Shown in pieces: positions 1-37,050 of a stretch of DNA of 37,050 bases. Source of the stretch: Thermoplasmatota archaeon (GTDB lineage Archaea; Thermoplasmatota; Thermoplasmata; Thermoplasmatales; Thermoplasmataceae); assembly GCA_023487205.1 (NCBI GenBank), contig JAMDBT010000017.1, positions 1 to 37,050 on the forward strand. The letters run 5' to 3'. Position 1 is the stretch's first letter, and every line of letters begins with the position of its first letter. Position numbers and translations under genes: made by a program. The notes beneath the pieces are model-generated. The model searched no databases, was not told the DNA's origin, and worked only from the letters and a program-made list of their open reading frames with translations.

Positions 1-6
1 GTCAAT

Positions 7-16
7 AACTTTTATC
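7..16 (+). promoter_or_regulatory. TATA-like element before the 38-985 gene
   Basis: The AT-rich stretch AACTTTTATC is centred about 25 bases before the ATG at 38. This is the spacing expected for an archaeal TATA box driving a leaderless mRNA, and it favours ATG 38 over the upstream TTG at 23. Confidence 0.5.
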
Positions 17-37
17 GGTTCATTGCATTATCACACC

Positions 38-985
38 ATGCCTGAATCTGGGATAGCAGGTCTCGGTGGCTTCGACCGCGAGATGGTTCTTGCATGGCCT
101 GCGAGCGAGGATCTTGCACCGCTGGGTGAGTCCTGGTTCACCCGGCCCGTGTTCTATTTTCCCAGCGAGGATTCCATATACGTCAGACTGCAGCAGAGGG
201 ATCCAGAATCCTTTGAAGTGCTGAGGCGATTCAGGGCAATCGGTCTGCAGCCGAAAAAGTCAGGCGATTATCAATGGGTAAAGTTCTCTCCTGACAAGAA
301 TGGCCCGGATCCTTCCATAAGGAAGAGAGTCTCCGGGCTGCCTGGAGTCAAGGGGGATTTCTTTGTATGCGTTGGTTCTGGCCGGGTTATGTGGAGGATA
401 CGGTTCCCTGAGGAGTCCCTGGGCCCGATCAACGACCTCCTTTTATTGCGGGAGAACCATGAGTCTGATTTTCCTCTTACCGCCGATTATCTTGGTCCAC
501 CCAGAGGCGATAATGCCATGCTCTCGTCGTGCCGTCTTTCCGTGAAGCTGTCCAGGGTGACTTTCATTGAAAAGAACAATCCTGAATATGTTTCGAAGGC
601 CCCACAGCTTAAGTACCCTTATCATCAGGAATGGAAGTACATTGCAAGGAAAGGGTCCCCCCTGACCGAGATCAGATTCTCCAACGGACAGGTAAAGTCA
701 TCGGGATACCTGAAGGTTACAAAGGTAATCCGAAGTGGCCCTCCATATATTACTGAGGAGGAGTTTTCATCCCCTTTTCCACAGTATTTCATGGGAGAAG
801 ATCTGGTAGATTCCATAGTTCCGTTATTTTTTGGGGTGGATTATGACGGGGAGGTGCAGAGGATTACCTGGATTCTGGAGACGGAGGACGTGAATAACCT
901 CATATCCAGATCGCACAGGCTTAACACTGATAAGTCTTCCGAGGGGAAGCTATTGCTTGAGAGCGTTTCGGACTTCAAGTTCTAG
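38..985 (+). CDS. Uncharacterised protein (315 aa)
   Basis: I do not recognise this protein. It is a soluble-looking, Pro/Gly-rich sequence with no signal peptide, membrane segment or obvious catalytic motif. It contains many beta-prone stretches and charged turns, for example a WKYIARKGSPLTEIRF segment near two thirds of its length. The start is placed at ATG 38 because a TATA-like element lies 25 bases upstream; a TTG five codons earlier is the alternative. The 3' end overlaps the convergent DUF6015-like gene by 4 bases, so the two stop codons interlock. No function is proposed. The long open frame with ordinary codon use, a promoter at the right distance and tight packing against a recognisable gene make it likely to be real. 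Confidence 0.75.
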   Translation: MPESGIAGLGGFDREMVLAWPASEDLAPLGESWFTRPVFYFPSEDSIYVRLQQRDPESFEVLRRFRAIGLQPKKSGDYQWVKFSPDKNGPDPSIRKRVSGLPGVKGDFFVCVGSGRVMWRIRFPEESLGPINDLLLLRENHESDFPLTADYLGPPRGDNAMLSSCRLSVKLSRVTFIEKNNPEYVSKAPQLKYPYHQEWKYIARKGSPLTEIRFSNGQVKSSGYLKVTKVIRSGPPYITEEEFSSPFPQYFMGEDLVDSIVPLFFGVDYDGEVQRITWILETEDVNNLISRSHRLNTDKSSEGKLLLESVSDFKF

Positions 986-1353
986 GGCTGCTTCTGATCT
1001 TCAAGTTCCCTGAAAATTTCCTCATACGGGTTTTCTTCGTTCTCGTCTTCAATTCCCTTGACCCCGGCTTTCTTTATGTTGTCCTTCTTGTAGGTCCACT
1101 GGTTCACTCTCCAGGATTTTCCCTTTATGATGCTGACCTCTTCCCTGTGTGCCTCGAGAAGCCCAAATTCCTCCAGGTTATAGAACACATCTCTTTCCGA
1201 AGAGGAAAGGACGTTGTCAAGCACGTAGTCCTCATAACCGAAAAATGAAAGGAGAAAATCGGAAAGATCCTGAATGTCCTTTATGACCATCCCGCGTTTC
1301 CCATAAATGTTCTCCAGAGCTGCGATAAGCATCTCTCTGGTTATAACGGACAT
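982..1353 (-). CDS. DUF6015-like protein (123 aa)
   Basis: Small acidic protein that resembles the archaeal DUF6015 family, from memory of the family pattern: a helical N-terminus, then FFGYEDYVLDNVL, an SERDVFYNLEEFGLLEA segment near residues 52-68 and a GKSWRVNQW segment near 78-86. The middle reads like a winged-helix fold, in which the GLL-to-W part would be the wing, so a nucleic-acid-binding or regulatory role is possible but inferred. The C-terminal 25 residues are very acidic and probably disordered. The ATG at 1353 is preceded by a strong Shine-Dalgarno sequence, GGGAGGT, three bases upstream. A TATA-like GTTAATATAC lies at 1379-1388. The gene converges on and overlaps the unknown gene at 38-985 by 4 bases. 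Confidence 0.75.
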   Translation of the reverse strand: MSVITREMLIAALENIYGKRGMVIKDIQDLSDFLLSFFGYEDYVLDNVLSSSERDVFYNLEEFGLLEAHREEVSIIKGKSWRVNQWTYKKDNIKKAGVKGIEDENEENPYEEIFRELEDQKQP

Positions 1354-1356
1354 TTG

Positions 1357-1388
1357 ACCTCCCGTATGATTGCACCTTGTATATTAAC
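1357..1388 (-). promoter_or_regulatory. Promoter and Shine-Dalgarno of the DUF6015-like gene
   Basis: On the minus strand GTTAATATAC (1379-1388) is a candidate TATA box and GGGAGGT (1357-1363) is a strong Shine-Dalgarno sequence just before ATG 1353. This is one of the few first genes here with a clear ribosome binding site. Confidence 0.45.
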
Positions 1389-1422
1389 GTTTGTCTGAAC
1401 GTCTTCGGCAGCCAGGTTGCGT

Positions 1423-2355
1423 CTATGGTTCTATCAGCAGCGCCCGAACGTTCTCCAGGGACTCCAGGTTGAGTTTCGGTCCCACGGACTTCGTAGATCC
1501 AGGTTTGAGTTTTTCCCCGGGCGGGATCATGCAGGCACCGTCTTCCACTCTGAAAACAGATCCCGCTGCGCAATCGATTGACGCTTTTTCTCCTGACTTC
1601 ACGTATACCTCCGTGAGGGTGACCTTGCCTTCCGCTTTCCTTTTCCGGACAAATCCCCAGGGATAGTCTGTCCTGCCCTCGTATTCGTTTCTAGCAGTTT
1701 CAATCTCCTTCTCGCTGTCGATTCCTATCCAGAAAGCGTCTTCCCTGTATACGCCCATCTTTCCTCGCTTGACTATTTCCGGAAAAGCCGACTTTTCCAA
1801 GTCCTTTTCGAGGTAATCCTTCCTGAAGTATTCGAAGCAATTCTTCTTGATGTAGTAAGTCCCAGAGTTTATGTAGTAGTCCAGAAGAGGCTTCTCCACA
1901 AAAGAAGTCACCGAATTGGCTGAGAATTCGACAATGCCGAACGGGCTCCGCATCCTGGAAATGCAAACGACCATGGAATAGTCTGAATCCTTTGCGAACC
2001 TGACAAATTCCGGGAAGTTTATGTCGCTAACCGTGTCGCCGTTCCGGAGAAGGACGTCTTCATCACCACGAATGGAAATCAGGTTCCTCACTGAGAACAG
2101 GGTTCCCATGGGTTTCTCTTCCTTCAGGTAATGGAGCGACATTCCCATTTGCTTTTCGCCAAGTGTTTGCTCGATCTTTTCCCCAAGGTGTCCCGTCAGG
2201 AGGTATACGTCCTTGATTCCCGTTATTGAGAGATCAAAAAGCTGCCTGTGCAGAATAGTATATCCGTCCTTCAACGGAACGAGCCCCTTCGGAGTGTCGC
2301 TGGAAAAAGATCTTATCCGCTTTCCATACCCTCCTGCAAGAATCGCCCCAATCAT
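1423..2355 (-). CDS. Sugar-phosphate nucleotidyltransferase
   Basis: Member of the NTP_transferase family, which makes NDP-sugars from a sugar 1-phosphate and an NTP (mannose-1-phosphate guanylyltransferase or glucose-1-phosphate thymidylyltransferase type). The N-terminus carries the nucleotide-binding signature GAILAGGYGKRI (residues 3-14) followed by the conserved TPKGLVPL at about 21-28. A central RNGDTVSDINF near residues 103-113 fits the usual metal-binding Asp segment, and FVEKP near 172 matches the sugar-binding loop. About 70 C-terminal residues form a separate beta-rich tail, shorter than a full left-handed helix domain, so the sugar cannot be read from sequence. It has its own promoter, TATTTAAG at 2376-2383, about 25 bases before the ATG, so the mRNA is probably leaderless. 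No glycan cluster surrounds it. Specificity is unknown. Confidence 0.85.
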   Translation of the reverse strand: MIGAILAGGYGKRIRSFSSDTPKGLVPLKDGYTILHRQLFDLSITGIKDVYLLTGHLGEKIEQTLGEKQMGMSLHYLKEEKPMGTLFSVRNLISIRGDEDVLLRNGDTVSDINFPEFVRFAKDSDYSMVVCISRMRSPFGIVEFSANSVTSFVEKPLLDYYINSGTYYIKKNCFEYFRKDYLEKDLEKSAFPEIVKRGKMGVYREDAFWIGIDSEKEIETARNEYEGRTDYPWGFVRKRKAEGKVTLTEVYVKSGEKASIDCAAGSVFRVEDGACMIPPGEKLKPGSTKSVGPKLNLESLENVRALLIEP

Positions 2356-2375
2356 CGACGTGTAATCGTATCCGG

Positions 2376-2383
2376 CTTAAATA
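2376..2383 (-). promoter_or_regulatory. TATA box of the nucleotidyltransferase gene
   Basis: Minus-strand TATTTAAG is centred about 25 bases upstream of ATG 2355, a near-consensus archaeal box with leaderless spacing. Confidence 0.6.
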
Positions 2384-2442
2384 TTACAGCGGGCACGCCA
2401 ACCCTGGACGGTCATTCACGGGTCTGCCCACAAATCTGACAA

Positions 2443-2458
2443 CCAGAATGAATTCTGG
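2443..2458 (-). terminator. Short inverted repeat after the dehydrogenase/hydratase gene
   Basis: CCAGAATGAATTCTGG has 7-base arms around GA, or a 6-bp stem with a TGAA loop. It lies 28 bases beyond the stop codon at 2486. No strong T-run follows, so a terminator role is only possible. Confidence 0.25.
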
Positions 2459-2485
2459 GGACTCAATCAGTCTGGAGACCGGGCT

Positions 2486-4501
2486 TTACTTGCCCTTGAA
2501 CTCCGCCTTCCTCTTCTGCATGAATGCAGATACGCCTTCCTTAATGTCGTCAGTCCCAAACAGGACCCCCATGGAAATGGCCTCCATCTCAAGACCGGTC
2601 AGGATCGGCCCTTCCGATCCCTTGTATATGAGGGATTTTGCCAGTGCTGCGGATACAGGAGCAACCTCGGTTGCAATCTTCTGGGCCAGGGTCTTCACCC
2701 GGTTTTCGAGAGTGTCCGGAGAGGTTATTTCCCAGACCAGCCCAAGGTTCATTGCCTGGATTCCCTTCACCCGTTCCCCGGTAAGTACCATGAATGCTGC
2801 CCTTGAGGCACCTATGAGCCTTGGAAGCCTCTGAGTTCCTCCCCATCCTGGAACGAGTCCCCTGGTGACTTCCGGAAGCCCCATTTCTGCAGCGTCGCTG
2901 GCTATGCGTATATCGCATGCAATTGCAAGCTCAAATCCCCCACCCAGGCAGTATCCAGAAATCTCAGCGATTGTTACCTGCCTCAGCTCGGTCAGTGAAC
3001 GGAAAATCCTCTGCCCTCTGCGGTCTGTTTCCAGAAAGTCCATGCCTCCGGAGAAGAACTGGGATAGTTCAGCACCCGCTGAAAATACGCCGCTCTTTCC
3101 CCTGAGTACAACCACGCGGGACTCCTTGTCCTGTTGCAAAGCGGCAATGGTTTTCTCAAGAGAATCCAGCATATCCTTGTTCAGCAGATTTAGCCTGCCG
3201 TTGTTGAACTCTACGAAAGTGACGGACCCTTCGCGCCTGACCTGGATCAGATCGGTTCCCACTGGCGGCGGGGTGGAAGTGGCCTGTGCATTGGGTGCGA
3301 TTTCTGTCGAGGCTGGTTCCTTCACCGGCGCGGGTGCCCTTACCGCTATCGCGTCCTTCAGCTTTCCTTCGGCTATGCTGGGGGCAGGCTTGAAATAATC
3401 ACACTTTAGTGCAGTCGCTATATCCTCCAGTTTCTTTCCAACCTCAGAACTGGTGAGAGATTCGGCCACCGATATGGGACCGAATGGCCTGTTCAGCCCC
3501 AGCTTGACTCCATTCTCTATGTCTGTGGGAGCAGCCACGCCTTCTTCTATTATCCTCACCGCTTCGTTCACGTCGATCGCAAAAATGTCCATGAGCTGGA
3601 CCTTGTCTGTGGGCGTTGCCTGAGGTATGTCCGCTTTCCCGTCCTTCCAGTTGTAGAATCCCTTGCCCGTCTTAAGGCCAAGGTGGTTCTGCTTCATCAT
3701 ATCGCTGAGAACTCTGTGCCTGCTGAACTCTTTCGAAAGTGTTTCGGTGTAGTATTCCATCGAGTGCACAACAGTGTCGATTCCCACGTAGTCCATCAGC
3801 TCGTAAACTCCCATAGGCAGACCCTGGGATTTGGCAAACGCGTCAACCTCTTCTGGCTTTGCAATGCCTTCGTCGAGCAGTATGGAGAAATACAGTCCCT
3901 CGGGAGCACTGATCCGGTTGACAACAAAGCCAGCGGAATCCCTGAACACCTTTATCGGGGTCTTTCCCAGTTCGCGGGAAAGTGCATAAATCCCTTCAAA
4001 AACATCATCCGAAGTCTTTTCTCCCCTGATCACCTCGACCAGTTTCATTACCACTGGAGGGTTGAAGAAATGCATTCCAAGAAATCTGGTCGGATCGGGG
4101 ACCGACGAGGCCAGATCGCTTATGCTGATGTTTGAAGTATTGGTAGCAATTATGCTTCCGGCTTTTGCGACTTTTCCGATTGACTGGAGGACTGATCTCT
4201 TAAGATCGACCACTTCGGGGACTGCCTCAATTATCAGATCTGCATCCTTTGCAGAAGCCGCGAGGTCCTGGGAATAGGAGACAAGAGACAGGATCTGATC
4301 CCTCCTTGCCTGGTCTATCTTTCCGGACTTCAGCATTCTTTCCAGGCTCTTCTCGACGCCTATCTTGGCCTTCGTTAGCATTTCTGCAGATATGTCTTCC
4401 AGTATGGCATGGTAACCGCTCAATGCGAATACTTCTGCGATTCCATGTCCCATTAATCCCGCGCCGATAACCAGCACTTTACTTATTTTTTCCAATTTCA
4501 T
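2486..4501 (-). CDS. 3-hydroxyacyl-CoA dehydrogenase / enoyl-CoA hydratase fusion
   Basis: Bifunctional beta-oxidation-type enzyme of about 671 residues. The N-terminal half is an NAD-binding 3-hydroxyacyl-CoA dehydrogenase: GAGLMGHG near residue 13, ATNTSNISI, then GMHFFNPPVVMKLVEVI with the catalytic His, followed by the helical C-terminal domain and a second partial copy near 305-390. A Pro/Ala linker near 395-415 leads to a crotonase domain with the oxyanion segment FSAGAELS, the acid GGGFELAIACD and the second catalytic Glu in GLPEVTRGLVPG, so both activities look intact. The order is dehydrogenase then hydratase, opposite to bacterial FadB and like the crotonyl-CoA hydratase/3-hydroxybutyryl-CoA dehydrogenase fusions of thermoacidophilic archaea. 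ATG 4501 overlaps the stop of the SCP2-like gene as TGATG; a GTG one codon earlier is possible. Substrate chain length is unknown. Confidence 0.92.
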   Translation of the reverse strand: MKLEKISKVLVIGAGLMGHGIAEVFALSGYHAILEDISAEMLTKAKIGVEKSLERMLKSGKIDQARRDQILSLVSYSQDLAASAKDADLIIEAVPEVVDLKRSVLQSIGKVAKAGSIIATNTSNISISDLASSVPDPTRFLGMHFFNPPVVMKLVEVIRGEKTSDDVFEGIYALSRELGKTPIKVFRDSAGFVVNRISAPEGLYFSILLDEGIAKPEEVDAFAKSQGLPMGVYELMDYVGIDTVVHSMEYYTETLSKEFSRHRVLSDMMKQNHLGLKTGKGFYNWKDGKADIPQATPTDKVQLMDIFAIDVNEAVRIIEEGVAAPTDIENGVKLGLNRPFGPISVAESLTSSEVGKKLEDIATALKCDYFKPAPSIAEGKLKDAIAVRAPAPVKEPASTEIAPNAQATSTPPPVGTDLIQVRREGSVTFVEFNNGRLNLLNKDMLDSLEKTIAALQQDKESRVVVLRGKSGVFSAGAELSQFFSGGMDFLETDRRGQRIFRSLTELRQVTIAEISGYCLGGGFELAIACDIRIASDAAEMGLPEVTRGLVPGWGGTQRLPRLIGASRAAFMVLTGERVKGIQAMNLGLVWEITSPDTLENRVKTLAQKIATEVAPVSAALAKSLIYKGSEGPILTGLEMEAISMGVLFGTDDIKEGVSAFMQKRKAEFKGK

Positions 4502-4830
4502 CACGCCTTTTTCAGAGCGTCAGTGATCTTCTGAGCTGCGAATATGTCTCCCTTGACCTTGAGCTTTCCGGACATGAATGCCCTTACCGGATCTGTCTTG
4601 CCGTCCAGCACTTCGCCAAGAAGCTCAGGTGACGCCTGAATTGTTGCAGAGGGCGAGGCAAAAGTTCCCTCTTTGACACTGACATTTCCGGAGGAAACTT
4701 CCACGTAGAATTTCTCTCCGTCCGCAAGATCAAACTGGAACGACTTATTGGTCCCTGAAATTGCGCTGATTACTTCAGGTTTGGACTTCATTTTTTCGAC
4801 CATTTCCATTACACGCTGCATTACAGTCAT
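4501..4830 (-). CDS. SCP2 sterol-binding domain protein
   Basis: Single-domain SCP2-like protein of 109 residues, about the usual length. Typical features are the FQFDLADGEKFYVEV strand pair, the ATIQASPELLGEVLDGKTD segment and FMSGKLKVKGD near the end, a hallmark of the fold. SCP2 proteins bind lipids or acyl-CoA in a hydrophobic tunnel. The gene comes first in an operon and its stop overlaps the start of the hydroxyacyl-CoA dehydrogenase/hydratase fusion. The likely role, inferred from this coupling, is delivery or buffering of acyl-CoA for that enzyme. Minus-strand CATAATATG at 4851-4859 is centred 25 bases before the ATG, which suggests a leaderless operon mRNA. Confidence 0.88.
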   Translation of the reverse strand: MTVMQRVMEMVEKMKSKPEVISAISGTNKSFQFDLADGEKFYVEVSSGNVSVKEGTFASPSATIQASPELLGEVLDGKTDPVRAFMSGKLKVKGDIFAAQKITDALKKA

Positions 4831-4850
4831 AATGCAAAATTGTTTAGATG

Positions 4851-4859
4851 CATATTATG
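4851..4859 (-). promoter_or_regulatory. TATA-like element of the SCP2/dehydrogenase operon
   Basis: Minus-strand CATAATATG is centred 25 bases before ATG 4830, the spacing for a leaderless transcript. Confidence 0.5.
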
Positions 4860-4878
4860 GTTCATCCGAATCTGACCA

Positions 4879-4896
4879 TACGAAGATGCTTTCGTA
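4879..4896. repeat. Perfect stem-loop in the 167-base gap
   Basis: TACGAA and TTCGTA flank a six-base loop, GATGCT. On the plus strand it is followed by GAAAAAA, on the minus strand preceded by TTTTTTC. It lies between the disulfide oxidoreductase stop (4998) and the SCP2 promoter. It could be part of a 3' end for the upstream gene, but it comes about 100 bases after that stop. The rest of the gap shows no gene. Confidence 0.35.
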
Positions 4897-4997
4897 GAAA
4901 AAACTCGTAGCGGTGATGCTCACGGAAGCGCAATGGCGCGAATGTGAGGCGTTGATTTTGATCCAAATCTAGGACAGGTAAGATGTCCCGAGAAACG

Positions 4998-5666
4998 TCA
5001 ACCGGTTCTGTTGCTTCCTGATGCCTCCAGAACGTACTCCGCGAATTCCACGTCAGGAAGGGCGCCGTCAAATTTAATTTCGCCATTGATTACTATGTGC
5101 GGAACCGCGGTGACTCCCTGCTCGACGGCTTCGGCATGAAACTCTGAAGATTCCACCATCTCCCCGACGATATTCTTGTTGCTGAGAGCAAACTTGTGCG
5201 CCGTTCCAACGGCTCTGGGACAGTACGGACAGGTGGGAGTTACGTACACTTTGATCCTTACAGGACTGTCGATCTTGGAGATTATCTCCATTGCTTTTGC
5301 CGATATCTTGGCATCATTCCTTGAGACCATCTTGATGTCTTCAATCAGAGATCCGAATTCGTATCCTGAAGGAATTCCCGAATACCTGATTCTACCGTTT
5401 CGGTCACCATCCTTGAATATTACAAGTGAAGGGTACTTGTCAATGCCTAATTCGTCAGCCTTGCCCCTATCCTTTGCGAAGTCTAAGACGGTCAGGCGTA
5501 TCTTGTCCGACAGCGAAGCCACTTCTTCGGCAAGCTGAACGGTTTCACTACAATACTGGCAGGAGTCATTGGATGAAGTGAATACAATCATTTCTACGGT
5601 TTCTGTGAGGTTCTTGCCGAACTCCTCCCGCAGAAAGTTCTGGTCTGAATCTCTGATGAGCGCCAT
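4998..5666 (-). CDS. Protein disulfide oxidoreductase (two thioredoxin folds)
   Basis: Archaeal glutaredoxin-like protein of the PDO family, built from two tandem thioredoxin units. The N-terminal unit carries CQYC at residues 36-39 and a cis-Pro segment KYPSLVIF. The C-terminal unit carries CPYC at 146-149 followed by AVPHIVINGE, with the conserved cis-Pro. Such proteins reduce, form or shuffle disulfides in the cytoplasm of thermophiles, usually using electrons from a thioredoxin-reductase-like partner. None is encoded nearby. The length of 222 residues is normal. The gene is monocistronic. GTTATTAAGC (plus-strand reading, 5687-5696) is a TATA-like box centred 25 bases before ATG 5666, which suggests a leaderless mRNA. 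Confidence 0.9.
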   Translation of the reverse strand: MALIRDSDQNFLREEFGKNLTETVEMIVFTSSNDSCQYCSETVQLAEEVASLSDKIRLTVLDFAKDRGKADELGIDKYPSLVIFKDGDRNGRIRYSGIPSGYEFGSLIEDIKMVSRNDAKISAKAMEIISKIDSPVRIKVYVTPTCPYCPRAVGTAHKFALSNKNIVGEMVESSEFHAEAVEQGVTAVPHIVINGEIKFDGALPDVEFAEYVLEASGSNRTG

Positions 5667-5686
5667 CCCGCTGTCATTTTTTCACG

Positions 5687-5696
5687 GTTATTAAGC
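5687..5696 (-). promoter_or_regulatory. TATA-like element of the disulfide oxidoreductase gene
   Basis: Minus-strand GCTTAATAAC is centred about 25 bases upstream of ATG 5666. Confidence 0.5.
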
Positions 5697-5772
5697 GTTG
5701 CCAGTGGACGGTAGTGGTACCTGCGGAATCCGTTCGCACCTCGAGTGATGCAGGCAGGAAGTTCCTGCAGTT

Positions 5773-5780
5773 AGTTTATC
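5773..5780 (+). promoter_or_regulatory. TATA-like element of the alaX gene
   Basis: AGTTTATC is centred about 27 bases upstream of ATG 5804. It supports that start over an in-frame start about 30 codons earlier. Confidence 0.45.
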
Positions 5781-5803
5781 TTGCGCAGCAGAATCGCAGC
5801 AGG

Positions 5804-6520
5804 ATGACCAACAAACTGTACCTGACTGACAGTTACCTGAATGAAATTCAAGCTGTCGTTGTGCGTTCCTCAGCAAGGGAGGTAATCCTGGATAGAACGA
5901 TCTTCTACCCTGGGGGTGGAGGACAACCTTCTGACACCGGAAGAATGATTGCTGGAGCCGATGCGTTTAGGGTGGTGGAAGTCAGAAAGGAGGGGGAAGA
6001 GGTCGTTCATTTGGCAGATCACGGAACCATTGCCGCAGGCTCCGTCGTAAAATGTCAATTGGACTGGGGCAGAAGATATGCGTTCATGAGGTATCATTCA
6101 GCTATTCATCTCCTTGACGCAGTATTCATGGATTTGTTCAAGAGCGAAGGCCTAAGCTCAGGTTCACAGATTTACGAGGACAGGGCCAGAGTTGATTTTT
6201 CTGCTGAATCAATATCCCGTTCTCAGATAGAAACGCTATTCGACAGGGCGAATTCACTCCTGAAGGAGGATAGGATCATACGCTCCTACGATCTTCTCCA
6301 GGAAGAGGCACTGAAGGACGGAACACTTGCGAGAACAAGGCCTGGAAAAGAACTGATACAGAAGTTGAAAGTTGTCAGGATAGTGGAGATAGAGGGACTC
6401 GACAGGCAAGCTGACGGGGGCACCCATGTTTCCAGGACTTCCGAAATAGGAACCCTCAGTTTCCAGAAATTGGAAAGCAAAGGCAGGAATAACAAGAGGG
6501 TTTATTTCTCGATCGCTTGA
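5804..6520 (+). CDS. alaX: Alanyl-tRNA editing protein AlaX
   Basis: Free-standing trans-editing hydrolase of 238 residues, related to the editing domain of alanyl-tRNA synthetase. It removes Ser (or Gly) wrongly attached to tRNA-Ala. The sequence shows the conserved FYPGGGGQPSD (34-44), HSAIH (H98, H102) and a C-terminal DGGTHV (204-209). With the downstream domain this fits the medium-length AlaX class. The zinc site normally has two His, then CxxxH; here Asp 204 stands where AlaRS has Cys, while His 208 is kept. This may be a subclass variant and not a defect. The reading frame extends 30 codons further upstream, but ATG 5804 matches the family N-terminus and has a TATA-like box 27 bases ahead. 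The gene converges on an MFS transporter gene after a 103-base gap with no feature. Confidence 0.9.
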   Translation: MTNKLYLTDSYLNEIQAVVVRSSAREVILDRTIFYPGGGGQPSDTGRMIAGADAFRVVEVRKEGEEVVHLADHGTIAAGSVVKCQLDWGRRYAFMRYHSAIHLLDAVFMDLFKSEGLSSGSQIYEDRARVDFSAESISRSQIETLFDRANSLLKEDRIIRSYDLLQEEALKDGTLARTRPGKELIQKLKVVRIVEIEGLDRQADGGTHVSRTSEIGTLSFQKLESKGRNNKRVYFSIA

Positions 6521-6623
6521 TTTCTCGCCCGTTGGACCGTACTTTTGCAAATAGATCAATAATGCCAGAAGAAGAAAAATTAGTGAATCACCGTTCAAAG
6601 GCGATTCTCCTGCTCGCGCTTTC

Positions 6624-8084
6624 TCAAAGTTCGGTGCTTGACTTGACAGATTCATTACCAGTCGTGGACGGGGACGGGGGATCCTCCTCGACCAGTCTGT
6701 CTTCGGATGCTTCCTCAAGCGATAGGTTCTTGGTTTCCTTCAGGAGCAGGGATAGTCCGGCGCCTGCCAGCGAAGTCACTGCCAGTATTATCAGCAGAGG
6801 CTTGATTCCTATGCTCGCAGACAGTGCTGCAAATGCGAATGTAGTTACTGCTGCACCTACTTTCCCGCTTGCCGCTGATATTCCGTGGCCGGTCGCTCTA
6901 TATTTGACCGGGTACAGTTCAGCAGGTACGACGAATGTGGTAGTATTTGGTCCCATGTCTATGAAGAAGAAGGAAAGTGAATACAGCGCCAGGGCGAGGT
7001 ACGGAGGAATCAAGAACCCGGTTACGTTTGAACCACTGGTCTCGAGCACTGCCGCGACCGCTGTGTATACTACAAACATCATGACGAAACCGAATATCTG
7101 GAGAGGTTTCCTGCCAACCCTGTCCATTAAGGCAACTGCTGTGAAGTAGCCAAAGAATCCCGCAAAAAAGGGCATTCCTGCCAAGAATATCCTGTCAAAC
7201 AGCGTTGTGCTGGGTAAAATGGCACCCGTGAAGGCCCCGGAATATATACCTGTACCGTAGAATGCCATATCGAGGATGAACCAGCTTCCTGCAGTTACAA
7301 TGAGGGTTCGCCAGTAGTTAGAAATGAAGGTGGAAAAAGTGTGCACGCTCGTCTTTGCTACGACCCCTATCTCCGCACCCGGGCTGACCACGTTCATTGC
7401 CCTATTGGCTGCGGTCGAATCAGAATTCACCAACGCGGAATACCTTGGGGTTTCAGGCAGTTTCGTCCTGAGATATATAACAGCCGCTGCTGGTATTGCA
7501 CCTGCACCGAGCATGAATCTCCATGCCAGCTCGGCAGGAAGCACAGTAACTGCAAACAGTCCAACCAGTACTGCCGCAACTGAACCGATTCCCTGATTAG
7601 CGAAAACGAAGGCAAGCATCTTTCCCCGGTCCTTCTTGTTCGAATACTCGCTCATTATTGTGGCGCTGATTGGGTAGTCTCCCCCGATTCCGAATCCCAG
7701 CAAGAACCTGAACGCAAAAAGCATCCAGTAGCTTGTGGCAAAGGCACTAAGCAAGGCCCCTGAGGCGAGAATTGCTGCCGCCAATCCATAAACTTTCTTC
7801 CTTCCGAATATATCAGCAAGCCTCCCAAACACCAATTGGCCGAATATTGCGGCTACAATCGCCGAGGATGCGAGCAGGCCGGCGCCAACTAATACGTTGC
7901 CGTTGCCGGTGCCCACCTGGAAGCTTGTACCGTATGAACCCTCAAGGAGTATCAACACTATGCCTATAATGAAAAGATCATACGCGTCTGTGAAGAACCC
8001 CATTCCGGAGGTGAACCACACCTTGAGATGGCCCAGATTAAGTTTGGTTCCGTCTGAGTCACTAAACATTTCGCGTTCACTCAT
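6624..8084 (-). CDS. MFS transporter, phosphate:H+ symporter-like
   Basis: Twelve-helix major facilitator of 486 residues with cytoplasmic ends. The first helix contains FFTDAYDLFIIG, the signature start of the phosphate:H+ symporter (Pho84-like) branch. The loop between helices 2 and 3 has the MFS motif FGRLADIFGRKKVYG. RFLLGFGIGGDYPIS, in about helix 4, is also typical of this group, and a second motif A copy, MDRVGRKPL, occurs in the second half. Organic acids or other anions remain possible substrates. The last 25 residues are acidic and low in complexity. The gene is divergent from a second MFS gene across a 359-base gap. GTTTATTCCC at 8105-8114 is a TATA-like box centred 26 bases upstream of the ATG, with another at 8138-8148. 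Confidence 0.88.
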   Translation of the reverse strand: MSEREMFSDSDGTKLNLGHLKVWFTSGMGFFTDAYDLFIIGIVLILLEGSYGTSFQVGTGNGNVLVGAGLLASSAIVAAIFGQLVFGRLADIFGRKKVYGLAAAILASGALLSAFATSYWMLFAFRFLLGFGIGGDYPISATIMSEYSNKKDRGKMLAFVFANQGIGSVAAVLVGLFAVTVLPAELAWRFMLGAGAIPAAAVIYLRTKLPETPRYSALVNSDSTAANRAMNVVSPGAEIGVVAKTSVHTFSTFISNYWRTLIVTAGSWFILDMAFYGTGIYSGAFTGAILPSTTLFDRIFLAGMPFFAGFFGYFTAVALMDRVGRKPLQIFGFVMMFVVYTAVAAVLETSGSNVTGFLIPPYLALALYSLSFFFIDMGPNTTTFVVPAELYPVKYRATGHGISAASGKVGAAVTTFAFAALSASIGIKPLLIILAVTSLAGAGLSLLLKETKNLSLEEASEDRLVEEDPPSPSTTGNESVKSSTEL

Positions 8085-8104
8085 CGCTTATCTATTGTGA
8101 TTTC

Positions 8105-8114
8105 GGGAATAAAC
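8105..8114 (-). promoter_or_regulatory. TATA-like element of the minus-strand MFS gene
   Basis: Minus-strand GTTTATTCCC is centred 26 bases upstream of ATG 8084. A second AT-rich box, ACAATATATAG (8138-8148), lies farther upstream. Confidence 0.45.
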
Positions 8115-8322
8115 AGTCTCCTTATACTCTCTATAGCACTATATATTGTATTGTCGTATGAGTTTGATTTCAATATTTCTGCCTTGAAATTTTTGGGACT
8201 TACCGGGCTCCTACGGTGATTATCTACCGTTATTTTTTGAGAGTCAAAGCGTGATTCGATAAGTAAATTCCAGGCTCCAAAGGAAATTACCAAAGAAACT
8301 ACATTATGGTGAAGGACAAAAT

Positions 8323-8356
8323 ATGCAGGAGATAGCGTGAATTACAGGTCCTGCAT
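8323..8356. repeat. 8-base inverted repeat in the MFS intergenic region
   Basis: ATGCAGGA (8323-8330) and TCCTGCAT (8349-8356) are perfect inverted copies separated by 18 bases. They lie about 60 bases upstream of the TATA box of the plus-strand MFS gene, a place where an activator or repressor dimer could bind. Confidence 0.4.
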
Positions 8357-8413
8357 TATGGAGAAACACAAGGTTTCCAACGCCAAATGATTGCCACTGT
8401 TGGGCTCTCCAAG

Positions 8414-8421
8414 TTTTTATA
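8414..8421 (+). promoter_or_regulatory. TATA box of the plus-strand MFS gene
   Basis: TTTTTATA is centred about 26 bases before GTG 8444. This makes a leaderless mRNA starting at that GTG likely, in preference to TTG 8429 or ATG 8462. Confidence 0.55.
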
Positions 8422-8443
8422 GCCGTTATTGTTTGCAAATCTC

Positions 8444-9655
8444 GTGGCCAGCAATACTTCTATGGGACATTTTCGGGAGCTAATTTTCAACAACCCCATA
8501 GTGGCAATAGTGACCGCCTCACAACTGGTCAGGACGTTGGGAAGATCGGTTGCTTGGATATTCACGCCGCTTTTCCTTGTATCCCATTACCACGACTCTT
8601 ACTTCGAGGTCGGATTCATCTTCTTTCTCTCCGCTCTCGTGTCACTTCCTTTCAGCATCTACGGCGGGAACCTCATAGACAGGATTGGCAGAAGGATCGT
8701 TTCCATACTTTCTCCCCTCGGTTCCACAGCTCTGTTTGCTGGCCTTTTCATGACCTCGTTCATCGAGATTCCCGAAATAATAGTCTATGTCCTGTTCGTG
8801 CTGGTGTTCCCCCTGGCCGATCTTGAGGGAATTGCGGATAACGTGATCATGACCGATTCGGTTGCTCCTGCCGCGAGGACGGATGCATTCAGCCTTGCGA
8901 GGATATCCGCAAATGTGGGTTTCTCTATGGGCCCGTCGATTGGCGGTTTTGTGGCTACATACGGATACGGCTTCACGTACGTGCTTCCCATGGTAACCAG
9001 CTTTTCCATGGCCTTGCTTTACCTTTTCAGGATGAAGGAGACGAGGCCAGCATCCTCCACCGAGGCATCCAGATTCTCTTTTCCTTCAAAGGACAGGGAA
9101 TTTCTCTACTTTGCGGTTCTTGTGTCCTTTTCCTGGTTTGTTGCAGGCCAGTGGGGAACGACGCTTACGCTGTTCCTCAACAACGCTTACCACTTCAACA
9201 CCGTTCAGATAGGGCTCCTCTATTCCCTTAACGGAATCGTTGTCATAGTATTCCAGCTCCCTGTCAATTACCTGTTGAAGTCGCTGACTGAGGTGTCCAG
9301 GCTATCGCTGGGAGTTGCAATCTACGCGGTCACTTTCTTCTGTTTTTCACTTACCACGTCGTTTCCATTGCTGCTCCTTGACACTGCAGCCCTGACAATC
9401 GGGGAGAATACCATGGCACCCGCTTCCCAGACTCTTATCGCGAGGCTAGCACCTGAGGCGAAGAGAGGAGAATATTTCGGGGCATTTGGAGCAATAGGTG
9501 GCCTGATCGCGCCGGTTGCTCCCTTGTTTGGGACCTTTGCACTTGGATACCTGATAATGACTCCCATTCTTTTCTGGTCCATATTCCTGTACCTTGGAAT
9601 CGGTTTGGCAATACTTCTAAGGGTCTCTGGAAAGATTAGCAGGAGAGTTGATTGA
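8444..9655 (+). CDS. MFS transporter (drug/H+ antiporter-like)
   Basis: Integral membrane protein of about 403 residues with twelve predicted helices. The motif A region reads GGNLIDRIGRRIV between helices 2 and 3, and the general pattern is that of multidrug-efflux-like members (DHA1 type). Substrate is unknown. The start is placed at GTG 8444 because a TATA box sits 26 bases ahead; the frame is open from TTG 8429, and ATG 8462 is another option. The cobalamin adenosyltransferase gene follows 29 bases after the stop on the same strand, so the two may be co-transcribed. No functional link between them is evident. Confidence 0.85.
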   Translation: MASNTSMGHFRELIFNNPIVAIVTASQLVRTLGRSVAWIFTPLFLVSHYHDSYFEVGFIFFLSALVSLPFSIYGGNLIDRIGRRIVSILSPLGSTALFAGLFMTSFIEIPEIIVYVLFVLVFPLADLEGIADNVIMTDSVAPAARTDAFSLARISANVGFSMGPSIGGFVATYGYGFTYVLPMVTSFSMALLYLFRMKETRPASSTEASRFSFPSKDREFLYFAVLVSFSWFVAGQWGTTLTLFLNNAYHFNTVQIGLLYSLNGIVVIVFQLPVNYLLKSLTEVSRLSLGVAIYAVTFFCFSLTTSFPLLLLDTAALTIGENTMAPASQTLIARLAPEAKRGEYFGAFGAIGGLIAPVAPLFGTFALGYLIMTPILFWSIFLYLGIGLAILLRVSGKISRRVD

Positions 9656-9684
9656 TATGGGAGTACTGCATATGGTCGTGTCAT

Positions 9685-10218
9685 ATGTTCACCCGCAGGG
9701 GCGACAAGGGGGAAACTGACTCCGGAGACCGGAGCAGGATCAGCAAGGATTCCCCACAGGTTGAATTCCAGGGGCACCTGGACATGCTCATTTCCTTCAT
9801 CGGCGACGCACTTGTAGTGTCAAAGTGGGATGACATTAAGGACGATCTGCAGAAGATTCAGGTGCATCTGTTTACCCTGGGAGAAGACCTGATCGCGTCA
9901 GGCAGCAAGAGAACCCTGCCCGCGGATGCGGTTCGGTGGCTCGAAGACAGGACCAATCTTTACAGGAAGGAGTACGGCAAGATCAGGCTTTTTGTAATTC
10001 CCGGAGGTTCCAGGGAGTCGACCTCCCTCCACGTTGCCAGGACAGTCTGCAGGAGTGCAGAAGTCTCGCTTGTCGCACTGTCGCATGGGAAGAACCTTCG
10101 TCCGGAACTTCTGCAGTATATGAACAGGCTCTCCTCTCTGCTCTTTTTTCATTCGCTTGTTTCCAACAAGAGGTTGGGTATAGAGGAAAGAATCTGGTCT
10201 ATCGGAAGGGAGTCCTGA
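9685..10218 (+). CDS. PduO-type cob(I)alamin adenosyltransferase, divergent
   Basis: Helical-bundle enzyme family that transfers the 5'-deoxyadenosyl group of ATP to cob(I)alamin to make coenzyme B12. The N-terminus MFTRRGDKGE matches the ATP-binding TRxGDxG motif, followed by VEFQGHLDMLISFIG, equivalent to the family VEAxGxxDELNSxIG with Asp 33 kept. The second half has RWLEDRTNLY and then FVIPGGSRESTSLHVAR. The usual RRAER motif that follows is RSAEV here, so two Arg are missing, and the Thr/Ser-rich loop after GDKG is altered. Length (177 residues) is normal. ATG 9685 starts exactly at the conserved motif; an in-frame TTG at 9652 overlaps the MFS stop. The 3' end overlaps lipB by 70 bases in convergent orientation. 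Either a diverged active enzyme or a binding protein. Confidence 0.82.
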   Translation: MFTRRGDKGETDSGDRSRISKDSPQVEFQGHLDMLISFIGDALVVSKWDDIKDDLQKIQVHLFTLGEDLIASGSKRTLPADAVRWLEDRTNLYRKEYGKIRLFVIPGGSRESTSLHVARTVCRSAEVSLVALSHGKNLRPELLQYMNRLSSLLFFHSLVSNKRLGIEERIWSIGRES

Positions 10219-10841
10219 TCTGCTCTTAATATTGTGAAAGGGCCAAACCTTCTTGAAAAAGCCGCAATCAGATCCGTAATTGCCTTATCCCTCCTGACGG
10301 GAACGAATGACATTACTTCTGACGAAAGGCCGCACGGCCTTATCTTTCTAAATCCAGTCAGCACTCCAGGCGCCAGGTTTATTGCGGCTCCGTGGAACGT
10401 TACGCCCGAGTCCACTGCCATTCCCACTGAAGCTACCTTCTTTCCCGATATCCAGATGCCCGGTTCTTCGCCTATGTACGCGGCATACCCGTTGTCGTGA
10501 AGGAATTCGATTACTGCACCGGTGATGATCCGGACCAGCTCCCTCACGTCCACTTTCCCGTTATCCCAAAGCCGGAATATGGGATAGACGACAAGCTGTC
10601 CCGGTCCATGATAGGTCACGTCTCCTCCCCTTTCCACCTTCACCGGACTGATTCCGGGAAAATTGGATGGGTCCGCTTTTCTACCGATCGTGTATACTGG
10701 CGGATGATCCACGAATAATACTGCGTCGGGGATCCTTTCATCTGCCCTGAGCCTGACCAGTGCCCTCTGGAGTTCCAGGCACTCCTCGTAGGGAATAGTT
10801 CCCAGATCAACGGCCAGTCTTGAAGTGAAGTGGCTTTCCAT
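10149..10841 (-). CDS. lipB: Lipoyl(octanoyl) transferase LipB
   Basis: Moves an octanoyl group from a carrier to the lipoyl-domain lysine of 2-oxoacid dehydrogenase subunits; LipA then inserts the sulfurs. Family signatures are all present: DHPPVYTIGR, RGGDVTYHGPGQLVVYPI (71-88), the catalytic Lys in GKKVASVGMAV (K135) and the catalytic Cys in IRPCGLSS (C170). Length 230 is normal. It is the last gene of the lipA-E1-E2-E3-lipB operon, and its start overlaps the end of the E3 gene by 35 bases, which implies translational coupling. The 3' end overlaps the convergent adenosyltransferase gene by 70 bases. The bacterial donor is octanoyl-ACP; what replaces it in an archaeon is unknown. Confidence 0.95.
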   Translation of the reverse strand: MESHFTSRLAVDLGTIPYEECLELQRALVRLRADERIPDAVLFVDHPPVYTIGRKADPSNFPGISPVKVERGGDVTYHGPGQLVVYPIFRLWDNGKVDVRELVRIITGAVIEFLHDNGYAAYIGEEPGIWISGKKVASVGMAVDSGVTFHGAAINLAPGVLTGFRKIRPCGLSSEVMSFVPVRRDKAITDLIAAFSRRFGPFTILRADQDSLPIDQILSSIPNLLLETSE

Positions 10842-12126
10842 CTACTCCCTCCGCTGCTTCCTTCAGTCCCTCGGTAACCGTGGGATGTGGATGAATTGTC
10901 ATGCCGATGTCCGAGGCGGAAAGCCCTGCCTCCACTGCCAGAGAAATTTCGCTTATCATCTCGGATGAGTGGGGTGCGACTATGCCCGCTCCAGTGATCG
11001 TACCTGACTCGTCAGTATAGATCCTGAACGTTCCAATTGTCGAGTCCATGGTCATTGCCCTTCCGTTGGCGGCAAGAGGAAAGACGGCGGTCTTGTCGCC
11101 CTTCTTTCCGGTGCTGGAGATTTCTGGATCTGAATATACGACGAAGGGCATAGCCTGGTATTCCACCACGGCTTCCTCGCCCATTATGTTGGCTGCTGCC
11201 ACCTCAGCGTCATAATACGCCTTGTGTGCAAGCATTGGTTCCCCGGATACGTCTCCAATTGCATACACGCCGGCAATGCTGGTTCTCTTCGTTTCGTCCG
11301 TCCAGACGTACTTCCCGTTCATTTTCAGGCCAAGCGATTCCATGCCAAATCCCGTGGTGTTTGGCGCTCTTCCCACGGTCAGGAGAACCTGATCGGATAC
11401 CAGTTCCCGGCCGTTCTCCAGGGTTACGGTGAACTTCTCTTCTTTTGATACCGATTTCACTCTTGTCGCCGTCAGGACTTCGATTCCGAATTCCTTTAGC
11501 TTCCTTGAAACTGGGTTTACAAGATCAGGGTCTATGCCGGGAAGTATTGAATCCATCATCTCAACAATGGTCACGTGGCTGCCCAGCTTTGCCATAGCCG
11601 TTCCGATCTCGATACCAATGTATCCCCCGCCAATCACGACAAGTTGATCTGGTATCTTCTTCAGGTCCAGCACCCCTCTGTTGTCAAGGGTGTCTTCCAT
11701 TCCCTTGATTCTAACGGGCGATGATCCCGTGGCGATGATAAGGTACTTCCCGGTATATTCCTGATCCCCAACAGCAACTGTGGTAGAATTGACTATCCTG
11801 GCCTCGCCCTTGATTATCTGCCCCCCGTATGCCTTGCACAGAGTCTCGACTCCGGAAGTCAGCTTCCCTATCATTGACCATTTCCATTTCTGCCACTCTC
11901 CCAGGTCCATGGCGAGGGATGCCTTCATGCCGGGGGTTTTTTTCACGGCATAAACGTTGGTGGAAAGTTCAATCAGTGCCTTTGAAGGGATACACCCGTA
12001 GTTGAGGCATTCCCCCCCTATACGATCCTTCTCGAAAAGCGCGACTTTACCCCCTCGCTGACCAATCCTGATGGCGGCTGCATAGCCCGCCGGTCCGGAA
12101 CCTATGATAAGCGCGTCGAATTCCAT
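10807..12126 (-). CDS. lpdA: Dihydrolipoyl dehydrogenase (E3)
   Basis: FAD enzyme that reoxidises the dihydrolipoyl arm of E2 and passes electrons to NAD+. It shows the FAD-binding GSGPAGYAAA (9-18), the redox disulfide in CLNYGC (C40 and C45), the NAD-binding IGGGYIGIEIG and the second FAD motif YAIGDV. The C-terminal HPHPTVTE provides the His/Glu catalytic pair (H414, E419). Length is 439, slightly shorter than bacterial E3. It follows the E2 gene by 7 bases in the operon and overlaps lipB at its end. The position identifies it as the dedicated E3 of the complex encoded just upstream. Confidence 0.95.
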   Translation of the reverse strand: MEFDALIIGSGPAGYAAAIRIGQRGGKVALFEKDRIGGECLNYGCIPSKALIELSTNVYAVKKTPGMKASLAMDLGEWQKWKWSMIGKLTSGVETLCKAYGGQIIKGEARIVNSTTVAVGDQEYTGKYLIIATGSSPVRIKGMEDTLDNRGVLDLKKIPDQLVVIGGGYIGIEIGTAMAKLGSHVTIVEMMDSILPGIDPDLVNPVSRKLKEFGIEVLTATRVKSVSKEEKFTVTLENGRELVSDQVLLTVGRAPNTTGFGMESLGLKMNGKYVWTDETKRTSIAGVYAIGDVSGEPMLAHKAYYDAEVAAANIMGEEAVVEYQAMPFVVYSDPEISSTGKKGDKTAVFPLAANGRAMTMDSTIGTFRIYTDESGTITGAGIVAPHSSEMISEISLAVEAGLSASDIGMTIHPHPTVTEGLKEAAEGVDGKPLHFKTGR

Positions 12127-12133
12127 GCTATCA

Positions 12134-13339
12134 CTACACTATTATGAGCGCAGGATTTTCCAGGAGTTCCTTCAGCCTGTTGATGAACCTGGCTGCGTCC
12201 GCTCCATCGATCAGCCTGTGGTCGCATGAAAGCGACACGTTCATTTCGTACTTCTCGACCTTTCCCTCGGTGCTATTTATCATCCTGTGGAATCCTGCAA
12301 TTGCAACCTCAGGATAGTTAATTATTGGGCTGGAACTGATTCCTCCTATTGTGCCAACGTTTGAAATCGTGAAGGTCGAATCCTGAACTTCGTTGATCTT
12401 GAGTTGACCCTTCTTGGCCCTCTCGGCAAGATCCCGAACTTCCTTGGAAATCTCCTGAACTGTTTTTCCGTTGGTATCCTTTATCACTGCAACGGTGAGG
12501 CCATCCGGGGTATCAACGGCCATACCGATGTTGATGGTTTTTCTGATGATGTATGCCTTCCTGTCCTCAACGTAGTGTGCGTTGAACCTGGGAAACTCGC
12601 CAAGAACGTTGGTGATGGCCTTTATGAAAAGCGGCGTGTAAGTGATGGCATTGTCCTTCTTCGCAAGTTGATCCCTGGTCTCCTTCAACCTGGTCATGTC
12701 GACGCTCTCGACAATAGTGAAATGCGGAAGCAGTGCCTTTGACTTTGTCATTTTCTCGAAGATTATTCTGCGCAGCCCCTTGGGCTCGAACAGTACGCCG
12801 TCCTTGACCTGGGTCTGGGACGCTTCCTTCTGACCGCTTGTCTGGGCCCCTGCTGGAGCAGATTCAGGCTTCTTCTTCTTGCCAGCCTTGGCGGTCTCAA
12901 TGTCCTCCATCAGAATCCTGCCGTTAGGTCCTGTGGGCACCACGTCCTCAAGGTTTACTCCAAGGTCCCTGGCCGCTTTTCTGATGGCGGGAGAAGCAAG
13001 TACCTTCTTCTCGCCGGTTCTTTCTGCCACGGGTTCGACAGTCCTTGCCTGCGGTTGCGTTTGCGGTTCTACCCTTGCCTCGACATTTCCAGTGACACCA
13101 CTCGAACCGTCGTCAATTTCGATAAGGAGGTCTCCAACTTTTGCCACCTTTCCTTCGGGTACGCTTATTGAAGAGACCGTGCCTTCCACCGGGGACGGGA
13201 TCTTGACGGTGACCTTGTCGGTCATGACTTCGACCATGTCCTGGTCCCTGTTGATACGGTCTCCTTTATTCACGTGCCACTTTACTATTTCCCCTTCGGC
13301 AATTCCTTCGCCAATGTCAGGAAGTCTGAACTGAAACAT
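12134..13339 (-). CDS. 2-oxoacid dehydrogenase complex E2 (dihydrolipoyl acyltransferase)
   Basis: Core of the multienzyme complex; carries the swinging lipoyl arm and transfers the acyl group to CoA. The domain order is classical: one lipoyl domain at 1-78 with the target Lys in MTDKVTVKIPSPVEG (K42); a Pro/Gln/Glu-rich linker; the peripheral subunit-binding domain LASPAIRKAARDLGV to GRILMEDIE (about 114-150); a Lys/Ala-rich linker; and the catalytic domain ending in CDHRLIDGADAARF, with catalytic His 374 and Asp 378. Length is 401. It starts 4 bases after the E1beta stop. In Thermoplasma acidophilum the homologous cluster encodes a branched-chain 2-oxoacid dehydrogenase; the substrate here is inferred from that. 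Confidence 0.95.
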   Translation of the reverse strand: MFQFRLPDIGEGIAEGEIVKWHVNKGDRINRDQDMVEVMTDKVTVKIPSPVEGTVSSISVPEGKVAKVGDLLIEIDDGSSGVTGNVEARVEPQTQPQARTVEPVAERTGEKKVLASPAIRKAARDLGVNLEDVVPTGPNGRILMEDIETAKAGKKKKPESAPAGAQTSGQKEASQTQVKDGVLFEPKGLRRIIFEKMTKSKALLPHFTIVESVDMTRLKETRDQLAKKDNAITYTPLFIKAITNVLGEFPRFNAHYVEDRKAYIIRKTINIGMAVDTPDGLTVAVIKDTNGKTVQEISKEVRDLAERAKKGQLKINEVQDSTFTISNVGTIGGISSSPIINYPEVAIAGFHRMINSTEGKVEKYEMNVSLSCDHRLIDGADAARFINRLKELLENPALIIV

Positions 13340-13343
13340 GCTT

Positions 13344-14312
13344 TCACCTGTACTCCGACAGTTTATTCACGGCCTTCATTATCCTCTTCTCGTTTGGCAG
13401 ATAATACTCCTCGTGCCTGTATGGAAATGGGGAATCCGGTCCCGTGACCCTGAGTATTGGGCCAAGCAGGGATTCCATTGCCCTTTCCGCGATGGCAGCG
13501 CTGATTTCGGCGCCAAGTCCAAGAGTCCTGGGCGCCTCGTGAACTACAAGCACCCTTCCGGTTTTCTCAACCGATTTCACTATGGTTTCAATGTCAAATG
13601 GCATGAGAGTCCTCAGGTCAATGATGTCTCCATTGACATTGTTCTTCTCGAAGGCATCCCTGACTGTTGGGACCATTGATCCGTAAGTGATCGCAGTGAT
13701 GTCGTCCCCTTCCCTCACAACTGCAGCCTTTCGAAGAGGTATCGCATAGCTGCCATCCTTGACCTCGCCCTTTATGGTTCTGTAAATCCTCTTAGGCTCC
13801 AGGAAAATTACCGGGTCCCCGTAGCCTATGGAGGATATGAGAAGTCCTTTTGCGTCAGCCGGGTTCGAAGGGGAGACAACGGTAAGCCCGGCAGTATGGG
13901 CAAAATAAGTCTCGCCGCTTTGCGAATGGTACAGTCCGCCCTTAATCCCTCCCCCATAGGGAGTCCTAAGCACCATGGGAACCGTGTATTGGCCGGCAGA
14001 TCTGTACCTGATCTTTGCTGCCTGGTTTATGATCTGGTCCATGGCGGTGTAGATGAAATCCTGGAATTGAATCTCCGCGATGGGCTTGAGGCCTGTCAAC
14101 GCCATTCCGATTGCCATTCCGACAATGCCAAGTTCCACCAGTGGCGTATCGTTTACCCTTTCGGGACCGTATTTCTTCTGCAATCCTTCCGTGACCCTGA
14201 ATACCCCGCCGTCTACTCCGATGTCCTCGCCAAGAAGAATTATGGAGTCGTCCGCTGCCATTGACAAGTCCAGAGCGCTGTTCAGTGCCTGAACCATGTT
14301 CATTTCAGTCAT
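13344..14312 (-). CDS. 2-oxoacid dehydrogenase E1 component, beta subunit
   Basis: The beta chain of the thiamine-diphosphate decarboxylase that feeds E2. Recognisable segments are LLGEDIGVDGGVFRVTEG (about 27-44), NDTPLVELGIVGMAIGMAL with the Glu that activates thiamine diphosphate, FQDFIYTAMDQIINQAAK, and RTPYGGGIKGGLYHSQS. The C-terminal transketolase-type domain includes VLVVHEAPRTLGLGAEI. Length is 322, standard for the branched-chain/pyruvate E1beta group. The start overlaps the E1alpha stop by 4 bases (ATGA), which suggests coupled translation and 1:1 subunit output. Confidence 0.95.
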   Translation of the reverse strand: MTEMNMVQALNSALDLSMAADDSIILLGEDIGVDGGVFRVTEGLQKKYGPERVNDTPLVELGIVGMAIGMALTGLKPIAEIQFQDFIYTAMDQIINQAAKIRYRSAGQYTVPMVLRTPYGGGIKGGLYHSQSGETYFAHTAGLTVVSPSNPADAKGLLISSIGYGDPVIFLEPKRIYRTIKGEVKDGSYAIPLRKAAVVREGDDITAITYGSMVPTVRDAFEKNNVNGDIIDLRTLMPFDIETIVKSVEKTGRVLVVHEAPRTLGLGAEISAAIAERAMESLLGPILRVTGPDSPFPYRHEEYYLPNEKRIMKAVNKLSEYR

Positions 14313-15319
14313 AGGATATCCTTCACCTCCTCGTCCAGCATCCAGGTAGATTTTCCATAAACGTCCTCAAATGCGGATTTTGGTTCTGGCGGCGGAATCT
14401 TAGCGCATTCCTCAAACTTATCGTCTACTATCTTCTGAGCCCTGCTCTTGATGGACTCAATTAGCTTGTCATCAATATATCCACGGGACTTGAGCGTCTT
14501 CTCTGTTACGACAACGGGGTCCCTGTCGCTGCCCTCTTCCACCGTTTCCGACCGGTACTTGCTTGGATCGTCGGAAGTTGAGTGCGGACCCATCCTGAAA
14601 GAAACGGCATCTATCAGGGTAGGTCCTTTCCCCTCCCTTGCCCTCTTTACCGCTTCCAAGGTTACTTCGTGTGTTTCAATCACGTCGTTCCCGTTGACCC
14701 TTAGTCCTCGCATTCCATAAGCAGCCGCCTTCGTCCATATCTCGGCAATGGTTTGCTTCTCTACTGGTAGAGAAATGGCCCAACCATTGTTTTCGCAGAG
14801 GAATATGACGGGAAGGTTGAACACCGCAGCCATATTCATTGCGGCGTGGAAGTCCGGAGTTGAGGTTGAACCGTCTCCAAATGTGGCGAGGACCACGGAA
14901 TTTGTCTTCCTGTATTTCTGTGTGAACGCAGCCCCTGTAGCAACCGGAAGGTTTGTCGCGACGGGACTCTGAACTGACATGAAGTTGCGTTTCTTATCGC
15001 TGAAGTGGCTGGGCATCTGCCTTCCAAGAGCGGAATCCTCGCTGTTCCCCATGATCTGATTTATTATCACTTCCATGGGAACCCCGCGGTGCAGCATCAT
15101 AGGCACGTCCCTGTAATATCCATAAATTAGATCTTTCTCGGTCAGAGCCATTGATGCACCGATCTGGAGGGCCTCCTGCCCCATGGTTGGTGTGTAGAAC
15201 CCAACCCTTCCCTGTCTCTGGGCAACAACAATCTTCTTGTCCAGAGTCCTTGCCAGTACGATTGCGGTGTAGGCCTTTACCAGCCTGCTCTTTTCCTCCG
15301 ATTTTTCAGCTTCCTGCAT
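14309..15319 (-). CDS. 2-oxoacid dehydrogenase E1 component, alpha subunit
   Basis: The alpha chain holds the thiamine diphosphate site: LATFGDGSTSTPDF followed about 27 residues later by LCENNGWAIS, the GDG-to-NN motif that binds Mg and diphosphate. VGFYTPTMGQEALQIG and MGPHSTSDDPSKYR are also typical; the latter is a phosphorylation-loop-like region in eukaryotic homologues. Length is about 336. ATG 15319 is preferred because GAGG-type Shine-Dalgarno bases lie just upstream; a TTG two codons earlier is the longest option. The gene overlaps the end of lipA by 14 bases and the start of E1beta by 4, so it belongs to the same transcript. Confidence 0.94.
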   Translation of the reverse strand: MQEAEKSEEKSRLVKAYTAIVLARTLDKKIVVAQRQGRVGFYTPTMGQEALQIGASMALTEKDLIYGYYRDVPMMLHRGVPMEVIINQIMGNSEDSALGRQMPSHFSDKKRNFMSVQSPVATNLPVATGAAFTQKYRKTNSVVLATFGDGSTSTPDFHAAMNMAAVFNLPVIFLCENNGWAISLPVEKQTIAEIWTKAAAYGMRGLRVNGNDVIETHEVTLEAVKRAREGKGPTLIDAVSFRMGPHSTSDDPSKYRSETVEEGSDRDPVVVTEKTLKSRGYIDDKLIESIKSRAQKIVDDKFEECAKIPPPEPKSAFEDVYGKSTWMLDEEVKDIL

Positions 15320-16169
15320 CCTCAAACCTCCTCAGCGCCCAGGCTTCTGCCGCCCGGTAAGAAGTCCTAACCAGCGGTCCAGACGCTACATAGGAAAAAC
15401 CCATCCTGTACCCCATGGATTCGAATTCCCTGAATCTGTCAACAGAACAGTACTCCGTGACCTCGATCTGCTTCACTGACGGTCTTAGGTACTGCCCCAA
15501 TGTTACGATGTCCACGCCGGCATCACGCAAGTCCCTCAAGGTTGATAATACTTCTTCGTCTGTCTCTCCGAGGCCCAGCATTATGGAAGACTTGGTAATC
15601 TGCCCCGGATTTGATGACTTCACAAACTTCAACAAAGAAAGAGACTGGTCGTAGCCCGCCCGGCGATCCCGTATGGAGGGGGTAAGTCTTCTGACGGTTT
15701 CCACGTTGTGCGCGAGAACCGCAGGCTCCTCGTCGACAATCTTCTGGATGAGACTCATCCTTCCACGGAAATCCGGAATCAGGACTTCAACCATTATGCC
15801 TGCGCCCTTGACTTTTCTTATTGTTTTTGCAAAGTGCTCCGCGCCCTGATCGGGAAGGTCGTCCCTGTCAACCGATGTTATGACGACGTACTTCAGGTCC
15901 ATTAGTTTTGAAGATTCGAGGATCTTTTCAGGCTCTTCCGGGTCGACCGCCTGAGTCTTTCCGTGGGGAACTGAACAGAACCTGCATCCCCTGAAACAGT
16001 TGCTTCCCAGAATCATGAATGTTGCGGTGCCGCTTCCCCAGCACTCGGCAATATTGGGGCATCTCGCCTCCTCGCAAACAGTGTGGAGGGTTCGATCCCG
16101 CAATGTCTGCCTTATTTTGAGATAGCTCTCGCCCGACGGTATACTAACCTTTGCATACCCGGGCTTCAC
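15306..16169 (-). CDS. lipA: Lipoyl synthase LipA
   Basis: Radical SAM enzyme that inserts two sulfurs at C6 and C8 of the protein-bound octanoyl chain. Both cluster motifs are intact: the auxiliary cluster C32, C37 and C43 (CEEARCPNIAEC) and the radical SAM CFRGCRFC (C58, C62, C65). The auxiliary cluster's Ser ligand is present in the C-terminal RTSYRA (S270). Length is 287, a little short at the N-terminus compared with bacterial LipA. The start is GTG 16169, since the nearby ATG is out of frame and meets a stop at once. A TATA-like ACTTTAGAAT (16191-16200) is centred about 26 bases before it. First gene of the six-gene dehydrogenase/lipoylation operon. Confidence 0.96.
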   Translation of the reverse strand: MKPGYAKVSIPSGESYLKIRQTLRDRTLHTVCEEARCPNIAECWGSGTATFMILGSNCFRGCRFCSVPHGKTQAVDPEEPEKILESSKLMDLKYVVITSVDRDDLPDQGAEHFAKTIRKVKGAGIMVEVLIPDFRGRMSLIQKIVDEEPAVLAHNVETVRRLTPSIRDRRAGYDQSLSLLKFVKSSNPGQITKSSIMLGLGETDEEVLSTLRDLRDAGVDIVTLGQYLRPSVKQIEVTEYCSVDRFREFESMGYRMGFSYVASGPLVRTSYRAAEAWALRRFEDAGS

Positions 16170-16190
16170 GGAGTCATATTGAGGGGAGGT

Positions 16191-16200
16191 ATTCTAAAGT
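16191..16200 (-). promoter_or_regulatory. TATA-like element of the lipA-E1-E2-E3-lipB operon
   Basis: Minus-strand ACTTTAGAAT is centred about 26 bases before GTG 16169. The remainder of the 16170-16399 gap shows no gene. Confidence 0.45.
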
Positions 16201-16360
16201 ATCGTGATTCTAAGTTAGATTCTTGACATCCCTGGGAAGGGTGTATTCTCCCTAACCCGGAGCCTTCTCTACGAACAATTATGGTTCCAGATCAGCAAAC
16301 GGAGGCATCAGGCTGTCACTGCGATTCGAATGCTACGGCAACTAGGCAGAAATCAGAGGA

Positions 16361-16410
16361 AAAATATAAATTAAAAGAAAAAAAATAAAATTGGGAACTT
16401 TAAAGTTCCC
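16361..16410 (-). terminator. Palindrome plus T-rich terminator of the S53 peptidase gene
   Basis: A perfect 18-base palindrome, GGGAACTTTAAAGTTCCC (16393-16410), includes the stop codon of the peptidase gene (16400-16402). On the minus strand it is followed at once by about 30 bases that are almost all T and A. Archaeal RNA polymerase terminates at T-runs, and the palindrome may add a 3' hairpin. It is the clearest terminator in the window. Confidence 0.75.
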
Positions 16411-19400
16411 TTAGGTAAGCGGTGCTCATGCCAACGAATACCGGTTCAGCTGGTCCCAGATGTCCAAGGTAGATCACTGCGGGTCCTGCCGATGAGAAAC
16501 CCACCTTGAATAGGTTGGGATAGCTGTTGTCGTGGTATTCCGTGCTTCCGGAGTACCAGTAGTCCTGGAGAGCATTCTTGTCCACTGACGGCGACGTGGT
16601 GTATCCCCACTGGACGTTGCCAGAGCCTGACGGCTCATTCACGTTCAGGAAGTAATTGGCTCCGCCGGTCAGGGTCACGGATGAGAAGGTCACGTTCTGC
16701 CATCCCCCGCTTGAGGGCTGGTTGACGGACACCGTAATGGCAGCAACTGTGTTCGAGGTGAACGCAGAAGTCCCGATGCCCACCGTTATTGTACCGGTTC
16801 CCTCAAGGAACAGGTTGACGAAGTTTACCTTCTCGCTTGTGCTCCCGACTGTGAACTTCTCTGCCTCTGGAAGCGTGTAGAAGTAAGTGTTAGCAGCGGT
16901 GGCTGTTACCTCGGCCCACACGCCATTGGCCTGCCCGGAGGTGGACGAGTACGCGATGGAAACTCCCGTGTTGGCGTTGCTCACAGTCACGGTTCCGGAT
17001 GATGGAGATGCGGAATATCCTGTTACTGATCCCACGGTATATGAGTAGGAACCGTCAGTCACAGTGAAGACAATTGTCGTGGTTGTTGAGGACTGACTTG
17101 TGCCCGCAAGAGTTACCGACCAGGATGTTCCAGATGGAAGTCCGGACTCGGTGAATGTAACAGTGTACTTGTTGGCGGTGAACGCCACAGACACTCCGGT
17201 GTTTGCGCCATTAACGGTTACCGATCCCGACGTAGGCGAGGCCGTGTATCCCGCAACCGTGCCTATTGTATAGGAGTATGTTCCGTCTGGTACGCTGAAT
17301 GCATCCGTTGTGGAAGTGGATGACTGGCTGGTACCGTCGAAAGTCACGGACCACGAGGTTCCGGATGCAAGTCCGGACTCGGTGAAGGTCACGGTGTAAG
17401 TTGGAGCAGGGGGAGCGCTGCTGTGATACCCTATCGTGTATATGTTCGGGTAGCTGTTATCATTGGTTGGCGTTCCGGATGGGAGACCATTGCTTGGTGG
17501 AGAACTATACCAGTAGTCTTGCGTAGCACCCACGTCAACGGAGGTTGTGGAGGTATATCCCCAGGTGATGCTTCCCGATCCCTCGACTGTCAGGTAATAA
17601 CTTGTGCCGCCTGTCAGAGTTATCGGCGTGATGGATGTGTTGTACCACACGGAGTTGCTGTTCACGTTAACGGTAGTGAAGGGTACTGTGTTGTCAGCCC
17701 ACAGTGATGTGCCTATTCCGAACTGGACACTGCCGCTGCCGGATAGATAAAGAACCACATAGTTGACTGTCTGACTGGTGGAGCCTATGTTGAACTGCTC
17801 TGCTTCCGGAAGGTTGTAGGTAGCAATGTTGGCTGAAGTCGCGTTAACCTCTGAGAATATTCCGTTGGAACCGGATGTTGAACTCTTGGAGAACGTAATG
17901 GTTGCACCCGTGTTGGCTCCATTTACGGTAATGGATCCCGATGAGGGGGACGACGTGTATCCAGACACGGTACCAACAGTGTACGAGTACGTTCCATTGG
18001 GTTCGGTGAATACATCAGTGGTCGTTGTTGATGACTGGCTGGCACTTCCAAGTGTAACAGACCACGAGGTCCCGGATGCAAGTCCGGACTCGGTGAAGGT
18101 CACGGTGTACTTTGTTGCCGGAGGAGTCGTTACTCCCTGATCCTGCACGAAGTTGTACGCGTTAATGCTGCCCCATCCTACTGCAAGGCTGTAGCCGTTG
18201 GCTGCGCTGAACGCGCCATTGGATCCATTGGATATGAAGTACAGCGGATTGTTGGATAGCGTTCCGTTCACTTCAGCCTGTGCAAGTCTGTATAATTCAG
18301 GGTTGAGGAATCCCTCGTTGGATCCTAGCTCAAGGCTCATATCCGCTACCACGCCCGCCATAAGGGGCGATGCCACACTGGTTCCCCACAGTTCAGTGTA
18401 GGAGGTGCTGCCGCCGGCGGTGATATATATCTCCATGTTGGCACCATCGCCTGCGACGTCAGGAGTTCCCCTGCCTGATGCAACGCCAGTGGTGGATGAA
18501 GCGCCCGTTATGACGCCATTTGCGTCAGCGCTGTTTTTTTGCCAGTTTGGCTCTGCAAAAATCGAGCTGACTCCTCCCTGGGAGCCATCCCCGGCGCTGG
18601 GGGTGTTGTACCACACTGACTGGGTGGAAATTCCGGTTGTGCCGGATCCATCGGTTGAGGTGCTTCCGGTAAGTGTCATTGCCGCTCCGCCCACTGCCAG
18701 TGTTCCGAAGTCGTTGTATGACATGGTGGCAGGGAAGCTTGGAGCAACGTTGCCGTTGGAGTTTCCATTATCACCAGAAGACGCGAGCACGGTTATTCCC
18801 CGAGCGGCTGCCTGCTGCTCATACTGCATCCAGGTAGAGTCGTTGCTGTCAGTTCCTCCCCAGGAGTTCGATATGGCAACTACGTGTGACAGGGCGTTGT
18901 CCACCGAGGTGTTGTAGCTCGGGTTCAGGACTGCTGCGAATGCTGCATCAAGGGATGCTGTGGTCGCCGTCGGTCCGTAGACTTCCACTACCGTGGCGCC
19001 CGGTGCCGCACTTGCGGCCATTTCCAGATCAAGGGTGGATTCATAGTTGGCCTGGGACTGGTCATTCGCCGCTGAAGGACCTGGTGGCGGTGCTCCATTG
19101 GTTGGATAACCGTACACGGTGGACCTGGGTTCGCCGGCTGGCGTATTGGTGTTGATATAGTGCGTTATGTCCGATGGCACGTATGGCCCAACATTAGCTC
19201 CCGATGAATCGGTACCGGACCAGAGTATTGTTGCAATGGTCTCTCCCGTCGGGTAACCCTTTGAAGAGAATATCTTGTTCAGCTGGTACGCAGCCTGCAT
19301 GTCTGCTCCGTACAGGAGTTCCGAAGACCCAGAACCGGTAAACAGCGGTGAGATGTGCGCGTTATATCCGGTGTTGAGACCTACTACGCTGCTTATGACC

Positions 19401-19924
19401 CCTGAGTACCCGAAGTCAAGATACATTTGCGTTGTGGGTGCAAAGTACCTGCCGCTGGGACTGTTGAACGTTGCAAGCTGCGTGTGGAATGTGCTCTGGA
19501 ATTGAGCCAGGGTTCCGGTGAGTTGCACGGAGGTCCTGTCACTGTAGGTCTTGACTGCAAACCCCTGTGACGAGAAATAGTTCACGTAGCTGTAGTACTC
19601 AGCGTAAGTTGGCGAAAAGGCGTTTATGAACTGCTGTTGCGTCATGTACTTGTGGTACATGGGAGACGATGGGTTCTGCAGATCTGACAGGAATGTGTTG
19701 AGTTCTTGGCTGTTCCTGTACTGCAGGGTCACTAACACGTTGGTCTTTTCGTTCGTATTTACCCCGGCTACCGGTTGGGGTCCGGTGACGACACCGGATA
19801 CCTTCTCTGGGATCAAATACATGGGCGAGGATTTCGAAACGGAATGCTCAGCCCCCCAGAAACCTGTCAGGATAAATGCAAAGGAGATGACGATAACTAT
19901 CGCCATTAATATCCTTTTATCCAT
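16400..19924 (-). CDS. Secreted S53 (sedolisin/kumamolisin) peptidase with repeated C-terminal modules
   Basis: Pre-pro-peptidase of 1174 residues for extracellular proteolysis at acid pH. Residues 1-25 form a signal peptide or signal anchor. Residues about 60-175 match the pro-kumamolisin activation domain. Residues about 200-595 are the catalytic domain with Glu 295 and Asp 299 (YESTLDLE), oxyanion Asp 385 (SSGDNG) and Ser 516 in GTSVASP. The usual calcium-site Asp in GYDLxxGxGSP-like segments is Ser here (GYSLAVGWGS). Downstream are two kinds of module in the order A-B-A-A-B: A (605-682, 842-917, 919-994) starts YTVTFTESGL and resembles thermopsin-associated beta domains; B (687-836, 999-1146) starts NG(I/V)(F/W)(S/A)EV and ends SYPN. 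No C-terminal membrane anchor is seen. GTTTAAGTA (19949-19957) is the likely TATA box. The modules probably bind the cell surface or substrate. Confidence 0.93.
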   Translation of the reverse strand: MDKRILMAIVIVISFAFILTGFWGAEHSVSKSSPMYLIPEKVSGVVTGPQPVAGVNTNEKTNVLVTLQYRNSQELNTFLSDLQNPSSPMYHKYMTQQQFINAFSPTYAEYYSYVNYFSSQGFAVKTYSDRTSVQLTGTLAQFQSTFHTQLATFNSPSGRYFAPTTQMYLDFGYSGVISSVVGLNTGYNAHISPLFTGSGSSELLYGADMQAAYQLNKIFSSKGYPTGETIATILWSGTDSSGANVGPYVPSDITHYINTNTPAGEPRSTVYGYPTNGAPPPGPSAANDQSQANYESTLDLEMAASAAPGATVVEVYGPTATTASLDAAFAAVLNPSYNTSVDNALSHVVAISNSWGGTDSNDSTWMQYEQQAAARGITVLASSGDNGNSNGNVAPSFPATMSYNDFGTLAVGGAAMTLTGSTSTDGSGTTGISTQSVWYNTPSAGDGSQGGVSSIFAEPNWQKNSADANGVITGASSTTGVASGRGTPDVAGDGANMEIYITAGGSTSYTELWGTSVASPLMAGVVADMSLELGSNEGFLNPELYRLAQAEVNGTLSNNPLYFISNGSNGAFSAANGYSLAVGWGSINAYNFVQDQGVTTPPATKYTVTFTESGLASGTSWSVTLGSASQSSTTTTDVFTEPNGTYSYTVGTVSGYTSSPSSGSITVNGANTGATITFSKSSTSGSNGIFSEVNATSANIATYNLPEAEQFNIGSTSQTVNYVVLYLSGSGSVQFGIGTSLWADNTVPFTTVNVNSNSVWYNTSITPITLTGGTSYYLTVEGSGSITWGYTSTTSVDVGATQDYWYSSPPSNGLPSGTPTNDNSYPNIYTIGYHSSAPPAPTYTVTFTESGLASGTSWSVTFDGTSQSSTSTTDAFSVPDGTYSYTIGTVAGYTASPTSGSVTVNGANTGVSVAFTANKYTVTFTESGLPSGTSWSVTLAGTSQSSTTTTIVFTVTDGSYSYTVGSVTGYSASPSSGTVTVSNANTGVSIAYSSTSGQANGVWAEVTATAANTYFYTLPEAEKFTVGSTSEKVNFVNLFLEGTGTITVGIGTSAFTSNTVAAITVSVNQPSSGGWQNVTFSSVTLTGGANYFLNVNEPSGSGNVQWGYTTSPSVDKNALQDYWYSGSTEYHDNSYPNLFKVGFSSAGPAVIYLGHLGPAEPVFVGMSTAYLREL
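16487..16930 (-). repeat. B-type module, second copy, in the S53 peptidase
   Basis: Encodes residues about 999-1146. It matches the first B copy along its whole length (LPEAE, TLTGG, QDYWYS and DNSYPN blocks all shared), so the module is about 148 residues long. Confidence 0.75.
16943..17170 (-). repeat. A-type module, third copy, in the S53 peptidase
   Basis: Encodes residues about 919-994, beginning YTVTFTESGLPSGTSWSV and ending in an NTGVSIAY-type strand. It follows the second A copy directly. Confidence 0.75.
17174..17401 (-). repeat. A-type module, second copy, in the S53 peptidase
   Basis: Encodes residues about 842-917. Its first about 50 bases (17350-17399) are nearly identical to the same part of copy 1 (18061-18110 region), with one difference seen. 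Confidence 0.75.
17417..17866 (-). repeat. B-type module, first copy, in the S53 peptidase
   Basis: Encodes residues about 687-836 and shares LPEAE, SGSVQFGIGTS-like, LTGGTSYYL, QDYWYS and DNSYPN blocks with the second B copy. Confidence 0.75.
17879..18112 (-). repeat. A-type module, first copy, in the S53 peptidase
   Basis: Encodes residues about 605-682, directly after the catalytic domain and a TTPPAT linker. Confidence 0.75.
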
Positions 19925-19948
19925 TAAAAAGTGATATGCGGCAAGCGC

Positions 19949-19957
19949 TACTTAAAC
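19949..19957 (-). promoter_or_regulatory. TATA-like element of the S53 peptidase gene
   Basis: Minus-strand GTTTAAGTA is centred about 29 bases before ATG 19924, so the leader would be a few bases at most. Confidence 0.5.
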
Positions 19958-19994
19958 GTATTTATCATCGATACAGACCAATTTTCCATGGTGT

Positions 19995-20900
19995 CTAGAT
20001 CAACTTCATGGACTTTAATAGAGTGTAACCCGCAGCAATATCTTCAATTCCATTCCCCATCGATTTGAAAATCGTTCTCTTAAGTCCCATATTATGATTC
20101 AGGTCCTTCAGTTCAACGGGTCTGAACCCCGAGTTCACGTAGTCGGTTATCTCGCTGGATTCCGTCATGGCCTGCTCCAGATGTTCTACCACCACAAGTT
20201 CGCAATCGTTCAGTACCTCCGGAGATGCTTCCCTGCGCCACGGCAGATTTGCGCCCACAAGGTTGATGTGGTATACCGAGGGCAGGTCCTCCAGGTGAAT
20301 CACAGGATCGGTTGAGTTTGTTACAGTGCAGATGACTCTGCTTCCGGCCATAAGATCTTTGATGGTGGTGACCGGGAACACTTCAATGCCGTGTTCCCTC
20401 ATTTTTTCCTGGAATTTCTTCCTGTTTTCCTCCTTCCGGGAGTATGCCTTCACCCGACTCAGCTTGAATATGGAGGCATGTGCCAGCACCTGAGATTCTG
20501 CCTGAAATCCTGTGCCGACTACCCCCAGCGAAATGTTCCTTTCCTTGACCAGCAAAGACGAAGCCAGTGCAGCAAGCGCCCCGGTTCTTATCTGCCCAAG
20601 TATCCCTGCTTCCACCAGGAAGACTTTTCCCTTTTCCTGGGTTGGGAACAGCGCGACCATAAACCTTCCGCCTTCCTTGCCTGCATGATAGAATTTGAGC
20701 CCGCTGAGTCCCATCGACTCTATTGCAGCAGGCATAACGTTCAGGATTGACTTCGGTCCTGTCACCCTCATTCTGGGTGGCGCCTGCGCCTTTCCTTCCC
20801 CCAGATAATGGAAGGCTTTTTCAAGGTTCCCGATGACCTCGGAATACCTCAGATTTGCTGAAACTTCAGTCTCCGAAATGTAGACGGTCTCACTTTCCAT
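19995..20900 (-). CDS. Ornithine cyclodeaminase / mu-crystallin family protein
   Basis: NAD(P)-dependent enzyme family that includes ornithine cyclodeaminase, archaeal alanine dehydrogenase and imine reductases. The Rossmann motif is GVVGTGFQAESQ near the middle, preceded by ILGQIRTGALAALAS, the usual family segment, and LKFYHAG near residue 70, which carries a conserved substrate-binding Lys. Length (301) is a little below the 320-330 norm. The exact substrate cannot be read. ATG 20900 is chosen over the longer TTG at 20918 because the TATA element at 20921-20930 lies 25 bases ahead, which implies a leaderless mRNA. It is divergent from a small unknown gene that appears to share that TATA element. 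No amino acid catabolic cluster surrounds it. Confidence 0.85.
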   Translation of the reverse strand: MESETVYISETEVSANLRYSEVIGNLEKAFHYLGEGKAQAPPRMRVTGPKSILNVMPAAIESMGLSGLKFYHAGKEGGRFMVALFPTQEKGKVFLVEAGILGQIRTGALAALASSLLVKERNISLGVVGTGFQAESQVLAHASIFKLSRVKAYSRKEENRKKFQEKMREHGIEVFPVTTIKDLMAGSRVICTVTNSTDPVIHLEDLPSVYHINLVGANLPWRREASPEVLNDCELVVVEHLEQAMTESSEITDYVNSGFRPVELKDLNHNMGLKRTIFKSMGNGIEDIAAGYTLLKSMKLI

Positions 20901-20920
20901 GATCGTCCATTCTTCCAATT

Positions 20921-20930
20921 GTTATATATT
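20921..20930. promoter_or_regulatory. Shared bidirectional TATA element
   Basis: GTTATATATT contains a self-complementary TATATA core centred at about 20925.5. The leaderless-type starts lie 25 bases to the left (ATG 20900, minus) and 23 bases to the right (GTG 20949, plus). No second box is seen in the 48 bases between the starts, so one element probably serves both genes. Confidence 0.6.
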
Positions 20931-20948
20931 GTACATGAATAGAGAGAG

Positions 20949-21245
20949 GTGAACCCCGATCTTCCGTCAATCGAAGAGGGAAAACTTTACAGTTACGTGA
21001 ATTCGAACAGATCGTATACGCTCAGGAAGGACGGCGAAAATATTGAGTTGCGCTTCGTGCCCAGTTTTCCAGAAGCTCAGAGCCACCTTCCGAATGGCGA
21101 AGAGGTTGAGCACGTAATGACGGGATTTCTCAGTGGCGGCATGATATATTTCACGCACTTCATTACCAGGAGCAGTTTTGGCGAGACCGTTACGGATCTC
21201 AAGGGCAAGGACGACCCCGTCATGCTCTGGCTTCAGTACATTTGA
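20949..21245 (+). CDS. Small uncharacterised protein (98 aa)
   Basis: I do not recognise this protein. It is a small soluble sequence, mixed alpha/beta, with no Cys, membrane segment or obvious motif. Two features stand out: RSYTLRKDGENIELRF in the first half, which looks like paired strands, and GFLSGGMIYFTHFITR in the second. The start is GTG 20949, since the ATG at 20935 runs into a stop within six codons. The TATA element shared with the divergent ornithine cyclodeaminase family gene lies 23 bases before the GTG. Placement on its own promoter next to a metabolic enzyme argues that it is real. No function is proposed. Confidence 0.65.
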   Translation: MNPDLPSIEEGKLYSYVNSNRSYTLRKDGENIELRFVPSFPEAQSHLPNGEEVEHVMTGFLSGGMIYFTHFITRSSFGETVTDLKGKDDPVMLWLQYI

Positions 21246-21303
21246 ATGCCCGGCTCCTTATTCGGTTGCCTTGGTGGCAGCGGGAAAAGGTAAAAGCGGT
21301 GGA

Positions 21304-22236
21304 TCAGAGGAGGGGCCCAAGCATCATTGGCAAAATGACCGTTGCATCTCCGTAAACGTTCACGAATTCCGCGTCTTCCCTCACTTTTTTCCAGGAAATT
21401 GCTTCCTCCAGCTTCGCCCCTGAGAGCGAACCGTCGAACTCCTGGGCCGTCGTAACATACACAGCATAGTTGAGGCCGTCCCTGAACTGGTTCCACCAGA
21501 TTGTGTGGTGTTTCGAGATCCCTCCGCCAATCATCAGTGCGCCGGTCTTCCTGGCATCAAATATAATGTCCGAAATCTGGTGCTCGTCGCTGAACAGATC
21601 CACCTGAAAGTCCCTGTGGGTCTCATAGAACGACCATAACTGGGATCCGAAGGAACCATCGGTTATCCCGGGAACAAACACTGGAATGCCGTTCTTCGCT
21701 GCATTATAGAGGATTGAACCTTCGTTACGTATCTTAAGGGAAACTCTCCTTATCAGATCGGAGCAGCCCCATGCCTTTTTTTCCCGGTACAGTTCCTCTA
21801 GTTCCGGTTGCACAAATTCCTCTATGACCTTTCCGTAGCTTGAATCGGGAATGAATACGTTTCCGAGCCTGTTTATTCCCATGTCCCTGAGCTTCGCATC
21901 ACTGATGTCAAAAGTGCCGCTGTAATATGGGCTGAAAGTCCTGGCAATGTCGTGATCCAATGTTCCGGTAGTGGTGATTATGGCGTCAATCAGCTTCCCG
22001 GAGACCAGCTGGTTGATGATTCCCCTGGTGCCGGTCGATATTATGTCCGCGGGAAACGACAGGAAGGTGGTGTTTTCCTCTGAAAACATTTTCCTCAGGA
22101 TGGAAGTTGCCGCTGCCACCTTTGCAGAGGTAAATCCACCGGATCTGGACATCATTTCCCCCAGTTCCGAAAGTGTTGTGGAGGAATTCACTTTAGCATC
22201 CTGAACCACTTTCCTGAGAAGGTCGTCCTTTTGCAT
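21304..22236 (-). CDS. dys: Deoxyhypusine synthase
   Basis: NAD-dependent enzyme that transfers the aminobutyl group of spermidine to a lysine of translation factor aIF5A, the first step of hypusine formation. The active-site lysine lies in GGGISKHHTIWW (K242), followed by FRDGLNYAVYVTTA. Upstream, IISTGTRGIINQLV, TTTGTLDHDIAR and VFVPGITDGSFGSQLW are the family NAD and spermidine sites. Length is 310, normal for archaea. The aIF5A gene is not in the window. It is transcribed away from a CopD-like gene. TTATTAG at 22260-22266 (minus strand) is a weak TATA-like box 27 bases before the ATG. Confidence 0.96.
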   Translation of the reverse strand: MQKDDLLRKVVQDAKVNSSTTLSELGEMMSRSGGFTSAKVAAATSILRKMFSEENTTFLSFPADIISTGTRGIINQLVSGKLIDAIITTTGTLDHDIARTFSPYYSGTFDISDAKLRDMGINRLGNVFIPDSSYGKVIEEFVQPELEELYREKKAWGCSDLIRRVSLKIRNEGSILYNAAKNGIPVFVPGITDGSFGSQLWSFYETHRDFQVDLFSDEHQISDIIFDARKTGALMIGGGISKHHTIWWNQFRDGLNYAVYVTTAQEFDGSLSGAKLEEAISWKKVREDAEFVNVYGDATVILPMMLGPLL

Positions 22237-22259
22237 GCTACACCTCGATCACTTTCCAT

Positions 22260-22291
22260 CTAATAATGGAGTTGCGGCATGTGGGTTATTA
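22260..22291. promoter_or_regulatory. Divergent promoter pair, dys and CopD-like gene
   Basis: Minus-strand TTATTAG (22260-22266) is about 27 bases before ATG 22236, and plus-strand GTTATTA (22285-22291) is about 26 bases before ATG 22314. Unlike the two shared elements elsewhere, each gene has its own box here. Confidence 0.4.
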
Positions 22292-22313
22292 GGATGCGGG
22301 AACTATCATACTA

Positions 22314-22802
22314 ATGGATTTGCTCTTTGTCAGCATAATGATGTGGATTCATCTTTTCACTGCGATAATATTCATCGGTGGTTCCTTCTTCATCTGGATC
22401 GTTGTGTGGCCGGCCTCGTTCGAACTCACCGATGATGAGAAATTCAGGACAAAAATTGTCGGAACACTTTCAAAGAGGTTTGCCCTTTTTACGAACATAT
22501 CGGTAATTCTGCTTGTCATTTCGGGGATCTTTCTGGCTTATGCCGAGTTTGGGGTCAATCCCGGATTCATCAATACCTTTTCCGGACAGGTACTTTCCGT
22601 AAAGGTCGTAGTCGTGGTCATTGCCATTGGAATAATGTACTACAACAACCTCGGGCACGCCAAGAAGATTGGTATTCTTGTGAGAGAGGGGAAGACCGAG
22701 GAGGTCAAGCGGATAAGGAAGACAGCACATCTGCTGTCCTATATAACGCTCGCTCTTCTTGTCCTGATCACAATTCTCGGAGCAATTCTGGAATCGGTTT
22801 GA
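22314..22802 (+). CDS. CopD-like four-helix membrane protein
   Basis: Integral membrane protein of 162 residues with four predicted helices at about 5-30, 52-75, 86-108 and 135-158. The first helix has WIHLFTAIIFIGGSFFIW, whose His and general pattern resemble CopD/PcoD copper-resistance proteins and the related HemJ/DUF2269 group, which can bind haem or metal in the membrane. The conserved H-x(n)-G-G pattern is the only motif I can name. The loop GHAKKIGILVREGKTEEVKRIR is charged and cytoplasmic by the positive-inside rule. No copper chaperone or haem pathway gene is next to it. The 3' end is 3 bases from the convergent uS7 stop. Function is tentative. Confidence 0.75.
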   Translation: MDLLFVSIMMWIHLFTAIIFIGGSFFIWIVVWPASFELTDDEKFRTKIVGTLSKRFALFTNISVILLVISGIFLAYAEFGVNPGFINTFSGQVLSVKVVVVVIAIGIMYYNNLGHAKKIGILVREGKTEEVKRIRKTAHLLSYITLALLVLITILGAILESV

Positions 22803-22805
22803 GGA

Positions 22806-23369
22806 TTACCTGGCTGACGCAGAGATCCTCTCAATCTCTTCCTTCTTGTTCACGGCGTATGATGCTCCCTCGTTTTTCGCCCCGTTTATTAACTCGTCCG
22901 CAAGACAGTCGGCAATCGGCTTCTTGCTCTTGTATGAAGCGTTGGTCACACCCATGGCAATATTCCTGAGCGCCACGTCGAGACGCCTGCTGGGAGACAC
23001 GTCGACTGCCTTAGGCACTGCGATTCCGCCGTACTTCAGCCTTGTGACCTCTTCCCTGGGGGCTGCATTCTCGATTGCGTTGACCAGAACCTGTACGGGA
23101 TTCTCCTTGGTCTTGTGTGAAATCTTCTCGAAGGCTTCTCTCATTACCCGATAAGCACTGTACTTCTTTCCAGTCCACTTCTCGCTCCTCATGAGCTTGT
23201 TAAGGAGCCTCTCCAGGGTGTTCATGTTTCTCTTGCCTGCAGAATAGCTGGAATATCTTCCGCCAGTGTGGAGATTCATTGCCCCAGTCAGGTTGATGTA
23301 TTTGGTGAGGCTCTGATCGTGTACAATCACCTCGTTTATGGGATATAATCCGAATATCTTCTGTTCCAT
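22806..23369 (-). CDS. rps7: Small ribosomal subunit protein uS7
   Basis: Primary 16S rRNA-binding protein that nucleates the head of the 30S subunit. The archaeal form is recognised by its N-terminal extension, [20 protein letters not shown], then [59 protein letters not shown] and the basic C-terminus. Length is 187. The ATG overlaps the stop of uS12 by one base (TAATG), so the two are translationally coupled. In many archaea this pair is followed by elongation factor genes; here a convergent CopD-like gene follows and no elongation factor gene is near. Confidence 0.97.
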
Positions 23370-23797
23370 TATCTGACCGCCTTCTCCTTTCTGCCGGTAA
23401 CTAGTTCCCTGAGCGAGATTCCGTTGACCTTGACCACTTTGTACCTGACTCCGGGAATGTCTCCCTTGCTTCGACCCATTCTTCCGCCTATGCCTTCCAC
23501 AATGACTTCGTCGTGTTCGTCAATGTAGTTTATCGCCCCGTCGCCGGGAGCAAATGCGGTGATTTGCCTGCCGTTCTTTATGAGCTGAATCTTTACACAT
23601 TTCCTTATGGCAGAATTTGGCTGTTTCGCTTCAATGCCAATCTTTTCAATTACTATTCCCTTTGCCTGCGGAGATCCTTCCAGGGGATCACTTTTTTTCT
23701 TTAGCTGCAGGACCCGTCTCTTATAATCTCGATCTGACCACTTGTACTTCTTCCTGGAATTGACCAGATTTGACCCTGCATTTTCTCCGTTTCCCAA
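23369..23797 (-). CDS. rps12: Small ribosomal subunit protein uS12
   Basis: Decoding-centre ribosomal protein of 142 residues. Its signature is [15 protein letters not shown], containing the PNSA loop that contacts the decoding site, then [17 protein letters not shown] and [17 protein letters not shown]. The start is a TTG at 23797: no in-frame ATG exists before the conserved core. GGTGAT (23801-23806 on the minus strand), which matches the expected 16S 3' end, lies three bases upstream of that TTG. A TATA-like CCTTAAATATT (23844-23854) lies farther up, giving a short leader of about 25 bases. First gene of the uS12-uS7 pair. The usual upstream partners (L30e, NusA, RNA polymerase subunits) are absent. 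Confidence 0.97.
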
Positions 23798-23800
23798 CAG

Positions 23801-23854
23801 ATCACCTTAAATCTTGACGATGCGGGCACCTGATTGGAACTGCAATATTTAAGG
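23801..23854 (-). promoter_or_regulatory. Promoter and Shine-Dalgarno of the uS12-uS7 operon
   Basis: CCTTAAATATT (23844-23854, minus) is a TATA-like box; GGTGAT (23801-23806) is a Shine-Dalgarno match just before TTG 23797. This is a leadered transcript, in contrast to most first genes here. Confidence 0.55.
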
Positions 23855-23872
23855 TATCGTGCATGAACGGGG

Positions 23873-24226
23873 TCAATGGGCATGGTCTCCGGGGTTGTGC
23901 GTAGCATGTTGGAGCCTGCTCAGGTTGCCAGCAACAAAGGCTTTCAGCGCCTGATCCACGGTCATGGACGGGGCAAGGAAGGCCTCTGCCTTTCCGCTAA
24001 GATAATCGACCGCGTGGGGACCGGCTCCTGAAACGATCAGAACGGTTGCTCCCCGATCGAGAGCAGATCTGATCATGATCAACCCCCTCGCGGAAGCCGC
24101 ATTCATGGCGGGATTGGGATATCTATCCAACAGCACTGAACTGGGATCGGTTTCGTATATGCAGACTTGAAGCGCTTCGCCCGGGCCGGATACGATCCCG
24201 TTTGTTTCAGGAATTGCGACCTTCAT
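23873..24226 (-). CDS. NifB/NifX-like dinitrogenase iron-molybdenum cofactor family protein
   Basis: Single-domain protein of 117 residues of the Nitro_FeMo-Co family, an RNase H-like fold that in NifX/NafY binds FeMo-cofactor precursors. Family features are MKVAIPETNGIVSGPGEA, where the usual N-terminal strand begins, ALDRGATVLIVSGAGPHAVDYL, and SMTVDQALKAFVAGNL near the end. The C-terminus is His-rich (ATHNPGDHAH), which might bind a metal. Many archaea without nitrogenase carry such proteins, and no nif gene is present here, so nitrogen fixation is not implied; a metal-cluster storage or delivery role is only inferred. A weak TATA-like GTGATTATC (24250-24258) is about 28 bases before the ATG. 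Confidence 0.85.
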   Translation of the reverse strand: MKVAIPETNGIVSGPGEALQVCIYETDPSSVLLDRYPNPAMNAASARGLIMIRSALDRGATVLIVSGAGPHAVDYLSGKAEAFLAPSMTVDQALKAFVAGNLSRLQHATHNPGDHAH

Positions 24227-24273
24227 GGGGACAGAATCGATCGGTCGAAGATAATCACGATCATTCTATTTGA

Positions 24274-25443
24274 TCACGCCTTGGAAACGATCTTGATAAC
24301 GTCTCCGTCAGAGAGCTGGTGGTCTCTGGCTACGACCATCCCGGTTCTGCAATCTATCGCCCGAATGAACCCCCTCCCTATCTCGGAGTGGACCTTGTAT
24401 GCCAAGTCTTCAGCAGTGCTCCCCTTCTCCATCAGGAAGGCATCCGGAAGTACGTTTCCCTCCTTGTCTGTCCATTTCTTTTCGTCATAGACTGGAAATA
24501 CCACAATGTACCTGAGACGATCCCTCACAATCTCTGCGAGAATGATCCTCAGCCTCTTCACCCAACTCCTGGAGAACACTGAATTGATCCGTTCGATGGC
24601 GTTTTTCTGGGGATCCGTTAGACTCCCAACGGGATCCAGAGAGGTGTCAGCATCCATGACCAATCCGGCCTTCTTGGCCCTGGAAGCCGCGAGCTCAAAA
24701 TCTGCACTGACGAAACGGGATTCCTCGCCTATTTTCGGAGGGTGATCTACGAGGTCCGCCTTGTTTCCCACAAGGATCACCGGTTTCACCAGCTCAAATG
24801 CTATCCTTGCAAAGTCTCCAAAATCCGTTTCGGTCCAGAGCGCCAGCTTCGCAGGAAACGGAGCCGATGCTAAGATCAGGTGGGTCTTTCCCTGAGTTAT
24901 CCCGAACGAACCGAGCTTCTCCTGAAGCGATTGAACCACGGGTTGCCCAGAAGAATCCGCTTTCCTGGAGAACTTTTCCCAACCGTTTCCCAGCATGCGC
25001 GAGAACCATGCCTGGAGTTCGTTCCGAACCATTGCGATCTCGCTTGTCCCGAGGTCCAGAGATTCTTCGAGGACGGATCCATCAAGACTGGTTCTCCCCG
25101 AGGCATCGAATACCAGGATAATAGCATCCGAGTCCCTGACGTTCTCCAGGAACTCGTTGCCCATTCCCTTGCCATGGCTGGCACCCTCTATGAGACCTGG
25201 AACATCAATAACCGTGATCGGTACGTACCTCTTCCCCGAATCACAGAAGCCTTCCCGGGGATTGCACTCCCCGCCGACCAGGGGATGCGGGCATTCCACC
25301 GGGAAGTACGTTATCCCCACGTTTGGCTTGGTCGTGGTAAAAGGATAATTCGCGATTTCAGCACTTGCCTCGGTGAGAGCGGAGAATATGGTGCTTTTTC
25401 CAACGTTCGGCTTGCCTATGAGACCTATCTTTGGGCTGGACAT
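24274..25443 (-). CDS. YchF/OBG-type GTP-binding protein with TGS domain
   Basis: Ribosome-associated P-loop NTPase of the Obg superfamily, archaeal branch near YchF. The G1 motif is GLIGKPNVGKST (about 6-17), the switch I region has NYPFTTTKPNVG, G3 is DVPGLIEGA and G4 is VGNKAD. The last about 70 residues form a TGS domain ending in HQLSDGDVIKIV. Length is 389. The frame is open 25 codons further upstream, but ATG 25443 sits directly before the G1 motif and 16 bases after the stop of the UPF0179 gene. It is the last gene of the operon asparaginase-G1P dehydrogenase-UPF0179-YchF. In this branch G4 is NKAD, so GTP binding is expected. Confidence 0.9.
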   Translation of the reverse strand: MSSPKIGLIGKPNVGKSTIFSALTEASAEIANYPFTTTKPNVGITYFPVECPHPLVGGECNPREGFCDSGKRYVPITVIDVPGLIEGASHGKGMGNEFLENVRDSDAIILVFDASGRTSLDGSVLEESLDLGTSEIAMVRNELQAWFSRMLGNGWEKFSRKADSSGQPVVQSLQEKLGSFGITQGKTHLILASAPFPAKLALWTETDFGDFARIAFELVKPVILVGNKADLVDHPPKIGEESRFVSADFELAASRAKKAGLVMDADTSLDPVGSLTDPQKNAIERINSVFSRSWVKRLRIILAEIVRDRLRYIVVFPVYDEKKWTDKEGNVLPDAFLMEKGSTAEDLAYKVHSEIGRGFIRAIDCRTGMVVARDHQLSDGDVIKIVSKA

Positions 25444-25459
25444 AATTCCCCCGGAAAGA

Positions 25460-25891
25460 TCACTTGAGCCTGACTTTCCTGATGTCCAATCCCTTCGGGC
25501 AGTCGAGTTTCTCTGCAAGTTCGCTTATAGTCGCCTTTACTCCCTGCCTCCTGTGCATAAGGTTGCATTCCTCGATGTTACTGCATGTAAATATGCCACA
25601 TTCCATGGATTTCAGGGTGATCTTGGACCCTTCCTGCAGTTTCTGGCTGTATTCCAGATTGGCAGTAAACTCTAGCTCCTCGACCTCTATGGCCCGCACT
25701 TTGTCCCCTTCATAAACACTGCAGGGGTGTTCCCGTTCTCTGACAGCCCCTATCCTGTAACTTCTGCCCGGCTCAAGATTGAAGCAAACGTTCTTTACCC
25801 CGCAAGGAGAACATTCCTTCAGAGGCTGAACAAACGTGAATTCGATTCCTTCCTTCGCCAGATCCATTCCTATTAAGCTGACCTTTGCCAT
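25460..25891 (-). CDS. UPF0179 family protein, cysteine-rich
   Basis: Archaea-specific UPF0179 protein of 143 residues with no established function. It has eight cysteines: three in ECSPCGVKNVC (27, 30, 36), one at 57 in HPCSVYEG, three in the ECGIFTCSNIEEC stretch (about 97-108) and one near 130. The pattern fits a metal or iron-sulfur site, which is inference from spacing only. A GAGGG Shine-Dalgarno lies before ATG 25891, and the gene follows the G1P dehydrogenase stop by 9 bases, so it is co-transcribed with a lipid backbone enzyme. Confidence 0.9.
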   Translation of the reverse strand: MAKVSLIGMDLAKEGIEFTFVQPLKECSPCGVKNVCFNLEPGRSYRIGAVREREHPCSVYEGDKVRAIEVEELEFTANLEYSQKLQEGSKITLKSMECGIFTCSNIEECNLMHRRQGVKATISELAEKLDCPKGLDIRKVRLK

Positions 25892-25900
25892 TGCAATCCC

Positions 25901-26959
25901 TCAGATGATGCCCGTTATCTCCAGTGCTCTTTCCGCAGCAGAATGACTCATGTCCGTATCGCCCAGTATTGTGAACCTCTCGGGCCGTATGCTGTGGGCT
26001 GTACTCAGTGCGTTGATTACGTCTTCGTCGCTCAGGCCGTAATCTTTTGCCTTGGTGGAGAGTTTTATTGATGAGAACGCACTTCTTATCTTTTCCCAGT
26101 TCCCCCCATGGAGGTACATGGAGACCACTGTTCCCATGGCGCAGTACTCCCCATGTATTGCACTTCCTTTCCCCTGAATCTCCAGGACATGGGAGAACAG
26201 ATGTTCACTACCGCTCGCAGGTCTGGAGGACGAGGCTATGGCCATGGCAGTTCCAGACGCAAGTATTTGCTTTGTCACCATCCATACGGAATCTTCCACT
26301 CCTGGGACAATCAGATTTATTTTTTCCAATAGCTCGTGTGAAGCGTACTCTGCAAGTGCGGCCGCACTGCTGCTGATTTCCTCTCCCTTGAGCCTGTTTG
26401 CAAGCTTCCAGTCCATCACCGCGGTTTCGTTTGAAATCACGTCTGCTGCTCCGGCTGCCAAGTACCTGAATGGAGCCTTCACCATCACTGACGTATCCGC
26501 TATTATTGCAATTGGCATTACTGCGGTCTCCGACAGTGACTGGTTTGGTTTCCTGATTGAAGCCCTCGGCGAAGCAATGCCGTCGTGGCTCGGAGAGGTC
26601 GGAACGCTCACGTATGGTATTTCAATATCAGCAGCGACCTTCTTGGTAATATCCACCTTCGAACCTCCGCCAACGCCCACAAGAATCCCCGGAGAGATTT
26701 CTCTAGCCCAGGTTTCCACTTTCTCCAGATTTTCGGTGGTTGCATTGCCGGTCTTGATCACTTCAGTCTCTATTCCGGAAGCACGCAGAGACGACTCAAC
26801 GGTCGCGCCGGCCAGATCATACGTGATGTTTCCCGTAATTATTCCTGCCTTCCTGGATTTGGAGTAGCGATCACATATTTCCGTTATATGCCCAAGAACG
26901 TTGTGCCCCACGAGGACCTCCCTGGGGAATTGCATGACCTTGAACTTCTCGAACTGCAT
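25901..26959 (-). CDS. egsA: sn-Glycerol-1-phosphate dehydrogenase
   Basis: Reduces dihydroxyacetone phosphate to sn-glycerol 1-phosphate with NAD(P)H, the step that sets the stereochemistry of archaeal membrane lipids. It belongs to the iron/zinc alcohol dehydrogenase-like fold: GILVGVGGGSKVDITKKVA (91-109) binds the nucleotide, VPTSPSHDGIASPRAS is the family signature, and the segment SGSEHLFSHVLEI followed by HGEYCAMG supplies metal-binding His residues. Length 352 is typical. A GGTGAT Shine-Dalgarno lies upstream of ATG 26959. The gene lies second in the asparaginase-led operon. Confidence 0.96.
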   Translation of the reverse strand: MQFEKFKVMQFPREVLVGHNVLGHITEICDRYSKSRKAGIITGNITYDLAGATVESSLRASGIETEVIKTGNATTENLEKVETWAREISPGILVGVGGGSKVDITKKVAADIEIPYVSVPTSPSHDGIASPRASIRKPNQSLSETAVMPIAIIADTSVMVKAPFRYLAAGAADVISNETAVMDWKLANRLKGEEISSSAAALAEYASHELLEKINLIVPGVEDSVWMVTKQILASGTAMAIASSSRPASGSEHLFSHVLEIQGKGSAIHGEYCAMGTVVSMYLHGGNWEKIRSAFSSIKLSTKAKDYGLSDEDVINALSTAHSIRPERFTILGDTDMSHSAAERALEITGII

Positions 26960-26983
26960 CAGAAATCACCATTGCCTGATGGC

Positions 26984-27850
26984 TTAATTAACATGTTCTC
27001 CCGCGTAGTACCCGACCGACATTTGCCTGTTGGCAAACCAGGCACTTTCCTTGCCGTTAACTGCAATAAGCCCGACGGGTGAGTTGAAATGTGAAATCTC
27101 CTCACGGAGCACGTCGACAAGGCTTGAGTCGCTAATCCTTTTGTAGGTTCGAAAACAGAGGGAGTTCCTGATTATATCTTCCCCGATCCCGGTAGCGACG
27201 ACGGCACCTTCTGATCCCACGTATATGCCCGCCCCTGGAATGGAGACGTCACCAACCCTTCCTCTGAGCATTGGATTGGCTCCGCCTGTGGAAACCGCCC
27301 CTGCAAATTTCCCTGATATCCTCGCGACCGCCCCGACGGTATCGACGGTTAGAAAACTCTCGATAGTCAGCCGATCCCTGAAATTGAGGATTCTGTCCTC
27401 CTTGTTGGAAGAGTCCTTCAGTTTTGCCATGGTCTGTTGTAAAGCGATTCTGGCCTTTTCTGTTTCAGGGTTGTATTCAGCGTGTCCCAATGTTCTGGCG
27501 AACCTGGTTGCGCCGTCGCCGCTTAGGATTACGTGAGGGCTTCTGTTCATGACGTCCACTGCGACAAGGACGGGATTCCTGACCTTCTCAATCGCTATGA
27601 CCGCGCCGAAGCTGCCGGGAATCATTACGGAGGCATCCATCTGTATGCTTCCGTCCAGCCTCATGTAGGAACCTGTTCCCGCATTGAACCTGGGATCGTC
27701 TTCCATTCTTACCACCGAATTTACCACCGATTTCAACGGGTCCCGGTCCAAGGAGGATTTTACAACGTCGTCAAGGAAAGAGTTCAGCGTTTGATCAGAA
27801 CCAACGCCGCCATGTGCCAGCAGAACATCCGTCATTATGGGTTGCGGCAT
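26984..27850 (-). CDS. Isoaspartyl peptidase / L-asparaginase (Ntn hydrolase)
   Basis: Plant-type asparaginase family, made as a precursor that cuts itself before a Thr to free the nucleophile. The cleavage site is VDTVGAVARISG with Thr 171 as new N-terminus. Other family blocks are DDPRFNAGTGSYMRLDGSIQMDAS (about 51-74) and SGKFAGAVSTGGANPMLRGRVGD, the substrate-binding part of the beta subunit. Length is 288. It hydrolyses isoaspartyl dipeptides and/or asparagine, and could help repair proteins damaged by heat and acid. First gene of an operon with G1P dehydrogenase. Met 6 (27835) is an alternative start. No clean TATA box was found at 24-28 bases from either. Confidence 0.92.
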   Translation of the reverse strand: MPQPIMTDVLLAHGGVGSDQTLNSFLDDVVKSSLDRDPLKSVVNSVVRMEDDPRFNAGTGSYMRLDGSIQMDASVMIPGSFGAVIAIEKVRNPVLVAVDVMNRSPHVILSGDGATRFARTLGHAEYNPETEKARIALQQTMAKLKDSSNKEDRILNFRDRLTIESFLTVDTVGAVARISGKFAGAVSTGGANPMLRGRVGDVSIPGAGIYVGSEGAVVATGIGEDIIRNSLCFRTYKRISDSSLVDVLREEISHFNSPVGLIAVNGKESAWFANRQMSVGYYAGEHVN

Positions 27851-27937
27851 ACCCTGTGAGTAGTTGATTTTTTGCCTGATTAAGATTCTGCACGTTCATT
27901 GCCGGTTCTGCTTCTGCGGCAAGCAAGTTTATATTGT

Positions 27938-27946
27938 TATATATGA
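27938..27946 (+). promoter_or_regulatory. TATA box of the gntR-DUF1648 operon
   Basis: TTATATATG is centred 25 bases before ATG 27967. A further AT-rich stretch lies just upstream. Regulators of this class often repress their own operon, so an operator may overlap here (inference). Confidence 0.5.
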
Positions 27947-27966
27947 TATAGAACAAGAGGAAGTTG

Positions 27967-28461
27967 ATGTCGGATGTGCAAGTGGGCAACAGACGGACAA
28001 ATTCTGTTTCTTACGGAAGGACTATTGGCACAGGAAGGAACTTGGGTCGCAGCATGAAGAACAATGAACTCCTGATCGCGATAGATCTGGCTTCCGAAGT
28101 CCCGATTTACAGGCAAATAGGAAACTGCATTGTCGGCCATATTGCGACTGGGAAGCTGGGGGAGGGCGACATTCTGCCTTCATCCAGGCGGCTTTCATCC
28201 CTCCTGGGAGTTAACTATCACACCGTAAACAAAGCATACGAAATCCTTTCCCGTGACGGGCTCATACATCAGGATCGCAGGAAGAAGATCACTGTCTCCG
28301 GCAGGAAGCTGGCCGGCACCAAGGAGATGGATTCCGACTGGATCCGCAGGCAGAAACTGCTTCTTTCTGAGGCGGTTTCCAATGGATTTGCCCGGGACAC
28401 CATTATGGATGGAATCGAGAAAATAATGGATTCTATCTCGCAGGCGGGCGATAACAAGTGA
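27967..28461 (+). CDS. GntR family transcriptional regulator (YtrA-like)
   Basis: Winged-helix repressor of the GntR family, YtrA-like type: PIYRQIGNCIVGHIATGKL, then GDILPSSRRLSSLLGVNYHTVNKAYEILSRDGLI (recognition helix around VNYHTVNKAYE) and a short C-terminal helical region with no large ligand domain. The DUF1648 membrane protein gene that follows overlaps by 4 bases (GTGA). This is the classic arrangement in which the regulator controls its neighbour. The start is uncertain: ATG 27967 has a TATA box 25 bases ahead and gives an atypical, basic 29-residue N-terminal extension; ATG 28054 starts close to the conserved domain but would leave an untranslated leader of about 87 bases. Signals and targets are unknown. 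Confidence 0.9.
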   Translation: MSDVQVGNRRTNSVSYGRTIGTGRNLGRSMKNNELLIAIDLASEVPIYRQIGNCIVGHIATGKLGEGDILPSSRRLSSLLGVNYHTVNKAYEILSRDGLIHQDRRKKITVSGRKLAGTKEMDSDWIRRQKLLLSEAVSNGFARDTIMDGIEKIMDSISQAGDNK

Positions 28462-29555
28462 TTCCTGCGTTGCTCGAATACATGGTGATATTCATACTTG
28501 TGTTCCTGGCAATAGCATTCGCGATGATCCCCTATCTGACCCCGCCCTACATACAGTTTGGGATAAGGTTACCGCAAAGCCTCGTGGATAGCGAAGGCGT
28601 AATTGACATCAGGAGAAAATACCGAAATTACTCCGTTCTTCTTTCTGCCATTATCATCGCATTATTCGTAATCCTGCTCCCCTATGTCGCTGTCGTCATG
28701 ATATCGACAGTCCCCCTGCTTGTCGTGCTGGCTGTGTTTTTCCTTTACTACTGGTTCCACCGAAAGGTTGCGGATTTGAAACGTTCTGTTCAGGACGAAC
28801 ACCAATATCCTGCTGCCTCGACTGCGGTCATTGGCGATATTCAGGAGAACGTAAATCGTCTGTGGCTTCTCGTTCCCTGGTTCGAGATCCTGATTTTCTT
28901 TGCGGTCGGCATTCTATATTATCCTTCTATCCCACAAACTTTCCCGACTCATTTCACCGTCAGCGGGACCCCTGATCAGTATGCAACAAAGTCGGTTCTT
29001 TCCGTATTTGGAATCCTCTTTTTCGCCGGGGTTCCAGTAGCTGTCCTGATCGAGACCATCTCTGTGCTTTCGCTGCGTGTAGCCCCGTTCCAGAATTCAA
29101 GGTCGCCCAGGAAGACAGCAAAACAGATGGCTGCTTTCAACTCAATTATCTTCTACGCCCTGCTGGGAATATTGCTTGTAATCGAGCTCAGCTTATTTCT
29201 GAGCATTTCAGTTACCTGGGGGATGCTTCCTTCATCTTACGGATTCGTCTCGATTCTGCCGGTAATTTTTGTCTTGCCGTTCATTCTGGCGATATCATTT
29301 AAAACTGGACAGACAGGATGGAAACTATTCCCGCAGGCAATTGAAACCCCTTCCGAAAAGAGCAGTCCTGATGATGACAGATTCTGGAAAGCCGGCGTTT
29401 TGTATTACAATAGAGAAGACCGGTCTCTGATTGTGCCCAAGCGGTTTGGCGTTGGATATACTTTCAATTTTGCGCATCCCGTCAGCTGGGTAGTTCTTGC
29501 TTTGCCCTTGATTGTTTTCGCCATCGTGTTTCTAATGGTTTCTAAAGTAGTCTGA
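28458..29555 (+). CDS. DUF1648/DUF5808 membrane protein
   Basis: Integral membrane protein of 365 residues with about eight helices. The central DUF1648 segment IPQTFPTHFTVSGTPDQYA (about 158-176) is flanked by helices, and the C-terminal DUF5808-type segment DDDRFWKAGVLYYN to PKRFGVGYTFNF is present. Bacterial relatives are regulated by a paired GntR/YtrA repressor and are linked to cell-envelope stress; that role is not shown for archaea. The start is GTG 28458, overlapping the gntR stop as GTGA. A 10-bp hairpin lies 69 bases after the stop. Confidence 0.9.
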   Translation: MIPALLEYMVIFILVFLAIAFAMIPYLTPPYIQFGIRLPQSLVDSEGVIDIRRKYRNYSVLLSAIIIALFVILLPYVAVVMISTVPLLVVLAVFFLYYWFHRKVADLKRSVQDEHQYPAASTAVIGDIQENVNRLWLLVPWFEILIFFAVGILYYPSIPQTFPTHFTVSGTPDQYATKSVLSVFGILFFAGVPVAVLIETISVLSLRVAPFQNSRSPRKTAKQMAAFNSIIFYALLGILLVIELSLFLSISVTWGMLPSSYGFVSILPVIFVLPFILAISFKTGQTGWKLFPQAIETPSEKSSPDDDRFWKAGVLYYNREDRSLIVPKRFGVGYTFNFAHPVSWVVLALPLIVFAIVFLMVSKVV

Positions 29556-29623
29556 CTTCTTGACGGTGGCTGATACGAACAATCCTGAGAAAAGCGGAAA
29601 ACATGATCAGGGAAATAAGAGAT

Positions 29624-29649
29624 TTCACGCACCAATCCCGGTGCGTGAA
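29624..29649. terminator. Strong 10-bp hairpin between convergent genes
   Basis: TTCACGCACC (29624-29633) and GGTGCGTGAA (29640-29649) form a perfect 10-bp stem with loop AATCCC. It is 69 bases after the DUF1648 stop and 9 bases from the SHOCT gene stop. No T-run follows on either strand. It may act as a 3' mRNA end or barrier for both genes, or be a protein-binding site. Confidence 0.5.
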
Positions 29650-29658
29650 TCCTGATGG

Positions 29659-30033
29659 TTACTCCTCGAGATTCTTCTTCATCGTCTGGAATTCCTCTTC
29701 AGAGATCTCGCCCTCAGCGTATCTTCTCTTCAATATATCAAGGGCCTTACGATCATCTTCATGAAACAGCCGGTGGCTTGGCTGGAAGACGCTGAGGAGG
29801 AAGTAAAGAAACACAAAGAGGAGCATGACGCCGATTGCCGCCATCATGGGCATGAAAATGAACCAGGCTCCTCCCCAGCCCATCATCCCGTTCCATCCAT
29901 ATCCAGTGGTATTTGTGTATGCATACTTTGGTCCGTACGCGTTCCAAAGCAGGCCAATGACTACCGAGACAATAGCAGCGATGAACACCAGCCCGATCAG
30001 TGTCCATAGCAGCTTTTCTGACTTCGTTGCCAT
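29659..30033 (-). CDS. SHOCT domain membrane protein (124 aa)
   Basis: Small membrane protein with helices at about 9-30 and 56-80 and a C-terminal SHOCT domain (about 95-122; ALDILKRRYAEGEISEEEFQTMKK), a short helical motif thought to aid oligomerisation or membrane protein assembly. The central stretch TNTTGYGWNGMMGWGGAW is Gly/Trp/Met-rich. ATG 30033 is chosen over an ATG four codons earlier since a TATA-like GTTAAGAAT (30055-30063) is centred 26 bases before it. The membrane winged-helix gene lies just upstream on the same strand. Function is unknown. Confidence 0.8.
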   Translation of the reverse strand: MATKSEKLLWTLIGLVFIAAIVSVVIGLLWNAYGPKYAYTNTTGYGWNGMMGWGGAWFIFMPMMAAIGVMLLFVFLYFLLSVFQPSHRLFHEDDRKALDILKRRYAEGEISEEEFQTMKKNLEE

Positions 30034-30054
30034 ACATATAACCATGGTGAAACG

Positions 30055-30063
30055 ATTCTTAAC
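30055..30063 (-). promoter_or_regulatory. TATA-like element of the SHOCT gene
   Basis: Minus-strand GTTAAGAAT is centred 26 bases before ATG 30033, so the SHOCT gene can be transcribed separately from its upstream neighbour. Confidence 0.45.
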
Positions 30064-30094
30064 GGATCGTGAGACATGTTTCAGAAAGCCGTGT

Positions 30095-30562
30095 TTACTT
30101 CCATTTTTCCAGAATCAGCTCATTGGTAACCCCTCTCCTCCTTTTGGTAATGAGTCCCTTATTTTCCAGATCGGAAACAAGACGTGAAACCTTCGCCTTC
30201 GAAAAGCGGCTGCTTGACACAAGTGCGTTCTGCAGCATTCTTCCTCCGTCCTTCTTGATCGCGTCGAGTATTTCTTCCTCATCCCTGCTGCGCGGGTATT
30301 CGTCTTCTCCTGCGTCAGACTTCTCCAGTGACAGAACCCGCATTACCAGCCTGAGAGTCAGTACCATTGCCAGCAGGGATGCAACCGCGGATACTGCAAC
30401 CAGTGAGTCCAGATTATTTGAAAATTGGGTGGGCATCAGGAGATTCACGGAATAAAGAACCACTGAGACAAGCAGTATTACGAAAGCTAGGAGGAAGAGG
30501 ATGCCGTAGGAAAGCAGGGATCTGTAAGTTTCGTATCTCATGATGCTGGTCGCACCATCCAT
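30095..30562 (-). CDS. Membrane-anchored winged-helix regulator (155 aa)
   Basis: Two predicted helices at about 17-41 and 53-76 are followed by an acidic linker and a C-terminal winged-helix domain (about 94-153): EEEILDAIKKDGGRMLQNALV, SRFSKAKVSRLVSDLENKGLITK as helix-turn-helix with recognition helix, and RRRGVTNELIL as a basic wing. This layout, DNA-binding domain in the cytoplasm tethered by a two-helix hairpin, recurs in archaea, but targets and signals are mostly unknown. A likely role is regulation of the SHOCT gene downstream or of envelope genes (inference). A TATA-like GAAGTAAACC (30584-30593) is centred about 26 bases before ATG 30562; ATG 30541 is an alternative start. Confidence 0.85.
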   Translation of the reverse strand: MDGATSIMRYETYRSLLSYGILFLLAFVILLVSVVLYSVNLLMPTQFSNNLDSLVAVSAVASLLAMVLTLRLVMRVLSLEKSDAGEDEYPRSRDEEEILDAIKKDGGRMLQNALVSSSRFSKAKVSRLVSDLENKGLITKRRRGVTNELILEKWK

Positions 30563-30710
30563 GGGGGTTTTCGGTATTCGTCTGGTTTACTTCGGGACGG
30601 ACACTGAAATTCCCTCCCACTGGCTAAAGTATTTTATTCAGCGTTATGAGCATTGGCATTTATCCGGATCCTTTGGTTAGAAGACCCTTCCCCGATGAAC
30701 GCGCGTTCCA

Positions 30711-30720
30711 ATCTATTTCA
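30711..30720 (+). promoter_or_regulatory. TATA-like element of the acylphosphatase gene
   Basis: ATCTATTTCA is centred about 26 bases before ATG 30742. It is a weak box, but it agrees with the start expected from the family. Confidence 0.35.
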
Positions 30721-30741
30721 ACCCCCCGGCATTATGGAAAC

Positions 30742-31011
30742 ATGGAGACGACCGTTCATGCCATCTTCCGCGGAAGAGTCCAGGGAGTGAACTTCAGGAT
30801 GGAGACCTTCCTGAGGGCTCGTGATTTCGGTGTAAAAGGATGGATTAGGAACCTGCCGGACGGGACCGTAGAAGCGGTTTTCTCTGGCGAGGAAAACGCC
30901 GTCAGTGAACTCACAAGCTATTGCAGGACAGGGATCAGGAAGGCATTCGTCGAAAGCTATACCGGTGAGAAAATTGAAAACCAGCACTTCCATGACTTCT
31001 CTATTCGGTGA
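30742..31011 (+). CDS. acyP: Acylphosphatase
   Basis: Small ferredoxin-like enzyme that hydrolyses carboxyl-phosphate bonds, as in acetyl phosphate or 1,3-bisphosphoglycerate. The family signature GRVQGVNFR contains the phosphate-binding loop and Arg, and GWIRNLPDGTVEAVFSG holds the catalytic Asn. With the start at ATG 30742 the protein is 89 residues, the family norm; the frame is open 32 codons earlier, but that part matches nothing in the family. A weak TATA-like box lies about 26 bases ahead. The stop is two bases away from the convergent threonine dehydratase stop. Confidence 0.95.
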   Translation: METTVHAIFRGRVQGVNFRMETFLRARDFGVKGWIRNLPDGTVEAVFSGEENAVSELTSYCRTGIRKAFVESYTGEKIENQHFHDFSIR

Positions 31012-31013
31012 GG

Positions 31014-32237
31014 TCATCCAGAAACCTTGAACTTGTATCCCAGGTTTTCGAGCTTTTTCATCAGGGTCTTTGCATGATCAGGCCCCCTCAGATTGACCGA
31101 GAACGTGATTGTTTGGTAGCCCACCGGGGTATCCTCCGAAAGATTGTCCACTTCTGCGTGGTAAATGTTTCCTCCGACCTCCGAGATGGAGGATGCGATC
31201 CTCTGCAGCGTTCCGGGCCTGTCTGGTATCTTAAGTTCGATCCTGACCAGTTGCTTTTCCATTTCCATTGACTTGTAGATAATCTTGGACAGAAGCAACA
31301 GGTTGGCGTTTCCTCCAGAAACCACCATGACCGTCTTCTTGCCGGAGATGTCTATTTTTTTCTCCAGGGCAGCGGCCAGAGGGGCTGCTCCGGAGGGTTC
31401 CGCGAGGATCTTGTTTCTTTCCAGCAGCTTGAAAAGTCCCAAAGCTAACGACTCATCGCTTACCGTTACGATCTGATCCACGTACTTTCTGCATATCTCA
31501 AGCGTCACGTCTCCGGGATACTTGATTGCAATCCCGTCGGCTATGGTCTCTCCTGTGACGTGTGACGTGATATTGCCCGACTCGACTGATTTCTTCATTG
31601 AGTCTATCAGTTCTGACTGCACTCCGTAAACCTTCACGGAAGGGTTCTGGTACTTTGCCGCCAGGGCGATACCGGAAATAAGGCCACCGCCTCCCACGGG
31701 AACCACGATTGCCTCAGTATCCTTGAGGTCCTCCAGGATCTCAAGGCCGATTGTGCCCTGCCCGGAAATAATCCAGGGGTCGTTGAACCCCTCAATGAAA
31801 ACCCTTCCTTCCTCCTTGACCAGTGAAAGTGCGTGCTCCCTTGCTTCGTTGTAGTCCTTTCCCTTCAGTACAACCTGTGCGTCGTAGCCCATAACAGCGT
31901 TTACCTTCGCGGGAACGGTAAATTCGGGCATCACTATTTTTGCCGATATGCCCAGCATCTTTGCCGCGTATGCGACACCCTGCGCATGATTGCCTGCACT
32001 GACTGCGATAACCCCGATCTTTCGTTCCCCCTCGGAGAGGGAGGAAAGCTTGTGAAGTGCGCCCCTAACCTTGAACGATCCGGTTTTTTGAAGATTTTCG
32101 AGCTTGAAATATACCTGCGAGTTGAGCATGTCACTGAACGTCTTCGAATAATCCAGCGGCGTCCGGTTTACGTGTCCCTTTATGGATTCTGTTGCTCTCC
32201 AAATGTCCTGAAGCGTCGGGATTTCAAAACTCCCCAA
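31014..32237 (-). CDS. Threonine dehydratase with C-terminal ACT domain
   Basis: PLP enzyme that converts threonine (and serine) to 2-oxobutyrate (and pyruvate) and ammonia. The PLP lysine is K56 in TGSFKVRGA; AVSAGNHAQGVAYAAKMLG is the substrate loop and VPVGGGGLISGIALA the phosphate-binding Gly loop. Residues about 330-405 form an ACT domain (RIELKIPDRPGTLQRIASSI), which may bind an effector amino acid. Length is 407, like the short archaeal/TdcB-ACT type and not long IlvA. The start is a TTG at 32237; no suitable ATG precedes the conserved region. Its 2-oxobutyrate product could feed isoleucine synthesis or the 2-oxoacid dehydrogenase complex encoded at 10-16 kb, which is inference. Confidence 0.93.
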   Translation of the reverse strand: MGSFEIPTLQDIWRATESIKGHVNRTPLDYSKTFSDMLNSQVYFKLENLQKTGSFKVRGALHKLSSLSEGERKIGVIAVSAGNHAQGVAYAAKMLGISAKIVMPEFTVPAKVNAVMGYDAQVVLKGKDYNEAREHALSLVKEEGRVFIEGFNDPWIISGQGTIGLEILEDLKDTEAIVVPVGGGGLISGIALAAKYQNPSVKVYGVQSELIDSMKKSVESGNITSHVTGETIADGIAIKYPGDVTLEICRKYVDQIVTVSDESLALGLFKLLERNKILAEPSGAAPLAAALEKKIDISGKKTVMVVSGGNANLLLLSKIIYKSMEMEKQLVRIELKIPDRPGTLQRIASSISEVGGNIYHAEVDNLSEDTPVGYQTITFSVNLRGPDHAKTLMKKLENLGYKFKVSG

Positions 32238-32353
32238 TAATTATCTGGCGGTCATTTTATCCGATGTATTAACTTTTATTTGGTAAAAACTGTTCGATAG
32301 TTGGGCGCACACCAGTAATTACGCCAGAGTTCCATGATTGCATGATCGTCCCG

Positions 32354-33244
<891 letters not shown>

Positions 33245-33258
33245 TCACTCCTGGAGGC

Positions 33259-33271
33259 AATATTATTTTTT
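33259..33271. promoter_or_regulatory. Second shared bidirectional TATA element
   Basis: AATATTATTTTTT is the only AT-rich stretch in the 52 bases between GTG 33238 (minus) and ATG 33291 (plus). Its centre is about 26 bases from each start. Read leftward it is AAAAAATAATATT, rightward TATTATTT, both plausible TATA boxes. Confidence 0.55.
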
Positions 33272-33290
33272 CCTGCAGGCTTTCAGGGTG

Positions 33291-34259
33291 ATGAAATTCG
33301 GGATCGTGGGGCTGGGTAACCATTCCGTAAACAGGATCATTCCTGCAATTGGAAAGTCCGGGAATGAAGTTGCTTCTGTGTTTTCACGTAACGGCGAAAA
33401 GGCGGACAGGGTTGCTTCTTCCTGTGGTGCGCAGGCATTCACTTCAATGGATGATTTCCTGAACTCTGCCTTCGACGCGGCATACATAGCTTCTCCCAAT
33501 TTCCTCCACTTTCCTCACGCTCTGGCGTGCCTGGAGGCAGGAAAGGATGTCCTCCTGGAAAAACCCATGACGCTGAAGAATGAAGACGCAGAAACGCTTG
33601 TCAGCAAATCTGAATCTTCAGGAAGGAAGCTGGCAGTGGGTTTCCATATGCGATTCCATCCCGCAATATGGAAAATAAAATCCTATCTGGATGAATCAGA
33701 AATTGGCGAAATATCAAAGATCTCTGGAACCTGGGGAGGTTTGTCCTCGAGGTCTGACACACCCGACACAAAATGGTGGTACACTCCCGAAGAAGCGGGA
33801 GGCGGATCGGTAATGGGAACTGGTGTTCACGTCATTGATTCAATTCTATACCTTACTGGGAAGACTCCTAACTCTGTCACTGCAAAGCGGTACCCCGGCG
33901 GTGAAGTGATAGAACAGACCGAAGAGATCGTGATGGATTTTTCCTCGTTTGCCGCGCACGTCACCTCCTCAAGAAGGATGATGATGCCTGACAACAGCCT
34001 GTACATATACGGAACGGAAGGCACCATTGAAGGACAATCCATATTCAGCACCGAAATAAGGGGAAAGCTAGTCCTCAACGGAAAACAAGTTTCAGACTTT
34101 AAGGGAGGAAGCCAGTACGTGTCGGAGATATCCGCTTTTGTGGACTATGCTGAGGGCAGGAGTTCACGCATTGCCACCGGGCAGGACGGTTTTGAGGTCG
34201 TGAAAGTGGTCAATGCCGCCATACTGTCTGATCGTGAGGGCACAGAGGCCATGGTCTGA
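33291..34259 (+). CDS. Gfo/Idh/MocA family oxidoreductase
   Basis: NAD(P)-dependent sugar or polyol dehydrogenase family. The Rossmann motif is GIVGLGNHSVNRIIPAI at the N-terminus; VLLEKPM (E90 K91 P92) is the classic EKP motif, and GTGVHVID (H170, D173) carries the catalytic His. Length is 322. The frame is open 45 codons upstream, but ATG 33291 begins directly at the Rossmann strand and lies about 26 bases from the shared TATA element. It heads a tight three-gene operon with an unknown protein (no gap) and a DNA methyltransferase. The substrate is not known, and the partners do not suggest sugar catabolism. Confidence 0.92.
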   Translation: MKFGIVGLGNHSVNRIIPAIGKSGNEVASVFSRNGEKADRVASSCGAQAFTSMDDFLNSAFDAAYIASPNFLHFPHALACLEAGKDVLLEKPMTLKNEDAETLVSKSESSGRKLAVGFHMRFHPAIWKIKSYLDESEIGEISKISGTWGGLSSRSDTPDTKWWYTPEEAGGGSVMGTGVHVIDSILYLTGKTPNSVTAKRYPGGEVIEQTEEIVMDFSSFAAHVTSSRRMMMPDNSLYIYGTEGTIEGQSIFSTEIRGKLVLNGKQVSDFKGGSQYVSEISAFVDYAEGRSSRIATGQDGFEVVKVVNAAILSDREGTEAMV

Positions 34260-34271
34260 TTGATCCGCACC

Positions 34272-34919
34272 ATGAAGGAAGGGCCCTTGCTATGGAAACA
34301 AATTGCCCTGGTGGATCCGAAGGAAGAGAAACAAAATCCCGTTGATTTCAGGGCATATGCTTACCTCCTGATCCCTGCACCCGGGCACGTGGCAGTTTTC
34401 AGGGCACAGTGCAATGAATATGAAAGGCAGTATTTCATAGGTTCCGACACCCTGCCTGGCCTGGACAAGCTTTCTTCGTTTTTCTTTCACCTTTACAAAG
34501 CCTCTACTGAAAAAGAGACGCCAAGAGAGTGGAATGGCACGAGAATTACAATGATTCCATCACGTAGACGATCTTCCGAATTCTTTCATCCCACATTTCT
34601 GAGGACACTGCTCTACATCCCTTCAGCGATGCGGGAAGCGAAAGTGGACTACACTGTTGTGGTTTCGTCGCGCAGGCGGTTTGGCAGACTTCGTTACTCA
34701 TTTCTGCTTTCACTCAAATCTGATGCCCCCCGGGACAAGATGCAGGAAATACTGGATCTCATCAGGATGGAGGTACTGGAATTGAAAAGGAGATCTGGAT
34801 TCAAACTGCGAATAACCGGTGGGAACAGGGCGACATTCCGGAACGATTCCTTCAGGCTGCCCTTCAATCTCCTGACTTTCATCCACCTCCCGCTGGAAGA
34901 GCAGGTAGAGATGGCATAA
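34272..34919 (+). CDS. Uncharacterised basic protein between oxidoreductase and methyltransferase
   Basis: I do not recognise this protein of about 215 residues. It is soluble, Arg/Lys-rich and apparently mixed alpha/beta. Notable parts are a hydrophobic strand DFRAYAYLLIPAPGHVAVFRA, basic patches MIPSRRRSSEFF and VSSRRRFGRLRYSF, a helix EILDLIRMEVLELKRR and LPFNLLTFIHLP near the end. The basic patches could bind nucleic acid, but no known motif supports this. The start is uncertain: a TTG at 34260 follows the previous stop directly, and ATG 34272 is four codons later. The stop is 4 bases from the start of the methyltransferase gene, so the two are almost surely co-transcribed and may act together. 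Confidence 0.7.
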   Translation: MKEGPLLWKQIALVDPKEEKQNPVDFRAYAYLLIPAPGHVAVFRAQCNEYERQYFIGSDTLPGLDKLSSFFFHLYKASTEKETPREWNGTRITMIPSRRRSSEFFHPTFLRTLLYIPSAMREAKVDYTVVVSSRRRFGRLRYSFLLSLKSDAPRDKMQEILDLIRMEVLELKRRSGFKLRITGGNRATFRNDSFRLPFNLLTFIHLPLEEQVEMA

Positions 34920-34923
34920 ATTC

Positions 34924-36072
34924 ATGCGCGATCGAGGTATTATTGATCGGATGGCTGGGTCCCAGAATCCGGTAATGGCGAATATTGATGGAGAAGTCGT
35001 TTTTGAAAGGGCTGTGCTGGACAGGTACCTGGAATCCCTGAAATCGTTGGCCATCAGTGAGATAAGGAAAGAGGTGGATTCTTTTCGCGAATCGATCTCC
35101 ACAAAGGTCACTCTCGACGCCCCCCCGGGCAAGAATGGGCTTATCGGTTTCGATGAATCAACCCAGACTGGGGGCGACTTCCGCGTGAAGCATGCAATCC
35201 TGGATCGCCAGCTCGAACAGATATCAGGTTCAAGAACGGAGGATCGGGCAATTTACTACATAGAAAGGCTGAGAAAATACGTTTCCTCCGACCGGAAGGA
35301 GGGCCTTGATCTGAACAGGTGGCAGGATTACGATGAAATAATCACGGACAGTTTCTGGAACGTAGAGTCCAGGGACAGGTCCGAAATGCACGATGCGGGC
35401 TACTGGGGGAATTTCGTTCCGCTGATTCCGCGGCAGCTCATGCTGAGGTACACCAAGCCGGGCGACCTGGTGCTGGAACCGTTCATGGGCGCAGGTACGA
35501 CCCTGTTCGAAGCTGTCTCCATTGACCGGAATTATCTTGGAGTGGACATCATCGGCGAACTGGTGGAAAAGGCCAGGGCAAAGGTCTCCGGTTCAATGAC
35601 AAAGTCAAAGTATTTCCTTTATACTGGAAACTCCTGCGAAACTGATTTTTCTTCTCTTTTGCGTGAGAATGGTTTCGAAGCATCTGATCTGGTGATAATG
35701 CATCCTCCCTACCACGACATAATCCATTTTACCGATGATCCCCGTGATCTTTCCAACGCATCTTCACTGGACGGGTTCCTCTTACAGTTTTCACGGATTG
35801 CCGCTTCGTGCGTTTCGACGCTCAGGCCTGGAGGATACCTGGCTGCCGTCATAGGGGACAAGTACGCCTCCGGTGAGTGGGTTCCGCTGGGATTCCTGGT
35901 CATGCAGGAACTCGCAAGAACCGGTCTGATCCTCAAGAGCATCGTGGTGAAGAATTTCAACCGGACCAGGGGCAAGAGGGGGCAGGAGAGGTTATGGCGC
36001 TACAGGGCTCTGGCCGGAGGGTATTACGTTTTCAAGCACGAGTATATACTGGTCTTCCGAAAACCGGCCTAA
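34924..36072 (+). CDS. DNA methyltransferase (N6-adenine/N4-cytosine type) with HPPY motif
   Basis: Amino-methyltransferase of the N4/N6 class, 382 residues. The AdoMet site (motif I) is LVLEPFMGAGTTLFEA (about 183-198), followed by NYLGVDIIGELVEKA. The catalytic motif IV is HPPYHDIIHF (260-269) where most enzymes have DPPY, NPPY or SPPY. Motif VIII-like LRPGGYLAAVIGDKY follows. The N-terminal about 130 residues contain a predicted helical/coiled region (26-57) of unknown role. Base-modification of DNA is expected, but RNA cannot be ruled out. No restriction endonuclease gene adjoins, so it looks like an orphan enzyme. It is the last gene of the oxidoreductase operon, and its 3' end overlaps the convergent epimerase-like gene by 4 bases. 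Confidence 0.88.
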   Translation: MRDRGIIDRMAGSQNPVMANIDGEVVFERAVLDRYLESLKSLAISEIRKEVDSFRESISTKVTLDAPPGKNGLIGFDESTQTGGDFRVKHAILDRQLEQISGSRTEDRAIYYIERLRKYVSSDRKEGLDLNRWQDYDEIITDSFWNVESRDRSEMHDAGYWGNFVPLIPRQLMLRYTKPGDLVLEPFMGAGTTLFEAVSIDRNYLGVDIIGELVEKARAKVSGSMTKSKYFLYTGNSCETDFSSLLRENGFEASDLVIMHPPYHDIIHFTDDPRDLSNASSLDGFLLQFSRIAASCVSTLRPGGYLAAVIGDKYASGEWVPLGFLVMQELARTGLILKSIVVKNFNRTRGKRGQERLWRYRALAGGYYVFKHEYILVFRKPA

Positions 36073-36980
36073 TCCTTGTTTCCGCCCAGAAGGGAGGTGA
36101 GCGCAACTTCCAGTGTCGGGTATCGAAACTTGAATCCCATGCTTTCTGCCTTCTCCGGCATGGCGGCCCCTCCGTTGATCAGGAGGGAGGCTGCCTTCCC
36201 GAACCTGAGTTTTACAACAAACTGCGGGATAGCCATCGTTCCGGATTTGCCTAGGTGCTTGCCGATTGAGGATGCGAAATCCTTCATCCTCACAGGATTG
36301 GGAGACGACGCATTGATTGGACCGCTGATGCTGCTATTGTTGATGCACTCCAGAATCAGGGAAACCTCGTCATCCCTATGGATCCAGGATACCCATTGCC
36401 TACCGGGTTTTACGTAACCACCCATTCTCTTCCTGAATAGAGGTATCATTTCTCCGAGCGTGCCGGAGTTGGGATCCAGGAAAAGAGAGGTGCGCACGTT
36501 GACAACCCTGACTCCAAGGTCTGAAGCACCCTCCGCAGCCTTTTCCCATTTCGCGACCATGTTTCCCCAGTAATCTTTCCCTGCAGGACTTTCCTCTGTG
36601 AATTTCAAGTCGTCAGTTTCTTCTGCTCCATAGTAACCCGCAGCGGACCCGTTGACAAATACTTCCGGCCTTGGTTTGGACGCGCTTATAAGGTTGGTGA
36701 CCCTGGCGGTCAAAATTACCCTGCTCTCCTCTATTAGATCCAGCTTCTTGGTGCTGTTTATGGAAGCGCCGCTGAAATTGAGCACCGCTCTGGCACCGGA
36801 TATCTCCTTTACAATCTTCTTGTCGTCGGTAAAGCTCACTATGTTGTCCGCAAATGAAACCTGAGCCTTGTCTGGGTTTCTTGTGACAACAGTCACTGTC
36901 CATCCTGCTTTCTTGAGTGATTCGCCGACCGCGCCACCAATGGCTCCAGTCCCACCAAAGATTACGGCCTTATTCTGCAT
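36069..36980 (-). CDS. TIGR01777 family NAD-dependent epimerase-like protein
   Basis: Extended short-chain dehydrogenase of the TIGR01777 (YfcH/SulA-like) group, about 303 residues. The Rossmann start AVIFGGTGAIGGAVGESL and VLNFSGASI are typical, as are NGSAAGYYG (Ser/Tyr) and the C-terminal DUF1731-type end with PEKAESMGFKFRYPTLEVAL. Function of the family is poorly defined; binding of NAD(P) is expected. ATG 36980 is favoured over TTG 36998 because TATTTAAG (37003-37010) is centred 26 bases ahead, a near-perfect leaderless promoter. The 3' end overlaps the methyltransferase gene by 4 bases in convergent orientation. Confidence 0.92.
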   Translation of the reverse strand: MQNKAVIFGGTGAIGGAVGESLKKAGWTVTVVTRNPDKAQVSFADNIVSFTDDKKIVKEISGARAVLNFSGASINSTKKLDLIEESRVILTARVTNLISASKPRPEVFVNGSAAGYYGAEETDDLKFTEESPAGKDYWGNMVAKWEKAAEGASDLGVRVVNVRTSLFLDPNSGTLGEMIPLFRKRMGGYVKPGRQWVSWIHRDDEVSLILECINNSSISGPINASSPNPVRMKDFASSIGKHLGKSGTMAIPQFVVKLRFGKAASLLINGGAAMPEKAESMGFKFRYPTLEVALTSLLGGNKD

Positions 36981-37002
36981 CGAGTGGGGTATCTGCAACT
37001 TT

Positions 37003-37010
37003 CTTAAATA
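37003..37010 (-). promoter_or_regulatory. TATA box of the TIGR01777 gene
   Basis: Minus-strand TATTTAAG is centred 26 bases before ATG 36980, one of the closest matches to the archaeal consensus here. Confidence 0.6.
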
Positions 37011-37050
37011 TGTGATTCAACGGCAATTGCCAACAATAACTGTTACGCCT

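Follow-up and report, generated by a model that had tools for sequence, protein, structure and literature searches.

The closest described relatives of the system discussed here include T4SS ATPases of the VirB4/VirD4 type, phage G gp156-type ATPases and archaeal DNA-exchange machineries. Ced and Ted, both domesticated T4SS, transfer chromosomal DNA (PMC9905601). The Ced DNA-import system of Sulfolobales has the VirB4-like N-terminal domain divided between proteins, CedB and CedD being homologous to different parts of this domain (PMC11868833). Within the Thermoplasmatales, the sections of the Cuniculiplasma description cited here list a TraG/TraD/VirD4 ATPase (CSP5_0791) and a VirB4 cluster (CSP5_1185-1189; PMC5155288). 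With regard to DNA modification, persistent orphan methyltransferases of archaea such as HG1 (CTAG) of Halobacteria are conserved taxon-wide and mostly lack a restriction enzyme, whereas the archaeal survey, for which nine Thermoplasmatales genomes were then available, contains no persistent system for Thermoplasmatota (Table 3 in PMC10609329).

Here, we analyze a stretch of 37,050 nucleotides (the window; bases 1-37050 of a 43.6-kb contig) from the 1.56-Mb genome of a Thermoplasmatota archaeon. It contains a compact group of three genes, the middle one of which encodes a basic protein without annotation. We consider it moderately probable that this protein is the detached N-terminal domain, or subunit, of a T4SS-like (VirD4/HerA/VirB4-like) DNA-translocating ATPase. 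This reading provides a testable identity for a protein family that is widely conserved in the Thermoplasma family but has no annotation. It also suggests that a domesticated T4SS-like ATPase is at work in these acidophiles whose N-terminal subunit is separable, in parallel to CedB and CedD.

A clade-specific gene trio

The three genes, all of them exact open reading frames, lie head to tail on the forward strand between positions 33291 and 36072, and are as tightly packed as the preliminary description had stated, with gaps of 0 (or 12) and 4 bases. The first (33291..34259, ATG start, 322 aa) encodes a Gfo/Idh/MocA-family NAD(P)-dependent dehydrogenase. The gene of the basic protein (34260..34919, TTG start, 219 aa) follows directly behind the stop codon; an alternative ATG at 34272 would yield 215 aa and leave the gap of 12. 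The third gene (34924..36072, ATG start, 382 aa) encodes an N4/N6 DNA methyltransferase. On either side the next gene is located on the reverse strand, i.e., an alpha/beta hydrolase (32354-33238) and an epimerase/DUF1731-type protein (36069-36998), and within the window the trio borders on no nuclease, helicase or mobile element. Beyond the window, the contig runs on into an A-type ATP synthase operon. Elsewhere in the window, positions 16400-19924 of the reverse strand encode a sedolisin-like secreted protease (1174 aa) that has repeated segments at its C-terminus and relatives near the methyltransferase gene in three other loci (L174, L177, L180).

Gene order was read from 28 loci around homologues of the basic protein. 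The complete trio occurs in only five of the genomes, belonging to genus g1 (G000, which is the genome of the window, G001 and G002) and genus g15 (G016 and G032), the genes being 0-25 nt apart or slightly overlapping. Since g15 groups with g1 on the AtpB tree, the trio represents one ancestral arrangement, and the methyltransferase became a neighbor of the basic protein's gene once, in the ancestor of these two genera. Genera g14 and g4 have the Gfo gene paired with that of the basic protein and no methyltransferase, while in g2 two small genes stand between the former two. In all other genera the Gfo gene is neither beside nor near; here the gene of the basic protein has an S9 peptidase, an aminotransferase, the A-type ATP synthase operon or, in Thermoplasma, the ATPase gene described below as its neighbor, and in the majority of genera neither of its two neighbors from the window is present. 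The gene order is thus kept within one clade and not found outside of it: the trio is specific to that clade, a three-gene system is rejected outside g1/g15, and the two neighbors seen in the window are mostly accidental. Some irregularities were encountered around the ATP synthase genes. Genome G004 carries two copies each of the basic protein's gene and the A-type ATP synthase operon (L051 and L055, on contigs C6 and C4), reflecting either a duplicated region or mixed strains, and the ATP synthase A-subunit frames reach 1013 aa in L031_07 (G033), with an intein-like insert, and at least 780 aa in L033_01 (G015).

The assignment of the first gene as a Gfo/Idh/MocA oxidoreductase is borne out by Pfam (GFO_IDH_MocA, E 6e-25; C-terminal domains, 2.9e-18/6.4e-14), with both the Rossmann and the GFO_IDH_MocA_C domain above the curated cut-off. 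The best NCBIfam match is the D-xylose dehydrogenase model Gfo6 (1.5e-38, far below the curated cut-off). On these profile matches the enzyme is predicted to be a sugar dehydrogenase-like neighbor with an unrelated metabolic role, outside the machine proposed below; the earlier suggestion that it acts on a modified base finds no support.

The third gene product (METHYLTRANSFERASE) is an N4/N6 methyltransferase, as originally named (Pfam N6_N4_Mtase, E 1.6e-16; PADLOC MTase_II PDLC03351, 1.3e-113). Motif I (FMGAGT, residues ~187-192) and motif IV (HPPY, residues 260-263) both fall in conserved blocks, and HPPY is invariant in five orthologues. Orthologues (E < 1e-48) are present in most genomes of families f1, f3, f4 and f5 and also in f6, in varying neighborhoods, but g10, g18 and g19 give no strong match, which is also the case for the basic protein. 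No cognate restriction enzyme adjoins the gene in the window. Among the relatives, genus g21 is the exception: a DpnI-type methyl-directed nuclease (PF06044, E 2.5e-52; L170:2411-3232, L173, L184) adjoins the methyltransferase orthologue in two loci and lies one gene away in the third. A search for depleted palindromic tetramers as a trace of the methylation site gave no clear candidate, CTAG being low in all groups and CGCG only in g12 and g3. The enzyme is an order-wide, mostly orphan methyltransferase, of a kind not among the persistent systems of the published archaeal survey (PMC10609329). Non-restriction modification, as inferred in the preliminary description, therefore fits the methyltransferase taken on its own, here and in most relatives, and not the three genes taken together.

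The basic protein and its proposed partner ATPase

The middle gene is real, conserved and unannotated across Thermoplasmataceae. Homologues are present in 52 of the 77 family genomes, nearly all as open frames without internal stops. The protein has a pI of 9.9 and 24 arginines in 219 residues. Profile searches against Pfam and NCBIfam returned no family, housekeeping or other, in agreement with the first reading. A Pfam match to ribosomal L24 (E 0.079) was dismissed as noise, and a weak profile match in genome G086 of another family (E 0.006), situated among PhoU-like and transport genes, was taken as chance.

The AlphaFold2 (AF2) model of the basic protein, built from a 25-sequence alignment, reached a pLDDT of 90.1 and a pTM of 0.88. 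When compared by Foldseek to viral structures (BFVD), its top three matches were phage G gp156, the phage JL ATPase S5MSQ0 and phage G gp155. The gp156 match has an E-value of 4e-6 and a TMq of 0.70, the Foldseek output giving no matched region of gp156. All the same, the top 50 PDB matches include no VirB4, the best being berberine bridge enzyme (TM 0.42). Among the phage proteins, gp155 matches the TraG P-loop and DUF87 models, with CagE_TrbE_VirB below the cut-off, whereas gp156 matches both DUF87 and TraG-D_C weakly and has relatives annotated as VirD4-like or T4SS DNA transfer proteins.

A putative cellular partner with the corresponding ATPase part is available. The models that it matches are those of TrwB/TraG coupling proteins and DUF87/HerA, and 58 of the 77 family genomes encode it; in the genome of the window it is located at 15001-16944 of contig C38, while the gene of the basic protein is on contig C18. 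The two genes are unlinked in most genera. Genomes G007 and G025 are different, and we take their loci to be those of the genus Thermoplasma: in both loci inspected, the gene of the basic protein overlaps the start of the ATPase gene (637 and 632 aa, respectively) by 8 nt. In all genomes found, the basic protein is encoded as a separate gene, never fused to the ATPase. Despite the general lack of linkage, both genes occur together. Among the 35 genomes that are at least 90% complete, 23 have both, 12 have neither and none is discordant; all ten discordant genomes are incomplete (62-89%). The 12 genomes without both genes belong to genera g10, g18 and g19, which form one clade on the AtpB tree. 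They consequently count as a single joint absence of two unlinked genes rather than twelve, and for the same reason the Fisher test of co-occurrence was not taken as a probability.

The ATPase is present without an N-terminal domain of its own, the P-loop in its profile (A2) being only ~44 residues from the start. By hhalign, the ATPase profile aligns with residues ~330-750 of the phage G gp156 family (probability 99.5, E 3.8e-22), so gp156 carries ~330 residues in front of the shared part that the archaeal ATPase lacks. The basic protein looks like this missing N-terminal part. Similar to VirB4/VirD4-type T4SS ATPases and gp156-type proteins, the system would thus combine an N-terminal domain, with a predicted fold matching that of gp156-type proteins, and an ATPase homologous to the ATPase part of gp156. 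It differs from them in that domain and ATPase are two, usually unlinked, genes and in that no N-terminal sequence similarity is left: hhalign of the basic protein family against the phage N-terminal regions and the partner genes of family f3 gave probabilities below 1%, and sequence homology to the f3/f4 partner genes, to 870-aa fused relatives or to the phage N-domains was rejected. The C-terminus of the ATPase contains the conserved residues D454, E467, E469, D472 and K482, a PD...ExE..D...K pattern reminiscent of PD-(D/E)xK nucleases, which may indicate a putative nuclease activity.

A comparable organization is found in the sister families f3 and f4. Directly upstream of the close ATPase homologue, each of the nine loci inspected has a gene of 167-221 aa that overlaps or abuts it, and a small gene ahead of the ATPase was found again in 14 of 15 f3 genomes. 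The encoded partner has no sequence similarity to the basic protein family. Its AF2 model (pLDDT 88) nevertheless begins with the same order of secondary structure elements (E-H-E-E-H-E-E-H-E) as the basic protein, the second half being different. Foldseek ranks S5MSQ0 second and gp156 fourth among its matches, which also comprise A0A1I9S6D4, with lower TM-scores (0.38-0.49); all three are likewise among the matches of the basic protein. Two sequence-unrelated families that are tied to the same ATPase thus both point to the same phage ATPases.

Competing explanations

Several other explanations may account for parts of these data. The trio could be a functional operon that serves as a unit of epigenetic or nucleic-acid modification. 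The orphan methyltransferase would then owe its DNA binding or specificity to the basic protein, and the oxidoreductase would supply or process a cofactor. The tight packing conserved in five genomes of two sister genera speaks for such a unit, as do the family-wide basic character of the protein (pI 8.0-10.6) and the absence of the methyltransferase from the very clade that lacks the basic protein. Yet, methyltransferase orthologues are spread order-wide over unrelated loci, the basic protein stands without either neighbor in most genera and the oxidoreductase resembles sugar dehydrogenases. Moreover, at the order level the methyltransferase of family f5 comes with no close homologue of the ATPase and genera g28 and g29 show the reverse, so there is no obligate link between these two enzymes. 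With the gene order restricted to g1 and its sister genus, we no longer uphold the original proposal of one modification system formed by three genes, and regard the operon as quite improbable.

The same independent occurrence weighs against a HerA/mad8-type defense module, in which the basic protein and the ATPase would act together and the methyltransferase mark would tell self from foreign DNA, as in MADS or other methylation-based systems. In its favor, the PADLOC models matched by the ATPase are mad8 (E 7e-14 to 1e-16) and HerA/DndH, those matched by the methyltransferase include mad2 (E 2e-12) as well as MTase_II, and the C-terminal PD...ExE..K pattern of the ATPase would suit such a role. 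These PADLOC matches may, however, be generic to the superfamily. The mad-like genes do not form one operon, the mad8-like ATPase and the mad2-like methyltransferase being on different contigs, and PADLOC gives no mad match for the basic protein. There is no defense island, and the near-universal conservation across genera is unlike that of patchy defense genes. We judge this explanation to be quite improbable as well. Slightly more credit, though still little, is due to the idea of a ferredoxin-like, nucleic-acid-binding protein that acts on its own in a housekeeping role and has nothing to do with the ATPase, being linked, for instance, to ATP synthase. The gene is often found within a few kb of the A-type ATP synthase operon, and the PDB fold matches are generic. 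But the clade without the basic protein keeps its ATP synthase, the gene in Thermoplasma lies apart from the atp genes and instead runs into the ATPase gene, and the best viral fold matches point specifically to a single class of ATPases.

A possible link to DNA exchange

If the basic protein is indeed a detached N-terminal subunit of the T4SS-like ATPase, it would dock on the hexameric ATPase ring and form a platform like the fused N-terminal domain of VirB4-type proteins, in contact with both a membrane channel and the DNA. The ATPase, with its conserved C-terminal pattern, would then drive or process DNA, and this step may be an exchange of chromosomal DNA together with the T4SS-like cluster of the same genome. 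The cluster (contig C6, L205:5641-8936) encodes a T4SS_pilin protein (PF18895, E 6.8e-7), a multi-pass protein without Pfam match, a membrane protein and a VirB4-like ATPase, and is on a different contig from the gene of the basic protein. VirB4 homologues are found in nearly all family genomes, including genomes that lack both the basic protein and its ATPase. As VirB4 persists without the basic protein, the cluster was rejected as an obligate partner, and DNA exchange is a role that we infer. The presence of the cluster and the precedents of Ced/Ted and CedB/CedD make it the likeliest role for subunit and ATPase, which we put forward tentatively.

The parallel to the Ced system concerns both archaeal DNA transfer and the division of the VirB4-like N-terminal domain between proteins (PMC11868833). 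Both CedB and CedD carry a fused ATPase domain as well as TM parts; in contrast, the present protein stands alone without an ATPase domain. Within the Thermoplasmatales, genome G013 is presumably that of Cuniculiplasma. Its ATPase (G013:C1:757200) probably corresponds, by genome position, to CSP5_0791, for which the cited sections of the published description mention no partner protein (PMC5155288).

A further combination would join the N-terminal domain, the ATPase with its nuclease-like tail and the persistent methyltransferase in one system of the Thermoplasmatales for DNA exchange or self/non-self distinction, gated by methylation: DNA moved by the T4SS-like machinery would be processed or spared according to the order-wide mark. 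We consider this very improbable. T4SS-like genes also occur in family f3 (L151, L153), where a second T4SS-like operon encodes a 679-aa ATPase with an N-terminal region of ~200 residues, a 527-aa VirB4-like ATPase and a small membrane protein.
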